Assembly: GCF_006175995.1 (NCBI RefSeq)
Contig: NZ_VDMB01000009.1
Location: 62,001-126,000 of the forward strand
Length of the DNA stretch: 64,000 nucleotides
Source: Desulfobotulus mexicanus
Lineage (GTDB): Bacteria > Desulfobacterota > Desulfobacteria > Desulfobacterales > ASO4-4
Direction of reading: 5' to 3'
Part shown: positions 1 through 64,000 of the stretch, one piece after another
How positions within the stretch are numbered: the stretch's first letter is position 1
Layout: each line of letters starts with the position of its first letter
Position numbers and translations under genes: made by a program
The notes under the pieces: model-generated
What the model was told of the DNA's origin: nothing
What the model saw: only the letters and a program-made list of their open reading frames with translations
Databases searched by the model: none

Positions 1-1
1 G

Positions 2-1576
2 GATCAGGTGGCCTTTGTCACCTTTGCCACCCTGCTCGTGGCGGCCTTTGGCACCTTTCTTCAGGCCTTCAAGCCGGGCAATCTGGGCTGCGGTCATGTT
101 CTGTTCATGGGTTCCTATTCTGCCTTTCTCGCCTGCACCCTCATGGCTGTGAACATGGGAGGCCTGCCGCTCCTTGCCACCATGACCCTTTTGTCTGCGC
201 CTGTGGTGTTCCTGTATTCTTATTTTCTGCGTTTTCTGCGCCACATCGTCACACCGGCCATAGGCGGGGTGCTGATCCTCCTCGTGGCCTTAAGCCTCAT
301 GCCCATTGCCATTGAACTCTGGCAGGGGGGCGACTCTTCCCAGCCGCATTTCGGTTCTTCCCAGAACTACCTTGTGGGGCTTGTGACCATGGGAGTTCTT
401 GTGATTTTCATGCTTTTCGGCAGCCACAGGCTTCGTCTCTGGACACCGCTTCTGGGCATTGGGGCAGGCTGTCTTACGGCCTCTTTTTTGGGGCTTCTTA
501 CCTTAGAGCATGTTCGCCATGCGCCATGGTTTGGACTGCCAGAGGCCCGGTGGCCGGGTCTGGCACTGGATTTTCAGGTGGCATGGCTGCCCCTCGCAGG
601 CGCTTTTTTCATTGCGGCTCTGGTCAGTGCCATGGAAGGAACGGGCAATATCATGCTCTTGCAGCAGATTTCCGTAAAAGGCTTCAGAAAGGTGGATTAT
701 ACCCGTATTCAGAACGGACTTTATGCCGACGGACTGGCCAAGGGTCTTTCCGGCCTTGTCGGAGGCGCACCGGTGGCGACCTTTTGTGACAATATTCCGC
801 TTCTTAAAATGACCCGTGTAACCTCAGCACGGGTGGGCCTTATGGGAGCTTTGATTCTATTGGTGCTGGCCTTCATGCCCAAGGTCTCAGCCTTTCTTCT
901 GAACGCACCTTCCGCCGTGATCGGTGGTATGCTTGTACCCATCTGCGCCATGCTGTTTTATGCGGGCTTCGGGCTGGTCATGCGCTCGGGGCTTTCCTTT
1001 CAGATGGGCCTCATTCTGGGGATTTCCCTTTGTGCGGGACTGATGGCGGAGACACGAAACTTCTTTCCCTCCATTATGCCCGTGGAGTTTGCGCCCATTC
1101 TGCAGAACGGGGTGGCCATGGGAGGGTTTGTTGCCATTTTCTTCAGTACTCTGCTCTATCTTTTCCCTAGACCCGGCATGGCCCTGCACCTGACACCTAC
1201 GCCTGCTGCCATGCCGACACTTTTAGAGAGGCTTGAGAAGCTGAAAACCAGTTTTAGGATGGGGGATGAGACTTTTTTGCGTCTGCGGCTCTGCTGTGAA
1301 GAGACCTTTTCTCACCTCATAGAATATGCTGAGTCATCGGAAAAAAAGTGTCTTTTTTCTGTTCGGCTCTGGGAGGAAGGTGTTTTTGTGGAGGTGATTA
1401 TCGGTGAAACCGTGGATGAGATCGATCAGGGCATGCGGCCATTTACGGGCATCAATGCCACAGAAGCGGAGTTGGACCGGGTTGGCCTTCTGATTCTTTC
1501 CAGAATGGCAAAGGACGTGCAGCATATCCATATCTCCGGATACACTTATATTTCCTTTGTGATTGAGCTTTCCTGA
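2..1576 (+). CDS. NCS2 (xanthine/uracil-type) permease fused to an RsbW-like ATPase domain, 5' end missing
   Basis: The reading frame is open to the left edge, so the start lies outside the window; the first visible GTG is not a convincing start because the family usually has one more N-terminal helix. Residues 1 to about 390 are a hydrophobic permease of the SulP/NCS2 (solute carrier 23) fold, with the family's conserved polar stretch around GAPVATFCDN. About 120 extra residues follow the last helix and resemble a histidine-kinase-like ATPase of the anti-sigma type: an EETF helix stands where the N-box should be and GLLILS stands where the G2 box should be. The N-box asparagine and the DxG loop are not recognisable, so ATP binding is doubtful. 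The domain would sit on the cytoplasmic face. Substrate is unknown; purine or pyrimidine uptake is the family default. Confidence 0.85.
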   Translation, partial: DQVAFVTFATLLVAAFGTFLQAFKPGNLGCGHVLFMGSYSAFLACTLMAVNMGGLPLLATMTLLSAPVVFLYSYFLRFLRHIVTPAIGGVLILLVALSLMPIAIELWQGGDSSQPHFGSSQNYLVGLVTMGVLVIFMLFGSHRLRLWTPLLGIGAGCLTASFLGLLTLEHVRHAPWFGLPEARWPGLALDFQVAWLPLAGAFFIAALVSAMEGTGNIMLLQQISVKGFRKVDYTRIQNGLYADGLAKGLSGLVGGAPVATFCDNIPLLKMTRVTSARVGLMGALILLVLAFMPKVSAFLLNAPSAVIGGMLVPICAMLFYAGFGLVMRSGLSFQMGLILGISLCAGLMAETRNFFPSIMPVEFAPILQNGVAMGGFVAIFFSTLLYLFPRPGMALHLTPTPAAMPTLLERLEKLKTSFRMGDETFLRLRLCCEETFSHLIEYAESSEKKCLFSVRLWEEGVFVEVIIGETVDEIDQGMRPFTGINATEAELDRVGLLILSRMAKDVQHIHISGYTYISFVIELS

Positions 1577-1868
1577 AAGCTTTTTGGAAAAATTTGTAAG
1601 CAGACTTCATGTTTTTTGTTTGTGTCTGCATGTTTTCTTTTCATTGGGATGTTCTTTATGTGACAGACGATAACTTTATGGGCATATGGCAACTGTTTTG
1701 GCGGTTGGCAGGGCGTTTTTTGATGCTTTTTTCCAGTAGAGGGGGTGTTTTTTTATTCTGGCATAGTGGTTGCATTTCTCCATGCCAGTGTTGTTGGACG
1801 AGGGGGGCACTGGCCATTATGGGGCGCACTATGATCAATGATTCTTTTTTCAGTTAAAGGCACTGCCT

Positions 1869-3605
1869 GTGAATATTCTCCTGCTTCTTACGGTTGGGCT
1901 GGTATTTTTGGGTGCCGGTTATTTATTTTACGGCAAGATGATTTCCCGTATTTTTGATGAGAATAATCAGAATCCCACTCCGGCAATGGCCATGGAGGAT
2001 GGACGGGATTATGTTCCGACCCGTACGGGCATTGCATTCTCCCACCACTTTGCCTCCATTGCCGGTGCCGGACCCATTGTCGGTCCCACGGTGGCCATGC
2101 TGTTTGGTATCATCCCTGTCTGGCTCTGGCTTCTTCTGGGAACGGTTTTCTTTGGAGCCGTCCACGATTATACCTGCCTATTCACCAGTCTCCGTGAAAA
2201 GGGCCGTTCCATGGCGGAAGTCTCCCGTTCGACTTTGGGAAGGGCCGGGTTTTTTCTTTTCATTGCCTTTACAACGGTGATGATCCTTCTTGTCACATCA
2301 GCATTTCTGGGTCTCAGTGCAACGGCACTGACCTCTCTGGTTCCTGTTGCCGAGATGAAGATAAGCGGCTCCGGTTTTCTTCAGACCATTGTGGGTGCCG
2401 ATGGCATCGAGAGGGCTAAAATCGGTGGCATCGCATCCACATCAGTGATAATTCTGACGCTGTTTGCACCCCTGATCGGCTGGATGCTTTATCGCAGAAA
2501 TATCCGTTCTGCCATTGTCACGCCTGTGGCGATTATGGTTGTGAGTATGTCCGTTGTCTTCGGCGTCTTTTTTCCCGTATCCGTTGGCATGCATACCTGG
2601 ATGATCATTCTGACGGTGTATGTGGTGATCGCCTGTGGTGCTCCGGTCTGGACTCTCCTGCAGCCTCGTGATTTCATGAATTCATTTATTCTCTATGCCG
2701 GCATTGCGCTGCTGCTGGCTGGTATTGTTGTGGCTGGTCTGAAAGGAGCCGTTACTCAGGCTCCGGCCTTTAATGTGGCTCAGGGCAACTTGAAACTCGG
2801 GATGATCTGGCCCTTTCTCTTCATTACCGTTGCCTGTGGTGCCATCTCCGGCTTTCATTCCCTGGTGGCCGGTGGGACCGTCTCCAAGCAGATCCGCCTT
2901 GAATCCGATGCCCGGAAGATAGGATACGGTGGAATGGTTTTAGAGGGCGTTTTTGCAATGGTTGTTCTTTTAACCCTTGCTGCCGGTCTCTCCTTCGATT
3001 CTTATATGCAGATTGTCTGGCCGGAATCGGGACCGTCCAACCCCATCCTTGCCTTTGCCCTGAGCATGGGATCCCTTCTCCATATGGCCTTTGGATTACC
3101 CGTGGCTTTTGGAACCATTTTCGGCATTCTCATGGTTGAAGGTTTTGTGGTGACAACGCTGGATACCGCCGTTCGACTCAACCGCTATCTCTTTGAAGAG
3201 CTGTGGTCGGTTCTGTTCAAAAAAGTACCCGCCATTCTTCAATCCTACATTTTCAATGCCGCACTATCCGCAGGCCTGATGCTCTGGCTGAGCTGGACCA
3301 ATGCCTTTACACTGATCTGGCCCATATTCGGAGCCGCAAATCAGCTTCTGGCAGCCCTTGGACTGATTGCTGTCTCGGTCTGGCTTGCCAAGCGGAAAAA
3401 GCCGACACTCTTTACCCTTATTCCTGCCATCCTGATGCTGGTCACTACTGTCTGGGCTTTGTGGGTGATGCTTTTTGACAAATATATTCCAGCCGGAAAA
3501 ATGCCACTGATTATAACAGATATCCTTTTAATGGTTCTTGCGCTTGCTGTGGTTGCCGTTGCGTTCAAAGAGATGGGGAAGCTGTTGCGTCCTTCCCGTC
3601 CCTAA
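1869..3605 (+). CDS. cstA: CstA-family peptide/pyruvate transporter
   Basis: This is a 578-residue, highly hydrophobic protein with the CstA signature near the N-terminus (HHFASIAGAGPIVGP) and the downstream GAVHDY motif. Family members import peptides or pyruvate across the inner membrane and are induced on carbon starvation. Length is shorter than E. coli CstA (about 700) and matches the compact clade common in anaerobes. A GTG start is chosen because AAAGG lies eight bases upstream and the protein begins directly with the first transmembrane helix. The 290 bases upstream contain no other convincing gene. Transport substrate cannot be read from sequence. Confidence 0.93.
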   Translation: MNILLLLTVGLVFLGAGYLFYGKMISRIFDENNQNPTPAMAMEDGRDYVPTRTGIAFSHHFASIAGAGPIVGPTVAMLFGIIPVWLWLLLGTVFFGAVHDYTCLFTSLREKGRSMAEVSRSTLGRAGFFLFIAFTTVMILLVTSAFLGLSATALTSLVPVAEMKISGSGFLQTIVGADGIERAKIGGIASTSVIILTLFAPLIGWMLYRRNIRSAIVTPVAIMVVSMSVVFGVFFPVSVGMHTWMIILTVYVVIACGAPVWTLLQPRDFMNSFILYAGIALLLAGIVVAGLKGAVTQAPAFNVAQGNLKLGMIWPFLFITVACGAISGFHSLVAGGTVSKQIRLESDARKIGYGGMVLEGVFAMVVLLTLAAGLSFDSYMQIVWPESGPSNPILAFALSMGSLLHMAFGLPVAFGTIFGILMVEGFVVTTLDTAVRLNRYLFEELWSVLFKKVPAILQSYIFNAALSAGLMLWLSWTNAFTLIWPIFGAANQLLAALGLIAVSVWLAKRKKPTLFTLIPAILMLVTTVWALWVMLFDKYIPAGKMPLIITDILLMVLALAVVAVAFKEMGKLLRPSRP

Positions 3606-3816
3606 GGTCTTCAATTCGATGATTTCTTCCACCAGAAGGATGTTGAATCTTATTTTTTGTATGTTGGTATGTTTCTGGCGCAATCAAGTTTAATCAGGGC
3701 ATGAGGTTAGATGTCTGGCAGCATAAATTAGAGGCGCAGATAGTCTTTACTTGAATATTCTTCTGTTAAAATCGTTGTTTTTGAAAAAAGGGCGGCTCCG
3801 GTCGCTGGAGATTCAT

Positions 3817-4890
3817 ATGGTATATACCCGTAAAACTTTTGTCTGGGCAGCTCTGATCCTTGTATCCTCTGTTTTTGCTGTGGTTTTGCAGTGGGCTTCA
3901 CTTCCGGCTGCCACACTGCTCGGGCCCATGCTGGCCGCTATGGTCTTTGCCTTCTGCGGTGTGAAACTTACTGTACCCCGCTGGGCCTTTACCGGGGCGC
4001 AGTCCGTCGTGGGCTGCATGGTTGCCCTTACCATGAGTCCGGCCATCCTGAGTACACTGCTCCAAAGCTGGCCTGCCATTCTTTTTGCCATAGCACTGGT
4101 TATTATTTTCGGAGCACTGGTGGGGCATGGGCTGATGCATTTCGGCACCCTGCCGGGAAACACGGCGGCCTGGGGAACCTCACCGGGAGGGGCTGTGGCC
4201 ATGATGGCCATGGCTGAATCCTTTGGTGCTGACATTCGTATGGTTGCCTTCATGCAATATCTGAGGATTTTAGTGGTGGTTCTCACTGCATCGGCCGTAT
4301 CCCGTCTGCTGCTTGGAGGGTCTGTTGCGGATCTTCCGCCTCCAACCTGGTCGCCGGGCTTTGATGCGCCCCTGATTCCTCTGATTCAGACCCTGGTTCT
4401 GGTGGCTGTGGGTGTGCTTGCAGGTCGCATAGGGCGTATACCCGCAGGAGCCCTTCTCATACCCATGGTGCTCGGGGCTGTGCTCAATTCCCTTGGTTTT
4501 ATACATATTACCCTGCCGCCATGGCTGCTATGGGCTGCTTACGCAAGTCTTGGCTGGTACATAGGCCTGAAGTTCACGCCGGAAACCCTGCGCCACACCT
4601 TGCGGGTTTTACCGCAATTGCTTCTGGCTGTTGTTGCCTTGATGGCACTTTGCTGTATTGCTGCCTGGATGTTGACCGTCTGGGCGGGTGTCGATCCCCT
4701 GACGGCCTATCTTGCCACCAGTCCCGGCGGTCTGGATTCCGTGGCCATCATCGCCGCAGACAGCGGCTGTGATCTTGCTTTTGTGCTTTCCCTCCAGAGC
4801 CTTCGTCTTTTTGCCGTTGTTCTGACGGGGCCTCTGGTTGCCCGGCTGATCTGCCGCATTAACGGACGCAGTGCCTGCGGTATGGCCTGA
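3817..4890 (+). CDS. AbrB-family membrane protein (putative ammonia monooxygenase/AbrB duplication family)
   Basis: A 357-residue integral membrane protein with two homologous halves, each carrying a conserved Gly/Pro-rich loop (SLPAATLLGPML in the first half; GTSPGGAVAMMAMAESFGAD and its partner TSPGGLDSVAIIAADSG). This is the pattern of the AbrB duplication family, for which a transport role has been proposed but not firmly shown. The frame extends 22 codons further upstream to a TTG, but the ATG used here has GGAG six bases upstream and starts just before the first helix, so it is preferred. It stands alone; it is not obviously co-transcribed with its neighbours. Confidence 0.85.
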   Translation: MVYTRKTFVWAALILVSSVFAVVLQWASLPAATLLGPMLAAMVFAFCGVKLTVPRWAFTGAQSVVGCMVALTMSPAILSTLLQSWPAILFAIALVIIFGALVGHGLMHFGTLPGNTAAWGTSPGGAVAMMAMAESFGADIRMVAFMQYLRILVVVLTASAVSRLLLGGSVADLPPPTWSPGFDAPLIPLIQTLVLVAVGVLAGRIGRIPAGALLIPMVLGAVLNSLGFIHITLPPWLLWAAYASLGWYIGLKFTPETLRHTLRVLPQLLLAVVALMALCCIAAWMLTVWAGVDPLTAYLATSPGGLDSVAIIAADSGCDLAFVLSLQSLRLFAVVLTGPLVARLICRINGRSACGMA

Positions 4891-4964
4891 TGGATTAAGC
4901 CTGGACCAGCCCCGGTCAGTCCCGTATCTTATGGGCGGGTTTTCTAAGTTCTTGTTTTTTCATA

Positions 4965-5717
4965 ATGAGCAATATACATTATGTGGAGCAGGTTCTGAAC
5001 TTTTTAGTGATTAAGCTGGTGAATGAGATGAATGAAACTCAGTGGGGCATGAAACCAAACAAAGCAAAGGCAATAATGCTTGCTAAGCGCCAATTGGCTG
5101 AGTTTGTGTGCGATGCAGTAAATCTGGAAGGGATTAACTTAACCATACCTGAAATTCAGACATTAATGGATGGAATTACTGTTGGAGGACATAGATTGTC
5201 TGACCAGCAAATAGCACTGAACCAAATTGATGCCTGGCGTACTTTATTTGTTTTGATTGAGAAAAATCAGTTTGAAATCACCCGTGAACAAGTTTGTGCC
5301 CTGCATCTGATAGCGGGTAAGGACGAGGCATTGGAGTGGGGGAAGTTCAGATCTGGTGGGGTTACCATCGCAGGGACAGAGTATATGCCGCCTCCGGCGG
5401 ATTCCTTACCTGCCCTTTTTGAAAAGATGGTTTCTGATTCATATGATATACCAGATATTTATGATCGTGCTATCCATTTTTTTCTTACAATGGCCCGGTG
5501 CCAGTTTTTTTATGATGTGAACAGGCGTATGGGCCGTTTTATTATGAACGGGCTTTTGCTGAATTGCGGATACCCTGCGATTAATCTTCCTGCAAAGAGG
5601 CAGCAGGAGTTTAATCAATTGATGCTCGATTTTTATGGAACTGCTAATCAGAAACCGATGAATACCTTTCTACGCACCTGTCTGGATGAAAGGATTATAA
5701 AGATTATGAATGAGTAA
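4965..5717 (+). CDS. Fic-domain-like protein with a non-canonical active site
   Basis: A 250-residue protein aligning to the Fic fold. The core helix-loop reads QFFYDVNRRMGR at residues 180-191, where canonical Fic AMP-transferases have HPFxxGNGRxxR. Thus the catalytic histidine is glutamine (Q180), proline is Phe, and both anion-hole glycines are replaced (V185, R187), while D184, N186, R188 and R191 are kept. Near the N-terminus an LEG sequence (E55) resembles the inhibitory glutamate motif of class II Fic proteins, but the preceding Ser/Thr is Ala. The flap region before the core (GTEYMPPPADSLP) is also recognisable. Either it performs a different reaction or is a binding module. The upstream base composition is AT-richer than the flanking transporters, which suggests transfer. 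It is a single gene with no partner antitoxin visible. Confidence 0.8.
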   Translation: MSNIHYVEQVLNFLVIKLVNEMNETQWGMKPNKAKAIMLAKRQLAEFVCDAVNLEGINLTIPEIQTLMDGITVGGHRLSDQQIALNQIDAWRTLFVLIEKNQFEITREQVCALHLIAGKDEALEWGKFRSGGVTIAGTEYMPPPADSLPALFEKMVSDSYDIPDIYDRAIHFFLTMARCQFFYDVNRRMGRFIMNGLLLNCGYPAINLPAKRQQEFNQLMLDFYGTANQKPMNTFLRTCLDERIIKIMNE

Positions 5718-5918
5718 TGCGTCATTATAAAAAACATGTCTCTTCAATATAAATTATTTAATTTTAAATGTTTGTGTTGCTTTAAGGCTTGTCGGGCAGT
5801 CGTTGTTTCCCCTGAAACACGACCTTGGCATTCTCCGTAATGATCGTTTTTATTGTAGAAGTTTCATGGTGCGATATTACTTACAGCAAAACGATGAATT
5901 AAATGAAAGGAGCACACA

Positions 5919-6032
5919 TTGGGAGACAAAGGCGGGAAAAAGGATAAAAACAAAGAACAGAAACAAAAGGTAACGCAGAAGGAGCAGAAGGATAAGAACA
6001 AGAAGGATAAGCAACCAAAGGGGAAGCCGTGA
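5919..6032 (+). CDS. Lysine-rich 37-residue microprotein, TTG start
   Basis: A short frame beginning TTG-GGA-GAC encodes MGDKGGKKDKNKEQ... and ends in KGKP; more than a third of residues are lysine, the rest mainly Gln, Asp and Asn, with no hydrophobic core. AAAGGAG sits six bases upstream of the TTG, a strong ribosome-binding site that decides the start. From memory, very similar MGDKGxKKDK small proteins recur in deltaproteobacterial genomes, where they are unnamed. The composition suggests a disordered nucleic-acid- or ribosome-binding peptide; that function is inference only. It is too short for ordinary gene callers. Confidence 0.7.
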   Translation: MGDKGGKKDKNKEQKQKVTQKEQKDKNKKDKQPKGKP

Positions 6033-6351
6033 TGGGAATCCGATTCTCATACGCAATAATCTGAATTTTCTGACACCTCCGACAAAGCGACCCCTGTTCA
6101 TAGCTGGCAATGTCAAAGAGCGGACATATAGGAGCTTGAACATGTTGTTTCGTCGGATGGTTTTTTTGCTCTCCTAACTTTTTTATATGTATAGAAAATT
6201 ATCATGCTCGATGGTCCTCCGAATCAGTGGCCAGAGACAGGCTCTTCTTGAAATACTTAGGAGTGGACATCAAATAGTGTACGATTTATCCGACTTTCAG
6301 GTTATTAATTGGCGCAGTTTCAGTGGAATGGTAGCGGGTGTCTAAGGTTTT
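6033..6351. other. Intergenic stretch without a convincing gene
   Basis: Between the microprotein and the 3' end of the convergent ATPase-GNAT gene. Frames here are short or are mirror images of neighbours. No rho-independent terminator with a clear T-run was found. Confidence 0.5.
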
Positions 6352-7875
6352 TTATGCTTTGTTCATTGCCCGTTGCATTTCCCTTCCCACATACTCTGCC
6401 AGCTCCTGGGCAAAGCCAGGGTGAAGTCGTAAAAGACTTATATCCATGGGTCTTGCAAGGCGGCTCAGCCTTAGCATGTCACCGTCTTCTGCACCATGGG
6501 GCCAAATTCCTGCGAAGAAGAATCCTGTTGTTTCGGCCTGTTCACAGAGGAAGGCCGTGGCGGTCTGGGCAAGTGGCAGATCTATATGAACCACTTCGGC
6601 TCCGGCGATATCCATAAGATCCCGGGAGGCCCGCAGAATTTCCGGCCATTGCATTTCATCGGCAAGGGACACACGCACCACTCCTTTCATAAGTCCACGG
6701 TCAAAGGATACAGAATAAGCTCCTACCTGTGATTTTTCATGCGTTTCGCTGCCATGTCCATCCGCATTGCAAATCAGAGCCCGTCCCAGATTTTGGCAGA
6801 TGCGTTCCGTCATATGCAGATGCCGTTTTGGCACATTGACCCGTGCCGGGGGAGGGGGCTCCAGATAGAAAAAGCAGTGCAGGTAGGATTCTCTGTGTTG
6901 GGGGCCGTCCTCCAGTCCCATGGCCTTGAAGTGGCGGGGTGGGCAGGCGGAAAGTTCCAGGCCGCAGGGACTTGCGCCCATGGCAATGACATCCCGCTGG
7001 CTGATGGGATGACTGGTTACGGGATTGAGGGAGAGTCCGAAAAGACCCAGTTCCCCGGCATCTTTTCTGAGACGGCTAGTAAAATGTTTCATGAGCCCCC
7101 GACTTCGGTAGGCAGGATCAATGACCAGCATGGCCATTTCCGCCATGGGTACAGGCTCCGGCCTTAATAGTCCTGCATGGCCGGCAATATTTCCGTCCAG
7201 AGTAGCGGCTACATAACTGAAAAGAAGGCCCCGTCCCACCAGATCCAGAAGCCCTTCGGGCCTGTAAAAGGCTTCGTTCTTATAGGAGTATCCATAGGTT
7301 AGCCAGAAAAGCCTGGCAACCTGCATGGCATCTTCGGGTTGAAGCGGACGAATCTCGAAGGAATCTTCAGCAGCCGGTTTTGATACAGGATCTTCTGCAT
7401 TCTTAAGAACGCTGGATGGAGGAGGGGAACTGGCCTGTGTATCGTTTTCATGTTTTTCATAGGGAAGTCTTTTTACAAGGCACATGGCCTTGCCCTCTCT
7501 GCCACGGTTAATCCACAGGACTTCGTCCACCGCATGATGGATCAGTTTGAGACCAAGTCCTGGGATTTCCTTTTGCTGTTGTTGCCGCAGGATTTGGAGG
7601 GAAGCGGGGTCAAAGGGCAGGCCTTCATCACTGAACTCCAGGCGCAGTTCGCCTTCCAGCAGTTCACCGCTCACGAGCATATCCCCCGGTGTTCCATCGG
7701 GGTAAGCGTGGATGCAGATGTTCAGAAAAGCTTCTTCCGCTGCCAGCTCCAGAATCAGTACCTCTTTATCTGCAAAGCCTGCAATGCGGGCCATATCACG
7801 CACATGCCCCTGTACAAGGGAAAGGAAATGCTCTTGTGCGGGAACCCTAAGTTGTGTGTGGTGTGTCCTGTGCAT
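6352..7875 (-). CDS. RsbW-like ATPase fused to a GNAT acetyltransferase domain
   Basis: Residues 1-140 form a serine/threonine anti-sigma-type ATPase: N-box EEAFLN (N52), G1 box DEG at 83-85 and G2 box GLGLKLI at 107-113 are all intact. After a Pro/Ser linker, residues about 172-330 form a GNAT domain with the acetyl-CoA loop RSRGLM at 257-262. The final 170 residues are related to nothing I recognise. An ATG with GGGA six bases upstream is chosen over a TTG four codons earlier. Anti-sigma kinases phosphorylate STAS-domain antagonists; linking one to an acetyltransferase suggests a signalling protein, but no sigma factor or STAS gene lies nearby. It is monocistronic. Confidence 0.85.
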   Translation of the reverse strand: MHRTHHTQLRVPAQEHFLSLVQGHVRDMARIAGFADKEVLILELAAEEAFLNICIHAYPDGTPGDMLVSGELLEGELRLEFSDEGLPFDPASLQILRQQQQKEIPGLGLKLIHHAVDEVLWINRGREGKAMCLVKRLPYEKHENDTQASSPPPSSVLKNAEDPVSKPAAEDSFEIRPLQPEDAMQVARLFWLTYGYSYKNEAFYRPEGLLDLVGRGLLFSYVAATLDGNIAGHAGLLRPEPVPMAEMAMLVIDPAYRSRGLMKHFTSRLRKDAGELGLFGLSLNPVTSHPISQRDVIAMGASPCGLELSACPPRHFKAMGLEDGPQHRESYLHCFFYLEPPPPARVNVPKRHLHMTERICQNLGRALICNADGHGSETHEKSQVGAYSVSFDRGLMKGVVRVSLADEMQWPEILRASRDLMDIAGAEVVHIDLPLAQTATAFLCEQAETTGFFFAGIWPHGAEDGDMLRLSRLARPMDISLLRLHPGFAQELAEYVGREMQRAMNKA

Positions 7876-7957
7876 GATTGATCCCAAGGTGTTTTGAAAG
7901 TTAGAATGAACCTGTTATGGGAATAAAGTATTTTTATTTTAGGCAGTTTTAATTGTT

Positions 7958-9208
7958 TCAGAAAAATATGCCGACCATGGCACCTGTCATCAGTGTGGTC
8001 AGTACGCCTGCCAGAATGGACCGGGGGGCCAGAGTGACAATTTCATCCAGCCTCTCCGGTGCGATGCTGGAAAGCCCTCCGATGAGAATTCCAAGGCTTC
8101 CGATGTTGGCAAAACCGCAGAGGGCATAGGTCATGATGAGGCTGCTCCGGGAAGAAAGGCTGCCTTCAGGAAGGGCCGCCATGTCGAGGTAAGCCAGCAG
8201 TTCATTGAGGATGACCTTCGTACCCATGAGGCTGCCCGCCACATGGGATTCATGCCATGGAATACCAGCAAGCCAGACCAGAGGCCGCATGATCTGACCG
8301 AGAATACTCTGGAGGGTGAGGGCTTCGCCTGCCATGTCAGGCAGAAGTCCCAAAGCCTGATTGACCATGCTGACCAGAGCGACCAGCACCACCAGAAGGG
8401 CGACGATCTGTATATACATCTGAAGGCCGAAGGTGGTGCCCTTGACCACGGCATCCATAGAGCTTCTGCTTTCAACGGGAGGGCTGATTTTACCAAGTGT
8501 GGGAGGCGAAGATTCCGGGATCATGATGCCTGCAATGAGAATGGATGCGGGTGCGCTGATCAGGGATGCTGCAAGGATATGGCCCAGAGCACCGGGAATC
8601 ACCTGACCGATTATGCCTGCGTAAAGTACCAGAACTGTACCTGCGATGGTGGCCATGCCGCAGGTCATGAGGGTGAAGAGTTCGCTGCGGGTCATTGATT
8701 TCACATAAGGCCTGATAAAAAGGGGAGATTCCACCATACCGGCAAAAATGTTGGCGGCACAGCCCACGCCCAAGGCTCCGCCAATGCCCATGACCCGCTG
8801 GAGGAGTGCGGAAAATCCCCGTACCAGCACAGGAATGATTTTCCAGTGATAAAGAAGGGTGCTGAGGGCACCGGTGACGACAATGACGGGAAGTGCCCGG
8901 AAAGCAAAGATGTAAGCAGCACCGGACCATGGCTCTTCAAAGGGAAGGGGACCACCGCCCAGATACCCGAAAACAAAGGTGGTGCCTGCCCTTGTTCCTG
9001 CTTCCAGGGCTTCCACAGCCTTGTTCAGAAAAAGGAAAAAATCTGCAAAAGCAGGAACTTTCAGAAGAATCAGCGCCAGAAGAAACTGCAGGCCAAGTCC
9101 TGAAAGTATCAGTCGAGGGCTCACGGCCTTTCGGTTTTCGGAAAGAAGCCAGGCTATGAACATAAAGGCCAGCAAGCCAAAACCACTTTGCAGAATGGAA
9201 AGAAACAT
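7958..9208 (-). CDS. Concentrative nucleoside transporter (NupC/CNT family)
   Basis: A 416-residue membrane protein of the CNT family: the gate and core regions (TTFVFGYLGGG near residue 95, VGCAANIFAGMVESPLFIRPY near 155 and a C-terminal NIGSLGILIGGL) match sodium- or proton-coupled nucleoside importers. The family's usual GxxxNIFxGxxE core is present in the form CAANIFAGMVE. GGAG lies eight bases before the ATG. It stands alone on the minus strand. It may pair functionally with the UshA-like nucleotidase further right, which would release nucleosides in the periplasm; that link is inference. Confidence 0.92.
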   Translation of the reverse strand: MFLSILQSGFGLLAFMFIAWLLSENRKAVSPRLILSGLGLQFLLALILLKVPAFADFFLFLNKAVEALEAGTRAGTTFVFGYLGGGPLPFEEPWSGAAYIFAFRALPVIVVTGALSTLLYHWKIIPVLVRGFSALLQRVMGIGGALGVGCAANIFAGMVESPLFIRPYVKSMTRSELFTLMTCGMATIAGTVLVLYAGIIGQVIPGALGHILAASLISAPASILIAGIMIPESSPPTLGKISPPVESRSSMDAVVKGTTFGLQMYIQIVALLVVLVALVSMVNQALGLLPDMAGEALTLQSILGQIMRPLVWLAGIPWHESHVAGSLMGTKVILNELLAYLDMAALPEGSLSSRSSLIMTYALCGFANIGSLGILIGGLSSIAPERLDEIVTLAPRSILAGVLTTLMTGAMVGIFF

Positions 9209-9354
9209 GGATGGTTCTCCGGAATTTTTAAGAAGAGTAAGGGTATATTCTTCTGCCTTTCTATATGAAGCGCAATAATTTTTCTACAATTAAAAGATCA
9301 AAACAGGGTCTGCTGCTTCCTGCTCTATATGCATAAAAATATTCCGTTCCATGA

Positions 9355-10092
9355 TCATACTATCGTGAGTTCAAGTTTGTGTTTGATCTTTTCCCAGCCC
9401 GGGATGAGAGAATCGAGGAGCTTATAAAACTCAGGGCCATGATCATGACATTTCAGGTGGCACAGCTCATGGGTAACAACATAGTCAATGCATTCTTTAG
9501 GCGCTCTGATGAGGTCTGTATTGAGGGTTACTGTGCCCTTCTCAGAAAGGCTGCCCCATCTTTTTTGCATTCGCTTAATGGATAACTTTGGCTTCTCAAT
9601 GCCCGGAGTACGGAACTTCTGCCAGCAGCGATGCATACTTTCTGCAAACTGGAGCTGTGCCTTTTCCGAATACCACTGATTTAAAAGTTTCCTTACAGTA
9701 TCTGGAGCCGGTTCGTTCCGGCAGGTGATATGAAAAAAGCCACGGGTCAGTTTTACGGAGTTTTTCTGTCCTTGGGTCACTTTCAGTCGGTATTGCTTTC
9801 CAAGATACAGGTGGGTCTCTCCGCTCACGTAGCAGCGCTCAGTCGTTTTTGGATCAAACTGTTTGAAATAATTCAGTGCCTTAAGAATCCAGCGAGCCCG
9901 TTTTATTATTTTCTTTTCTATCAGTGTGATATCGGACTCTACCGGCGCTTTGACCATAACCGTGCCGTCTGGATGCACGGCTATTTCCATGGTTTTTCTG
10001 TCACAGTACAGCAGGCTGTAAAATATGGTCTTTTGACCATATTTTAATTGAGAATGGATAATGGATAATTGAGAATGATTGCTTTTTTGCAT
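9355..10092 (-). CDS. YgjP-like (DUF45/SprT-type) zinc metallopeptidase, last gene of the Type I RM operon
   Basis: The C-terminal half carries the gluzincin motif THELCHLKCHDHG, where HExxH plus the downstream His would bind zinc, and the family's WGSLS motif precedes it. YgjP-like metalloproteins are frequently encoded beside hsdR; their substrate is unknown. The ATG overlaps the stop of the preceding S23-type frame (TTGATG). The first 16 codons (QKSNHSQLSIIHSQL) are not typical of the family: they are read from a short repeat that recurs through this locus, and recognisable homology begins at KYGQKTIFYS. The original start region was probably replaced by the repeat. Confidence 0.85.
   Translation of the reverse strand: MQKSNHSQLSIIHSQLKYGQKTIFYSLLYCDRKTMEIAVHPDGTVMVKAPVESDITLIEKKIIKRARWILKALNYFKQFDPKTTERCYVSGETHLYLGKQYRLKVTQGQKNSVKLTRGFFHITCRNEPAPDTVRKLLNQWYSEKAQLQFAESMHRCWQKFRTPGIEKPKLSIKRMQKRWGSLSEKGTVTLNTDLIRAPKECIDYVVTHELCHLKCHDHGPEFYKLLDSLIPGWEKIKHKLELTIV
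10045..10080. repeat. Repeat family A, copy 1 (in frame at the YgjP N-terminus)
   Basis: An AT-rich run built of GAGAATGGATAATGGATAATTGAGAATG-like 7- to 8-mers. On the minus strand it is translated as HSQLSIIHSQL. Immediately beside it, AAATATGGTC and GACCATATTT form a perfect 10-bp inverted repeat around TTTT (10021-10044), still inside the coding sequence. Other copies of the family are in and after hsdR. Confidence 0.75.
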
Positions 10093-10475
10093 CAACTTAC
10101 CGTCTTTGATCTGGAGGATTTGATTATACTTGTTAAAAGTTTCAGTAATTCAGTTATATCAGGATTAATGGATTTAAATTCTGTATGATTAATAATTTCT
10201 GCTTGATGTAGCAGATCTATCCAGTAGTCCGTTTCATTTGCTTCTTTCAGAGCAATAGCCATTTTGTGTATAAAATCGGCTTTACTCTCCGCCTATTCAG
10301 CTTCCCTCACTAAAGCCCCAATCGCAGTTCCAGAGCGAAGCAGTTGCTTGCTTAATACAAATTCTTTCTTTTCCGTGTTAAGATAACGGCATAATTTCAC
10401 AATCCGTAATGCAAACAAAAATGATTTGTCCCTGACAGCATTTTTTTTGCCTGAGACCTGCTTCCCATTCTCCAT
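10092..10475 (-). pseudogene. S23/four-helix-bundle protein gene interrupted by an amber codon
   Basis: The first part encodes ...RDKSFLFALRIVKLC..LSKQLLRSGTAIGALVREAE, typical of the four-helix-bundle (23S rRNA intervening-sequence, S23-type) family. A TAG at 10293-10295 follows. The same frame then continues without interruption as AESKADFIHKMAIALKEANE and on to a TGA at 10092-10094, exactly the second half of the family, where the usual residue at the TAG position is Gln (CAG). A single C-to-T change therefore explains the break. The beginning is also unusual: the likely ATG lies inside a family A repeat (MENGKQV). Role of the family is unknown; related proteins bind nucleic acid or serve as assembly cofactors. 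Confidence 0.8.
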
Positions 10476-10502
10476 TATCAATTCTCCATTCTCAATTATT
10501 CC
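10464..10502. repeat. Repeat family A, copy 2 (at the hsdR 3' end and S23 start)
   Basis: CCATTCTCCATTATC followed by AATTCTCCATTCTCAATTATT. It overlaps the hsdR stop and supplies the likely ATG and first codons of the S23-type frame. Confidence 0.75.
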
Positions 10503-13500
10503 TGTGTTTTGCCACCTGCAAAACTTTCTCGATGAGCGCATCCATCTGATCCAGTGACAATTCGATGCCCTTTTCTGTCTTCAGCTCATCATAGATATAA
10601 TCATCAATCTCGTTGATCACCTGTTTTTGGGCGTCTTCATCCTCCCAGAAGTGAACTTTGTTGTGTTTTTCCAGTATGGCCTGAATAGCTAACGCCGTAT
10701 CTGCTGTCGCCTCTTCGGTGAATGCTGAATTTTGAGTGCTCTGTTCTGAGTTGTTTTTTAATTCATCATTTATCACTGAGTATTCAGCACTCGCCAGAAA
10801 TGGCGTCAGCACACCGAAATAAGCCATGGCATCTTCATTTCCGGAAAGCTTATCCGGTACATAATCATGCACCTTGAAGACAACCTTGTTACGGATATCC
10901 ACGACTTTGTTCAGGTAATCCAGATCCGATATTCTTTTAGCCCTGAAATCTTCAATGGCCTGCTGGATCAGCTTTGAGAATTTTTCATAAAAGGCAGGGT
11001 CTTCATTCATCTTTTCCGTAATGACCTTCTTTGTGGCATGGGCAATGGTGTCTGCTTTTGAGCCCGTTGTTTTTTTAGAGCCGAAGACTTCCTGCTCTTC
11101 TTTTACCATCATGAAGGCTGCATCATCAAAAATATTAACCGGCTCATTAAGCTGAACCACCTCATTGGCCTGAATGTGGGTGTCCAGCAGTTTTTTGATT
11201 TTTGGCTCATAATCCCGGTAATCAATGGCTTCTGCATAGCGGAGCTTGACGGATGCCTTGAGTGACTGGAATTTCCGGAGGTCTGCCTTGTATCGGGATA
11301 AGGTTTTATCGTCGGTTTCGGTCAGAAATTTCTCGGAAGAGAGTGCGATGGCAAGTGTTTTACCGAACTCCGAAAGGCGACCGTAAAACTCTTCCCTCAT
11401 GCTCTCATCACCAAGAAGCACTTCATAGGCCTCTTCATCACAGGAGTGCTTCACCGTTTTGAACAGATCCCAAAGATCAGAATACCGGCCGGGTAGTTTT
11501 TCGGCCTCGCTGTGAATGGATGTCAGAGTGCCAGCCAGATCGGATTCATCGAAGCCTTCAAATGCGCTGTACATGGTAAGGGCCTTATCCAGTTCACCAA
11601 GTACGCTTGCATAGTCTATGATGAAACCAAATTCTTTGCTTTCATGCAGCCGGTTGACACGGGCAATTGCCTGAAGCAGTGTGTGTTCCCTAAGCATCCT
11701 GCATAAATAGAGGACTGCGTTTCTGGGGGCATCAAAACCCGTGAGCAGCTTATCAACAACAATGAGGATTTCAGGATCGCTGCCGTGTTTGAACTGGTTA
11801 ATGAGCTGCTTTGTGTATTCTTCTTCACTGCCATAGCGTTTCATCATCTTTTGCCAGAATTTTACGACCTCATCCTTTGTTTCATCATCGGTCTCTTCAT
11901 AGCCTTCACGCATATCCGGCGGTGAAATAACAACTTCTGAACTGACCATGCCAATTTCATTCAGGCAGGCGTTGTACCTGAGTGCGGATATTTTGCTCGG
12001 TGCCACCAGCTGTGCCTTGAATCCTGTTCCCTGCCAGTTGGAGCGAAAGTGCTCGCTGATGTCAAAGGCTCTCATATAAATGACCTGATCGGCCTTGTTC
12101 AGCATTTCTGCCCGTGCATATTTGCGTTTCAAGTCCGCCTGCTGCTCTTTGGAAAGCCCTTGCGTGTGCCGCTCAAACCACAGATCCACCGCTTTTTTGT
12201 TTTGTGTCATCTCCACATGCCGCCCTTCATACAGAAGCGGAACCACTGCACCGTCTTCAACGGCCTGTGTGATGGAATAATGGGGTTCGACAAGCTCACC
12301 AAACTTTATGAAGTTGTTCTTCTCTTTTTTCAAAAGCGGCGTGCCTGTAAAACCCAGGTAGCATGCATGGGGAAACATCTGTCTCATCCGGGCGGAAAAG
12401 GAACCGAACTGGGTACGGTGGCTTTCATCCACCAGAATGAAAATATCAGGGGAGGCATCCTGATATTTTTTTACCGCATACGCCTTGTCGAATTTGTGAA
12501 TGAGGGTTGTGATGATCCCTGATTTTTTTTCAGCGACCAGCTCCAGCAGGTTTCTGCCTGATGTTGCCCGGTTTGCATCAAGGCCACAGGAGGCAAAGGT
12601 ATTCCCAAGCTGCTTGTCGAGGTCATCACGGTCTGTCACAAGAACAATGCGGGGGTTCAAAATTTCGGGATCAAGGGCAAGATTCCGGGCCAGCATCACC
12701 ATGGTCAGGGATTTTCCTGACCCCTGCGTGTGCCAGATTACCCCCCCTTTACGTGAACCTGCGCTGTCAAAGTGTTTTACCCGGTTCAGGGTGGATTTGA
12801 TGACAAAATACTGCTGATACCGGGCAATTTTTTTGATGCCTCCGTCAAATACCGTGAACTTCCACGCCAGCTCCAGAAGCCTTTCCGGGCGGCACAGCGA
12901 AAATAAGGCCTCATCCTGAGCCGTTATGAATGGAGAATGGATAGTGGATAATTGACAGTGAAAGGTGGTTTCAATTTTTTGCCTTGTATCTTTGGGTAAT
13001 GGTTTATTTTTTAACTCCAGTAATTTTCCATTATCCATTTTCCATTGTCCATTATCCGGCTCTTTCCATATTCCCCAGAATTTTGCAGCGGTCCCCGTGG
13101 TGGCGTACATGGCGCTGTTTTTATTCAGAGCCAGCAGCATCTGCGTGTAGATAAAGAGTTTGGGGATGTGCTCATCATTCTGATTTCTGATGGATTGGGA
13201 AACGGCCTGTTCCACTTCAATCTGCGGCGCTTTACACTCAATCACGCAAAAGGGAATGCCATTGACAAAAAGAACGATATCCGGACGGGCAGTCTCTGTA
13301 CTTCTGGAACGTTCAACACTGTATTCCACCGTTACATGAAACCTGTTACGACCGGGGCCACTTCCAGATTTGGGCCAGTCGATATAGTTTATATTAAAGC
13401 TTTTCGAATCCCCCTCAATGGTCTGCTCCATGGCCGTGCCGAGGGTAATCAGGTCGTAAATGGTCTCGTTGGTTTTCAGCAGTCCGTCGTATTTGATGTT

Positions 13501-13746
13501 TTTCAGTTTCTGGATGGCCGACTGCACATTCTCTTCGCTGAAGAGGTACTCGTCTCCTTTGTAACGAATACGGTTGATTTCCTTGAGCTGACTGCGCAGA
13601 ATATTTTCCAGTAAAACATTGGATGTTCGGTTTTGTCTTTCCTGCAGTGCTTCAGCCGGTGTCAGAAATTCAAAGCCAAGGCTGATCAAAAGCTGCAAAG
13701 CCGGAATTTGAGAAAGATGCTTTTCATTTATCTGAAAGGTATTCAT
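10492..13746 (-). CDS. hsdR: Type I restriction enzyme subunit R (HsdR)
   Basis: A 1084-residue HsdR. An N-terminal PD-(D/E)xK nuclease has D156, E170 and K172 (RPDIVLF...VIECKAP). Superfamily 2 helicase motifs follow: Walker A QGSGKS at 341-346 and DESH at 440-443, with later helicase motifs DKLLTGFDAPRN and QAIARVNR. HsdR translocates DNA and cuts it when bound to HsdM2S at unmodified sites. Three stretches are foreign to the family and are encoded by short repeats: about residues 229-242, 261-273 and 985-1009; all keep the frame. They fall in a linker before the motor and near the C-terminus, so the protein may still work. Start ATG overlaps the upstream fic stop by four bases. Confidence 0.95.
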   Translation of the reverse strand: MNTFQINEKHLSQIPALQLLISLGFEFLTPAEALQERQNRTSNVLLENILRSQLKEINRIRYKGDEYLFSEENVQSAIQKLKNIKYDGLLKTNETIYDLITLGTAMEQTIEGDSKSFNINYIDWPKSGSGPGRNRFHVTVEYSVERSRSTETARPDIVLFVNGIPFCVIECKAPQIEVEQAVSQSIRNQNDEHIPKLFIYTQMLLALNKNSAMYATTGTAAKFWGIWKEPDNGQWKMDNGKLLELKNKPLPKDTRQKIETTFHCQLSTIHSPFITAQDEALFSLCRPERLLELAWKFTVFDGGIKKIARYQQYFVIKSTLNRVKHFDSAGSRKGGVIWHTQGSGKSLTMVMLARNLALDPEILNPRIVLVTDRDDLDKQLGNTFASCGLDANRATSGRNLLELVAEKKSGIITTLIHKFDKAYAVKKYQDASPDIFILVDESHRTQFGSFSARMRQMFPHACYLGFTGTPLLKKEKNNFIKFGELVEPHYSITQAVEDGAVVPLLYEGRHVEMTQNKKAVDLWFERHTQGLSKEQQADLKRKYARAEMLNKADQVIYMRAFDISEHFRSNWQGTGFKAQLVAPSKISALRYNACLNEIGMVSSEVVISPPDMREGYEETDDETKDEVVKFWQKMMKRYGSEEEYTKQLINQFKHGSDPEILIVVDKLLTGFDAPRNAVLYLCRMLREHTLLQAIARVNRLHESKEFGFIIDYASVLGELDKALTMYSAFEGFDESDLAGTLTSIHSEAEKLPGRYSDLWDLFKTVKHSCDEEAYEVLLGDESMREEFYGRLSEFGKTLAIALSSEKFLTETDDKTLSRYKADLRKFQSLKASVKLRYAEAIDYRDYEPKIKKLLDTHIQANEVVQLNEPVNIFDDAAFMMVKEEQEVFGSKKTTGSKADTIAHATKKVITEKMNEDPAFYEKFSKLIQQAIEDFRAKRISDLDYLNKVVDIRNKVVFKVHDYVPDKLSGNEDAMAYFGVLTPFLASAEYSVINDELKNNSEQSTQNSAFTEEATADTALAIQAILEKHNKVHFWEDEDAQKQVINEIDDYIYDELKTEKGIELSLDQMDALIEKVLQVAKHRNN
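10720..10792. repeat. Repeat family B, copy 1 (in frame within hsdR)
   Basis: Imperfect inverted repeat: GAATGCTGAATTTTGAGTGCTC at one end and TATTCAGCACTC at the other, separated by GAGTTGTTTTTTAATTCATC. On the minus strand it reads SVINDELKNNSEQSTQNSAF. Nearly the same peptide occurs inside HsdS from copy 2, so the same element inserted twice in the same frame and orientation. Confidence 0.8.
12928..12963. repeat. Repeat family A, copy 3 (in frame within hsdR)
   Basis: GAATGGAGAATGGATAGTGG followed by ATAATTGACAGTGAAA; translated on the minus strand as FHCQLSTIHSPF. It replaces part of the variable linker between the nuclease and motor domains. Confidence 0.75.
13021..13059. repeat. Repeat family A, copy 4 (in frame within hsdR)
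   Basis: TAATTTTCCATTATCCATTT followed by TCCATTGTCCATTATCCGG; translated on the minus strand as PDNGQWKMDNGKL. It has the opposite orientation to copy 3, 57 bases away. Confidence 0.75.
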
Positions 13747-14486
13747 GGGTTTACTCCCAATGCGTGCCAGTAGGGTCTGAATCCTGATTCCACAATATCT
13801 CCAATAAGGATCAAAAACGGATCGTAATTATTTTTCGTGTGGGCTGTATCCAGTGCCTCATAATATTCCAGACGTTTTTCCACAGGAAGAATCACCGGCG
13901 GGAATCCGCTTTTCATCAATTCCAGATTCATCAGCAACCGTGATGTTCTGCCATTGCCGTCCACAAAGGGATGGATTTTCACAAAATCAGCATGAACACG
14001 GGCGGCCCGTTCTACCGGATGAAGTGATTTGGCCCCGGTCTGATACCAGTGAATGAAGTCTTGCATTTCATTTTGAACCTGTACGGCATCTGGCGGTATA
14101 TGATCGGCACCGGAAATGATGACATTGGTTTTTCTGTAGGTACCCGCATTTCTGTCATCGATATTTTTCAGGATCAGCTGGTGAATGGAGGTAATCTGCC
14201 ATTCAGATAATGTCTCATTTTTTCTGACCAGATCTTCCACAAAAAAAATGGCTTCCCTGTGGTTGATCACTTCAAAATGCTCCCGCATGGTTTTCCCGCC
14301 AATGGTGATTCCTTCCAGAGCAACCTTGGTTTCTTTCAGCGTCAGCGTATTGCCTTCAATGGCATTGGAATGGTAGGTCCAGCGGAGCACCAGATCTTCG
14401 TGGAGATTGGAAACAATCTCCGGGGGCAATGGCCGGAAGGCATCCAGTTTTTGTTTTAATTTGTCTAATTTATTGAATTGTATCAT
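13743..14486 (-). CDS. Fic family protein (class II, intact active site) inside the Type I RM operon
   Basis: A 247-residue Fic protein with the full catalytic motif HPFVDGNGRTSR (H172 to R183) and the N-terminal inhibitory motif SNAIEGN (residues 40-46, E44), which in class II enzymes blocks ATP until relieved. Family members transfer AMP from ATP to target hydroxyls. It overlaps hsdR by four bases (ATGA), so it is translated with it. Fic genes are often seen in Type I RM loci; the target there is unknown. Upstream is a 125-base gap with a family C repeat. Confidence 0.93.
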   Translation of the reverse strand: MIQFNKLDKLKQKLDAFRPLPPEIVSNLHEDLVLRWTYHSNAIEGNTLTLKETKVALEGITIGGKTMREHFEVINHREAIFFVEDLVRKNETLSEWQITSIHQLILKNIDDRNAGTYRKTNVIISGADHIPPDAVQVQNEMQDFIHWYQTGAKSLHPVERAARVHADFVKIHPFVDGNGRTSRLLMNLELMKSGFPPVILPVEKRLEYYEALDTAHTKNNYDPFLILIGDIVESGFRPYWHALGVNP

Positions 14487-14538
14487 TTTGCAGGTCTCCT
14501 GCTTTTATCCACGATAAGCCAGACAGGGGCCAGGGATT

Positions 14539-14575
14539 TTTGAACCACGAAAAATACAAAAAACACCAAAAGGGA
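14539..14575. repeat. Repeat family C, copy 1 (intergenic, before fic)
   Basis: TGAACCACGAAAAATACAAA followed by AAACACCAAAAGGG. Related by reverse complement to the TTTGGTGTTTTTCGTGG sequence upstream of dinD. Family C copies are found only between genes. Confidence 0.7.
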
Positions 14576-14600
14576 AGGAATCAATACGAATAAAAACAGA

Positions 14601-14629
14601 TTTTTAATTCATCACTCAGTACTCAATTG
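14601..14629. repeat. Repeat family B, copy 3 (partial, supplies the DUF1016 stop)
   Basis: TTTTTAATTCATCACTCAGT then ACTCAATTG, the half-element equivalent of the right arm of copies 1 and 2. On the minus strand it encodes the last residues (QLSTE) and the TGA stop of the DUF1016 gene. Confidence 0.7.
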
Positions 14630-15748
14630 CCTCATGTCTTCTTCGATTTCTTCCACGGTGGGGAGGGAACCTTTCAATTCATCCGGTAAAATTTCTGTCA
14701 GCGTAAACTCACTCACGCCCATGGGCTTGTTCATGTCTCGAAGGGCAAATTCGGTTTCGATTCTGTTTTTGTCCCGGCAGAGCAACATTCCGATGGTTGG
14801 CTTATCATCCTCGGCTTTGAGAAGGCTGTCTACGGCTGAAAGATAAAAATTCAGCTTTCCTGCGTATTCAGGAATAAATTTTGTATTCTTAAGTTCAATC
14901 ACCACATAGCATTTTAACTTGATATGGTAGAAAAGCAGATCCAGATAATAATCACTTTCACCTACTTCCAGATGATATTGCCGCCCGATAAAGGCAAAGC
15001 CCTTACCCAGCTCCAGCAGGAATTTTGTGATATGGCTGATCAGCTGGTTCTCTATGTCCCGTTCATTGTAAGATTTTGTCATACTAAGAAAATCAAAGAT
15101 GTATGGGTCTTTGATCGTCTGTTGTGCCAGATCGGATTGTGGCGTTGGCAAGGTCTGTTGAAAATTGCTGACAGACTTTCCTTGGCGCTGATAAAGTCTT
15201 GACTTGATTTGAAAGGCGAGAACATCACGACTCCAGCCGTTTTCGATGGTTTCCCGTATGTAGAAAAGCGTTTCCTGATGATCGGAAACTTTGTCCAGAA
15301 GAATTTTGATATGGCTCCAGGGCAATTGTCCCCCAATCTGGGGGATGATTGGCGGATAGGATTGTGATCCGTATTGGTGCGTAAGGACTGAACCCATTTG
15401 TCCCCCGGGCGGGGGGATAATTTGTTCCTGTTCGGAAAAGGTAATGAAATACTCGTAAAATTTCTTGATGTAGTAGATGTTTGTTCGTGAAAATCCTTGA
15501 ATATCGGGAAACTCTGAACGCAGATCCTTAGACAGTTGGTCAATAATTTTGGAGCCCCAATGGGTTTCCGAGAGCTTTTGCGAAATATCTTCTCCAAGCT
15601 CCCAGTAAAATAAAATCAATTCCCGACTCGCAGCCAGTGCGGCTTTGACCTGCACGGAACGAATCTTTTCTTTGAGTTCCCTGAGCCACGAAGTGTACCC
15701 GGCATGGTTGGCTGGGGATGGGGTGTTTTTTGATTTGTCATCCATCAT
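14612..15748 (-). CDS. DUF1016 (YhcG-type) PD-(D/E)xK nuclease-domain protein
   Basis: A 378-residue member of the YhcG family: N-terminal helical domain (SRELILFYWELGEDIS; GFSRTNIYYIKKFYEYF) and C-terminal PD-(D/E)xK fold (SDYYLDLLFYHIKLKCYVVIELK, with D, E and K in the expected order). These proteins are predicted Holliday-junction-type or restriction-like nucleases and often travel with Type I RM genes. The ATG overlaps the hsdS stop (ATGATGG). A Pro- and Gly-rich insertion in the middle (IIPPPGGQMGSVLTH to PIIPQIGGQL) looks like two copies of the same phrase, a likely local duplication. The C-terminal residues come from a repeat. Confidence 0.9.
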   Translation of the reverse strand: MMDDKSKNTPSPANHAGYTSWLRELKEKIRSVQVKAALAASRELILFYWELGEDISQKLSETHWGSKIIDQLSKDLRSEFPDIQGFSRTNIYYIKKFYEYFITFSEQEQIIPPPGGQMGSVLTHQYGSQSYPPIIPQIGGQLPWSHIKILLDKVSDHQETLFYIRETIENGWSRDVLAFQIKSRLYQRQGKSVSNFQQTLPTPQSDLAQQTIKDPYIFDFLSMTKSYNERDIENQLISHITKFLLELGKGFAFIGRQYHLEVGESDYYLDLLFYHIKLKCYVVIELKNTKFIPEYAGKLNFYLSAVDSLLKAEDDKPTIGMLLCRDKNRIETEFALRDMNKPMGVSEFTLTEILPDELKGSLPTVEEIEEDMRQLSTE

Positions 15749-17037
15749 GCATACCCCATCACGATATCCGGCTTTACCCGCCATTGACCGGTGAGCATCT
15801 TCTGCATCAGGCCGCGTTTCTGCGTTTTGTATTTTTTTGAGAGTTGTTTGAGAAGGTCGATTTCCTGTTGAGAAGAAGATAGGAATTCGGCTATCCGTTT
15901 TTGGATATGTAGTGGAGGTAATAGTATTTTAGAATTAAGAAATTCCGAAGGGCTAACTCTTCTTGCTTTTCTCTGCCCCTTAGCGAGTCCAAGCTGTCTT
16001 GTGTAATATTCAGGCCGAATCAGATAATATAGCAACCACTCTTTTGAAACAGAATCTGAAATATCAAAGGCAGGTAAATCGAGAGTTGACTCAAAACCAT
16101 CAAGATCGTTTGGAATAATACCAAATGCACCATTCAAAAAATCAAGCTTACTGTAGATGAGTTGCCCGGCTTTTCTCACATAATACTGGGTTGTTTTACT
16201 TCCAATTCGTTTTTCATCTTTAGCAATCACACCCTTTCCATACAGTTTCACAGTTATTTTTTGTGCATCATGGCCGTTGGTACCCGAAATCCGACTTTCA
16301 TTAAGAAAAGAGCCAATTTTTACTTTCTTCCACTCCAAGTTTTCCTGTGTATGTGGGCCTTTGCCGAGTGCTGAATTATGAGTGCTGAGGTCTGAGTTAT
16401 CTTTTAATTCATCACTTATCACCGAGCACTCATTATTCGACGCAATCGTCGGCTTCATGAGTTTATGAAGAAGCCAGTGGAAGCGTCGTTCATTCGCATG
16501 AATCAGCCGTTCGGTTTTTTCGATGGCCTCATCCCAGGTGGACAACAGGCCGGAAATGGCTTTTTGTTCGGGGAGGGGGGGGAGAAGTATTGGCAGCTTT
16601 TCCAGTGTTGCTTTATTTAGCTTGTACCTGTTAGCACCTTGCCTGCTTAAAAAATCAGTAATGTTTCTATGTTTGTAAAAGGTGGCAAACCATTCAGCAC
16701 TACAGACATTGGTGGAAGCAATTACATGGGCATGATTGTTAACATTGAACTTCCCTTTTGCTAAAATTGTCTGTGGCTTCTCTTCTGGTTTTAGAAAGTG
16801 GTCTCCATCTTCGCCTATTAAGGCAAACTCACCATCTAATAAATACTGATCAATGTAATCTAAGATACCCGTTGGTCCATAGTATGGATAATCACCCTTT
16901 ATTGAAGATCTTTCTTCAAGACTAATGGGTTTTCTTAGATCATTTCTAATACTACAGCTTTTACCGATTTGAGAAATTTGCCATCCATGTGGAATTAACG
17001 ACACTCGGGCTTGTTTTAATAAAAGTTGCGTTTTCAT
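15745..17037 (-). CDS. hsdS: Type I restriction specificity subunit (HsdS), full length
   Basis: 430 residues with two target-recognition domains, each followed by the conserved helix: LPILLPPLPEQKAISGLLSTWDEAI near residue 150 and SKILLPPLHIQKRIAEFLSSSQQEIDLL near the end. Each half recognises one part of a split DNA site. Between the halves, residues about 200-224 (SVISDELKDNSDLSTHNSAL) are encoded by a family B repeat, in frame, at the end of the first conserved helix. Changes in this spacer can alter the distance between half-sites in Type I enzymes (known for the EcoR124 family), so the insertion might change specificity. It overlaps the GIY-YIG and DUF1016 genes by four and a few bases. 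Confidence 0.93.
   Translation of the reverse strand: MKTQLLLKQARVSLIPHGWQISQIGKSCSIRNDLRKPISLEERSSIKGDYPYYGPTGILDYIDQYLLDGEFALIGEDGDHFLKPEEKPQTILAKGKFNVNNHAHVIASTNVCSAEWFATFYKHRNITDFLSRQGANRYKLNKATLEKLPILLPPLPEQKAISGLLSTWDEAIEKTERLIHANERRFHWLLHKLMKPTIASNNECSVISDELKDNSDLSTHNSALGKGPHTQENLEWKKVKIGSFLNESRISGTNGHDAQKITVKLYGKGVIAKDEKRIGSKTTQYYVRKAGQLIYSKLDFLNGAFGIIPNDLDGFESTLDLPAFDISDSVSKEWLLYYLIRPEYYTRQLGLAKGQRKARRVSPSEFLNSKILLPPLHIQKRIAEFLSSSQQEIDLLKQLSKKYKTQKRGLMQKMLTGQWRVKPDIVMGYA
16366..16438. repeat. Repeat family B, copy 2 (in frame within hsdS)
   Basis: GAGTGCTGAATTATGAGTGC then TGAGGTCTGAGTTATCTTTT and AATTCATCACTTATCACCGA with an ending GCACTCATTATTC. Same length and architecture as copy 1 in hsdR; about three quarters of bases are shared by eye. 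Confidence 0.8.
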
Positions 17038-17462
17038 TGTCGGATTTCCTTGGGCTTCTGGGTAGTGTTGCCTTCGAGAGCCTCAGGCAACGGGCAGCTC
17101 CGGCGGCTGAGGTTCTCGAAGCCATGTGTTTCAGGCAACGGGCATCTTTGGTGGCTGAGGTTCTCGAAGCCCCTTTTGTCACGATACGCCACGGAAAGGT
17201 GCCTGAGGCTCTCGAAGGCACCGTTGATCAAGGCTTCCTTCTTTTTTCGGCTCCAACCCTGAACCTGTTTTTCTCTGAAAAAAGCCTCATCAATCCTTTG
17301 ATATTCTTCTATATAAAGCAGTTCAACGGGCAGTCTTTTTCTGGTGTGATTCGAGCCTTCTCCCGCTTGATGCTGGGCAAGTCGGAGTTCAATATTATTT
17401 GTGCTTCCAGTATAATAGCTCCCATCTGAACATTTTAAAATGTACATAAAACCTTTATCCAT
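17034..17462 (-). CDS. GIY-YIG family nuclease with a repeat-derived C-terminal tail
   Basis: Residues 1-85 are a single GIY-YIG domain of the small UvrC/YhbQ-like type: MYILKCSDGSYYTGST, the conserved Arg in RLAQH, and the catalytic Glu in REKQVQGW. Canonical members end soon after this. Here about 55 more residues follow, made of repeated units (AFESLRHL, GFENLSHQRCPLPET, GFENLSRRSCPLPEALEG) encoded by a palindromic DNA repeat. The ATG is taken one codon after a GTG. It overlaps hsdS by four bases and the chimera remnant upstream by a few. Confidence 0.88.
   Translation of the reverse strand: MDKGFMYILKCSDGSYYTGSTNNIELRLAQHQAGEGSNHTRKRLPVELLYIEEYQRIDEAFFREKQVQGWSRKKKEALINGAFESLRHLSVAYRDKRGFENLSHQRCPLPETHGFENLSRRSCPLPEALEGNTTQKPKEIRQ
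17069..17220. repeat. Palindromic repeat cluster in the 3' part of the GIY-YIG gene
   Basis: A perfect 21-bp inverted repeat lies at 17069-17089 and 17200-17220 (core CTTCGAGAGCCTCAGGC). Between the arms GGCTGAGGTTCTCGAAGCC occurs twice (17105-17123 and 17153-17171) and TCAGGCAACGGGCA twice (17083-17096 and 17131-17144). All are translated as the protein tail. The unit is distinct from families A to C. Confidence 0.9.
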
Positions 17463-18000
17463 CACTCAGCCTCTTCATCGTTATTACTTTTTTCTTCTCA
17501 ACTTTTTTCAGATCTTCATCCGGTGTTGGAAGGTTTTCCGGCATGGTGCCGCCCTGCTCTTCGATGGTCTGGCGTACTTTTCTTCCAACCTCAAAAGGGG
17601 TTGCATTGGCTTTGGTTTTGCCCTGGATATTTTTCCTGCGTAGCTTTTATTCGATCTGTGTGGCACGGAAGAGGTTGGCAGTCCACCATAAAGTCCTTAT
17701 AGTCGTAATAATCATCTCCAGATTATAATGATCAATCAGGCGTCCCACCTGCCATTTTCCTTCCGTTTGAACTATTCGATATTTCCGAATAGTTGCCTCT
17801 GGCTGAAGCTCTTCGTCGTCGTAAATGTTTGCTATATTTTCATTTATGGTTGGAATGGCAACTCCGTACAGCTCTGCCATTAACTTTTGACTCAACCAGA
17901 CGCTTTCCCCTTCCAACCGCACCTGAACCGGGTTGTCCAGCCCCTGTCCCTGATACACCAAAAGTTCGCCCTTGGGCGGTACATTCTTGTTATCAGGCAT
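17455..18000 (-). pseudogene. Chimeric remnant: RhuM-family N-terminus joined to a deleted second copy of dinD
   Basis: It begins with a good ATG (GGAGAATATC before it) and about 95 codons of a RhuM-type protein (VWLSQKLMAELYGVAIPTINENI; KWQVGRLIDHYNLEMI). At about 17710 it passes into sequence closely matching the 3' part of the neighbouring dinD: ACTTTATGGTGGACTG, then, after a deletion relative to dinD, ANLFRATQ. A TAA follows at the next codons (DinD has Asp there), yet the same frame then continues as KLRRKNIQGKTKANATPFEVGRK to a stop at 17455-17457, overlapping the GIY-YIG start. So two different broken genes are fused. RhuM-type proteins are found in many RM and toxin-like loci; function is unknown. 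Confidence 0.8.
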
Positions 18001-18020
18001 GATATTCTCCTAATGAGAGA

Positions 18021-18058
18021 TCTGAATGATAAGTATTCAGTGCTGAGTTGTTTTTCAA
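18021..18058. repeat. Repeat family B, copy 4 (intergenic, partial)
   Basis: TCTGAATGATAAGTATTCAG then TGCTGAGTTGTTTTTCAA, matching an arm of the family B element; located between the chimera and dinD. Confidence 0.65.
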
Positions 18059-18089
18059 CCATGAAAGGCAGGAACTACACGAAATGAAA

Positions 18090-18130
18090 ACCAGTTTTTG
18101 TGTCTTTGGTGTTTTTCGTGGTTTTAAAAA
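18090..18130. repeat. Repeat family C, copy 2 (intergenic, after dinD)
   Basis: CAGTTTTTGTGTCTTTGGTG then TTTTTCGTGGTTTTAAAAA. Reverse complement resembles copy 1. Confidence 0.7.
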
Positions 18131-18150
18131 ATATTGGAGTAAATCCGTGT

Positions 18151-19004
18151 TCATTCCTGGCTGTCTCCCTTGATCTGCTTTTGTGTCCGCCGTTCCAGCT
18201 TTTTCAAATCCTTCTCCGGCGTCGGCAAATCTTCCGGCATGGTGCCGCCCAGCTCTTCGATGGTCTGGCGTACTTTCTTTCCAACTTCAAAATGGGTTGC
18301 ATTGGCTTTGGTTTTGCCCTGAATATTTTCCCTGCGAAGCTTATCTTCGGTCTGTGTGGCACGGAAGAGGTTGGCAGCCAGCTCGGTACTGCCCATGTTG
18401 TCGAGAATCTGCTGGCTTTTTTTAGTCCTTTGCGGGCATGGATGCCCTTGGCGTCCAGTCCACCATAAAGTCCCTTGTAGCCATGGTTTTGAAAGATGGC
18501 AAAATCAAGGTTGGATTCCACGCCTGCCTGCTGCGCCGCTTCCACCAGTTTTTTGTTGTGTTCCTTCATTTCATTGCGAAGGAACAGGCGTTTTTCATCC
18601 TCTTTGAGCCTTTGAAATACCTCATCGTCCGCCAGCTCCTGCCGACGGGTCTGGATGGCAAAATACGTCTGCCCATTGGCTATGACTGGTTTGGAAGGAT
18701 CGCCATTTTGGACAATCAGGTAACAGGCATATCGGGAGAGTTGATAATCTTCAATCTCCCGCTGGCTACCTGATCCGAGTTTGACCATTTTTCCCACTTG
18801 GGAAAAATGGTTGGCAGATTCCTGTCCAGAATTCTTACAGGCAGAGATTGCTTTTAAAATAACACGTTTGAATTTGTCCCAACTGGAGTAATCAAGAGCA
18901 GCTTGGAAATCCCTCGCATACCAGAATTCAGTGTTGCTATCTGTAAGCTGTTTGAGTTCCTCGAATGTCCGATGATGGCGTTTTTCAATATCTTTATTGT
19001 TCAT
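18151..19004 (-). pseudogene. dinD: dinD (DNA-damage-inducible protein D) with a one-base frameshift in an A7 tract
   Basis: The first 195 codons are a normal DinD (YARDFQAALDYSSWDKFKRV; YQLSRYACYLIVQNGDP; FAIQTRRQELAD; DFAIFQNHGYKGLYGGLDAKGIHARKGLKK). At 18417-18423 (seven T on the plus strand, A7 in the message) the frame shifts. An eighth A would restore SQQILDNMGSTELAANLFRATQTEDKL and the rest of the family's C-terminus down to a stop at 18151. Read as is, the protein ends in an Arg/Pro-rich unrelated tail at 18204. DinD is SOS-induced in E. coli and affects RecA function. Either a true mutation, phase variation, slippage, or an assembly homopolymer error. Confidence 0.88.
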
Positions 19005-19049
19005 TTACATTTCCTCCATAAAGGCCATTTTCTTAACGTCACGAAAATG

Positions 19050-19087
19050 ATTCGGCTGTATTCGTGCCTATTTGTGTCCATTCGTGG

Positions 19088-19092
<5 letters not shown>
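19050..19092. repeat. Repeat family C, copy 3 (intergenic, between hsdM and dinD)
   Basis: GATTCGGCTGTATTCGTGCC then TATTTGTGTCCATTCGTGGTT, overlapping the hsdM stop. TTCGTGNNTATTTGTGTCCATTCGTGG-like phrases are a common short repeat in many bacterial genomes. Confidence 0.65.
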
Positions 19093-20669
<1,577 letters not shown>

Positions 20670-20680
<11 letters not shown>

Positions 20681-21133
20681 CTTTTATTTTCCTCGTTGAC
20701 TGTAGTTCTTTGATTGCGGAACTCCCTAAAAGGGAAGTCATCTGTTCTATGGCCATTTTATTCAGCACGGTCAGTCTCTGGTCTGACGGTATTCCCTGTT
20801 TGATCAGTTCAGCATTCATGCTCTCCAGGTTGGAAAACACGATCAGTTGCTGAATGGTCGCTTCATCTTTTGGGGCGATAAGGTAAAGGCGTTTGAACCG
20901 GCTTCATGGATAAAGGAGTCGAATTCGACCCCTTTAAAATCCGGGTTGTTCAATTGCTCCCACAATCCAAGAAATTCGATGGTACTGCGACTTCTCATCC
21001 AGTTTTTGACAACATCTTTGGGTTCATCAGGGTTTTTATATCTGGCTATGTCCGTTAAGGAGATGTAATCATTTTCATCCCCCTTGGAGAGGACGGTAAT
21101 TTCAGTGCCATTGGCGTTGATTGTCGCTTTCAC
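20670..21133 (-). pseudogene. KilA-N domain gene with internal deletion and frameshift
   Basis: The first 85 codons encode a KilA-N domain (LSKGDENDYISLTDIARYKNPDEPKDVVKNWMRSRSTIEFLGLWEQLNNPDFKGVEFDSF... in family order). Immediately after TLSPQK the open frame terminates in a short wrong tail (20843). In another frame the sequence continues as DEATIQQLIVFSNLESMNAE, LTVLNKMAIEQM and ends at 20670: the usual C-terminal segment of KilA-N proteins found in Type I RM loci. The missing middle is about 100 residues or more by memory of the family. A deletion fused the two ends out of frame. The family is DNA binding by prediction. Confidence 0.78.
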
Positions 21134-21708
21134 TGGCGTTCTCCTCTGGCAACTCGCATAAGAACTGCCCCAATGTATTGTTCACGCTTTTCTGCCAGCC
21201 TGTGAAGCAGAGTTTGTTCCCTTGCCAGGAGACAGGCCAGCTCTACAATGTTTTTTTGTTTTTCCAGAGTTGGCAGTGCCACCTCCAGATCTTCAATGGC
21301 CTGTTTGCTGATCATTTTCTGAACCGTACCCTTGGCCCTGCTGGTCAGAAAAATCTGCGCATCCCTCTGGCTGATGTACCAGTTCAGATATTCGGGCAGC
21401 ACCTTCTCCGGTCTGCTTACCCTTATCCTTAATAAAGGAGCGGCAACAACGGCTTTGTCCGGATCTTCAAGAAGTATTGCTGAAGTGGTTACAAGACCAC
21501 GAGACCTGAATATCAGATCCCCCTTCCGTGCGAGGTGATGTTCTTTCACGGCATCCATATCAATTTTTACCAGATCACCGCAGCCGACCGTGTTGTCAGC
21601 CAGAAGATCCTTCATCTGAATAACGGCAACTGTACCGTTTTCCGAGGCTTCAAGACGGGATCTGAAGGAGTATCCCATCTGCACGCTTGCCAGTTTTTTT
21701 ATTTTCAT
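21130..21708 (-). CDS. Half-size Type I specificity-like protein (single TRD), first gene of the RM operon
   Basis: A 192-residue protein with one target-recognition domain (VQMGYSFRSRLE; GDLIFRSRGLVTTSAILLED; LPEYLNWYISQRDAQIFLTSRAKGTVQKMISKQAIEDLEVALPTLEKQKNIVELACLL) and one C-terminal helix (LLAREQTLLHRLAEKREQYIGAVL). Full HsdS proteins have two. Half-subunits can dimerise to form palindromic specificity. It is separated from the full hsdS by seven kilobases but shares the promoter. GAGGGG precedes the ATG. It overlaps the KilA-N remnant by four bases. Confidence 0.85.
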   Translation of the reverse strand: MKIKKLASVQMGYSFRSRLEASENGTVAVIQMKDLLADNTVGCGDLVKIDMDAVKEHHLARKGDLIFRSRGLVTTSAILLEDPDKAVVAAPLLRIRVSRPEKVLPEYLNWYISQRDAQIFLTSRAKGTVQKMISKQAIEDLEVALPTLEKQKNIVELACLLAREQTLLHRLAEKREQYIGAVLMRVARGERQ

Positions 21709-21745
21709 TCAGCGCCCCTCAATGTGCTGTAATATTATTTTTGCA

Positions 21746-21774
21746 AATATACGAAGGCGGGAGGGGTTTGTCAA
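21746..21774 (-). promoter_or_regulatory. Sigma-70 promoter of the Type I RM operon
   Basis: On the minus strand a perfect TTGACA -35 (21769-21774) and TATATT -10 (21746-21751) are spaced by exactly 17 bases. It lies 38 bases upstream of the half-hsdS ATG, followed by a GAGGGG ribosome-binding site. No equally good promoter was noticed further into the 12-kb operon. Confidence 0.8.
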
Positions 21775-21961
21775 ATGACATTTTACAAAAATACTGTTTC
21801 TGTATTTTAAGTGTTTCAGCCATGGTGGCGAGGTTGTCATGGGAGGCCAGACAGGGGAGGTCAGGTTGCCCGTCTCATCCGTCACCCGAAGAAGTGTTTT
21901 CTGAAGGATCAGATTTTTGTTTTGAATTTTTACCGGAACGGAGAGGGGAAGAAAGAGCTGG

Positions 21962-21996
21962 TCTGCCATGGCTCACACGTTTTAAGCCATGGCAGA
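21962..21996. terminator. Perfect 12-bp stem-loop between the RM promoter and the enoyl-CoA hydratase gene
   Basis: TCTGCCATGGCT and AGCCATGGCAGA pair perfectly around an 11-base loop, just past the 3' end of the minus-strand hydratase gene. There is no T-run on the minus strand, so it may be a weak or factor-assisted terminator, or protect the transcript end. Confidence 0.5.
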
Positions 21997-22014
21997 ATCA
22001 GACTCCCAAAGTCT

Positions 22015-22767
22015 TCAGGATGCGGGTGTCATTCGGTAGGTGTAGGCAATCATCATCTGGTTGCGGTCTTCCATCTGAAGGGCTGCTTCCAGTCCGCCAA
22101 CATCGAGGTTGGCGTTGAGGGCTTCTTTGGTCATGCGGATGCCCATGGGATTTTTTTCTGCCATGGTTTTTGCAAGGCCTTCGGCGGTCTCGATCATGGC
22201 CTCACGGCTCACCTTGCGGCTGGCAAAGCCGAGAGCCATGGCCGTGTCCGCATCCATCCAGTTGCCCGTGAGAAGATACTCGTAGGCCCGGCCTGCGCCG
22301 ATGAGCCGGGGCAGGAAATAACTGGAGGCCATATCCGCACCCCCAAGGCCGATGTTGATGTAGGCTGCGGAGAATTTGGCGTTATCGGCAAGGATACGGA
22401 TATCGGAAGCCATGGCAAGGGAAAAGCCGATACCCGCCGCAGCGCCGTGTACGCAGGAGATGATGGGCTGGGAAATACGGCGCATGGCAAGAAAAAGGCG
22501 GCTCATGCGGGCCTGGGCGTTGTAGGCATCCACAGGACTCATGGCCATGATGGCCGGGGCATAGGTTTCCACGTCAAGGCCCGCGCAAAAACCCTTGGAA
22601 TCGCCACCATCCAGAATGATGACGCCCGTTTCATTGTCGTAGCGCCTTGCATGGAGAAAGGCCTCAAATTCATCCACCATTTCCAGATCAAAGGCATTGT
22701 ATTTGTCGGGCCGGTTCAGGGTAAGGTAGCCGATGCGGCCCGTTTGCTGGTACCTAAGTGTATTCAT
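22015..22767 (-). CDS. Enoyl-CoA hydratase/isomerase family protein
   Basis: 250 residues of the crotonase fold. The oxyanion-hole segments are GFCAGLDVE near residue 59 and HGAAAGIGFSLAMASDI near 109. The usual first catalytic Glu position (E. coli FadB type GxxxxGGGxE) is not conserved: the sequence around 130-140 reads AYINIGLGGADMASSYFLPRLIG, so hydratase, isomerase or another crotonase reaction are all possible. AAAAGGA lies seven bases before the ATG. It is 71 bases downstream of the FMN oxidoreductase gene and probably co-transcribed with it. Confidence 0.87.
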   Translation of the reverse strand: MNTLRYQQTGRIGYLTLNRPDKYNAFDLEMVDEFEAFLHARRYDNETGVIILDGGDSKGFCAGLDVETYAPAIMAMSPVDAYNAQARMSRLFLAMRRISQPIISCVHGAAAGIGFSLAMASDIRILADNAKFSAAYINIGLGGADMASSYFLPRLIGAGRAYEYLLTGNWMDADTAMALGFASRKVSREAMIETAEGLAKTMAEKNPMGIRMTKEALNANLDVGGLEAALQMEDRNQMMIAYTYRMTPAS

Positions 22768-22838
22768 TCCTGTATCCTTTTATGGCAGTTCTATGGAATT
22801 GTTTTTTTGGTCTTGTCACTCAAATACAGGGTCATCGG

Positions 22839-24071
22839 TTATGAGCGCCGTCTCCTGAACCGGGTGAGGCCGTCCGCCAGCAGCATTTTGATGATGGACG
22901 CCCAGACATTTTCATGGGGCCTTGGTTTCAGGCCTTTGGCGAGGTAGCCCATCTGTCGTTCATACCAGGTGATCTCCAGCATGGCGATGTTGTCCACAGC
23001 GGCAATGCCTGTGGATTTCGGCGTGACAGGGCTTTTGTATGCCATGCCTTTGTCTTCGGCAATGCACAGGGGCAGGCTGGGGTCCAGCACCATGGGACGG
23101 CCCAGCCCCACCATATCCGTATCGCCCGAGGCCAGTGCCGCCACCATGCCGGAAGCCGTGCGGAATCCTCCGGTGACCACCAGGGGCATGGCCGTAATCT
23201 GGCGTATCCTGCGAGCATATTCGAGGAAGTAGCCCTCACTGCCGCCGGGCATACCCGCCATCATGACGGGTTTTTCATAGCTGCCGCCGGAAATTTCCAG
23301 AAGATCCAGTCCTTCTGCGGCCAGAGCAGCGGCAACTTCGGCGGCCTCTTCCGGATGATAGCCTTCCTTGCGAAAATCCCCGGAATTGAGTTTGACCCCA
23401 ACGGGGAAATCCGGCCCCACTTCTTTGCGGATGGCCTGGTACACCTCCATGAGAAACCGCATACGGTTTTCAAGGCTGCCGCCCCATGCATCCTTACGCT
23501 GGTTGTGCAGAGGAGAAAGGAACTGGGAGACAAGATAGCCGTGGGCTGCATGGATCTGCACACCGGTAAATCCAGCTTTTTTCGCTATTCCTGCGGATCT
23601 GGCAAAGGCGGCGATGATCCCCAGAATTTCTCCTTCCTCAAGGGCCTTTGGTGTGGCAAAAAAACGCTGAAGCCCCGGATGCAGGGGGATGGCCGAGGGG
23701 GCTACGGGCTTTGGCGAGAGGTTTTTGGGGCTTTGTTTTCCCGGATGATTCAGCTGTACCCATATTTCTGAACCTTCTTTTTTACCGGCCTCTGCCCATG
23801 AACTGAGCATGGGGAGATCGTCTTCCGTATCCATGACCACATTGCGGGGTTCTCCCAGCGCTTTTCTGTCCACCATGACGTTGCCGGTTACAAGGATTCC
23901 GGTACCGCCTTTACCCCATCCTTCATAGAGACGTACCAGTGCTTCGGTGGGGCGGTTGTCTTCGGTTCCGAGGATTTCACTCATGGCGGATTTGAAAAAG
24001 CGGTTTTTTACCACGCGTCCGCAGGGCAGAGTGAGGGGTTGGAATAAAATATCCTGTTTGCTTTCCGGCAT
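22839..24071 (-). CDS. NADH:flavin oxidoreductase (old yellow enzyme family)
   Basis: A 410-residue single-domain OYE-type TIM barrel with FMN: conserved NRFFKSAMSE at the start, the QIHAAHGYLVSQFLSPLHNQRKDAWGGSLENRMRF active-site stretch (HAAH pair and downstream substrate loop), and phosphate-binding VTGGFR plus DMVGLGRP. It lacks the C-terminal NAD domain and 4Fe-4S cluster of FadH-type dienoyl-CoA reductases, so it is the short type that reduces enones or enoyl compounds. AAAGGAGGAATC precedes the ATG. It sits between an acyl-CoA dehydrogenase fragment and an enoyl-CoA hydratase, suggesting acyl-CoA or aromatic degradation. Confidence 0.9.
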   Translation of the reverse strand: MPESKQDILFQPLTLPCGRVVKNRFFKSAMSEILGTEDNRPTEALVRLYEGWGKGGTGILVTGNVMVDRKALGEPRNVVMDTEDDLPMLSSWAEAGKKEGSEIWVQLNHPGKQSPKNLSPKPVAPSAIPLHPGLQRFFATPKALEEGEILGIIAAFARSAGIAKKAGFTGVQIHAAHGYLVSQFLSPLHNQRKDAWGGSLENRMRFLMEVYQAIRKEVGPDFPVGVKLNSGDFRKEGYHPEEAAEVAAALAAEGLDLLEISGGSYEKPVMMAGMPGGSEGYFLEYARRIRQITAMPLVVTGGFRTASGMVAALASGDTDMVGLGRPMVLDPSLPLCIAEDKGMAYKSPVTPKSTGIAAVDNIAMLEITWYERQMGYLAKGLKPRPHENVWASIIKMLLADGLTRFRRRRS

Positions 24072-24083
24072 ATGATTCCTCCT

Positions 24084-24383
24084 TTATGAGAAGTGTTCCG
24101 TCTGTATGCTGAGGGTGAGCGCTTCTTTTGTCATGAGACGATGACACAAAGCTTCATGTTTAGGAAGGTAGCAGGCGAAAAAATACCGGCAGACGCTGAT
24201 TTTTCCATCATAAAAGGAGGCTGCTCCTCCCTTCGCGCTCCCAAGCTTTTCACGGGCCGAGAGGGCCTGCTTCAGCCACTGCCAGCCCATGGTGACAAGC
24301 CAGAAATCTTCAAGATAAAGGGTGGAATAGGTCATCCACCTTTCCACAACCGATTCCTGCTGACCTGTATCTGCCATTAACAT
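24084..24383 (-). pseudogene. C-terminal fragment of an acyl-CoA dehydrogenase
   Basis: About 90 residues match only the last domain of long acyl-CoA dehydrogenases (acetyl-CoA dehydrogenase C-terminal-like domain): YLEDFWLVTMGWQWLKQAL then AASFYDGKISVCRYFFACYLPK. The FAD and substrate domains are absent upstream, where 75 bases lead into a divergent gene. There is no good ribosome-binding site at either nearby ATG. Most likely a remnant of a deleted gene, though it remains open. It ends 12 bases before the FMN oxidoreductase gene, so that operon probably lost its first enzyme. Confidence 0.7.
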
Positions 24384-24458
24384 GACTAAAAAAAAATGCT
24401 AATCAGATATTTTGCCATGGAGAAAACACCATAGGGCTGTAAAACAATGGAGGGGACT

Positions 24459-26045
24459 ATGCTGAGAAAGATTTATTCGTTCTGCTTTGTTCTGTTTTTT
24501 CTGGTTTCCACAGCCCTTGCGGCTCCGGATGTCCGGGAGCTCATTGTGCTGCATACCAATGACATGCATGGCCGTGTGCTGTCCGGTGACTCGGATGGTA
24601 TGGGCCTTTCACGGCTTAGCACTCTGGTGAAGGATATCCGTGAACAGCATGACCATGTTCTGCTGCTGGATGCAGGAGACGCCCTGCACGGCATGCCCAT
24701 TGTGACTCTGGAAAAGGGAGCCACCATGGTAAGCCTCATGAACGCCATGGGTTATGGAGCCATGACCACGGGCAACCATGAATTCAATTACGGTGCAAGT
24801 CGGGTTGTGGAGCTTGCCGCAATGACAGACTTTCCTGTTCTTGCGGCCAATGTGAAAAAAGAAGACGGCTCCCTTCTTTTGCAGGAATATGTGCTGAAAA
24901 ATTATGACGGGCTGCGTGTTGCTGTTTTTGGTATCGCCACACCGGAAACCCTCACCAAGGCCCATCCCGATGGCGTGAAGGGGCTGCGCTTTGAAGACCC
25001 CGTGGCAACGGCAAAACGCATGGTGGATACCCTGAAAGATGAGGCGGATATTCTCATCGCTCTGGTACATCTGGGGCTGGATGCGGGTACCCGGCCCGAA
25101 TACAGGAGTTCGGCCATTGCAGAGAATGTGGCGGGCATTCATCTCATTGTGGACGGTCACAGCCATGACCGTCTGGAACATGGCCTGAGGGTGAAAGATA
25201 CTTTGATCGTAAGCGCCCATGAATACAACAAGGCTCTGGGAAAGGTGGTCATGCGTCTGGATGGGGAAGGGAATGTTTCCGTTGAAGCTTCGCTGATTTC
25301 CAAGGAAACGGGCATGGCCGTACCGGAAGATCCGGCATTGAAAGCCATGATTGATGCCATTGTGGCAAAGCAGGAGGCGGCCCTTTCCGAAGTCATCGGC
25401 CGCACATCCATTCGTCTTGACGGAGACCGGGAGCAGATCCGGGTGGGGGAAACCAACCTCGGCAACCTTGTGACGGATGCCATTTTGGAAGCTTCCGGTG
25501 CGGAACTGGTATTCATCAACGCAGGCAGCATGAGGGCTTCCGTTGAACCGGGAAATATCACACTTAAAAATCTCATTGAAATTCTTCCCTTTGGCAACAA
25601 TATCGTGGTCAAAGAAATTACGGGAAAGGCCCTGAAGGAAGTTCTGGAGACAGGCGCTGCCGTATTTCCCGGATCCGACGGATCCCTTCTCCATGTGGCG
25701 GGTATGGTTTATGCCATTGATCCTTCGCAAGCCAGGGGAAGCCGGGTGCATGACGTGCTCATTGCAGGCAGGCCCCTGGATGCTGAGAAAAGCTACTTTG
25801 CGGCCACCAATGATTTCCTCGCCGCAGGTGGCAGTGAAATGGCGGTGCTGAAAAATTTTCCCACTATCCGGGAAGCCGGTTCCGTGGATGGCGCTCTGGA
25901 GACCTATATCCGCATAAGGGTTGAAATTAGTTCCGCAGTGGAAGGCCGTATCAGAGAGAAAATCCTGAAAAATGAAAGAAGCAGTTCTGCCTCATGTTTT
26001 GTGGGAAGTCTTGATTGGTTTGAAGATCCATTGCCTGTCTGGTGA
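24459..26045 (+). CDS. Periplasmic 5'-nucleotidase (UshA/YfkN family)
   Basis: A 528-residue secreted protein: signal peptide ending ...STALAAPD; calcineurin-like metallophosphatase with the metal motifs LHTNDMHG (31-38), LDAGDALHG, GNHEFNYG and GHSHDRLEHG; then the 5'-nucleotidase C-terminal domain with NAGSMRASVEPGNI and LPFGNNIVV plus the substrate-stacking GTNDFLAAGG equivalent (ATNDFLAAGG). It hydrolyses nucleotides or UDP-sugars outside the cytoplasm. The ATG with GGAGG at the right distance is used, four codons inside the longest frame. The C-terminal tail after KILKNERSS is not conserved. Confidence 0.92.
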   Translation: MLRKIYSFCFVLFFLVSTALAAPDVRELIVLHTNDMHGRVLSGDSDGMGLSRLSTLVKDIREQHDHVLLLDAGDALHGMPIVTLEKGATMVSLMNAMGYGAMTTGNHEFNYGASRVVELAAMTDFPVLAANVKKEDGSLLLQEYVLKNYDGLRVAVFGIATPETLTKAHPDGVKGLRFEDPVATAKRMVDTLKDEADILIALVHLGLDAGTRPEYRSSAIAENVAGIHLIVDGHSHDRLEHGLRVKDTLIVSAHEYNKALGKVVMRLDGEGNVSVEASLISKETGMAVPEDPALKAMIDAIVAKQEAALSEVIGRTSIRLDGDREQIRVGETNLGNLVTDAILEASGAELVFINAGSMRASVEPGNITLKNLIEILPFGNNIVVKEITGKALKEVLETGAAVFPGSDGSLLHVAGMVYAIDPSQARGSRVHDVLIAGRPLDAEKSYFAATNDFLAAGGSEMAVLKNFPTIREAGSVDGALETYIRIRVEISSAVEGRIREKILKNERSSSASCFVGSLDWFEDPLPVW

Positions 26046-26133
26046 ATCGGATAGGAAAATAAGATCTGTTGTCTGACGGATGCCTGCAGGAAAGAGCCTG
26101 ATCAAATTTATAGGAACTGAAGGAGGCCTTTTT

Positions 26134-26922
26134 ATGGAAGTAGAAATACGAATCTTATCCACACCAGAAGATATGGATGCATGTATTTCTTTGCAGAAAA
26201 CCATCTGGGGGCTTGAAGATCAGGGGGTTACGTCTCCCATAAGTCTCAAGGCCTGGAGTATGGAAGATGTGCGTACGGGATTTGTCCTGGGCGCTTTTAT
26301 AGAAAAACGTATGGTCGGCATGGCCATTACCATGGCCACCATGGAACCCGGTCTGGCCTATGGACACATGCTGGGAGTACTGGATGAATTCCGTGACCGC
26401 AGCGTTGGAGGACTGCTCCATCAGACGCTGGTGAAGGAGCTTCTTTCCCGGAATATCCGGGAGATGGCCTGGACCTATGATCCCATGGAAAGCCGCAATG
26501 CCTATCTCTATCTGACCCTGCAGGGGGGCAGGGGCATCCGCTACATGGAAGACTGTTTTCATGTAACATGTGCCATGCATGCGGGCATACCCATGGACAG
26601 GCTTCTGGTTCGCTGTTCCCTTGAGGGGCAACCTGAAAACATGGATGACATGACCACAGCCGAAGCTCTGGCCCTTTATCCTCTTGCAAGCCCGGAACAT
26701 ATGCCCCATAAGGACGCCGTGCTTCTTGAAATACCGGGAGATCTCAAGGCCCTGAAGATGCATGACATGGACAGGGTGCTGCGCTGGCAGCAGGATATCC
26801 GCTGTGTTTTCACTGAATACCTTAACCGCCGGGGTTATGTAGCCACAATGCTTTTTTCGGAAACAAGCTATACAGGACGCAGAAGTTTTTATCTTCTTTC
26901 CCGTGATAAAGGGATTTTCTGA
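26134..26922 (+). CDS. GNAT-superfamily acetyltransferase-like protein (COG3375 type)
   Basis: A 262-residue protein with an N-terminal GNAT fold (EVEIRILSTPEDMDACISLQKTIWG; GFVLGAFIEKRMVGMAITM; GHMLGVLDEFRDRSVGGLLHQTL). This matches the long GNAT-like family whose members are often annotated as predicted acetyltransferases. AAGGAGGCC lies five bases before this ATG, which is 18 codons inside the longest frame. It is 45 bases upstream of an aminotransferase and probably in one transcript. Substrate unknown. Confidence 0.8.
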   Translation: MEVEIRILSTPEDMDACISLQKTIWGLEDQGVTSPISLKAWSMEDVRTGFVLGAFIEKRMVGMAITMATMEPGLAYGHMLGVLDEFRDRSVGGLLHQTLVKELLSRNIREMAWTYDPMESRNAYLYLTLQGGRGIRYMEDCFHVTCAMHAGIPMDRLLVRCSLEGQPENMDDMTTAEALALYPLASPEHMPHKDAVLLEIPGDLKALKMHDMDRVLRWQQDIRCVFTEYLNRRGYVATMLFSETSYTGRRSFYLLSRDKGIF

Positions 26923-26967
26923 AATGAAAATACCTTTCATTCCCTCTGTTTATAAAAGGAGAGACCC

Positions 26968-28173
26968 ATGAACACAGAGGCCTGCCTTTCCCGGCTCACC
27001 CTTATGGCCCTTGGCAGAGAATCCAATGATTATCTGAGCAAGGATGTGGATGAACTTACTATGGTGGAGGCCCTTAAAAAACAGCACGGCCTTGAAAAGG
27101 TGTACCGTTTTGACGTTGGAAAAAACATCGACGGTTTTTCTCCGCTGATTCAGGATGTGCTGGAAACCCCGGAGCTGCTCGGTCTTATTACCGGGAGCCT
27201 GACGGAATATCCGGAGAACAGTTATCAGCGCCTCCGAAGGCAGCTTTCGCTTCACCATGATATTCCTCAGGAATGGTTTGTCTTTGGAGCCGGTCTGGAG
27301 TCCGTCATAGATCACATTGCCAGGGCAGTGCTGGATCCGGGGGATCATGTTTTGATACCTGTTCCCAATTTTGATGTTTTTGAAAGTGTTTCTTTCAGAA
27401 TGGGGGCTGCCCTTACTTTGATGGAAATTCCAGATCTGCACTGGGATGGTGATATCATTGAAAAACTTTGTCGGGAGATGAGGGAAAAAACATACAGGCT
27501 TTTATGGATCAGCAATCCCGTCAATCCCACAGGGAAGTTTATTCCTCAGGATTATATTCATGCCCTTCTTTCCCATGCCTCAAAAACCGGAACCTTTGTG
27601 GTGGTGGACGAAGCCTACGGAGAATATACGGACAGGTCGGATGCCATAAACAGTGCCAGCACATTTCTTGAAACATACCAGAATCTGATGGTGCTCCGCA
27701 CCTTTTCAAAGGTTCACTGCCTGCCCAGTGCAAGGGTCGGGTATATGGCTGCTTCTTCTGAAATCCTCAGGCAGGCCGTCAATACCTATCGTCCCATGTT
27801 TCCTTTTTCCTGGTTTTCTCTTTATATGGCCCAACTTGCGGTTCTGGATACGGATTATGTCAATGATATCCGCAGGCGCAATCAGGAGCGGAAAATTCGG
27901 TTTTTTGAGCGTATAAGAGAGAAGTGTTCAGGGCTTGGGGCTTTCAGGTTTCTCAACTCAGATACCAATACACTCATGTTCCGTCACACAGATCTCGGAG
28001 CGGATGCCCTCCATGGCCTTCTGGCAGAGCAGGGCTTTCTTACGGCTAACCTGAATCGTCTTAGAGGTATTCAGAATCAGGGATTTCTTCGTATGACCCT
28101 GCATGGTGATGAGGTGAATGAAAAGTTTCTTGATGCCTGCCGCAGGGTGGCACAGGAGGGCTCCGGGCTTTGA
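26968..28173 (+). CDS. Class I/II PLP-dependent aminotransferase (histidinol-phosphate aminotransferase-like)
   Basis: 401 residues of fold type I: the pyridine-ring Asp and neighbours occur in FVVVDEAYGEY, the Asn in SNPVNPTGK, and the Schiff-base Lys in LRTFSKVHCLPSARVGY. The overall pattern is nearest to HisC-type enzymes but with an unusual 60-residue N-terminal extension. AAAAGGAGAG lies seven bases before the ATG. Its partner is the GNAT protein upstream; the pair could modify an amino compound, but the pathway cannot be told from sequence. Confidence 0.87.
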   Translation: MNTEACLSRLTLMALGRESNDYLSKDVDELTMVEALKKQHGLEKVYRFDVGKNIDGFSPLIQDVLETPELLGLITGSLTEYPENSYQRLRRQLSLHHDIPQEWFVFGAGLESVIDHIARAVLDPGDHVLIPVPNFDVFESVSFRMGAALTLMEIPDLHWDGDIIEKLCREMREKTYRLLWISNPVNPTGKFIPQDYIHALLSHASKTGTFVVVDEAYGEYTDRSDAINSASTFLETYQNLMVLRTFSKVHCLPSARVGYMAASSEILRQAVNTYRPMFPFSWFSLYMAQLAVLDTDYVNDIRRRNQERKIRFFERIREKCSGLGAFRFLNSDTNTLMFRHTDLGADALHGLLAEQGFLTANLNRLRGIQNQGFLRMTLHGDEVNEKFLDACRRVAQEGSGL

Positions 28174-28174
28174 T

Positions 28175-28245
28175 ATCCAGGTTGTCGCAGGCCGATATGC
28201 CGGGGGCTTCAGGCCAGAGGATTAGATCCGCTGGAGTATGTCGAA
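28175..28245 (-). pseudogene. Fossil fragment of lnt
   Basis: About 70 bases match part of the intact lnt gene located 1.6 kb to the right, in the same orientation, with roughly three quarters of bases shared by eye. On the minus strand it reads HTPADLILWPEAPGISACDNLDIKA, against APPDLILWPEGPGTPACDNLDMKA in Lnt. This covers the region with the catalytic Glu only. No other part of lnt was seen beside it, so it is the trace of a duplication or recombination. Confidence 0.75.
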
Positions 28246-28452
28246 TGGCTGAGGTGTCGATTATAATTCTTCCAGGCCTGCTGCCCCGTATGGACAAGCA
28301 AGAATCGTCTTGGTATGTTTGTTGCAATGGCTATTGCAAAAGAATTGTTCGGTCAGCCTTGATGGCTTATAAAACTCTTCTTTAAAGGTCAGCATCAAAA
28401 GATTTGATGACGAAGTGAAGTATTGAAGAAACATTTTAAAAAGGAAAAAAAA

Positions 28453-28950
28453 ATGAAAGAAAAACGGGTTCATATTAAGGGGCTTTTCAGAAAAAAACTG
28501 GTTATTTTTCTGGGGATGATGGTGCTTTTGGGTGTTACAGGAGCTGTACAGGCAGCGCAGCAGCCGTTCGATCCTTCCCGGTTTCAAGAGGTAGCTGGAA
28601 GCAACGGTGCCATAGCCAGGGATACGAGTACGGGCCTGGAATGGCAGCGCTGTGCTTATGGTGAGATTTGGGCAGGTTCAGGCTGTAGCGGAACAGCCTG
28701 GGAAGGAACCTGGGATGATGCAGTAAGAGTGACAGCTTCGGATGGATTTCGGGTTCCGAACATTGATGAGTTGAAGACTCTGGCACCTTATGATCAGAAT
28801 GTTTTTCCTGGTCCATATAAGTTTTGGTCTTCCACGCCTAATGGCAGCCTCAGAATCTATGCGTTGGGCATCCATTTCAAATACGGAGCTGTTGGCAACA
28901 GCCCCAAGAGCGACAACTTCCGTGTACGTCTTGTGCGTGCCGGACAGTGA
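28453..28950 (+). CDS. Secreted DUF1566 (Lcl C-terminal domain) protein
   Basis: 165 residues: a signal peptide (KKLVIFLGMMVLLGVTGAVQAAQ) followed by a single DUF1566 domain with its hallmarks RDTSTGLEWQRC, TWDDAV, DGFRVPNIDELKTL, KFWSSTP and RVRLVRAGQ. The domain is common in large families of secreted deltaproteobacterial proteins, related to C-lectin-like folds; ligands are unknown. AAGGAAAAAAAAA precedes the chosen ATG. A remnant of a second such gene lies near 33.1 kb. Confidence 0.85.
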   Translation: MKEKRVHIKGLFRKKLVIFLGMMVLLGVTGAVQAAQQPFDPSRFQEVAGSNGAIARDTSTGLEWQRCAYGEIWAGSGCSGTAWEGTWDDAVRVTASDGFRVPNIDELKTLAPYDQNVFPGPYKFWSSTPNGSLRIYALGIHFKYGAVGNSPKSDNFRVRLVRAGQ

Positions 28951-28991
28951 TTTTTGCCTTTTTGTAATGTAACCTGTTTTTGTAATATAAG

Positions 28992-29019
28992 CCCGTTCCC
29001 ATAGTGGAGCGGGTTTTTT
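28992..29019 (+). terminator. Rho-independent terminator after the DUF1566 gene
   Basis: CCCGTTCC pairs with GGAGCGGG (one G-T) around a short loop and is followed by TTTTTT. A second stem ACCGGG/CCCGGT lies at 29043-29061 near the convergent lnt stop. Confidence 0.8.
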
Positions 29020-29070
29020 GTGTTTAAAAATTCATCATAGTAACCGGGCTGTTTACCCGGTGAAATTTCG

Positions 29071-30705
29071 TTACACGAATCCTGTCTTTTTATTCAGGGA
29101 TGAATATCGGGTCATTATAAGAATGAGTGTTAAAACCCAAAGCCAGATATTTCCCATGAGCTGATAAGGTGTCTGCACATCTGGAACATGGAGACTGGCC
29201 TGACGGAAAGTAGTCTGATCCATGGGAGTTTTTGTGCCGTCTATAATTTCGCCTGTGGCAGCAATGTGGGCACCCATACCCGTGTTGGTGCCACGGATCA
29301 TGGGACGGCGCTGTTCCACAGCCCGGAAAAGAGCCAGGCCAAGGTGGAGTTCTGCTGCTTTTTCATGCACAAACCAGCCGTCATTGGCAACAGTGACAAA
29401 GGCATCCGCCCCCAGAGCAGCACCAGAGCGGCTGATGTCCGGAAAACCGCTTTCAAAGCAGATGAGCGGCTGCACTTGCAGATCATCTTGTAAAGAGAGG
29501 AGAGCCGGGCCGGGTCCACGATTGAATTCATAGGGTTTTCCAATAAACTTTCTTAAAATAGGCAAATGTTCTCCAAAGGGTGTGGCTTCTCCAAAGGGAA
29601 CCAGTCTTGTTTTGCGATAAAATTCTTTGATCTGTCCGTTTTTCAGCAGGGCCATGCTGTTATACATGGCCTTGAGTTCCCGCATGGGAATGACCGTAAG
29701 CCTTTCCGATCCGTCAGGGTTTGTTAGGGATTCCTGCTTTTTCAAACGATAAATATATTCTGTGCAGGTAAAAAGAATGGGGCTGCCGCTGATTTTTTCT
29801 AAACTGGCAAGGGCTTTCATATCCAGGTTATCGCAGGCAGGAGTACCGGGGCCTTCCGGCCAGAGAATAAGATCCGGCGGTGCCAGATGCTGAGAGGATT
29901 CTTCGGTGAGCTGCCCCATGATCCGATGGTTACTTTTCAGCGGATTTTGGTTTAAAGGGTCTGCCCTGAATGGGACATTGGGCTGTATGGTGCGGACACT
30001 TATGCGGGATTCAGGATCTGAGGCCTCTAAGGTTCTCAGCTGATTAAGGCGGAGGCTGCCGTAGCCCAGCACAAGGCAAAGCAGAAGAATAAAAATCGTG
30101 CAATATCGTATTTTTTCTTTGAATAGTGAAGGACTCAGGATTTCTGCCAGAAAGACATTGGAGAGGAACATGAAAAATAGTACGAAATGCATTCCGCCGA
30201 TGTCTGCAATCTGTATGATTCTGGTCCATGTATAAAGGCTTATGGCAGGACTGCCGGGGCAGAGTCCGGGCCAGATGGCAATGAAAAGGGTGAAAATACC
30301 TGCGGTGAAAAAAGGGCCTGCGGTTTTTCCATATCTGTTGGCAATGCCGCAGACAAGGCCCGCAAGTCCGTAGGGAAGGCCCTGATATAAAACAAAGAGC
30401 AGGGTGGCAATGAGTGCTGCGGGTACAGACCAGCCCATGAGTTCACGGCAACCGCTATACATCCAGAAAGTGGAAACCAGCCAGAAGAGGCTGCCGCCTG
30501 CCCATCCCAGAGCATACCCTCTTGCAGGCTGACATCCCCGAAGGGCCATAAAAAAGGGAACAAGGGCTGCAAGGGGCAGCCAGAACAAAGGCCCGGAAGG
30601 AAGGGATAAACCCAAAAGGCCCGCTGACAGCAACAGGGGAAGGCAATGGCGGATTCCACATGTATAGAAAAGATACTTTTTTGGGAATCCGGAGAAAATC
30701 ATCAT
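29071..30705 (-). CDS. lnt: Apolipoprotein N-acyltransferase
   Basis: 544 residues: about seven N-terminal membrane helices and a nitrilase-type periplasmic domain. The catalytic triad is visible as Glu in LILWPEGPG, Lys in YRKTRLVPFGE and Cys in LICFESGFPD. Lnt transfers an acyl chain from phospholipid to the N-terminal Cys of lipoproteins, the last step of lipoprotein maturation in the inner membrane. It appears monocistronic. A short degenerate copy of its central region lies downstream. Confidence 0.95.
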   Translation of the reverse strand: MMIFSGFPKKYLFYTCGIRHCLPLLLSAGLLGLSLPSGPLFWLPLAALVPFFMALRGCQPARGYALGWAGGSLFWLVSTFWMYSGCRELMGWSVPAALIATLLFVLYQGLPYGLAGLVCGIANRYGKTAGPFFTAGIFTLFIAIWPGLCPGSPAISLYTWTRIIQIADIGGMHFVLFFMFLSNVFLAEILSPSLFKEKIRYCTIFILLLCLVLGYGSLRLNQLRTLEASDPESRISVRTIQPNVPFRADPLNQNPLKSNHRIMGQLTEESSQHLAPPDLILWPEGPGTPACDNLDMKALASLEKISGSPILFTCTEYIYRLKKQESLTNPDGSERLTVIPMRELKAMYNSMALLKNGQIKEFYRKTRLVPFGEATPFGEHLPILRKFIGKPYEFNRGPGPALLSLQDDLQVQPLICFESGFPDISRSGAALGADAFVTVANDGWFVHEKAAELHLGLALFRAVEQRRPMIRGTNTGMGAHIAATGEIIDGTKTPMDQTTFRQASLHVPDVQTPYQLMGNIWLWVLTLILIMTRYSSLNKKTGFV

Positions 30706-30838
30706 TTTATATGCTCTTTATGGTGTCGGATTTTACACATTAGCCGTAATGTCGGATGTTTTAAAATCAGAATTGCTTGATATTTATACAAGTTTTGATT
30801 TTTGCCTTTGGATTTTAGCCCTTTAGATTCATTGAAGA

Positions 30839-31231
30839 TCAGTAAGGTTGAATAGGCCCGGATTCTTCAAGACTAAATCCTGCCTGCCCATAGGTTTCAG
30901 CGCATATTTTATGCCTGGCATCAGTAGTTCCCGGCCTCAGATTGATGTTCACACTACTTTTTTCAGATTGCAGTTTTCCTTCGATCCGGCTTTGTTGGCA
31001 TTTCCTGTTATGAAGCAGGGGATTTCCTGAACAGCTGAACAGAGCCTTTTCTGTGCCAGTTTCGAAATGCACATCAAAAGATTCCCAGACACCAAGGATG
31101 CTTTCTTGAATATTTGTGACCTTGCAGGTGATGAGACGGCCCTTGATCATTCCGGACCAGTCACTGGAAAAGGCAGGTGTTGAAAACAAAAAGCAGGTAA
31201 TGGCTATAATACAGAGTTTTTGTTTTTTCAT
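30839..31231 (-). CDS. Small secreted protein of unknown function
   Basis: 130 residues with a clear signal peptide (MKKQKLCIIAITCFLFSTPAFSSDW) and four or more cysteines in the mature part, suggesting disulfides (TCKVT; FSCSGN; RKCQQ; KICAE). AGAGGTG precedes the ATG, which is 30 codons inside the longest frame. No family recognised. The 125 bases between it and the next gene upstream carry an imperfect palindrome (TCCCACGC...GCATGGGA). Confidence 0.6.
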   Translation of the reverse strand: MKKQKLCIIAITCFLFSTPAFSSDWSGMIKGRLITCKVTNIQESILGVWESFDVHFETGTEKALFSCSGNPLLHNRKCQQSRIEGKLQSEKSSVNINLRPGTTDARHKICAETYGQAGFSLEESGPIQPY

Positions 31232-31356
31232 GGCAGCACCTCTTGTATTCAAATCCGTAATGAGTCGTGTTGTTTTTATCGGAGGACTCCCCTGACGCCA
31301 CCTTGGATCCAGTGTTCCCACGCTGGCGCATGGGACGTTAGCTGAAGTGAGGATGC

Positions 31357-31737
31357 CTATTTTCTGTCTCCGGATGTGTAGAGAAAGGAAGAGGCTGCCA
31401 TATGCACAGAGCTTTCCGGAACGGCTCGGATACAGTCCATAGGCAAGGTACCAGCCTGCTGGTTATCGGGAAGAATCTCCACACAGAATTTTTCCTGTTT
31501 CGGGCAGACGACAGCCATGCGGAAAATGTTTTTGGTTGCACCGCCTGCCCGGAAAAGATCGTAGCGTTGCAGGCTGCATCCGGATTGCTGGAGGATGCCG
31601 TCCGTTTTTTTCCAGTACATTGGAGGCATGGAATGATTGACCCATACCTTTTCAGGAAGTTCCCAGGCGAGGGCGGAGGAGGAACAGGTAAGTACCAGAA
31701 GAAAAACGGTTCTGAAAAAAATGATCTGCATGGACAT
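31357..31737 (-). CDS. Small secreted Cys-rich protein of unknown function
   Basis: 126 residues with a signal peptide (IIFFRTVFLLVLTCSSSALAWE). The mature part has Cys pairs (SGCSLQ, VVCPKQEKFCVEI, MDCIRA). GGAG lies seven bases before the ATG. Same strand as the similar small secreted gene downstream; they might be related in role but not visibly in sequence. Confidence 0.6.
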   Translation of the reverse strand: MSMQIIFFRTVFLLVLTCSSSALAWELPEKVWVNHSMPPMYWKKTDGILQQSGCSLQRYDLFRAGGATKNIFRMAVVCPKQEKFCVEILPDNQQAGTLPMDCIRAVPESSVHMAASSFLYTSGDRK

Positions 31738-32142
31738 GACAGTCTCCTTCTTTTATCGGGTTGTGGATAATTGCCCCGTTACCATGTTCACCATCTGTGC
31801 CGTGTTGGGTGCAGGACGGTTATGTGTGCAAGGAAACAGGGGCTTGGTTTGTATCCGTTATCTGAAACGTTTTCCTGAAATATCTGCCTGCTGAGGACTT
31901 TTGCAATATATGGGCCATCCTGCCCTTCTTCCATGGGATTCACATGGATTTTTCCCTTTATACCGTTGCCTGATACTTTTAGAACTGCATTGCAAAGCTT
32001 GGGAAGGTCTTAAGCCTGTGCCGTTTCAGGGTTTCTTCTTGCCATAAAGGGTGCCGGTTTTTTCTCTGTACTGCCAGATTCAGTGGCATCTGGCAATTTT
32101 GTTGTCTGTATGGATGCTCCGCACCGGACAGGGATACCCTTC
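31738..32142. other. Intergenic stretch without a convincing gene
   Basis: About 400 bases between the start of the small secreted gene and the end of the ABC ATPase gene. Short frames on both strands have no start signal or family resemblance. It must hold the promoter of the secreted gene, but no near-consensus site was identified. Confidence 0.4.
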
Positions 32143-32955
32143 TCATACATACTGCTCCGCCACCACCTCCGCTACGGAAGCATCGAAAAGCTCCCCTCGT
32201 TTCACCCGGTCAAAGGCTGCCATGAGATCCGGGACGCGCACCCGGCCCTTTCTTTCTTCTGCGTAATCCTCCACTATTTTTCCTTTGTGCATCATGACAA
32301 TGCGGTCGGGAAGTTCCACGGACTGCTGCATGGAATGGGTGACCATGAGGGCCGTGAGCCTTTCGCTGCGGATGATCCGCCGGGTGAGATCCGCCACCTG
32401 GGCCGCACTTTTAGGATCCAGTGCCGCCGTATGTTCGTCGAGAAGCAGAAGCTTCGGCCTGAGCCAGGTGGCCATGAGCAGGGTCAGGGCCTGACGCTGA
32501 CCGCCGGACAGGGTGCCGATAGGATTATCCAGGCGGTTTTCAAGGCCCATTTTCAAAGAGGCCACCCGTTCGGCCATTTCCTCTCTCACCTGCCGGGAAA
32601 GGGCGGTGGAAAGGGGACGTTTCAGTCCCCTTCGCATGGCAATGACAAGGTTCTCCGCAAGGGTCATTTCCGCAGCCGTTCCGGCAAAGGGATTCTGAAA
32701 AACCCGGCCCATGGGGGCAGCCCGTCTGTGCTCGGGCCAGCGGGTGATGTCCTGTCCGTCCAGAAGAATTTTTCCCTGATCGGCCAGAAAAGTGCCCGAC
32801 ATCGCATTGAGAAGGGTGCTTTTTCCGGAACCGTTGGTGCCGATGATGGCGGTGAAGCTTTCTTCTTCAATGTGCAGGGATACCCCCTGAAGGGCCTGAA
32901 CCGCATTGGGGGTGCCGGGAAAAAAGGTATGGGAGAGATTTTGGATGTCAAGCAC
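32143..32955 (-). CDS. ABC transporter ATPase (COG1101/TrpXYZ type), orphaned
   Basis: About 270 residues with Walker A GTNGSGKST, signature LSGGQRQ, Walker B LLLLDEH and the family-specific phrases LPEHRRA-like WPEHRRA, GRVFQNPFAGTAAEMT and DEHTAALDPK. This is the ATPase of uncharacterised transporters that work with a periplasmic binding protein of the COG2984 type and a permease. Neither is adjacent: the preceding DNA is a DUF1566 remnant and a defence block, and a truncated binding-protein gene lies 7.4 kb away. The start is uncertain: GTG at 32955 gives the usual N-terminus; a GTG at 32991 preceded by AGGAGGGGT is an alternative. Confidence 0.87.
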   Translation of the reverse strand: MLDIQNLSHTFFPGTPNAVQALQGVSLHIEEESFTAIIGTNGSGKSTLLNAMSGTFLADQGKILLDGQDITRWPEHRRAAPMGRVFQNPFAGTAAEMTLAENLVIAMRRGLKRPLSTALSRQVREEMAERVASLKMGLENRLDNPIGTLSGGQRQALTLLMATWLRPKLLLLDEHTAALDPKSAAQVADLTRRIIRSERLTALMVTHSMQQSVELPDRIVMMHKGKIVEDYAEERKGRVRVPDLMAAFDRVKRGELFDASVAEVVAEQYV

Positions 32956-33048
32956 GCTTTTTTCCCCAAATCCTTCATCAAATTTATCCACACCCCTCCT
33001 GTGGTGTTTCGGGAGACTTTTTTCAGCCCTCAACGGGGCGGTGGGGAT

Positions 33049-33314
33049 TCAAAAATAATTATTTATGCGGTTCCTGGTACGATGCCAGCCCCCTGACAGC
33101 ACCGGGTGGTTTTCGGCTTCCGACCATAGAGGAGCTGAGAAGCCTTGCGCCCTATGATCTTAAGGTCTTTCCCAGTGAGGGCTGGTTCTGGTCCGCCTCT
33201 TCCATTTCCAGCGACAGCGGTTTTGCCTGGAACTTTTTTTTCATCAACGGCCTTGCCGGTCAGGGCAGCAAGAAGCGCATCGGCCATGCCCGGCTTGTGC
33301 GTGTCGGGCAGTGA
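33049..33314 (+). pseudogene. DUF1566 domain remnant lacking its 5' end
   Basis: A frame without start codon reads GSWYDASPLTAPGGFRLPTIEELRSL..., then FWSASSISS and ARLVRVGQ before a TGA: the second half of a DUF1566 domain. The signal peptide and first half are missing; the left end touches the upstream region of the orphan ATPase gene. It marks a recombination edge beside the defence block. Confidence 0.75.
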
Positions 33315-33410
33315 GCTGGCATTGGAACAGGATGCCTCGGTGGAAAGACCGGGCGGAAATTTCCGTTGGGATACTGGCGCAATGTCTCCTTTCGGAGGTC
33401 CCTTGCCAGG

Positions 33411-34448
33411 TCAGGGGTGCCATGGCTTGGGGGCTGGGGCCAGCCCTGTCTTTTCAGCGATTTTTTCCGCAAGGATTCTGAAGTCCCTCCGTGCATCACT
33501 CACCGCATGGGCATGGCTGCCAATGGCCCCATCGGCGGAGGTGAGGTTGAAAATGGGCTTGCGGCGTTCCTGGGCCATGGGCACCAGGCTGCGGTAATGC
33601 CGGATGGTGGCAAGACAGAAAGGATCGTCTTCCTGCCGCAGATTCTGAACCGGGGCTTCATTCAGAACGGCTTCCCGATAAACGGCGGGAATGCGCTGCA
33701 CCCACTTGTCATAGGCCTTTACCGGGCGTTCCAGAAGAACCCCATGCTGCTGACAGAGATAGCCGATGGGCTGCATCTTGCCGGAAGGCAGTCTGAAATC
33801 CGGGTAGTGCCTTTTTTCGGGGCTCTCTTCCCAGTTGTTGAGACGTTTTTGCCACAGGTTTTTCCAGCTTCTTAAGGTGGGGCCGAGGTTGCTTAACCCC
33901 TGGAGGGAAAAAAGGTCGGCTCCCAGGGGAATGGCGACGTAGTCCGTTGCCAGGAGGACAGAACGGTTGATGGCACCAAGGTTGGGGCCGATGTCAGCAA
34001 GAAGAATCTCCGCCTGCACCTGATCTCCGGCCATCTGCATGACCTGCCAGAAGGCGCTGAGGATGCGCATAGGCCGGTAGAGGTTGCTGTCGCCCATGCT
34101 GTCCGGCCACTCTTTGGAGAGCGCCTCCTCAAAGCCGGAGAGCCGGATGTCTCCCGGCAGGAGATGGAGATTTTCCGCCATGGGCTGAAGCAGGGGAGGG
34201 GCAATATCCGCCACACCGGCAAGGGGGCTGACGCACTGGTAAATGGTGCTGCCTGCACCCTCCGCATTCCAGAGCGCCTCAATGTGGTCTTCATCAAGAA
34301 AGGCTGCGGTCAGGTTGGCCTGGGGATCCAGATCCAGAACCACCACCCCTCTGCCGAGACGGGCGAACATCCAGGCCAGATGGTAAATGAGGGAGGTTTT
34401 TCCAACTCCTCCCTTGTTGTTGAAAAAGGTCAGTACGGGCGCAGTCAT
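33411..34448 (-). CDS. ParA/Soj-like MinD-family ATPase, defence block
   Basis: 345 residues beginning with a deviant Walker A typical of ParA proteins (FFNNKGGVGKTSLIYHLAW), then VLDLDPQANLT (Walker A') and a later switch region (LLADIGPNLGAINR). There is no ParB gene, no centromere-like repeat and no plasmid gene nearby, so partition is unlikely. ParA-like ATPases of this size occur in multi-gene defence loci. The ATG overlaps the stop of the AlbA_2 gene by four bases, so the two are translated together. Confidence 0.85.
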   Translation of the reverse strand: MTAPVLTFFNNKGGVGKTSLIYHLAWMFARLGRGVVVLDLDPQANLTAAFLDEDHIEALWNAEGAGSTIYQCVSPLAGVADIAPPLLQPMAENLHLLPGDIRLSGFEEALSKEWPDSMGDSNLYRPMRILSAFWQVMQMAGDQVQAEILLADIGPNLGAINRSVLLATDYVAIPLGADLFSLQGLSNLGPTLRSWKNLWQKRLNNWEESPEKRHYPDFRLPSGKMQPIGYLCQQHGVLLERPVKAYDKWVQRIPAVYREAVLNEAPVQNLRQEDDPFCLATIRHYRSLVPMAQERRKPIFNLTSADGAIGSHAHAVSDARRDFRILAEKIAEKTGLAPAPKPWHP

Positions 34449-35653
34449 GCTTTTCTCCTCAATGTGCACATCACCGCACTCGGGCTGGTTTCAAATTCCG
34501 GGGGCGGATTTCCGTTTTTTTCCATTTCCCTCCGTGCGATGGCAATGCCCCTTCCAAAGGCCTGAATGAAACCGAAGGTCTTCAGCACATCCCCGATATT
34601 GGGGTTGCGGTAATCCGTGATTCCGGGCCTGCCGAAGTTTTCAGAGGTGACGTTTCCGTAAGGCCCGCCCGGACTGGTGATTTCGATTCTGTCGTTGAAC
34701 CAGTACACCCGGACAGGGGCATGGGTGTTTTCGTATGTGCGGTGGAGTACGGCGTTGTACAGAATCTGCTGCATTGCTGCTGGCGGATAGGGCATGTCCG
34801 TTCTGTGGGTCGGGCCAGAGGTGGCATCTACGCCGATGCGGTTATGGGATTTGAGTTTTTCTTCCGCCCGGCGCAGCATTTCAACAAAGGCTCCGCCCAT
34901 GGTTTCCGCATCCAGAACAGGGTCTGCAAGGTCTGTCCCGTCAATCCGCAAAAACTGAATACAGGCCCCCGGCAGAAAGTCCTGCGGGCTTTTGCCCAAG
35001 GTAAGGAGTCCCAGCACCGTGGGTGTTGTGGTGTCTGGGGAAACGATCATTTTGCAGCTTGACAGTCTTTCCCCATAGCTGCGGCCGTTGGATTCCAGCA
35101 CATCGGCGGCAAAGGCTGAAGGAAGAAATTCGCTTTCAAAAATGAGTTTTGAAAGGTCGGTGACTGCTGCTGACGGGATGGGGTGGAGATCAAAGGGCAG
35201 GTTCTTATAACGCCTTTTTTCATTGAGGATTCGTTCTTCCTGTTCGTTGGCGATGGAGCGCCGGGGGCCGGTGCGAATCCAGATACGGCCCTCATATTTG
35301 ACCGGCGGCATATCGGAGGGCATCACGGTGACAACAGCCATGGCGGAACCTTTTAAAAGCCGTTTTTCCACAGAAAGAACGGGCAGGGGCAAAATGTTTC
35401 CGTCGGTTTTCATGTCCGCAAGTGAAAGCAGAAGCTGATCTGTCACCTCAAGGCCTGAGGGTTCGCCATTGTCCTTTGCGCCAATGAAAAGAATGCCCGG
35501 AGCATTGTGATTCGGAAGGTCATTGGCAAAGGCGCAGACAGCCTGTCTGGCCTTTTTCGGAACCTCCCCCTTAAAGCTTTCTTTTCGCTCCACCCGATCC
35601 GATTCCAGAGAATTGAGAAGATCCAGCAGTTCCTGATCAGAAAATCTTTTCAT
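34445..35653 (-). CDS. AlbA_2 (Schlafen-type) DNA-binding protein with C-terminal HATPase_c_4-like domain
   Basis: 402 residues. Residues 1-130 form an AlbA_2 domain (ESDRVERKESFKG; CAFANDLPNHNAPGILFIGAKDNGEPSGLEV), and the C-terminal half matches the ATP-binding domain found with it (QQILYNAVLHRTYENTHAPVRVYWFNDRIEITSPGGPYG; GRGIAIARREME). Such proteins are usually annotated as transcriptional regulators or helix-turn-helix ATPases and are common beside restriction systems. It overlaps the upstream MmeI-like gene and the downstream ParA-like gene by four bases each. Confidence 0.88.
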   Translation of the reverse strand: MKRFSDQELLDLLNSLESDRVERKESFKGEVPKKARQAVCAFANDLPNHNAPGILFIGAKDNGEPSGLEVTDQLLLSLADMKTDGNILPLPVLSVEKRLLKGSAMAVVTVMPSDMPPVKYEGRIWIRTGPRRSIANEQEERILNEKRRYKNLPFDLHPIPSAAVTDLSKLIFESEFLPSAFAADVLESNGRSYGERLSSCKMIVSPDTTTPTVLGLLTLGKSPQDFLPGACIQFLRIDGTDLADPVLDAETMGGAFVEMLRRAEEKLKSHNRIGVDATSGPTHRTDMPYPPAAMQQILYNAVLHRTYENTHAPVRVYWFNDRIEITSPGGPYGNVTSENFGRPGITDYRNPNIGDVLKTFGFIQAFGRGIAIARREMEKNGNPPPEFETSPSAVMCTLRRKA

Positions 35654-38454
35654 TCTTGTTTTCCCCCTGTTTCAGAAGATAAGGCTTCTTTTTGCAGGTA
35701 GTGATCGTACAGGGAAAACAGGAATGCCACACGTTTTGCCTCGTTTGGAAAATTTTTGACCCCATAACAGGCATCCACCGCTTTATCCAAAGCCTGATGT
35801 GCCTTGCTCAGGACGGATGGCATGGTGAGGGGGTCATAGAGATCCGCAAGGGTGGAATCCGGGAATGTCTTACGGGCATCAAGGACTTTCTGGCTGGCTG
35901 TACTGACAGTCTGCTTTTGTTTTTCTGTGGGACTCTCCGGCCATGGGAAGTTATTATAAACAACCTTTATTGAATATTGAAAATCACTTTTTAGCCGACC
36001 AGTCACCGCACGAACCCATGCCATATGCATGCATGAATGAATTATGCCAAATTCATATAAAGATGCATTAGGCAAAAGTCTAAGTTTATTGCTTGCTAGA
36101 GTGTCGGACATTTCAAAACCAATAGGAATATAAAAACGGCGCTCCGATGATACCTCCGGAATAATAAGGTATTCCCCATCCGGCATGTTTTCGACATGAA
36201 ACCGGGTTGGCGTTTCAGCAAGTTTCTGGGTCGGTTTGCTTTTACTGTTCTTACGGAGTTCCCGCACCGCTTCGATACGCTTCAGGCACTCGGGCATCTT
36301 TCGCAGCTCTTTGGGCGGGCAATCGCCGAGCCAGAGACAGTAGCGATGGTAGCCATTCAGAAATTCATGCGCTCCGAGCCAGCGTCTGAAGTATGGGGCG
36401 GCTTTTGGCTCCACGGCCAGAAAGGATGCCTTTTCCTCTTCTGTAAACAGGTAATGACCACCGTCAATGGGTTTGTTTCCGATACCGATCTGGGGAACCG
36501 GGCACAGCGGATTTTTTCGGTTCTGCACCACCACATCCGGCGCATCCACCAGATAGGGGTTGATGTTTTTTACTTGAATAGATTCCGGTTCGCCCTTGAT
36601 ATTTTCATATTCAAAAATCTGTTTGCTGGGCAGATCACCATGGGTAAATCCCACAATGACACAGTGTACGGCAGCTTTGCCTCTGGCCTCATTACTCCAC
36701 TGGAATGTCCGGTGGACGAAAAAAATCTTCATTCCCTGATCCAGCATCCAGCTCCAAAGAACTCCGACCTGTTCCCCCTGACAGATGGAATTGGTGGATA
36801 CAAAGGCACATTTCACGGGAGTTTTTTTCATTCCTCTGGCCGCTTTCACATACCATGCAGCAACATAATCCAGTAAGCCGCTGTTTTTAATGCCTTTGAA
36901 TACAAGGGAGACATCCTTTTTCTGGCTGGCATCCATGTATTTTGCTCCCACAAAGGGCGGATTGCCCAGAATACAATCCACCTTTGGCCACTCAAGCGTC
37001 AGTGCGTTCCCGTGCTGGATGGCCGCAGACTTCACAAGCGGAAGGCGGGTAAAGGTTCTCCCGAACAGGCTGGAAACTTCTCGGTTCATCAGGTGATCCA
37101 TGAGCCACATGGCCACCTGGGCCACCTGAGCAGGGAACTCTTCCAGCTCGATGCCATAGAACTGATCCACATTCACTTTGATGATGGGGCCGATATCGAG
37201 AACAAGCTGGCGGTGCCCCTGCCGGTTTTTCGGATACAGGAGATCCAGCACCTTCATCTCCAGACGACGGAGTTCGCGGTAAGCAATGATGAGAAAATTT
37301 CCGCAGCCACATGCCGGGTCTAAAAACCGCAGGGAGGCCAGCCTGTCGTGGAACTTCTCCAGTTTCGCCCTGTTGCTTCCGCAGGCTTCCAGCCCTGCAT
37401 AGAGTTCATCAAGGAACAATGGGCGGATCAGTTTGAGAATATTGTTTTCAGAGGTGTAATGCGCTCCAAGATTCCTGCGTTTTCCGTCCTGATCTTCTTC
37501 CATGACGGTCTGGAACAGCGATCCGAAAATTGCTGGGGAAATGGCACTCCAGTCTTCCCCGGAACATGAAAGGAGGATGTCTCGGATTTTTGCGTTGGCA
37601 TAAACCGTTGAAATGGTTTCTTCAAACAGTTTTCCATTGATGTAGGGAAAACCGGCAAGATAATCCGGCAAATTTTTAAGCCGTTTGTTTTCCGGTTTGT
37701 TGAGGGTATCGAAAAAGGCGGCCAGCTCGCTGAATAAATTGCTTCCGTCGGGATGTGTTCGTTTCTGAATCAGGGTTTGAAAGGCATGAAACTCAAAGAT
37801 ACCGGTATCATCTGCAAACAGGCAGAAGAGCAGGCGAACCAGCAGTACTTCAAGATCATGGCCTCCGTAGCCGCTTTCCTTGAGTTCATCGTGCAGGCTT
37901 CCCATCAGTTCCGCAGCACGGATATCCACCAGTTTTTCAGGTTCTGCATATTCTGATTCATGGTCGATGAGAAAGCCGAAAGCTTTCACATATTTTGGCA
38001 GGTCTTCAAGAGAAAATTCCAGATCATTGGCTTTGTCCAGCAGGTCATGGAGGTGAAAATGGGCAAAATCACATGTGAGGATATAGCGGGGACGCTCTTC
38101 CTGAGCCAGCCCCTGATGGTAATCCAGTGCCTGAAGCAATGCCAGATCAAGATCCTTGCCTGCGGACTTGAACTCTATGACCAGTTTTCCGGGCAGAAAA
38201 TAGTCAATGAAACCGTATTTATTTCCTAATTTTCCGACCTGACGCTCATAATTTCCAGCCTGTATGGGGTCTATTCCATAAAGATCAACAAGAAAATCCC
38301 GGATGAAAACCTTGCTGTCTGCCTGCTCACGGGTAGAATTTCTGTATTTCAGGACAAACTGCTCCGCCTGTTTCTGTATATGGCTCCAGGTGGGAGCAAT
38401 GGTTTTCAAGGTATCATTTTTTACAGAAGGTTTTCTGGCCATTCCTGTTCCCAT
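35650..38454 (-). CDS. MmeI-like (Type IIL) restriction endonuclease-methyltransferase fusion
   Basis: A 934-residue single-chain restriction-modification enzyme. The N-terminal nuclease motif is D84-X9-E94-x-K96 (IDYFLPGKLVIEFK), as in MmeI. A helical spacer follows, then the adenine methylase with DPACGCG at 379-385 and NPPF at 498-501, and a C-terminal target-recognition region. Enzymes of this class modify one strand and cut about 20 bases away. The start is open: ATG here, or four codons later with GGGA six bases upstream. It overlaps the AlbA_2 gene. It is followed upstream by a DUF262 protein 126 bases away on the same strand. Confidence 0.92.
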   Translation of the reverse strand: MGTGMARKPSVKNDTLKTIAPTWSHIQKQAEQFVLKYRNSTREQADSKVFIRDFLVDLYGIDPIQAGNYERQVGKLGNKYGFIDYFLPGKLVIEFKSAGKDLDLALLQALDYHQGLAQEERPRYILTCDFAHFHLHDLLDKANDLEFSLEDLPKYVKAFGFLIDHESEYAEPEKLVDIRAAELMGSLHDELKESGYGGHDLEVLLVRLLFCLFADDTGIFEFHAFQTLIQKRTHPDGSNLFSELAAFFDTLNKPENKRLKNLPDYLAGFPYINGKLFEETISTVYANAKIRDILLSCSGEDWSAISPAIFGSLFQTVMEEDQDGKRRNLGAHYTSENNILKLIRPLFLDELYAGLEACGSNRAKLEKFHDRLASLRFLDPACGCGNFLIIAYRELRRLEMKVLDLLYPKNRQGHRQLVLDIGPIIKVNVDQFYGIELEEFPAQVAQVAMWLMDHLMNREVSSLFGRTFTRLPLVKSAAIQHGNALTLEWPKVDCILGNPPFVGAKYMDASQKKDVSLVFKGIKNSGLLDYVAAWYVKAARGMKKTPVKCAFVSTNSICQGEQVGVLWSWMLDQGMKIFFVHRTFQWSNEARGKAAVHCVIVGFTHGDLPSKQIFEYENIKGEPESIQVKNINPYLVDAPDVVVQNRKNPLCPVPQIGIGNKPIDGGHYLFTEEEKASFLAVEPKAAPYFRRWLGAHEFLNGYHRYCLWLGDCPPKELRKMPECLKRIEAVRELRKNSKSKPTQKLAETPTRFHVENMPDGEYLIIPEVSSERRFYIPIGFEMSDTLASNKLRLLPNASLYEFGIIHSCMHMAWVRAVTGRLKSDFQYSIKVVYNNFPWPESPTEKQKQTVSTASQKVLDARKTFPDSTLADLYDPLTMPSVLSKAHQALDKAVDACYGVKNFPNEAKRVAFLFSLYDHYLQKEALSSETGGKQE

Positions 38455-38580
38455 TTCTGTTGCAGGTTATTTTTAAAGTCTTTCGTAACAAATCCAGCAG
38501 ATCGTTTTTTGATTTTATCCTCATTCCTGCTCTGCATGGGGATACAGGGCCGCTTTTTTCCGTATGGCATCGCTAGGCAC

Positions 38581-40302
38581 TTACCCTCCGAATTCAATTT
38601 TCCAAATGCCAGCAGCAAGATTTGCCAGCTGTTTTTGTCTGGCTTCTATTTTTGTCTCATCCCAGGTCTCATAATGTTCTGAAACTGCTCTGGTAATTTG
38701 AAAGGTACTCTGCTGAAAAACCTGTCGTTTCGTGGAATAGTCTGCATTGCCCAGATCCCGGTTTCGGCTGGTTTCAAGGGGAGTCATGTTTCCGATTCTG
38801 TAGATCAGGCGATCCTGTTTGGATTCCTCGATGTATGACCAGTCTTCGGAAGGATGCTCAGGAAGAATATGCTCCAGGTTGTATGTGGCACTTTCAAAAT
38901 CAAAATCCTGCCCAGAGCGCTGTTTCTCTATTTCGAAGAGGATATAACGCACCACTTTTTTGTTTCGACTGTTTGTTGTGCGCAGTTCTTTATCAGCAAA
39001 AGCGACCTTGAACCGGGTGTCATCGGGATACACGTTCCGGAGTGCGGAAATCACTTCAGATGGCCGGGTGCAGCTACCAGAAGAGACTCTCCAGGCAATC
39101 TCGTTGTACAGGCGTTCCTGCTCATGGGTCTGAAGGTTGCATATCACATTATAACGAAAGGAAACGATCGCCACAGCCTTCATAATGCGGGTGAAGTCTG
39201 CTCTGTCAGTCTCATGGAATCTGGTATGACATGACAAGAGCATGGCCAGCGGCTGGCGTACATTAAACATAATCAACTGCGCAAGTGCGACCTTTTCGTC
39301 GCTCTTCCAGGAAGGATCCTGGGGGTCACGGAGTGCGGCATAGACAGCTGCTGAATGATCCAGATCCCGCAACAATTCAAAGGCCGAATCCCGTGTAGCG
39401 ATCCGTCTTCGAATTGTTTTGAATAAATCGGATTTGCGGACAAGCCTGTTGCGGCTGTTCCAGAATATCCGCAGGAATTCTGGAAAACTCTCGCTCCCCA
39501 AAAGACCAACGATGCGTTCCCATCGTTCCTCTAAGGCCTTCAGCTCTGTTTCATGGGTATCCTGTGAACTGATAACAGAAAAAAGATAATTTTTTAACAA
39601 ATCCGTTGCTGAAAGCCTTACCCCCCTGGCATTGAGGGTCTCAAATACCTTGAACGCATTTAACTCGTCAGTTACCGTGATGACGGTAAAGAATAGCTTA
39701 TCTACAAGGGATTCAATGAAAGCCGCAAGTTCCTTACCACTGTTTACTGTTGCTCCAGTGCGTGATCTGACCTTGTCTTTAAACCAGTTAAAGGCCTTGC
39801 GTAACTGATGTTCAGAGGCATTAAGGCCCCGCTGGGGGATCTTTTCAATAGGAACCAGATAGGTTTGATAGAAACGGTTATTATGACGGTTCAGCTCCAG
39901 TTTGGAGCGGGGTACCAGGCTTACGGGATCAAGGTAGCCGATGTAGCTGTTTTGCAGCTGCTCCTTGCGCCTGGCATTGTTTTCTGCATCCAGGTTGCTG
40001 CGGATAAGATCTTGCATATGTCCCAGACAGGTAAGAATCATGATGCTGAGTGTGGTCAGTCGCTGCTGACCGTCAATAATGTCAAACCGCTTATTATCGG
40101 AGGACTGAAGAACAAGGTAGCCCATGTAGTGAGCGGGTTCTCCATCGTTTTCAAAAAGCCCTAGGATGTCCTGCCAGAGATCATCCCATTCATCATCGCC
40201 CCAGGAGTAATCCCTCTGAAAGGGTGGAACGCGGTAACTCAGGCCATTTCCAAGCAACTGGCGGAAAGTAGCGTTTGTGGTATTGAAATTCATTGTTGCC
40301 AT
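38581..40302 (-). CDS. DUF262/DUF1524 protein, GmrSD-like Type IV restriction protein
   Basis: 573 residues. The N-terminal DUF262 domain has VPPFQRDYSWGDDEWDDLW and FDIIDGQQRLTTL, and the C-terminal DUF1524/HNH-like domain has YNLEHILPEHPSEDW and IGNMTPLETSRN. Fused GmrS-GmrD-type enzymes use nucleotide hydrolysis to cut modified phage DNA. The His of EHILP and the Asn of GNMTPL are the expected nuclease residues. GGAGG lies seven bases before the ATG. It is the first gene of the defence block. Confidence 0.9.
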   Translation of the reverse strand: MATMNFNTTNATFRQLLGNGLSYRVPPFQRDYSWGDDEWDDLWQDILGLFENDGEPAHYMGYLVLQSSDNKRFDIIDGQQRLTTLSIMILTCLGHMQDLIRSNLDAENNARRKEQLQNSYIGYLDPVSLVPRSKLELNRHNNRFYQTYLVPIEKIPQRGLNASEHQLRKAFNWFKDKVRSRTGATVNSGKELAAFIESLVDKLFFTVITVTDELNAFKVFETLNARGVRLSATDLLKNYLFSVISSQDTHETELKALEERWERIVGLLGSESFPEFLRIFWNSRNRLVRKSDLFKTIRRRIATRDSAFELLRDLDHSAAVYAALRDPQDPSWKSDEKVALAQLIMFNVRQPLAMLLSCHTRFHETDRADFTRIMKAVAIVSFRYNVICNLQTHEQERLYNEIAWRVSSGSCTRPSEVISALRNVYPDDTRFKVAFADKELRTTNSRNKKVVRYILFEIEKQRSGQDFDFESATYNLEHILPEHPSEDWSYIEESKQDRLIYRIGNMTPLETSRNRDLGNADYSTKRQVFQQSTFQITRAVSEHYETWDETKIEARQKQLANLAAGIWKIEFGG

Positions 40303-40355
40303 TTTCAATCCTCCGTCGATTCAAGGCCGATGATTTTCTTCAAAACCGCATCGTG

Positions 40356-40742
40356 TTAGTCCCGGCCCGGTTCCAGCCCTGCTTTGCGAAGACCCTCAAG
40401 ATACCCATCTCTGGAGCGTTCGGCAAATTCTGTCTCACTGTAGAGTACCATGCGGATGCGGAAGGGCACGGTCTTTTTTTCCACCGCCTGTTCCGAAGCC
40501 TGCGGGCCTGGCTGCTGTTTTTCAGACATTTCCTGAAGCTTTTCCGTCATTTTCCATTTGGGGTAGCGGTTAAGAACTTCTTTGTTGATGTCGAGAAGCT
40601 GTGGAACAACGTTGTCGATGCGGAAGGAGGCGGTAGAGCGGCGCTGGGCGAGATCCGAGGCTAAGAGGAGAAGGGAAGCCGTGATGATGAGCAAAGAGAT
40701 GAGCAAAGAGATGAGCCAGAGGGGTTTGAGGGTCTCTTTCAT
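40356..40742 (-). pseudogene. Truncated ABC transporter substrate-binding protein gene
   Basis: 128 residues: an N-terminal membrane anchor (LWLISLLISLLIITASLLLLAS), a variable region, and then FRIRMVLYSETEFAERSRDGYLEGLRKAGLEPGRD, which is the first strand-helix unit of COG2984-type binding proteins (normally about 300 residues more). The frame ends abruptly right after this, 54 bases before the DUF262 gene. Together with the orphan COG1101 ATPase on the far side, this indicates that a transporter operon was broken by the defence block. Confidence 0.7.
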
Positions 40743-41323
40743 TGGTGGCCTGTCGAGTTCTTTGTGTGCTCGTTTATAAGGTTTTTAGCGATTATTGTTT
40801 CCACCAGTCCATATCTGTCGAAAATATGGCTTGGTCAGGTAATCCAGAACAAATTTCTTCTTTAAGCCATATTTGTAATGCCAAAAAGTACTTTTAACAT
40901 TAAGGTTTCTGGTAAAAAAATAAGATCGTAGTTCACTTTCAAGATGAATATGATAAAAAAATTACTATCACCCGATTTTCAGGATTTTCCATTTATTAAG
41001 AGTTTGATTTAAACTATTAATTTTACAGCGGCCTTGCCTTTGTTATCAGTATTTTTTCCTGCTATAAAAATTACTAAGTTAAAAAAAATGGAGCATCAAA
41101 TATTATGTGTTGGATTGCTGTTTGTAAATGAAAAAAAGCTGAGTGTTTTTTTGTCGCCATATTTGTTGGCACTTAAGGATTTTCCTGGCAGTAAATATGG
41201 TATTCTTATATTATTCCTGAATTCCCGAGCTATTGTAACGAGGTCGGTGGGCTACCAATCATTTTAACGCTGGCCAGAGTATCAAAAATGGCAAATCGCA
41301 ATATAAAAAAATGGAGGCCAGAT
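40743..41323. other. AT-rich intergenic region with an 11-bp inverted repeat
   Basis: About 580 bases, markedly AT-richer than its surroundings. AAATATGGCTT (40822-40832) and AAGCCATATTT (40864-40874) form a perfect inverted repeat 31 bases apart and might be an operator or transcript hairpin. A 77-codon frame at 41034 has no start signal or known relatives and is not called. Promoters for the flanking divergent genes must lie here. Confidence 0.5.
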
Positions 41324-44300
41324 ATGCAAGGAAAAATGGAGATGAAGAATTGTCTAAGGATTTTAGTCGTTTTGATGCTGTGCGTCTGCTTTTTGTTTCC
41401 ATCCATTGTCTGGGCAGAGAGTAAGAGGCTTATTGTGGAACTGGAAGATGCACCCCTTGCCAGATGGGGCAGTCAGAATCCAGGTCTGATGTCCAAGGGC
41501 CGCCTTAATTTTGAGCAGGCAGAAACCCGAAATTATCTTTCTGCCATTGAAGCACGGCAGGACAAGGTTCTCAGCAGTATGAGAAGGACTGTATCCGGCT
41601 TGAGGATGGCTACTTTTCGGGATGAGGAAAACCGTATGCGGGAACACAGGTACAGTGTTCTTTTTAACGGTTTTACCGTTGAAAGCAATGGGGAAGATGC
41701 TGACAGCCTTATGGAAAGGCTGAAAAAAGTACCGGGCGTTAAAGCCGTATATCCTGTAAGAACTTACGAGCTTTCCATGTATAAAAGTCTTGATCTTATT
41801 AATGCTCCTGCCCTCTGGGAAGATCCCTTAATCGGAGGCAGGTTGAAGGCGGGCAAGGGTATCAGGGTTGCCAGCATGGATACTGGTGTTCACAGGGATG
41901 CTCCCATGTTTGATCCCACTGGTTTTTCCTATCCTGCAGATTATCCGGATGGCGGCCTGGGCTTAAAAGCCAACAATAATGGAAAAATTATTGCTTCAAG
42001 GGTTTATTACCGGCCGGGAGATCCTCCGGCTGCCGGGGATATGGATCCATGGCCTGGGCCTGAGGGGGATTCCCATGGTGTGCATACGGCAGGGACTGCT
42101 GTTGGAAATCCTGTTCAGGCTGATGTCCTTGGCGACAGTTTTAAAATCAGCGGGGTGGCACCAGGGGCCTGGGTTATGAGTTATAAGGTTTTCTATCAGA
42201 GCATGGAGGGGCTCAGTACCTTCGAAAATCCCGAAGGCATAGCCGCACTGGAGGATATGGTTAAGGACGGGGCAGATGTGGTGAACTGTTCCTGGGGTGA
42301 TGGGCCTTTCAGCACAGGCGGTGACTATGATCCTTTGGATACGGCTTTGCTGAACGCCTGGCGGGCCGGACTTTTTGTGGTCATGTCCGCTGGAAACAGC
42401 GGGCCTTATAAGGGAACCACAGATCATCCTTCTGAAGAATATATAAGTGTTGCGGCCAGTACCACCGGTGGCAGTATTGCCGGCGGAAGCCTTTCCATAG
42501 CCGGGCCTTCACCTGTTCCGGAAGAATACCTGAAGCTGGAGGCTGGCATTTCTGATTATGGGAATGTTCCCTCTCTGGGTTCCAGCAGCAGGTATTTTTT
42601 CAAGACAGCAGCAAGTGTGGCACCGGATAATGTGAATGCCTGCGAACCCTTTGAAGGAAGGCCCTTTGAGGGGCTGGCAACGGTTGTAAAAAGGGGAGGA
42701 TGCAATTTTGATGACAAAGTTCTGAATGCTTACAGGGCTGGTGCTGATTTTGTGGTGATCTATAACAATAAAGGCGACGATATCTTTGATCTTAGTTGTT
42801 ATATGGAAGACTGTGATGAAATAGCTGCCTTTGCTGTTTTTACGGGTGAGTCCCATGGAAAGAGTCTTGAAAGATGGTATGACCTTCATAATGAGCAATC
42901 TGAACTGATTTTCAATTTTACACCCTTTCAGCTGGGTAACAGTCCCGATGAAGTTGCTGATTTCAGCAGTCGCGGACCCGGAGTAGGGTATACGCTGAAA
43001 CCGGATATCATGGCTCCGGGTGTGAATATTCTTTCTCAGGGATATGGGCCCCTTGCAGCGGGTGAAGAAAAGCACCTTGGTTTTGGTCAGAATTCCGGAA
43101 CATCCATGGCAGCTCCCCATATTGCCGGAGCAGCAGCTGTTTTAAAGCAGCGCCATCCTTTATGGTCCAATAAGGATATAAAATCTTCTTTGATGTCCAC
43201 GGCAAAATTTATGGATATCTATACACATGATGGAAACCCTGCCCAGCCCCTGGACATGGGAGCTGGCAGGGTTGATCTGACTAAGGCTTTGGATCCAGGT
43301 GTCATTCTGGATCCCCCCTCCCTTGGTTTCGGGATTGTTGAGAATAAAGGGGAAAAAACATTATCCCTTAGTCTGAGAAGTATTCTGCCCGAAGAAAAAA
43401 CCTATCATGTAAGTACTATTTATACTGGTGATGGCTTTGATGCCATCCGTCCTCTGGATGATTTTCATGTGGAGCCTTTATCTGTGACACTGCCAGCCTT
43501 TGGCAGGGCTTCCATAAATGTGCGTTTTAAAGGACAAGGCTATGTTGGTGATCATCAGGGCTATGTTCTTTTGGAAAGTGATACGCACCGGGTTCATTTT
43601 CCAGTCTGGGCCAGGGTTCAGGAAGCCAGGGGGAGTGGAAAAAAAGTTCTTCTTCTGGATATGGATGGCAGTTCCTTCGATGAAAATTTTGAAGATTACA
43701 GAGGCTATTATATAAATGCTCTCAATGCCCTTGAGAAAACCTATGATGTGCTTGATATTAATCCTGATTCAGAAAATATGCAGCTTCCTGAGGCAGCCAT
43801 ACTGGCAGCCTATGAAGCGGTTATGCTTTTCTCCGGGGACAACAATAAAGAAACCCTTGTGGGGGGAGATCTGGACCGTCTTATGGAGTATGTCAATGAT
43901 GGCGGTTTTGTGATTTCCATGGGACAGAATATGTTTTCTTCTGTTCTGAATGATTCTTCCTCTTTATACTCAAGATTTAAAGTGACTGTTATTTCTGAAA
44001 GTATTACGGAGGGCAATCTTCCGGATCTTCCTGTGATTGCTTCTGAAAATGTTCCTCCTGCATTCAGGGGTATTTTTCTGGATCTGAAGGATGGCGGAGA
44101 CGGAGCAGCCAATCAGAGGAATATGGATGAGTTCAGCGAAGGTATTTTACGATATCCCGGCAGAACTTCAGCAGGGAATGGATATCTGATGCAGGTTTCA
44201 AAGGATATGCTGACCCTTGAAAAACCAGCTGTTATTCATCCGGGGATTCTGGTGGCATCTGCCTTGGGGCTTGAGGGAATAAATAATGATACCGGTGCTA

Positions 44301-44710
44301 TGTCAAGGGAGATATTTTTACGTGGAATATTCAACTGGGCCTTTGATACAAGGGATATTACCATAAAAGATATTTCAGCAGACTATGAAAATCATATGGA
44401 AATGAGTCGTTTTGAGGTTGAGTATTCTTCTGATACGGAAGGTGTTGAACCTGTATCTTTCCGTTGGGATATGGGAGATGAAAGTGATTTTCAGGGGCCT
44501 TATGAGTCACCCATGATTGGTTTCGTTTATGAAAAATGTGGTCCCTATACCCTTCGTGCTGAAGTTGTGAACAGTTTTGGTAATCATACCATCGGCAGTC
44601 TGGATGTGAATATTACCCGTTGCCTTGATAAGGAAGAACAACCCGTTCCCAAACCATCTTCCGGCTCTTCTTCCGGTTGTTTTATCCGTGAACTGGTTTC
44701 AGGTTTTTGA
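41324..44710 (+). CDS. Large secreted subtilisin-like serine protease (S8) with PA and PKD-like domains
   Basis: 1128 residues. A signal peptide (LRILVVLMLCVCFLFPSIVWAES) and propeptide lead to an S8 domain with D186 (MDTGVH), H251 (DSHGVHTAG) and S594 (GTSMAAPH). A PA-type insert lies between about 425 and 535. Long beta-rich regions follow, including FGIVENKGEKTLSLSL (fibronectin-like), a DLDRLMEYVNDGGFVI segment, and a final PKD-like domain (RWDMGDES; YTLRAEVVN). The end SSGSSSGCFIRELVSGF resembles a Gly/Ser-Cys sorting or anchoring tail. The ATG with GGAGG six bases upstream is used. It is probably exported and acts on external protein. Confidence 0.92.
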   Translation: MQGKMEMKNCLRILVVLMLCVCFLFPSIVWAESKRLIVELEDAPLARWGSQNPGLMSKGRLNFEQAETRNYLSAIEARQDKVLSSMRRTVSGLRMATFRDEENRMREHRYSVLFNGFTVESNGEDADSLMERLKKVPGVKAVYPVRTYELSMYKSLDLINAPALWEDPLIGGRLKAGKGIRVASMDTGVHRDAPMFDPTGFSYPADYPDGGLGLKANNNGKIIASRVYYRPGDPPAAGDMDPWPGPEGDSHGVHTAGTAVGNPVQADVLGDSFKISGVAPGAWVMSYKVFYQSMEGLSTFENPEGIAALEDMVKDGADVVNCSWGDGPFSTGGDYDPLDTALLNAWRAGLFVVMSAGNSGPYKGTTDHPSEEYISVAASTTGGSIAGGSLSIAGPSPVPEEYLKLEAGISDYGNVPSLGSSSRYFFKTAASVAPDNVNACEPFEGRPFEGLATVVKRGGCNFDDKVLNAYRAGADFVVIYNNKGDDIFDLSCYMEDCDEIAAFAVFTGESHGKSLERWYDLHNEQSELIFNFTPFQLGNSPDEVADFSSRGPGVGYTLKPDIMAPGVNILSQGYGPLAAGEEKHLGFGQNSGTSMAAPHIAGAAAVLKQRHPLWSNKDIKSSLMSTAKFMDIYTHDGNPAQPLDMGAGRVDLTKALDPGVILDPPSLGFGIVENKGEKTLSLSLRSILPEEKTYHVSTIYTGDGFDAIRPLDDFHVEPLSVTLPAFGRASINVRFKGQGYVGDHQGYVLLESDTHRVHFPVWARVQEARGSGKKVLLLDMDGSSFDENFEDYRGYYINALNALEKTYDVLDINPDSENMQLPEAAILAAYEAVMLFSGDNNKETLVGGDLDRLMEYVNDGGFVISMGQNMFSSVLNDSSSLYSRFKVTVISESITEGNLPDLPVIASENVPPAFRGIFLDLKDGGDGAANQRNMDEFSEGILRYPGRTSAGNGYLMQVSKDMLTLEKPAVIHPGILVASALGLEGINNDTGAMSREIFLRGIFNWAFDTRDITIKDISADYENHMEMSRFEVEYSSDTEGVEPVSFRWDMGDESDFQGPYESPMIGFVYEKCGPYTLRAEVVNSFGNHTIGSLDVNITRCLDKEEQPVPKPSSGSSSGCFIRELVSGF

Positions 44711-44863
44711 TATTTTTGTTGAATAACTTTTTTGATTACTTACCATGACTCAGCCATATCTTGCTGGTCAGCTTGTTGCCAGACAGATGGTACGAGCGGA
44801 TATTTAATGAGGGCAGGCGCAAGCTCTATCCTTGGGAATGGTTTTTACGACTCTTGTTTTGTA

Positions 44864-44893
44864 GGGGCACCCGTAAAGGTGCCCCAGTTTTTT
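44864..44893 (+). terminator. Rho-independent terminator of the subtilase gene
   Basis: GGGGCACC and GGTGCCCC pair perfectly around CGTAAA and lead, after AG, into TTTTTT. The T-run overlaps the stop codon of the convergent regulator gene. Confidence 0.88.
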
Positions 44894-46214
44894 ATGGTGC
44901 ATTTCCATCGAAAAGTTTTTTCATTTTTTTCCTTAAACCCTCCCGGCTGATGCCAAGCATTCTGGCGGCCTTCGTTTTGTTACCATTTGCGGCTTCAAGG
45001 GTTCTTTCAATCAGTTCCTTTTCGTTTTCTTCAAGGGAGAAGAGATTTTCCGCAGGTTTGTTTTTATTGCCTTTGCTTCCGGACAGAGGAGGCCTGTTTT
45101 TTTTATTTACTGTTATTTCATTGCTTTCCGGAATAGCCTTTTCCTGCTGAATATGCAGCGACAGATCTTCCACATGGATAATTTCGGAATAGGAGAGGGC
45201 CACCACCCTTTCCACCTCGTTTTCCAGTTCCCGCACATTGCCGGGCCAGTTGTGTACAAGCAAGCAATCCATGGCTTCCTTGCTTATTTTGAGAAGGGGA
45301 CGGTTCATCTGACGGCAATGCAGATCCAGAAAACGCTGAAGCAGCAGGGGAATGTCTCCGGGTCTCTCCCTTAGGGGGGGGAGGGCAAGGGATATGACAT
45401 TGAGGCGGAAAAAAAGATCTTCCCGGAAATGTCCGGCCTTTGCCTCGGCCTTGAGATTCCGGTGCGTGGCTGCCACCACCCGCAGATCCACAGGGATAAC
45501 AGTGGAGCCGCCCACCCTTGTGACCTCCCTTTCCTCCAGTACCCGGAGAATCTTGGCCTGAATATTTAAGGGCATATCTCCGATTTCATCGAGAAAAATG
45601 GTGCCGCCACCGGCCTGTTCCACAAGGCCTTTTCTCATATTCACACCCGTAGCTATTCCCTTTTCAATGCCAAAAAGCTCGCTTTCAAACAGACTTTCCG
45701 GAATGGCCGAGCAGTTGATGGCAATAAAAGGCCCGGATTTTCGGATGGAGTTGTAGTGCAGGGCCTTGGCGATTAGTTCTTTTCCAGTTCCCGTTTCCCC
45801 TGTGATGAGTACATTCACACTTGTATCTGCAATGCGTTCCGTCTGATCCAGAATGTGACGCATGGCCTGGCTCTGGCCCACAATACGTTTGGGGGAAAAG
45901 CGTTCCATCAGCCCTTTTTTAAGGCCTTCGTTTTCTTTGAGGAGCTGTCTGCGGGAAATCTCGAGGGCTTTACTGGTTTCCTTCAGGTTTTTCAGCATTT
46001 CTTCCATCTGAAATTCCCGTGCCTCGATTTTAACAAGCATCATGCCAAAGGATTCTGCAAGACTTGCGATGGGTTCGGGACAAACGGTGCTGCGGGTCAG
46101 CTCAAAAAGGGTTTCTGCCCGGTCATAGCGGTTCCAGACAAGATCGTGGCAGATCTGTTCCATCAATTTGAGAAGGCGTTCAACGTCGGGAGGCAAAGGA
46201 CTTTTATCTGTCAT
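44892..46214 (-). CDS. NtrC-like AAA+ transcriptional regulator with altered GAFTGA loop
   Basis: 440 residues. There is no receiver domain; a helical region (1-110) precedes the AAA+ domain with Walker A GETGTGKE (139-146), Walker B TIFLDEIGDM and a C-terminal Fis-type helix-turn-helix (NGNKTKAARMLGISREGLRKKMKKL). The sigma-54 contact loop, normally GAFTGA, is GIATGV at 186-191. The same deviation occurs in a recognisable subfamily, so it may remodel sigma-54 differently or not at all. It sits downstream of and in the same orientation as the efflux operon, separated by a 15-bp inverted repeat, and may control it. TTGGAAA precedes the ATG. Confidence 0.88.
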   Translation of the reverse strand: MTDKSPLPPDVERLLKLMEQICHDLVWNRYDRAETLFELTRSTVCPEPIASLAESFGMMLVKIEAREFQMEEMLKNLKETSKALEISRRQLLKENEGLKKGLMERFSPKRIVGQSQAMRHILDQTERIADTSVNVLITGETGTGKELIAKALHYNSIRKSGPFIAINCSAIPESLFESELFGIEKGIATGVNMRKGLVEQAGGGTIFLDEIGDMPLNIQAKILRVLEEREVTRVGGSTVIPVDLRVVAATHRNLKAEAKAGHFREDLFFRLNVISLALPPLRERPGDIPLLLQRFLDLHCRQMNRPLLKISKEAMDCLLVHNWPGNVRELENEVERVVALSYSEIIHVEDLSLHIQQEKAIPESNEITVNKKNRPPLSGSKGNKNKPAENLFSLEENEKELIERTLEAANGNKTKAARMLGISREGLRKKMKKLFDGNAP

Positions 46215-46325
46215 GTTTTTTTCCAAATTGTTATCAATCTGTAACTGTTTGGCATCATTTTCACTGGCCAAGAACCATAACTGCAAGGCAGATACACAGA
46301 CACCCAAGTGATTTGCCCGTGACGC

Positions 46326-46399
46326 AATCCGGCACTCAAGCTGAAAAAACCAAGCCCTTTACGGGAGCAAAAATGCTTAAGGATCTTGAGTGCCGGATT
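46326..46399. promoter_or_regulatory. 15-bp perfect inverted repeat between efflux operon and regulator
   Basis: AATCCGGCACTCAAG and CTTGAGTGCCGGATT are exact reverse complements, 44 bases apart, filling the gap between the macB-like permease stop and the regulator start. Could be paired operators or a long transcript hairpin; a T-run is absent. Confidence 0.6.
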
Positions 46400-46434
46400 C
46401 GGGATCTTCTTGTCTTGTGCTGAAAAGTTACTTA

Positions 46435-47619
46435 TCAGTCCGTGCGCAGGGCCTGAATGGGATTCAGGGCAGCCGCCTGCCGTGCCGGATAATAGCCAAA
46501 GAAGATACCAATGGCCACGGAAACACCCACACCAAGAATCAATGCCCCATGGACAATTTCAAACTGCCATCCTGAAAACCTTGCAATACCCCAGGAGGTT
46601 GCCACACCAATGAGGCTTCCCACAAGACCGCCCACGAGGGAAAGGAGGACGGATTCTATGAGAAACTGCCACTGGATGTCCTTTTTTCTGGCTCCCAAAG
46701 CCCTGCGGATACCGATTTCCCGTTTTCTTTCCGTAACGGAAACCAGCATGACATTCATGACCCCCACACCGCCCACAATGAGGGAGATACTGCCGATGGC
46801 TCCCAGAAGCAGGGTGAACATGCGGAACTGCCGCTCCATGTGGGCGATCATCTGTTCCGGACTCATGATGCGTAATTGCATTCTGCCCGGAAGAGCCGAG
46901 AAATAAGTGTTGAGATCTTCTGTTCCCATGCCTGTGGTGAAGTCCGGAGAAAGACGGGCCATAAAAGTGCTGATGATACTCTGGGGCGACATACGCAGCA
47001 CAGCAGGAAGGGGCATCAGAAGTCCTTCCTGAATTTCATAGGGTCTCATGCCGCCCATGGCTGCGGGTTCAAGAGTGCCGATCACGGTAATTTTGCGGTT
47101 ATCATAATACAGCTCACTTCCCGGATGGGTGGCAATGCCCTGAGCCTTCAGCTTTGCAGCAAGATTGCTGCTCAGGCAGGCATGGGTTGTGATGCCATCG
47201 AGATCGGAGATGAAGCGGCCCTCTGCCATGGTCAGCCTGTTCATCTGGAAAAAGGATTCGGTAACGCCAAGGGCAGGGATGTTCATGCGTTTTCCGTCTT
47301 TCCTCAGCTCACCATAGGATGAGGCATAGGGGGCCACTGTTTTGATGGAAGACAGACTTTCGGGAATAATAATGATGTCCTGAAGCCTGAAACCTTTGGG
47401 TGTGCCTCCACCACGGCCGTGTTCCGCCTGTATGGAGAGGATGTCCGTGCCCATTTCCATGAACTGGCGCATGCTTTCCCTCTGGGCAAGGGTTCCGATG
47501 GAAACCAGAGCGATGACCGAAGCAATGCCTATGACAATGCCCAGCAGGGCAAGGATGGAACGCTGGCGTGAAGAGATAAGGGAACGACCGGCTTCCCTGA
47601 GATTGGCTTTGAGGATCAT
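46435..47619 (-). CDS. MacB-type ABC transporter permease (FtsX family)
   Basis: 394 residues with four membrane helices: one at the N-terminus (SILALLGIVIGIASVIALVSIG), a periplasmic MacB_PCD domain, and three at the C-terminus (LLLGAIGSISLIVGGVGVMNVMLVSV; REIGIRRALGA after the first cytoplasmic loop, the family hallmark). The ATPase is a separate gene overlapping by four bases, in contrast to E. coli MacB where both parts are fused. Together with the adaptor and TolC it would export macrolides, peptides or lipids. Confidence 0.9.
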   Translation of the reverse strand: MILKANLREAGRSLISSRQRSILALLGIVIGIASVIALVSIGTLAQRESMRQFMEMGTDILSIQAEHGRGGGTPKGFRLQDIIIIPESLSSIKTVAPYASSYGELRKDGKRMNIPALGVTESFFQMNRLTMAEGRFISDLDGITTHACLSSNLAAKLKAQGIATHPGSELYYDNRKITVIGTLEPAAMGGMRPYEIQEGLLMPLPAVLRMSPQSIISTFMARLSPDFTTGMGTEDLNTYFSALPGRMQLRIMSPEQMIAHMERQFRMFTLLLGAIGSISLIVGGVGVMNVMLVSVTERKREIGIRRALGARKKDIQWQFLIESVLLSLVGGLVGSLIGVATSWGIARFSGWQFEIVHGALILGVGVSVAIGIFFGYYPARQAAALNPIQALRTD

Positions 47620-48302
47620 TGGCTTTCCTCCGTCCCGGCAACATATCCGTCCTGCATGCGGATGGTTCCGGGGCACTGGGCTGCAATGCGGGGATCATGG
47701 GTGATGATGAGGGTGGTTATTTTCTGTGTGCTGTTCAGCTCCAGAAAAAGATCCATGATTTCCTGTCCCACACGGGTGTCAAGGGCGCCTGTGGGTTCAT
47801 CCGCAAGGAGAATGGAGGGTTTGCCCACCAGGGCACGGGCAATGGCCACCCGCTGTTGCTGGCCGCCTGAAAGTTCCATGGGTTTGTGTCCTGCCCTGTC
47901 TCCCATCCCCACCTTTTCCAGTATTTCCATGGCCATGGGTTTTTGTTCCTTTTCAGGAATCCCCCTGTAAATTAAAGGAAGGCATACATTTTCAAGGGCC
48001 GTGAGTTTGCCAAGGAGATTGAACTGCTGAAAAACAAAACCTATTTTCTGGTTGCGTATGCCGGAGAGTTCACTGTCGGAGAGTTTGGCCGTTTCTCTGC
48101 CATCCAGCAGATAACGGCCCGAGTCGGGCTGATCAAGGAAACCGATGATATTCATCAGGGTGGATTTACCGCTGCCCGAAGTTCCCATGATGGCTATCAT
48201 TTCTCCGGCATGTACATCAAAGCTTACGCCTTTGAGAACATGGACCTGCACAGGCCCAAGGGTAAAAGATTTTTTTATCTTTTCCAGTTTGAGAAGGCTC
48301 AT
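47616..48302 (-). CDS. MacB/LolD-type ABC transporter ATPase
   Basis: 228 residues: Walker A GTSGSGKST, Q-loop VFQQFNLL, signature LSGGQQQR and Walker B ILLADEPTGALD, with the MacB/LolD phrase MNIIGFLDQPDSG. The ATG overlaps the stop of the adaptor gene (ATGA), so it is co-translated. It drives the permease encoded next. Confidence 0.94.
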   Translation of the reverse strand: MSLLKLEKIKKSFTLGPVQVHVLKGVSFDVHAGEMIAIMGTSGSGKSTLMNIIGFLDQPDSGRYLLDGRETAKLSDSELSGIRNQKIGFVFQQFNLLGKLTALENVCLPLIYRGIPEKEQKPMAMEILEKVGMGDRAGHKPMELSGGQQQRVAIARALVGKPSILLADEPTGALDTRVGQEIMDLFLELNSTQKITTLIITHDPRIAAQCPGTIRMQDGYVAGTEESQ

Positions 48303-50062
48303 GGCGTCCATCCCCCAAGGCGTTCTCCGGGTTCAAGTCCTGAGAGTATTTCCACGGAACCCAAAGTGGTGATGCCCGTTGTCACCTTTCTTTCTTCCAT
48401 GCTGCCGTCATCCTTTACAACCCGTACCATGGCATGGCTGCCTGCGGGCCGTACCAGATAAAGGGGAACCAGCAAAGCCTGCGGATTATCATAGACAAGG
48501 ATTTCAAGGTCTGCGCTCATGCCTACCCTTATGGACTTGATGGCTTCTGCGCTCAGTTCAGGAAGGGTCACCTGCACCTCAAAACCCGGAGCTTCCCTGC
48601 CGCCTCCTGAGGTAGCCTGGGCGGAAATATGAGAAAGATGCCCCTCCAGCAGGATACCGGGAAAGGCATCCCCCCTTGCCCTTACCTTCTGATTCAGAGA
48701 CAGCCTGCCAATCTCCACCTCATCCACCCGGGAAAAGACCTTAAGGCCACTGAGATCCCCAAGGGCAAAGAGGGCAGTACCCGCCTGCACCCTGGCACCC
48801 TGATCCAGAGATTGTTTTTTGCTTTCTTCCGTAACGGGCTGAATCACCACACCGGATACGGGAGCCCTTACCTCTGCCTGAGAAATGAGGGATTCCAGCT
48901 CATCAAGCCGGATACGGGCATTGTCCAGCTCCATTTTAGCGATACTCAGGTTTTCAGGGCTGGCTTTTTTTAGGGTGGACGCCATTTCTTCCCGGCTGGA
49001 GATAAGGTCCATGCGGCTGGTTTCAACCTGCTGCTTTGCCCTGTCCAGCTCCTGGGCAGGAATAATCCCCCTGTCAAAAAGCAGGTTGGCTTCCTCAAGC
49101 TGGCGTATATGGTTTTCAAGGCTGCTTTCTGCCCGTTGCAGACTGCGTCTGGCCCTTGCCATTTCCGTACTTTCTTCCCATGCGGCCAGTTCTTCATAAT
49201 TCTGCAGCACTTTAATATAGCTGCTTTTTGCTTCTCTCAGCTTCATTTTTGTTTCAGAAACGTCAAGCAGCAGAAGAAGATCTCCCTTTTCCACCACCTG
49301 ACCAAAGGAAAAGTGGCGTTCAAGGATTCTTCCGTCAAAGGGAGCTGTCAGCATGATTTCCTCCAAGGGCTGGAGACGGCCCGAAAGGGAAATGCTGGAG
49401 GAAACGGGACTGGTTTTTACGGTGTGAATACCCTGACTTTCTTCTGCCATCATTCTTGTGGATTTTATTTCCTTTGATGGGGAAGACAGGTTTGAAAAAC
49501 CCTGAAAATGAAAATACCCAAGACCCACAAAAAAAAGGATGATGCCTGCTGTGGCAAGGCCCCTTACTATCTGTACCTTTTTAAGAAGTCCTCTGAGTCT
49601 GAGGTTGCTGGCCTCTGTTTCTTCATATGCCTTTGCAAGTTTTCTGGAGTTTTCCCTTTCCTGTTCCTGAAGAACCTTCAGTTCCGTAATGTCTGAAAAA
49701 ACCACCACAACACCGCTGGCTTCCTTTTCTTCTTCACGGTGAAGCCAGGATGAGGAAAGGCTTAAGGTCATTTTCTGGCCGTTGGGCCTGATAAAGTCAA
49801 CGGTCTCCCGCTGTCCTACTTTTTTTCGGGTGACAGCATCCAGAACCTTCTGGTTGAAGGCATCATTATCTTCTTCCGCAGCAAGAAAGACCTCGGCAAA
49901 GGTATGTCCCCGCACAAGACTGGCATCCAGTCCCAGAATGGCCGCAGCAGCAGGATTGAAAAGGGTAATGCTGCCCTGAAAGTTCAGGGCCATGACACCG
50001 TCTTTCATGTTGTCCAGAACACTCTGGTGAAAATCTTTTTGAATATCGGGTTTTATATTCAT
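48299..50062 (-). CDS. PAS domain-MacA/HlyD membrane fusion protein hybrid
   Basis: 587 residues in an unexpected order. Residues about 10-130 are a PAS domain (VLDNMKDGVMALNFQGSITLFNPAAAAILG; GVVVVFSDITELKVLQE), then a coiled coil (130-165), one transmembrane helix at 166-186, and from 205 to the end a periplasmic adaptor of the MacA/HlyD type: lipoyl motifs (APFDGRILERHFSFGQVVEKGDLLLLLD; VRAPVSGVVIQPV), a long alpha-hairpin, and a membrane-proximal domain (GSVEILSGLEPGERL). Ordinary adaptors start at the helix. The PAS domain would be cytoplasmic and could sense a ligand or redox state and modulate the pump. The GTG/ATG choice is clear: ATG eighteen bases after the tolC-like stop. Confidence 0.88.
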   Translation of the reverse strand: MNIKPDIQKDFHQSVLDNMKDGVMALNFQGSITLFNPAAAAILGLDASLVRGHTFAEVFLAAEEDNDAFNQKVLDAVTRKKVGQRETVDFIRPNGQKMTLSLSSSWLHREEEKEASGVVVVFSDITELKVLQEQERENSRKLAKAYEETEASNLRLRGLLKKVQIVRGLATAGIILFFVGLGYFHFQGFSNLSSPSKEIKSTRMMAEESQGIHTVKTSPVSSSISLSGRLQPLEEIMLTAPFDGRILERHFSFGQVVEKGDLLLLLDVSETKMKLREAKSSYIKVLQNYEELAAWEESTEMARARRSLQRAESSLENHIRQLEEANLLFDRGIIPAQELDRAKQQVETSRMDLISSREEMASTLKKASPENLSIAKMELDNARIRLDELESLISQAEVRAPVSGVVIQPVTEESKKQSLDQGARVQAGTALFALGDLSGLKVFSRVDEVEIGRLSLNQKVRARGDAFPGILLEGHLSHISAQATSGGGREAPGFEVQVTLPELSAEAIKSIRVGMSADLEILVYDNPQALLVPLYLVRPAGSHAMVRVVKDDGSMEERKVTTGITTLGSVEILSGLEPGERLGGWTP

Positions 50063-50079
50063 TGTTTTGTCCTTTGGAT

Positions 50080-51669
50080 TCAGCGGTGGAGCATCCAGGT
50101 TTTATTGCCGAGATATTCAGCTTCAAGGTCAGTGCGTTCGGTGACAAAGGCGATGTTCCAGGTATCAAGGGTAGTGGCCAGCAGGGCATCCAGGCGGGTG
50201 AGGCTGTTCTGATAGGTCATGATGGCCCTGATTTCCGCCAGTCTGTCATCCCTCAGCTTGTCCTGTTCACGGATGAAATCCGCATTGGAAATTCTTCCCA
50301 GTTTAAACTGAAGTTCGCTCACAAGGAAGTTTTCTTCGGAAAACTGACGAGTTTTTGAGGCCAGTTCCACCCGCCTCAGGCTGGAAGCCACCTGACGCAC
50401 GGCATTGCGGACATTGTTTTCAAGGGATTCTCTGGCCGTAAGCAGTTGCATGTTGGCTTTACGGAGATTAATTCGTGCCGAAAGAAGGGGCATTTCCCTG
50501 TTGTATTTCTGATCTCCGTAGAGGGGCAGGGGAATTTTCAGGCTGAGGCCCAGCCACCAGTCTTCCTGGCGGTAGGAGGGATCGTTTTTCCGATGATTCC
50601 AGCCGTCTTTGTAGCCCCCTTCCAGATCCAGATTCCATAATCTCTGGTTCTCTGCATCGGAAAGGCCCATTTTTGCCATTTCAAGGGAGGTGAGGGCAGA
50701 CAGGTAGGAATTATCCCGCTCAAGGGCCAGAGCCATAAGGTCTTCAAAAACTGGTTCAATGGATTTGTAAATGATTTTTTCCGTGGGGACAAGGGTGGTG
50801 TCTCCACTGATTTCAAGGCGTTGCAAAAGGGCAAGGTGGGCATCGTCCATCTGTGCTTTTGCTTCTTCAAAGGCCAACTCCTGACGGGCAAGGTTTGCTT
50901 CGGACTGGAGGATTTCGTTGGGTGCCCGTCTTCCCGTTTCTATCATGGTCCGTGTAACCTCAAGCTGCTCCCTTGCCTTGGACAGGGCATCTTCCTGCAC
51001 TTCCATATCCTGATAAAGGGATAAGAGGGTCCGGTAATCCTGAATTACCCCGGAAATGGTGCTGATCAGGGTATCCCTCAAAGATCGGATATTATTTTCT
51101 TCCTGCATGGCCGCACGTCTGAGGGGAGCGGTATTGTGGTCAAGTCCACCGTCTTTCAGCAGGGGCTGTCGGAATCCCACGGACCACTGGGAAAGCCCGC
51201 TCTGTGTTTCTCCGGAGCTGCCATCCGTTTTATTATAACGGCTTTCAAAACCATTTTCCCAGGCAAAGATAATTTCACCGCCAGTGGGAATTTTCTGGCT
51301 GACGGTACTGACAAGGGAGAGACCTGCACTGTCTGTGCGGGAGCGCATGGTGTCCGGACCGTCGGAGGCATAGTTCGTTGCAGTTCCTGTGGTTCTTGTG
51401 CTGGCCTGAGGGCTGATGTCGAGGTTGGGAGAAAATTGAGTCATGTCCTGACCCAGCCTGAATCTTTCAAGTATTCTTGAGAGATAGGCACTTTCAATGG
51501 TGCGGTTTTGTCTCAGTGCCAGATGGATGGCTTCGGTGAGACTGAGTTCCAGAACGGAAGGAAATTCAGGCTCCGGGCTGGCTGTATTCTCCTGGGAAAA
51601 AAGGGGAGGGGGGATGCAGAAGACAAGAAAAATCAGAAATCCTGCAATCCGTAAACTGGCATGTTTCAT
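50080..51669 (-). CDS. TolC-family outer membrane efflux protein
   Basis: 529 residues: signal peptide (LRIAGFLIFLVFCIPPPLFSQE) and two OEP repeats of the TolC fold (LSLTEAIHLALRQNRTIESAYLSR; LEMAKMGLSDAENQRLWNLDLEGGY) with the usual long amphipathic helices and SLKIPLPLYGDQ. It forms the outer-membrane channel for the adaptor and ABC pair encoded 18 bases downstream. The ATG at the signal peptide, with CAGGAAAACAAC before it, is used. It is the first gene of the operon. Confidence 0.92.
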   Translation of the reverse strand: MKHASLRIAGFLIFLVFCIPPPLFSQENTASPEPEFPSVLELSLTEAIHLALRQNRTIESAYLSRILERFRLGQDMTQFSPNLDISPQASTRTTGTATNYASDGPDTMRSRTDSAGLSLVSTVSQKIPTGGEIIFAWENGFESRYNKTDGSSGETQSGLSQWSVGFRQPLLKDGGLDHNTAPLRRAAMQEENNIRSLRDTLISTISGVIQDYRTLLSLYQDMEVQEDALSKAREQLEVTRTMIETGRRAPNEILQSEANLARQELAFEEAKAQMDDAHLALLQRLEISGDTTLVPTEKIIYKSIEPVFEDLMALALERDNSYLSALTSLEMAKMGLSDAENQRLWNLDLEGGYKDGWNHRKNDPSYRQEDWWLGLSLKIPLPLYGDQKYNREMPLLSARINLRKANMQLLTARESLENNVRNAVRQVASSLRRVELASKTRQFSEENFLVSELQFKLGRISNADFIREQDKLRDDRLAEIRAIMTYQNSLTRLDALLATTLDTWNIAFVTERTDLEAEYLGNKTWMLHR

Positions 51670-52077
51670 GTTGTTTTCCTGGCACCATTCCGGCTGAATT
51701 TTATGCATCTTATGCTGAATAATATAGTTAAGGATTCAATACCATAATTTTATTTAGAATGTCTTGGATATGAATATTTTTTTCTTCTGTCTGGCTCCAT
51801 AAGTTTCTTTAAACGGCAAACGCTGCAACGAGACCTGCCTTGCTTTTCATATTTTAAAGGTTTGTTTTTTTGGATAGAAATTATCTTTGCATTTTACTGT
51901 TATCTTCAGGAAAAACTTAGGCTTACCAATATGGTGAAGGAAGCAGATGTTGTGCTATAAAAGATTTTATAAAATATTTTATAAAATGCTTGACCCTCAG
52001 TTTTTTTTCTGCAAGAGTAGCATAAAAAAAATGCAAGTCTTGATGATGAACCCCGATCATAAAAAGAGGAGAATGGC
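51670..52077. other. Divergent intergenic region, efflux operon to sulfonate cluster
   Basis: About 400 bases, strongly AT-rich. The right part carries two adjoining 12-bp palindromes (listed separately) and TTGACC-like hexamers but no promoter with correct spacing that I would defend. No gene is seen in it. AGAGGAG precedes the first cluster gene. Confidence 0.5.
51964..51987. promoter_or_regulatory. Two tandem copies of a 12-bp palindrome upstream of the dehydrogenase gene
   Basis: ATTTTATAAAAT occurs twice back to back; each copy is its own reverse complement. It lies about 90 bases before the first gene of the cluster, where a GntR-type or other dimeric regulator could bind. The regulator gene 9 kb downstream is the natural candidate. 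Confidence 0.55.
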
Positions 52078-53391
52078 ATGGAATACATAAAAAAAGCCAA
52101 CCTGTCAGCTGAGGGAAGCAGTCTTGAAAAGCGTAAGATTGTTGAGAAGATACTCAATGATATTCAAGACCGTGGTGAAGAGGCTGTTGGTGAACTTGCA
52201 AAGAAATTTGATAACTGGGAAGGGGCATTCGTTCTTTCTGATGAAAAAAAACAAAGGCTTATAAATTCTGTCCCGCAGAGGGTTAAAGATGATATCCGCT
52301 TTGCTCATGAGCAGGTTGCAGGCTTTGCACTGGCACAGCGTGAAAGTTTAAAGGAATTTGAGCTGGAGTCCCATCCCGGTGTGATTCTTGGTCAGAAGGT
52401 AATTCCCATGGATGTTGCTGGCTGTTACATCCCCGGAGGACGCTTTGCCCATGCCTGCTCCGCTTTGATGAGTGTGGCTACTGCCAAGGCTGCCGGAGTA
52501 AAAACCGTTATAGCCTGTTCTCCTCCACGAGGGGAGAGCATTGATCCTGCCGTTTGTTATGCCATGGATATAGCCGGTGCCGATATTATTCTTGAAATGG
52601 GTGGAGTACAGGCCATTGCAAGTATGGCATATGGGCTTTTTACGGGAAAACCAGCCAATATAATTGTTGGTCCCGGTAATGCTTTTGTTGCAGAAGCCAA
52701 AGCTATTCTTGCCGGATCCGGTCGGTGTGCCATTGATGTCTTTGCCGGACCCACGGAGTCTGGTGTTATTGCAGATAAAACAGCGGACCCTATGACCGTT
52801 GCAGTAGATCTAGTGTCTCAGGCAGAGCATGGTTATGACTCTCCCGTATGGCTTTTTACGGATTCCAGGGATTTGGCAGAGAAGGTTCTTGAGATCATGC
52901 CAAAAGTCATAGCTGATCTTACAACACCTGAAGTTGCTGAGGCTTCATGGAGAGATTACGGAGAGATTATTCTTTGTGAAAACCGGGAAGAACTCTGTCA
53001 GGTGAATGACCGCTATGCACCTGAACATATTCAGGTCATCGCAGAAGATTTGGACTGGTGGAGGGATAATCTTAAAAGTTATGGTTCCATGTTTTTAGGG
53101 GAAGGTGCCACAGTCGCCCATGGTGATAAATGTTCCGGCACAAATCATATCTTGCCTACAAAAAAAGCAGGTTACAATTCAGGTGGGCTTAATGTTCATA
53201 AGTTTTTAAAAATTTATACCTACCAGAAAATATCAGAAGAAGCCAACAGGGTGTTTTCTGCTGCAGCATCTCGCCTTTCAAGGGTGGAAGGTATGGAAGG
53301 ACATGCCAGAGCCTGTGACTGGAGGCTTAAAAAGTTTTTCCCCGAAGAAAAATGGGATTTTGAGGTGTATGAGCAAAAGCGTTACTCCTGA
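52078..53391 (+). CDS. HisD-family dehydrogenase, sulfopropanediol 3-dehydrogenase (HpsN)-like
   Basis: 437 residues of the histidinol dehydrogenase fold: zinc ligands Q248, H251, D350 and H409, and the catalytic pair E316-H317 (YAPEHIQV), all present. The N-terminus (MEYIKKANL) and the absence of other his genes argue against histidine synthesis. HpsN-type members of this family oxidise 2,3-dihydroxypropane-1-sulfonate (DHPS) to sulfolactate with NAD. Being the first gene of a cluster with a TRAP transporter and a cysteate-lyase-like enzyme supports an organosulfonate role, which remains inference. AGAGGAG lies upstream of the ATG. Confidence 0.85.
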   Translation: MEYIKKANLSAEGSSLEKRKIVEKILNDIQDRGEEAVGELAKKFDNWEGAFVLSDEKKQRLINSVPQRVKDDIRFAHEQVAGFALAQRESLKEFELESHPGVILGQKVIPMDVAGCYIPGGRFAHACSALMSVATAKAAGVKTVIACSPPRGESIDPAVCYAMDIAGADIILEMGGVQAIASMAYGLFTGKPANIIVGPGNAFVAEAKAILAGSGRCAIDVFAGPTESGVIADKTADPMTVAVDLVSQAEHGYDSPVWLFTDSRDLAEKVLEIMPKVIADLTTPEVAEASWRDYGEIILCENREELCQVNDRYAPEHIQVIAEDLDWWRDNLKSYGSMFLGEGATVAHGDKCSGTNHILPTKKAGYNSGGLNVHKFLKIYTYQKISEEANRVFSAAASRLSRVEGMEGHARACDWRLKKFFPEEKWDFEVYEQKRYS

Positions 53392-53409
53392 TTCTGTGTG
53401 ATCAAATAA

Positions 53410-53438
53410 GGGTCGGATACTTTACTGGTATCTGACCC
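53410..53438. promoter_or_regulatory. Intercistronic hairpin after the dehydrogenase gene
   Basis: GGGTCGGATAC and GTATCTGACCC pair with one G-T wobble around a seven-base loop. No T-run follows, so it is more likely a transcript-stabilising or attenuating element than a full terminator. Confidence 0.55.
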
Positions 53439-53488
53439 GAAAGCAGGCTTCCGTCTTATTGAGAATAAGAAACATTGATGGAGGGGGA

Positions 53489-54700
53489 ATGGAACAAAAA
53501 CGTTTTCATAAAAGTTTTACCCGGCAGGAGTCCATTCCTGACGATGCCATTGAGCGAGCTATGTCTGTTTTACGATCAGGGAAATTACATCGCTATAATG
53601 TGGAGCCTGGCGAAGCAGGGGAAGTTGCTGAACTGGAAACAGAATTTGCCTCCTATATTGGAAAGAAATACTGTCTGGCATGTGCATCATGTGGTAGCGC
53701 AATGTATCTGGCCCTTAAATCAGCAGGTGTTCAAAGGGGTGAGAAAGTTTTGTGTAACGCCTACACACTGGCGCCTGTCCCCGGTGCTATTGAAAATGCA
53801 GGTGCAGACATTGAGCTGGTGGAAATTCGCGAAGATTATACCATTAATATCGATGATCTGGAGGGCAAGGCTGCGGATGAGAAAGCAAAATGGTTTCTGC
53901 TTTCTCATATGCGAGGTCATATTGCAGACATGGAGAAAATTCAAGCTGTCTGTGAGCGAAACGGGCTTTTTCTGATCGAAGACTGTGCCCATACCATGGG
54001 GGCAGAATGGAATGGCAGAAAATCAGGAAGCTTTGGTCATGTCAGCTGCTTTTCAACACAAACCTATAAACACATCAATTCTGGAGAAGGTGGCTTTCTT
54101 GTCACCGATGATGAAGAGCTTATGGCTCGGGCAATCCTCCATTCCGGTTCTTATATGCTGTATGATCGTCATCTTGCCCGCCCAGATCTGAGTGTTTTTA
54201 ATTCCCTTAAGAAAAAAATACCAAACTATTCCTGCCGAATGGATAACTTAAGGGCTGCCATTCTCCGTCCTCAACTCCAGAGGCTGGATGCACAGTGTTT
54301 ACGATGGAATGAACGGTATCGTCTTCTTGAAGAGGCCATTCATTCAATACAAGGCCTCTGGTGTCCTCCCCGTGATCCCCGTGAAAATTTTGTAGGAAGT
54401 TCTATTCAGTTTTCTGTTTGTAATGATGACAGTGACAGCGTTCGCCTTTTCCTCGAAAAATGTAAGGAACGTGGCGTTGAACTGAAATGGTTTGGAAATG
54501 CTGAACCCGTTGGCTTTACAAGTGACTACCAGAGTTGGGAATATTTTGGCAGCCTTCCGGACTTGCCTGATACGAATCGTGTTCTTGCACGGATGTGCGA
54601 TATGCGTATCCCGTTGACCTTTACGCTGGATGACTGCCGGCTGATAGCAGATATTCTTTGTGAGGTTGCAAAGGAAACCTTAAAACCTGGTGGCCTATAG
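53489..54700 (+). CDS. DegT/DnrJ/EryC1-family PLP aminotransferase
   Basis: 403 residues of the sugar-aminotransferase fold: ACASCGSAMYLAL phosphate loop, LIEDCAHTMGAEWNGRKSG and the Schiff-base Lys K194 in FSTQTYKHINSGEGG. Most relatives aminate keto-sugars, but no sugar genes are here. In this cluster it could interconvert an oxo- and an amino-sulfonate such as sulfopyruvate and cysteate; that is a guess. GGAGGGGG sits just before the chosen ATG. It precedes the TRAP genes on the same strand. Confidence 0.85.
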   Translation: MEQKRFHKSFTRQESIPDDAIERAMSVLRSGKLHRYNVEPGEAGEVAELETEFASYIGKKYCLACASCGSAMYLALKSAGVQRGEKVLCNAYTLAPVPGAIENAGADIELVEIREDYTINIDDLEGKAADEKAKWFLLSHMRGHIADMEKIQAVCERNGLFLIEDCAHTMGAEWNGRKSGSFGHVSCFSTQTYKHINSGEGGFLVTDDEELMARAILHSGSYMLYDRHLARPDLSVFNSLKKKIPNYSCRMDNLRAAILRPQLQRLDAQCLRWNERYRLLEEAIHSIQGLWCPPRDPRENFVGSSIQFSVCNDDSDSVRLFLEKCKERGVELKWFGNAEPVGFTSDYQSWEYFGSLPDLPDTNRVLARMCDMRIPLTFTLDDCRLIADILCEVAKETLKPGGL

Positions 54701-54803
54701 CTTCGTTTTTTTGTTCGTGCCTTTTATTGGCTTATTAAATTTCCGGGTCCGGAATCAGCCGGTGGTCGGAAAGAAGTATCAGATAACTTGCAAGGAGGAA
54801 AAG

Positions 54804-55802
54804 ATGATGAAACATGTTTTTATGTCAGTGTTTTTAATTTTTGCCGTTGCATTAACCGCAGTTCCTGCAGCACTCGCTCAAACAGTAATGAGATTGGGTA
54901 TGGGAGATGCCATTGATTCGGATAAGGGTGCCTTTGGCATACGTTTTAAAGAAGCTGTAGAAAGTCTTTCCGGCGGTAAGCTGAGGGTAGAACTTTTTCC
55001 CAATGGATCTCTGGGTTCGGAAACTGAAATGCTGCAGAATGCCAGAAGGGGGACCCTTGATTTTGCAGCCATAGGCGTAGGAAATGCCGTTCCTTTTGTG
55101 CCTGAACTTGGTCTATTGACAATGCCTTATCTTCTTGAATCCCATTATGATGCCATCAAAGCCACAACGGGCGGAATGGGACAGTTTATGAATGAAAAAG
55201 CCATTGAAAAGGGTGGTTTCAGAATTCTTGGTTGGACTTATTCTAATTTTCGTTATGTGACAAACTCCAGGAAGCCTATCAGGAATCTTGAAGATATTAA
55301 AGGAATGAAAATTAGGGTTCCCCATAATAATATTATTTTGGCCACTTTTAGGGCATGGGGTGCCAATCCCGTTCCCATGGATTGGGCTGAAACATTCACA
55401 GCCCTGCAGCAGAAGGTTGTAGATGGTCAGGAAAATCCTTATATCGTCAATTATACAATGAAATTTCATGAAGTTCAGAATTATATCACAGAGGTTCATT
55501 ACCAGTATTCACTGCAACCACTTCTGATTGGTGAACGTAAATGGAAAACGCTTGACAAGGCAACGCAGGATATTCTTGTCCGGGCTGGTATTGAAGCACA
55601 GCAGTATGCCATTGCTTATCAGATCCTTGAGGCTGAAAAAGCCAAAAAAGGTATGCAGGATGCCGGTGTTGAAGTTTGCTATCTTGAGGATGAGGAAAAC
55701 TGGAAGCAATTAGCAAGAGAGAAAGTCTGGCCACAATTTTATGACTTTATTGGTGGAAAACAGAACCTGGATATGATGATGCAAAGTCTCGGTAAGAAAT
55801 AG
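54804..55802 (+). CDS. dctP: TRAP transporter solute-binding protein (DctP family)
   Basis: 332 residues: signal peptide (HVFMSVFLIFAVALTAVPAALAQT) and DctP fold with GGKLRVELFPNGSLGSETEML, the substrate-pinning Arg in GMKIRVPHNNI, and WAETFTALQQKVVDGQENP. It binds an organic acid in the periplasm for the membrane subunits. AAGGAGG lies before the ATG. The Arg normally pairs with a carboxylate; sulfonates carrying a carboxylate would fit. Confidence 0.92.
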   Translation: MMKHVFMSVFLIFAVALTAVPAALAQTVMRLGMGDAIDSDKGAFGIRFKEAVESLSGGKLRVELFPNGSLGSETEMLQNARRGTLDFAAIGVGNAVPFVPELGLLTMPYLLESHYDAIKATTGGMGQFMNEKAIEKGGFRILGWTYSNFRYVTNSRKPIRNLEDIKGMKIRVPHNNIILATFRAWGANPVPMDWAETFTALQQKVVDGQENPYIVNYTMKFHEVQNYITEVHYQYSLQPLLIGERKWKTLDKATQDILVRAGIEAQQYAIAYQILEAEKAKKGMQDAGVEVCYLEDEENWKQLAREKVWPQFYDFIGGKQNLDMMMQSLGKK

Positions 55803-55816
55803 TAATTAATGTTAGT

Positions 55817-55839
55817 ATACCGGGGAGATTCCCCGGTAT
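55817..55839. promoter_or_regulatory. Perfect intercistronic hairpin between dctP and dctQ
   Basis: ATACCGGGG and CCCCGGTAT form a 9-bp stem around AGATT, ending 20 bases before dctQ, without a T-run. Hairpins in this place commonly protect the binding-protein message and raise its yield over the membrane subunits. Confidence 0.7.
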
Positions 55840-55859
55840 GCTGGAGAAAGGGCTAATAA

Positions 55860-56399
55860 ATGAAAGCAAAACGCGCCCTGCAATATATAGATAAGTTTGA
55901 GAGCTATGTCTGCCAAGCCCTGTTAAGTTTCTTTGTTGTTATACTTTTTCTGCAGATTGCTCTTAGAATTTGTTTTGATTATGTTCTCCCATGGAGTGAA
56001 GAAATATCCCGTTTTTCTTTTGTATGGTTTGTTTTTTTTGGTGCTGCTTACGCCGCACGTCTGGCAGCCCACAATCGGGTAACAATCCAGTTTAAACTGT
56101 TTCCTCCTCTTGTGGGAAATATCTGTATGTTTATAACAGATATCATATGGATAGGATTCAATCTGGTCATGATTCAAAAAAGTGTGGAAGTAATCATTGA
56201 TCTGATGGAATTTCCTTATATTTCTCCTTCCCTTGGCTGGTCAATGGCCTATGTATACTGGATTTTTCCCATTAGTTTCAGTCTTATGACAATAAGAATT
56301 ATCCAGGTTAACATAATGAAATACTGGTTAAAAATTGAAATTAAAGATGTTGATAAAATTGATCCTGACGATATTCAACCCTTAACAGAATCCCGCTAA
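55860..56399 (+). CDS. dctQ: TRAP transporter small membrane subunit (DctQ family)
   Basis: 179 residues with four membrane helices and the DctQ hallmarks PWSEEISRFSFVWFVFFGAAYAAR. It associates with DctM. AAAGGG precedes the ATG. Very AT-rich relative to the left half of the window. Confidence 0.9.
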   Translation: MKAKRALQYIDKFESYVCQALLSFFVVILFLQIALRICFDYVLPWSEEISRFSFVWFVFFGAAYAARLAAHNRVTIQFKLFPPLVGNICMFITDIIWIGFNLVMIQKSVEVIIDLMEFPYISPSLGWSMAYVYWIFPISFSLMTIRIIQVNIMKYWLKIEIKDVDKIDPDDIQPLTESR

Positions 56400-56415
56400 A
56401 GAAGGAGGCGAAAGT

Positions 56416-57699
56416 ATGTCTGCTGCTGGTGTATTGTTCGGTTGTTTCATACTCCTTCTTCTAATGGGTGCTCCTATTACAGTGGCTCTGGGTGCCGCTG
56501 CCATGGCGGCATTTCTTTCAGTGGGGCAGGATCTGTCCACAATGGTTCAGATTGCTTTTTCATCGGTAAACTCTTTTCCCATAATGGCGCTGCCTGCCTT
56601 TGTTCTTGCCGGTGCTTTAATGGAAGTAGCCGGAATTTCGAGAAGACTGGTTAAAGTTGCGGAATCTATGGTTGGAACGGTTGATGGGGGATTAGCCATT
56701 TCCACAACACTGGCCTGTGTTTTTTTCGGGGCCATATCCGGTTCAGGCCCGGCTACCACGGCTGCTGTAGGAATGTTGATGATTCCGGCCATGATAAAAA
56801 GAGGTTATGATCCAGGTTATGCATCTGCTGCAACGGCCAGTTCCGGAGGTATTGGAATCATTATTCCGCCCAGCATTCCCATGGTAATTTATGGTGTGGT
56901 TGCGCAGGAATCTATTACTAAAATGTTTGTAGCTGGTATTGTTCCGGGTTTATTGATATCCGCAGGTCTCATTTTGGTTCATTTAGTGCGTTGCCGGGGA
57001 AAAAATTTGAGTCAGGGAATGTTACCATGGTCCGCATCCGGACTCCTTTCTTCCCTCAGGGAAGGTTTTTGGGCAATTTTAGCTCCGGTAATTATTCTGG
57101 GAGGAATCTATACAGGTTTTTTTACCCCTACGGAAGCTGCAATAGTCGCCATTTTTTATACGCTTATCATAGGTATTTTTGTCTATAAGGAAATTTCTTT
57201 CAAGGGTCTGATGAAATCCCTTGAAACCACTTCATGGCTTACCGGCAGGGTTCTTGTGATTATGTTTACCGCCTTTGCCTTTGGCAGGCTGCTGGTTCAG
57301 TATCAAATACCCGATATGATAGCCCAATGGCTTCTGACAGTTACAAGTAATCCCCATATGATCTGGGCAATGGTCATTTTTTTCCTTCTTTTCCTCGGTA
57401 TGTTTATGGAAACCCTTGCCATTATTATGCTGGTCACACCTGTACTTTTGCCAATCATGGTAGCTATTGGTGTTGATCCAATTCACTTTGGGGTAGTCCT
57501 TGTCTGCTGCTGTGGTGTTGGTTTTTCAACTCCACCCCTTGGCGAGAATATGTTTATTGCTTCTGGTATTGGCAATGTAACCCTTGAGGAAATTTCTTTG
57601 AAAGCTATTCCTTTTAGTTTGGTTACCATCGGAGCAATCTTTTTGATGGCCTATTTTCCCGGATTGATTCTTTGGTTGCCGGAGCTGTTCGGCTACTGA
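56416..57699 (+). CDS. dctM: TRAP transporter large permease (DctM family)
   Basis: 427 residues, about twelve helices, with DctM motifs (GAISGSGPATTAAVGMLMIPAM; GGIGIIIPPSIPMVIYG; FFTPTEAAIVAIFYTLIIG; LGMFMETLAIIML). It couples substrate entry to the sodium gradient. AAGGAGGCGAAAGT precedes the ATG, 16 bases after dctQ. Confidence 0.95.
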   Translation: MSAAGVLFGCFILLLLMGAPITVALGAAAMAAFLSVGQDLSTMVQIAFSSVNSFPIMALPAFVLAGALMEVAGISRRLVKVAESMVGTVDGGLAISTTLACVFFGAISGSGPATTAAVGMLMIPAMIKRGYDPGYASAATASSGGIGIIIPPSIPMVIYGVVAQESITKMFVAGIVPGLLISAGLILVHLVRCRGKNLSQGMLPWSASGLLSSLREGFWAILAPVIILGGIYTGFFTPTEAAIVAIFYTLIIGIFVYKEISFKGLMKSLETTSWLTGRVLVIMFTAFAFGRLLVQYQIPDMIAQWLLTVTSNPHMIWAMVIFFLLFLGMFMETLAIIMLVTPVLLPIMVAIGVDPIHFGVVLVCCCGVGFSTPPLGENMFIASGIGNVTLEEISLKAIPFSLVTIGAIFLMAYFPGLILWLPELFGY

Positions 57700-57757
57700 T
57701 GAAATAAAACATAACGTCAGTTTCATTGAAAAGCATTTGTTTTACGAAGGAGTTCAA

Positions 57758-58138
57758 ATGAAAAAAGAAAGTGTTTTTACGGCAAATGCCCCTGCGGCAA
57801 TCGGTCCTTATTCTCAGGCTGTGAAGTCCGGTGGTTTTCTTTTTACTTCGGGCCAGCTTCCCATAGATCCGTTAACAGGAAAAATTCCCGATGGTGATAT
57901 CAAGTTCCATGCCCATCAGGTTTTTAAAAATCTGAAAGCAATTGCCGAGGCAGCAGGAACGGATCTTTCATCTGCTGTCAAAACAACCGTATATTTAAGC
58001 AGTATGAAAAATTTTGTGTCGGTCAATGAAGTCTATGCTGAATATTTTTCAGAACCTTTTCCCGCAAGGAGTGCTTTTCAGGTAGCGGAACTGCCTCTGG
58101 GAGCTGATGTGGAAGTGGAAGCTGTTTTTTCTCTCTGA
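57758..58138 (+). CDS. ridA: RidA/YjgF family enamine/imine deaminase
   Basis: 126 residues with the RidA signature: FTANAPAAIGPYSQAV, TSGQLPIDP, KTTVYLSSMKNFVSVNEVYAEYF and the substrate-binding Arg in FPARSAFQVAELPLGADVEVEA. RidA hydrolyses 2-aminoacrylate to pyruvate and ammonia. That is the by-product expected from a cysteate or cysteine lyase such as the next gene, so placement beside it makes biochemical sense. GAAGGAG lies upstream. Confidence 0.92.
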   Translation: MKKESVFTANAPAAIGPYSQAVKSGGFLFTSGQLPIDPLTGKIPDGDIKFHAHQVFKNLKAIAEAAGTDLSSAVKTTVYLSSMKNFVSVNEVYAEYFSEPFPARSAFQVAELPLGADVEVEAVFSL

Positions 58139-58144
58139 TTTATG

Positions 58145-58164
58145 AAAAAGGGTAACCCCTTTTT
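58145..58164. terminator. Compact hairpin between ridA and the lyase gene
   Basis: AAAAAGGG pairs perfectly with CCCTTTTT around TAAC. It resembles a terminator, though the T-run belongs to the stem; a smaller stem CATGC/GCATG follows at 58171-58187. It may attenuate transcription within the cluster. Confidence 0.55.
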
Positions 58165-58217
58165 ACAGGCAACATGCTTTCGGGCATGAATAAACATTCT
58201 AAAGAAATGAGGATTTC

Positions 58218-59219
58218 ATGAATTTTACTCAATTTCCACGTAGAAAATATCTGCAGGGTGCAACCCCCATTGAGCCTATGGAGAATCTCTCCAAAGCTCT
58301 TGGAGGTCATGTCGATCTTTACGTTAAAAGGGATGACCTTTTGCCTGGATCGGCTGGGGGGAACAAAACCCGTAAGCTTGAATTCTGTTTTGCAGATGCA
58401 CTTGATAAAAAAGCAGATACTGTGGTTACATGCGGTGCTGTTCAGTCCAATCATTGCCGCCTTACTGCTTCATGGGCTGTCAAGGAGAACATGGACTGCC
58501 ATCTGGTTTTGGAAGAACGGGTAAAAGGCTCTTACAAGCCTGAGGGATCCGGTAATAACTTTTTATTTGAGCTGCTGGGGGTGAAGTCCATTCGTGTGGT
58601 GCCTGCGGGTTCGGACATGATGGCAGAAATGGAGAAAACTTCGGCAGAGCTGAAAAATACTGGTAAACAGCCCTATATTATTCCCGGAGGAGCGTCTAAT
58701 GCCATTGGAGCCCTCGGTTATGCAAGCTGTGCCCAGGAAACAATGGTGCAACTGAATGAGATGATGCTGAAGGTTGATGGCATAGTTGTTCCATCCGGTT
58801 CCGCAGGAACCCATGCGGGCATGGCAGTGGGAATGTTTGCCATGAATACCAATATTCCTGTTTTTGGTATCAATGTGTCCAGAAAAAAAGATGTTCAGGA
58901 AGAAATTGTTTATAAACTTGCCGGAGAGCTGAGAGCAAAACTGGGAGTTAAAACAGAGATTCCACGAGATCAAATTACCTGCTTTGATGAATATGTGGGG
59001 CCGGGTTACTCCCTTCCTACAGAGGATATGATTGAGGCTGTAAAACTGTTTGCCAGTACGGAAAGCATTCTTCTTGATCCTGTTTATTCAGGAAAAGCAG
59101 CAGCAGGTCTCATCGATCTGGTCCGCAAAGGTTTTTTCCCAAAAGGAAGCAGGGTTCTTTTTCTCCATACAGGAGGATCACCAGCCCTTTATGCTTATCT
59201 TGATACATTCAGGGCATAA
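58218..59219 (+). CDS. cuyA: CuyA-like L-cysteate sulfo-lyase / D-cysteine desulfhydrase family
   Basis: 333 residues of PLP fold type II. The lysine K50 in GGNKTRKLEF corresponds to the Schiff-base residue of E. coli D-cysteine desulfhydrase. Further markers are CGAVQSNHCR, SGTHAGMAVG (phosphate-site loop) and LHTGGSPALYAY. The phrases LEERVKGSY, GSGNNFLFELLG and the N-terminal FPRRKYLQGATPIE fit the CuyA branch, which releases sulfite from cysteate, rather than generic desulfhydrases or ACC deaminases; this branch assignment is from memory. The ridA neighbour and TRAP transporter support it. GAGG precedes the ATG. Confidence 0.82.
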   Translation: MNFTQFPRRKYLQGATPIEPMENLSKALGGHVDLYVKRDDLLPGSAGGNKTRKLEFCFADALDKKADTVVTCGAVQSNHCRLTASWAVKENMDCHLVLEERVKGSYKPEGSGNNFLFELLGVKSIRVVPAGSDMMAEMEKTSAELKNTGKQPYIIPGGASNAIGALGYASCAQETMVQLNEMMLKVDGIVVPSGSAGTHAGMAVGMFAMNTNIPVFGINVSRKKDVQEEIVYKLAGELRAKLGVKTEIPRDQITCFDEYVGPGYSLPTEDMIEAVKLFASTESILLDPVYSGKAAAGLIDLVRKGFFPKGSRVLFLHTGGSPALYAYLDTFRA

Positions 59220-59255
59220 CTGACTTAGCTTGATGCAGTATAGAGGTTTGTACGT

Positions 59256-59287
59256 CCGGGATCTTATGGATCCCGGGCTGTTTTTTT
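59256..59287 (+). terminator. Strong rho-independent terminator after the lyase gene
   Basis: CCGGGATC and GATCCCGG form a perfect stem around TTATG; seven T follow a few bases later. It closes the first transcript of the cluster, so the racemase likely has its own promoter or relies on read-through. Confidence 0.9.
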
Positions 59288-59333
59288 AAATAGAATCCCA
59301 ATAAAATTTACTGCCGTTGAAAGGGATTAGCAG

Positions 59334-60059
59334 ATGGAATGCAGAAAAGAAAAAGTGGTGGGTATTCTTGGCGGCATGGGGCCGGCTGCAACGGTGGATC
59401 TTATGAAGCGGGTGATTGACCTTACGCCTGCCAATGATGATGCGGACCATATCAGGATGATCGTTGATAACAATCCCGGTGTGCCATCCAGAATAAAGGC
59501 ATTGATTGAAGGTACGGGGGAAAGCCCCGGTCCATGTATGGCAGATATGGCCAGAGGACTTGAATCCTGGGGCGCTGATTTTATTGTTATACCTTGTAAT
59601 ACAGCACATTATTACTATGAGGATGTCAAGAAAGCGGTTTCTGTACCAGTCGTTCATCTTGTGGACCTGACAGCTTCTGTTGTTGCCGAGAGATTACCTG
59701 AAAAAAGCAAGGCAGGTATTATGGCTTCTCCGGCAGTTGTAAATACAGGACTATATGATAAAGCTTTCGGGCCATATGGTGTTTCTGTGCTATATCCCTG
59801 TCCTGCGGATCAGGAAAAACTCCTGGAAGTTATTCGTGCTGTGAAGGCTGGATCGACAGGAAAGGATATACGGGACAGATTTGCTGCAATTGCAGCTAAC
59901 CTTATGGAAGAAGGAGCAGGGATACTGGTTTTGGCCTGTACCGAACTGGGAGTCATCGGGGAAGGAATTGATGCAGAGATTATTGATACTTCCGATGTGC
60001 TGGCCTCAGAAATTGTAAACATTGTGAAAAACGAAGCGCTTCCTTTTGAAAAAAAGTAA
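59334..60059 (+). CDS. Aspartate/glutamate racemase family protein
   Basis: 241 residues with the two catalytic cysteines of cofactor-independent racemases: C88 (VIPCNTAHYY) and C202 (VLACTELG), plus GILGGMGPAAT at the start. The usual substrate is Asp or Glu. Within this cluster it could racemise an acidic amino acid analogue such as cysteate, but sequence cannot show this. Confidence 0.9.
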   Translation: MECRKEKVVGILGGMGPAATVDLMKRVIDLTPANDDADHIRMIVDNNPGVPSRIKALIEGTGESPGPCMADMARGLESWGADFIVIPCNTAHYYYEDVKKAVSVPVVHLVDLTASVVAERLPEKSKAGIMASPAVVNTGLYDKAFGPYGVSVLYPCPADQEKLLEVIRAVKAGSTGKDIRDRFAAIAANLMEEGAGILVLACTELGVIGEGIDAEIIDTSDVLASEIVNIVKNEALPFEKK

Positions 60060-60209
60060 TAGACATACTGGGTATTTGATCCTGCTACGAGTCTGATTCT
60101 GTAAAGATTCAATACTTTAGCACAGGGGATGATCCCATGATGGATGAAATTATTGTTTGCAAAGTCAGCAGGAAGTTTTCTTTCTTGGTTTTATACGGAG
60201 TTCTGGATC

Positions 60210-61142
60210 ATGAAAAAAAGTTCTGTTCCTGTTTTTTCAGCTCGTATGGGGCTTTTTTATTCAATTACATCTGCAGTTGCTTATGCGATGCTACCTGTTT
60301 TTACACGGATGTCACTGGCAAGTGGCATGAGCAGTCTTGAAATCATGCAGCTGCGTTATGGATTCGGAGTTGCAATGGTCTTTATTTATCTTGCCATTTG
60401 CAGCCCTCAATCATTAAAAATAACTCCGAAGGGTCTTTTTATTGCTTTCATATTGTCCTTTGGTCTGGACCAAGTAACAAGTCTGAATCTTGCCAGATGT
60501 TTTGAAACTTTGACTGCATCTACGGGTATCCTGATTTTTTATATATTCCCAGCCATCACTACACTGCTTTCTGTCTTGATCAATAAAACACCAGTTAGTG
60601 GGAAAACCATTGCATCCATTGTGCTGATTGCCGGTGGGTGCTGTCTTGTTCTGATTCAGGCATTTTCTAACAGGGTGGAGTTATCGGGCGTTCTTTATGT
60701 CCTGTCTGCAGCATTTACCTTCGCCCTCAGTTTTGTAATATTGCAGCGTGTTATGGAAACGATACCTCCTTTGACCATTACATTTTACGTTATGCTTTTT
60801 ACAACTCTGGGTTTTAATCTGGTAAAGGGTGATATAAGCTTATTTCTTCAATTGGATTCTTATCAGCTGCTGATGGGTTTTTTGTTGGGTTTGATCCCAA
60901 CGGCTTTAGGGGTTACTTTACTTTATTTAGCAATTGATGCAACGGATTCTGGTTTTGCTGCTTTATGCTCTTCCATTGAGCCTGCCGTTACTGTATTGGC
61001 AGCATACTTGATTTTAAGCGAACCTGTTCTGCTTGTGCAGATAGCCGGAATGCTTATTGTAATGCTCGGAATTTTTATTAAATATTTAGATTCAAATTAC
61101 ACTAAGGAATCATCTGTGACCTGTTTGAAAAAATGTGCATAG
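60210..61142 (+). CDS. EamA/DMT-superfamily membrane transporter
   Basis: 310 residues, ten predicted helices in two EamA repeats (SVAYAMLPVFTRMSLASGMSSLE; ATDSGFAALCSSIEPAVTVLAAYLIL). DMT proteins export amino acids and metabolites. GGAG lies nine bases before this ATG, and the longer upstream reading has no signal. The stop overlaps the region leading to the regulator gene. It could export a product of sulfonate breakdown; unproven. Confidence 0.88.
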   Translation: MKKSSVPVFSARMGLFYSITSAVAYAMLPVFTRMSLASGMSSLEIMQLRYGFGVAMVFIYLAICSPQSLKITPKGLFIAFILSFGLDQVTSLNLARCFETLTASTGILIFYIFPAITTLLSVLINKTPVSGKTIASIVLIAGGCCLVLIQAFSNRVELSGVLYVLSAAFTFALSFVILQRVMETIPPLTITFYVMLFTTLGFNLVKGDISLFLQLDSYQLLMGFLLGLIPTALGVTLLYLAIDATDSGFAALCSSIEPAVTVLAAYLILSEPVLLVQIAGMLIVMLGIFIKYLDSNYTKESSVTCLKKCA

Positions 61143-61176
61143 GATTGCAGATGAGGGTTATGAAAATTTTAGGAGT

Positions 61177-61839
61177 ATGATTTTGAAAACAGATGAAAGC
61201 TCAATGAAATCACTTATGGCTTATGATAAAATCAGAGAACTCATACTTACAGGGAAAAAATATCCGGGTACAAGACTGGTTTTATCCGAACTTGAAACGG
61301 AGCTTGGAATTGGCCGTGGACCAATCAGGGAAGCTCTCATGCGTCTGGATAGGTCGGGACTGGTGAGGAACGTTCCTTATAAAGGAGCTATAGTCGCTCC
61401 CTTACCTAAAAAAAAAGAAATGGAATATATTTTCAGTATCCGGGTAAATCTCGAAGCGGAGCTGGCAAAAGTTGCCCTGAAAAATCTTACGGAAGAAGAT
61501 CTCAAAGAATTGGAGAATACCCACGAAAAAATGCAGTGTATGCCACAGGATTTCTACAGTCTTGATCGCCATTTTCATGATATCCTTTATGAAGCATCCA
61601 ATTATCCGCATCTCTGCCTGATTGTGCACAAGTTAGTTGAATCTGTGGAAGCTTTTTTGAACCTTTTCCAGCATGATGAAAATGATTACAAAATATTCTT
61701 GGAAGAACATGCTTTCATCCTGGAAGCTTTGAAAAATCGTGATTCTGAAAAACTGCAGCAGGCTGTCGCCGACAACATTAAATCTGGAATGAGACGTATT
61801 GAAAAAGCGTATGCCTTACTGATGGATAACCGTGGCTGA
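61177..61839 (+). CDS. GntR-family regulator (FadR/FCD type)
   Basis: About 220 residues: a GntR winged helix (AYDKIRELILTGKKYPGTRLVLSELETELGIGRGPIREALMRLDRSGLVRNVPYKGAIV) and an FCD effector domain with metal/ligand residues (YSLDRHFHDILYEASN; EHAFILEAL). It usually represses a nearby catabolic operon until the substrate binds. It is the last gene of the cluster. The start is uncertain: ATG here is only one base from AGGAG; a TTG two codons later is better spaced. Confidence 0.9.
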   Translation: MILKTDESSMKSLMAYDKIRELILTGKKYPGTRLVLSELETELGIGRGPIREALMRLDRSGLVRNVPYKGAIVAPLPKKKEMEYIFSIRVNLEAELAKVALKNLTEEDLKELENTHEKMQCMPQDFYSLDRHFHDILYEASNYPHLCLIVHKLVESVEAFLNLFQHDENDYKIFLEEHAFILEALKNRDSEKLQQAVADNIKSGMRRIEKAYALLMDNRG

Positions 61840-61949
61840 TTTTTTAGCCGAAATTATTTTCCATCGGATTGAAGCGTTCTGTCATACTCAGCAGCTGTTT
61901 TAGAGCCGGAGGCTGCCGCATAAAGTTTTTTAAAAGAAATGGTAAACGG

Positions 61950-61984
61950 CTGTCCGGTCAGGTCCTCTGCCGGGCAGTTTTTTT
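61950..61984 (+). terminator. Rho-independent terminator ending the sulfonate cluster
   Basis: CTGTCCGG pairs with CCGGGCAG (one G-T) and is followed by TTTTTTT. Confidence 0.85.
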
Positions 61985-62113
61985 ATTCTTCACCCCTCCG
62001 CTGCATGTCGTTTCTTTCATTTCTGCCTATACAATTTCAGAGATGGCGGTTAGCATGGCATCCTCTGTATATGTAAAAAATTCTTTGGATCAAAAAGAAG
62101 GAGTATCAGTAAA

Positions 62114-62941
62114 ATGTCTGACTGGCGGATTCACATACTGGCCAATGGTCGGTTTTCCGTTCGTTTTTGTACGGAAGAAGGGCTGGAGCTTATGCCCTCC
62201 ATGGAAAATATCCCAAGCCTTGTGTTCCTTCTGCAGTCCGGTTCCCGCTGTCTGATTGTGGATACGGGCTTTGATCCGGAAGACGTTGGTGGGCAGGGAT
62301 CTTCGGCTGTACAAGGGCAAGGGGAATCCCTTACAGAAGGTCTGAAGGGGCTGGGCTTGGCTCCCGGAGACATTTCCGATGTCCTGATGACCCATCTGCA
62401 CTGGGATCATACGGCAGGTATGGGTCTTTTCCCCGGAGCACGTTTTCATGTACAGGCGGATGCCCTGCGTTGTTTTTGCAATTTAAATCCCAATGAAGAA
62501 ACCTATTATCGTCCGGGCCACTGGCTGCATCTCCTTGACCGCATGGTTTTTGTGGAAGGCAGCCACGAACTGATGCCCGGTATCCGCCTCCATCACACCG
62601 GGGGGCATTGTCCGGGACATCAGGCCGTACTGGTTGAAACCGGGCAGGGGACAGTGGCTCTGGCGGGTGACCTCCCCTTTGATTATTCCGGACTCTGGTC
62701 GGCATTGCCCGCAGACTTCTGGGAAACCTATCGCAGGGGAAAGGGCGGGCGGCTCTGGTGGACAAAAGAGCAATGGGAAACACTTTATGCTTTTATGGAG
62801 AAAAAGGGGCTTATGAATCAGCCATGCCAGGCAGAAAGCCTGGGCTACGGCAAATTGCGCCGCATGTGCTCACGGGTTTTTCTCACCCATGCCCCGGAGC
62901 TTTATCCTTCTCCGGTAGGGGTATTATCTGTTCCGGTGTGA
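62114..62941 (+). CDS. MBL-fold metallo-hydrolase, lactonase-like
   Basis: 275 residues with the dinuclear zinc motif LMTHLHWDHTAG, the later His in TGGHCPGHQAV and the Asp in VALAGDLPFD. The layout (short N-terminal LANG..., SLVFLLQSG, LIVDTGFD) is close to quorum-quenching AHL lactonases (AiiA/AttM branch), but such enzymes hydrolyse many esters and lactones. AAGGAG lies ten bases before the ATG. It is followed after 80 bases by recC. Confidence 0.87.
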   Translation: MSDWRIHILANGRFSVRFCTEEGLELMPSMENIPSLVFLLQSGSRCLIVDTGFDPEDVGGQGSSAVQGQGESLTEGLKGLGLAPGDISDVLMTHLHWDHTAGMGLFPGARFHVQADALRCFCNLNPNEETYYRPGHWLHLLDRMVFVEGSHELMPGIRLHHTGGHCPGHQAVLVETGQGTVALAGDLPFDYSGLWSALPADFWETYRRGKGGRLWWTKEQWETLYAFMEKKGLMNQPCQAESLGYGKLRRMCSRVFLTHAPELYPSPVGVLSVPV

Positions 62942-63020
62942 TGGGGTGTTCTGATTTGTGTGGCATTGAAAGTGGAATCTGATATCGGATAAAAAAAGAA
63001 TTTAACAGGAAAGAATCCCT

Positions 63021-64000
63021 ATGCAGCGATTCGTAAGCAACCGCATGGAAGTTTTGGCGGCAAACCTTGCCGCCCATCTCATGGAAGACCCGCCGGACCC
63101 CATGGAGCCTGAAATCATTGTGGTACAGAGCCGGGGCATGGAGCGCTGGCTGTCCATGGAAATGGCAAAGTGGGCGGGTATTGCTTCCAATACCCGTTTT
63201 CTTTTTCCGGCAAGTCTCATGACACGGATTCTTCGGCCTGTTTCTCCCCTTTCTCCTGACGAAGACCCATGGAAACCTGACACCCTTCGCTGGGCCTGCT
63301 TTGAAGCTTTGGCATCCTTACCGGATTCTCCCGATAGCGGGGCCGTTGCCCGCTACATGGGTGACGATCCCCTGAAGCGTTTTCAGCTTGCGGACATGCT
63401 GGCAGACCTCTTTGACCAGTACCTCATGTTCAGGCCGGACAGAGTTCTTGCATGGGAAAAGGGCGAGGAAGATCACTTTCAGGCCCGGCTCTGGCGTATG
63501 CTTCATGAGAACATTGAAGTTCCCCACAGGGTTACCCTGCTTCAGCAGAGTGAGACTTCCCTTAAAAAAGCAAAACTTCCCCGCAGGATTCCCATTTTTG
63601 GAGTTTCCGCACTGCCTCCCTTATACCTTGATTTTCTGGAACAATTATCCGAAAGGCTGGACATTCGCTGGTATCTTCTGGATCCCTGTCAGGAATACTG
63701 GGGTGAGGTTCGCTGCGAAGCCTTCTGGGAACAAAGTGCTTTCAGGGCTGAAGAAGAAGGCCTTGAGCTTAAAGATCTCCATGCTGAAAAGGGTCATCCC
63801 CTCCTTGCATCCCTTGGCCGGACCGGGCAGGATTTTTTCCGGAGACTGGCAGGTATGAAAGGGGAAGAACTTCGACATGCCCTTGAGCCGGGCATGGACA
63901 CCCTGCTGCATCGTTTGCAGTCCCGGATTCTCTCCCTTGATATCCTTCCATCAGATTTGTCTTCGGAAGAAGTTCTTGAAAACGATGATTCCATAAGCAT
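63021..64000 (+). CDS. recC: Exodeoxyribonuclease V gamma subunit RecC, 3' end outside the window
   Basis: The frame is open to the right edge (326 codons). It begins MQRFVSNRMEVLAANLAAHL and contains the RecC N-terminal signature IVVQSRGMERWLSMEMAKWAGI and FQLADMLADLFDQYLMFRPD. RecC holds the RecBCD complex together and recognises Chi. AGGAAAG precedes the ATG. recB and recD are expected just beyond the edge. Confidence 0.92.
   Translation, partial: MQRFVSNRMEVLAANLAAHLMEDPPDPMEPEIIVVQSRGMERWLSMEMAKWAGIASNTRFLFPASLMTRILRPVSPLSPDEDPWKPDTLRWACFEALASLPDSPDSGAVARYMGDDPLKRFQLADMLADLFDQYLMFRPDRVLAWEKGEEDHFQARLWRMLHENIEVPHRVTLLQQSETSLKKAKLPRRIPIFGVSALPPLYLDFLEQLSERLDIRWYLLDPCQEYWGEVRCEAFWEQSAFRAEEEGLELKDLHAEKGHPLLASLGRTGQDFFRRLAGMKGEELRHALEPGMDTLLHRLQSRILSLDILPSDLSSEEVLENDDSIS

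Follow-up and report, generated by a model that had tools for sequence, protein, structure and literature searches.

MacA, the periplasmic adaptor of the MacAB-TolC exporter, is described in the relevant part of a 2026 review as a protein without a cytoplasmic domain that adapts mainly by transcription (PMC13328181). The fusion of a sensor with an adaptor is already known from another system, namely from SecA_DEAD loci of Planctomycetes, Methylobacterium, and others, in which proteins combining GAF with HlyD and biotin_lipoyl domains occur and for which the authors, in the section concerned with them, propose a regulatory and sensory role (PMC4452313). These loci encode Peptidase_M50-like and SecA_DEAD proteins and, as far as that section goes, no ABC transporter was found in them by the authors. 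Furthermore, plug-and-play regulatory domains on transporters (CBS and cyclic-nucleotide-binding domains) have been reviewed (PMC10710835); GAF, MacA, and membrane fusion have no occurrence in the accessible portion of that review, and neither do GAF and "sensory" in that of PMC8277102. Among the titles and abstract openings accessible in the open-licence literature, none on a PAS-bearing MacA-type adaptor was found.

The locus described here shares features with each of these systems and differs from each. In the window (the whole stretch of 64,000 nucleotides of Desulfobotulus mexicanus DNA that was analysed), an open frame of 587 residues on the reverse strand (48299..50062), with an ATG start preceded by the ribosome-binding-like AAAGGA, joins a PAS domain, a coiled coil, one membrane helix, and a complete MacA/HlyD-type periplasmic adaptor in a single chain. 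This architecture had been proposed in an earlier note made from the sequence, and it is borne out by Pfam, NCBIfam, and hydropathy as well as by its retention across a subfamily (see below). All parts lie on the same strand: the PAS domain comprises residues 16–127 (49682..50017; Pfam, NCBIfam, and family alignment), the coiled coil extends from D124 of a DIT motif to the juxtamembrane R167 (49562..49693; spacing and heptad analysis), the membrane helix covers about residues 168–187 (49502..49561; hydropathy), a variable periplasmic linker about residues 188–213 (49424..49501; sequence comparison of congeners and segment lengths in the family), and the adaptor body residues 214–587 (48302..49423; HlyD_D23, HlyD_3, and RND_mfp matches).

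The PAS match, whose failure by profile would, according to the same note, have refuted the reading, holds with several models. PAS_9 covers residues ~13–129 at 8e-11 (42.6 bits, cut-off 27), PAS scores 34.6 (cut-off 22.6), and PAS_4 33.1 (cut-off 23.1); these three and PAS_8 exceed the gathering score and place the domain in the PAS superfamily, PAS_7 lying just below, and the NCBIfam model TIGR00229 (sensory_box) reaches 54.4 bits (cut-off 22.9). On the adaptor side, TIGR01730 assigns the chain to the RND_mfp family with 139.9 bits against a curated cut-off of 94.9, and HlyD_D23 (49.8, cut-off 30) and HlyD_3 (49.7, cut-off 22.2) agree. PDB matches of the adaptor part are MacA chains (4dk0, 9qgy, 3fpp, 5nik), and those of the family PAS profile are PA0861, the sensor protein 3a0r, and WalK. 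The chain is not a two-component sensor kinase: it contains no Pfam kinase domain, and NCBIfam kinase models match the PAS stretch only. AlphaFold models built from two-sequence alignments were of low confidence (mean pLDDT 49.3 and 39.3); the one of residues 1–194 (mean pLDDT 49.3) would have a PAS-like order of elements followed by one long helix (125–192) that corresponds to coiled coil plus membrane helix. The genome from which the window comes (G000) holds eight TIGR01730 frames, among which a length of ~600 residues is seen only in the PAS-adaptor, the others having 348–495 residues and one of them scoring under the cut-off.

The adaptor gene is part of an overlapping operon in the order TolC, PAS-adaptor, MacB-type ATPase, MacB-type permease. 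The TolC-family outer membrane factor (50080..51708, reverse strand; OEP, 121 bits) lies 17 bp upstream of the adaptor, the start of the LolD/MacB/DarD-like ATPase (47616..48311, reverse strand) overlaps the adaptor end, and the likely ATG (47619) of the permease (46435..47619, reverse strand; MacB_PCD plus FtsX) overlaps the ATPase stop. A complete MacB-type tripartite set is thus present and ATP-driven export is predicted. The likeness to MacA of MacAB-TolC and to darobactin exporters rests on the adaptor body, the MacB_PCD/FtsX permease, the LolD/MacB/DarD-like ATPase, and the TolC neighbour. In contrast to MacA, however, the adaptor carries a PAS domain and a coiled coil, that is, ~160 residues, before its membrane helix, and unlike in MacAB-TolC, ATPase and permease are separate genes. 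None of the MacA, MacB, or DarD equivalog cut-offs is reached: the adaptor scores 46.2 bits against 342 for MacA (NF008606), ATPase and permease score 245.7 and 191.6 bits against 966 for MacB, and the ATPase scores 222.7 bits against 375 for DarD (NF038007). The best NCBIfam scores of the ATPase are LolD 246.9, MacB 245.7, and DarD 222.7 bits, each under its own cut-off, and as LolD stands just ahead of MacB with both below threshold, the kind of substrate is predicted weakly. In comparison with the GAF-HlyD proteins of SecA_DEAD loci, with which the fusion of a sensor domain to an HlyD-type adaptor is shared, the locus encodes a complete ABC tripartite exporter, and the sensor of its relatives is mostly PAS. 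As in transporters with plug-in domains, a cytoplasmic regulatory domain is joined to a transport protein; in those, the transporter itself bears it, whereas here, the periplasmic adaptor does.

Downstream of the permease, the likely ATG of a sigma-54 activator (44892..46214, reverse strand) follows after 221 bp. Since a perfect 15-bp inverted repeat (46326–46340 and 46385–46399) is found in this gap, the activator may be a transcription unit separate from the operon; it is a possible regulator. A sigma-54 promoter before TolC was considered and rejected, as consensus matches in the window numbered 37 versus 40 expected and no good site was common to the upstream regions of three congeners. 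Convergent with the activator gene lies a large gene (41288–44710, forward strand) whose product, judged by its sequence, looks like a secreted protease of the subtilisin kind.

Members of the subfamily were defined as adaptors scoring at least 450 bits to the subfamily profile, which after removal of duplicates gave 54 from 53 genomes of the phylum; a partial adaptor (G069, L089/L180) of 240 residues and 235 bits at a contig end and ten adaptors of 138–200 bits were left out of the counts. Because scoring was confined to the few top candidates of each genome (4–23 in most sets), the member counts are lower bounds. A member was present in at least 11 of 395 genomes of the phylum set, in at least 10 of 46, at least 11 of 277, at least 7 of 63, and at least 17 of 155 genomes of further sets, and in at least 8 of 389 genomes of the window organism's own class, where 13 matches at 1e-50 comprised eight members, the partial G069, and four adaptors under the member cut-off. 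Frame and architecture recur in two congeners (94 % and 89 % identity), the first being Desulfobotulus alkaliphilus, whose adaptor matches all 587 residues. Pfam (E up to 0.01) detected PAS in 49 and GAF in three of the 54 N-termini, which translates into 48 members with PAS, one with PAS and GAF (G1043), two with GAF (G010, G870), and three with the coiled coil only (G362, G421, G541). The search for PAS-HlyD architectures that had been suggested at the outset thus returned 48 PAS members plus the one with PAS and GAF. Synteny is nearly complete among the 54 loci (TolC in 53, ATPase in 53, permease in 52), the missing genes falling at contig ends; at one locus (L076), TolC lies downstream.

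On the adaptor tree, the N-terminal state changes four times among members: the three sensorless ones form one clade and the two GAF members stand apart. The adaptor of L076 sits on a long branch and groups with the outgroup, its placement being uncertain. The PAS tree groups the members much like the adaptor tree (eight label changes, minimum seven); both kinase rows meant as outgroup sit inside the family, so its root is uncertain and a single PAS origin is not established by it. The nearest non-adaptor PAS in the eight genomes searched (L112, G197:C4:307628-308029; 6e-28) reads by eye as part of a histidine kinase. The GAF domain of G010 shares 56–57 % identity with the N-terminal domains of a pair of long proteins from its order that by eye look like HD-GYP proteins, which marks it, on sequence grounds, as a swapped-in sensor. 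At the G1043 locus (L178), PAS and GAF stand in tandem ahead of the coiled coil. Of 259 matching plasmid records, four were inspected, three of them annotated; the related adaptors in these three, from proteobacterial plasmids (Deefgea, Enterobacter, Methylosinus), also adjoin TolC, ATPase, and permease genes, and a sensor is absent from them, with at most ~30 residues before the membrane helix. The only matching plasmid record covering more than 80 % of the query (Roseateles) has 21 % identity, its match starting at residue 98.

The PAS domain is placed on the inside of the membrane mainly because the adaptor must be periplasmic. The window adaptor has one hydrophobic stretch (~residues 163–186, two overlapping 19-residue windows), with four Lys/Arg in the preceding 15 residues and none after it. 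Across the 54 members, charges flanking the membrane helix are biased only moderately: the N side has 177 Lys/Arg in total and the C side 113, with the N side ahead in 28 members, the C side in 12, and a tie in 14. Exactly one hydrophobic peak is seen in 36 of the 54; in most of the rest, this stretch gives a split peak, and a few have a second, weak one within the adaptor body.

Several properties of the N-terminal part are those of a signalling module, as far as sequences can tell. Purifying selection on PAS is about equal to that on the adaptor body (dN/dS 0.118–0.135 versus 0.096–0.156; three congeners, three pairwise comparisons each), the loosest segment is the linker that follows the membrane helix (0.148–0.344), and residues 166–188 are without a single amino-acid difference among the three congeners. 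In a 12-member alignment, G30, N36, A39, L43, and D124 of the PAS domain are invariant and no invariant His or Cys occurs, and none of the 49 PAS-bearing rows measured lacks the DxT/S motif. Between D124 and the juxtamembrane Arg/Lys (R167), 14 of the 48 PAS-only members have a spacing of 43 residues and the other 34 one of 50, a difference of exactly one heptad (seven residues) that requires one change on the tree, and the best a/d phase of the coiled coil between D124 and R167 has a mean hydropathy of +1.72. In the PAS-plus-GAF member, in which GAF lies between these two points, the spacing is 222. For comparison, the PAS core shows nine lengths and 12 changes among the PAS-only members, and the stretch of membrane helix and linker that connects the juxtamembrane Arg with the adaptor body (57–62 residues) six lengths and 11 changes. 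The adaptor hairpin W295–N381 shows one length change, of 14 residues (72 in 5 and 86 in 43 of the 48).

The C-terminal DxT/S motif together with a heptad-spaced linker characterizes a signalling PAS with coiled-coil output, and linker lengths that differ by seven are reported, in the parts of the respective papers dealing with them, as marks of signalling coiled coils in phytochrome-cyclases (54 %; other spacings occur) and in LOV kinases (PMC9587094, PMC6798134). The signalling helix as such is described in PMC1592074, in the accessible portion of which HlyD and transporters are not mentioned. In PAS subtype, DxT motif, coiled coil after PAS, and heptad-spaced linker, the window protein resembles PAS sensor histidine kinases of the AtoS/WalK type; their output differs, however, as the chain here has no kinase core and leads into a trans-membrane export adaptor. 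The spacing rule is support, not proof, since it reflects a single evolutionary event and since three structured adaptor segments are equally constant (0–1 length changes each), so that constancy of length shows structure rather than signalling.

Operon, sensor swaps, and linker rule are additions to what the earlier note had observed. Its idea that cytoplasmic sensing gates a tripartite pump directly, without a two-component relay, appears to be the likeliest reading of the architecture, and the cytoplasmic sensing in it gains support from sensor exchange, the kept DxT motif, and the one-heptad change of the linker. We propose, at about an even chance, that the protein serves a MacAB-TolC-like ABC exporter as an adaptor with a cytoplasmic sensor of its own, by which assembled pumps would be switched post-translationally at the membrane or cytoplasmic face. 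The PAS domain would dimerise and respond to a cytosolic ligand or condition, the change would reach the coiled coil by way of the DxT motif, and the output would consist in altered packing of the adaptor against, or stimulation of, the MacB-type ATPase/permease. The linker past the membrane helix is variable, which argues against a rigid rod reaching into the periplasm and makes the membrane or the cytoplasmic face, close to MacB, the most likely place of output. The broader proposal, held more tentatively and somewhat short of even, is that exchangeable cytosolic PAS or GAF domains on the adaptor switch assembled pumps directly, via a coiled coil in heptad phase and without a phosphorelay, and so define a class of sensor-gated tripartite ABC exporters. 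The variable periplasmic linker, the three-member clade that does without a sensor, and the lack of an invariant PAS His or Cys in the alignment would speak against pump switching. From kinship with MacB and DarD exporters, one may guess that the substrate is a peptide or a small secreted molecule. Small secreted-looking proteins are encoded beside the operon and differ between lineages (L076:4442-5541, L082:9063-10554, L073:3665-4087, L074:9544-9933, L081:9430-9840), the one in L081 being a chagasin-family inhibitor and three others remaining without a Pfam match when scanned; such neighbours are possible cargo.

Signalling could also run the other way, which is a real rival because sigma-54 activator or partner-switch genes adjoin some of the operons. 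The adaptor would then pass pump load or envelope state to a sigma-54 activator or a STAS/RsbW-like partner switch and would act as a receptor in gene control instead of switching the pump, a reading that we consider unlikely. STAS and RsbW-like genes lie directly upstream at 11 of the 54 loci and downstream at two, with STAS alone upstream at two more, and the RsbW-like gene of one genome (G341) runs into the start of TolC; Pfam confirmed STAS and HATPase_c_2 in both loci scanned. However, no STAS gene is nearby at 39 of the 54 loci (some contigs being short). Pairs of this kind are seen, for example, at L072:3361-4127, L079:94-850, L209, and L211.

A further link to regulators is an N-terminal domain of ~100 residues in the sigma-54 activator (45888–46217, reverse strand) that has no Pfam match; besides the Desulfobotulus activator, an HD-domain protein encoded ahead of the operon in G341 carries it. 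In each of three Desulfobotulus genomes, its only copy (E up to 1e-5) resides in the activator beside the operon. Against this stands its distribution: it occurs in 28 of 395 phylum genomes, namely in 3 of the 11 with the pump and in 25 of the 384 without a detected one (Fisher p = 0.036), so that the domain is enriched with the pump, and dedication to it was rejected. In one of the three pump genomes concerned (G421), the copy lies on a different contig. Copies on the pump contig amount to 1/1 in each of the three Desulfobotulus genomes, 2/2 in G341, 1/2 in G813, 2/3 in G809, 1/2 in G975, and none in G440, these eight genomes having mostly been picked after the linkage was already observed. 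Outside the window, the domain stands at the N-terminus of sigma-54 activators and HD-domain proteins (L072:2438-2728, L193, L197, L206), and one pump-free copy (L232) likewise adjoins STAS and RsbW-like genes (by eye). Where a sensor module precedes a DxT motif and a coiled coil, its usual target is the downstream part of its own chain, which here is the adaptor.

An equally improbable explanation is that nothing is sensed and that PAS or GAF serves as a ligand-free scaffold for dimerisation or assembly, which would build the adaptor ring or hold the adaptor at MacB. The PAS alignment without invariant His or Cys would suit a scaffold, and so would the three sensorless members, in which coiled coil and juxtamembrane motif are retained; as the coil is kept without a sensor, it has a role of its own. 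Yet GAF replaces PAS at two separate places in the tree and is added at a third, which an exchange of inputs fits better than a scaffold does, and the retention of DxT/S in every PAS-bearing row also stands against it. Finally, a fusion artefact, which had been named as a danger to the fusion reading, is rejected along with an assembly artefact or a decaying domain; nothing was found in favour of any of them, and they keep practically no probability, given the same frame in three congeners, the recurrence of PAS-adaptor frames in 49 members, and strong purifying selection.

To return to direct switching of the pump by its adaptor, the exchangeable, cytosol-facing sensor suggests that the exporter may be switched directly by an internal signal and not only via gene expression. 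A conserved subfamily whose cytosolic sensors can be exchanged would place a control input on the adaptor, and post-translational control of a tripartite pump would become testable by deletion or swap of the sensor or by a change of the coil phase. Furthermore, the subfamily would, in harmless strains, provide a natural chassis for sensor-adaptor chimeras.
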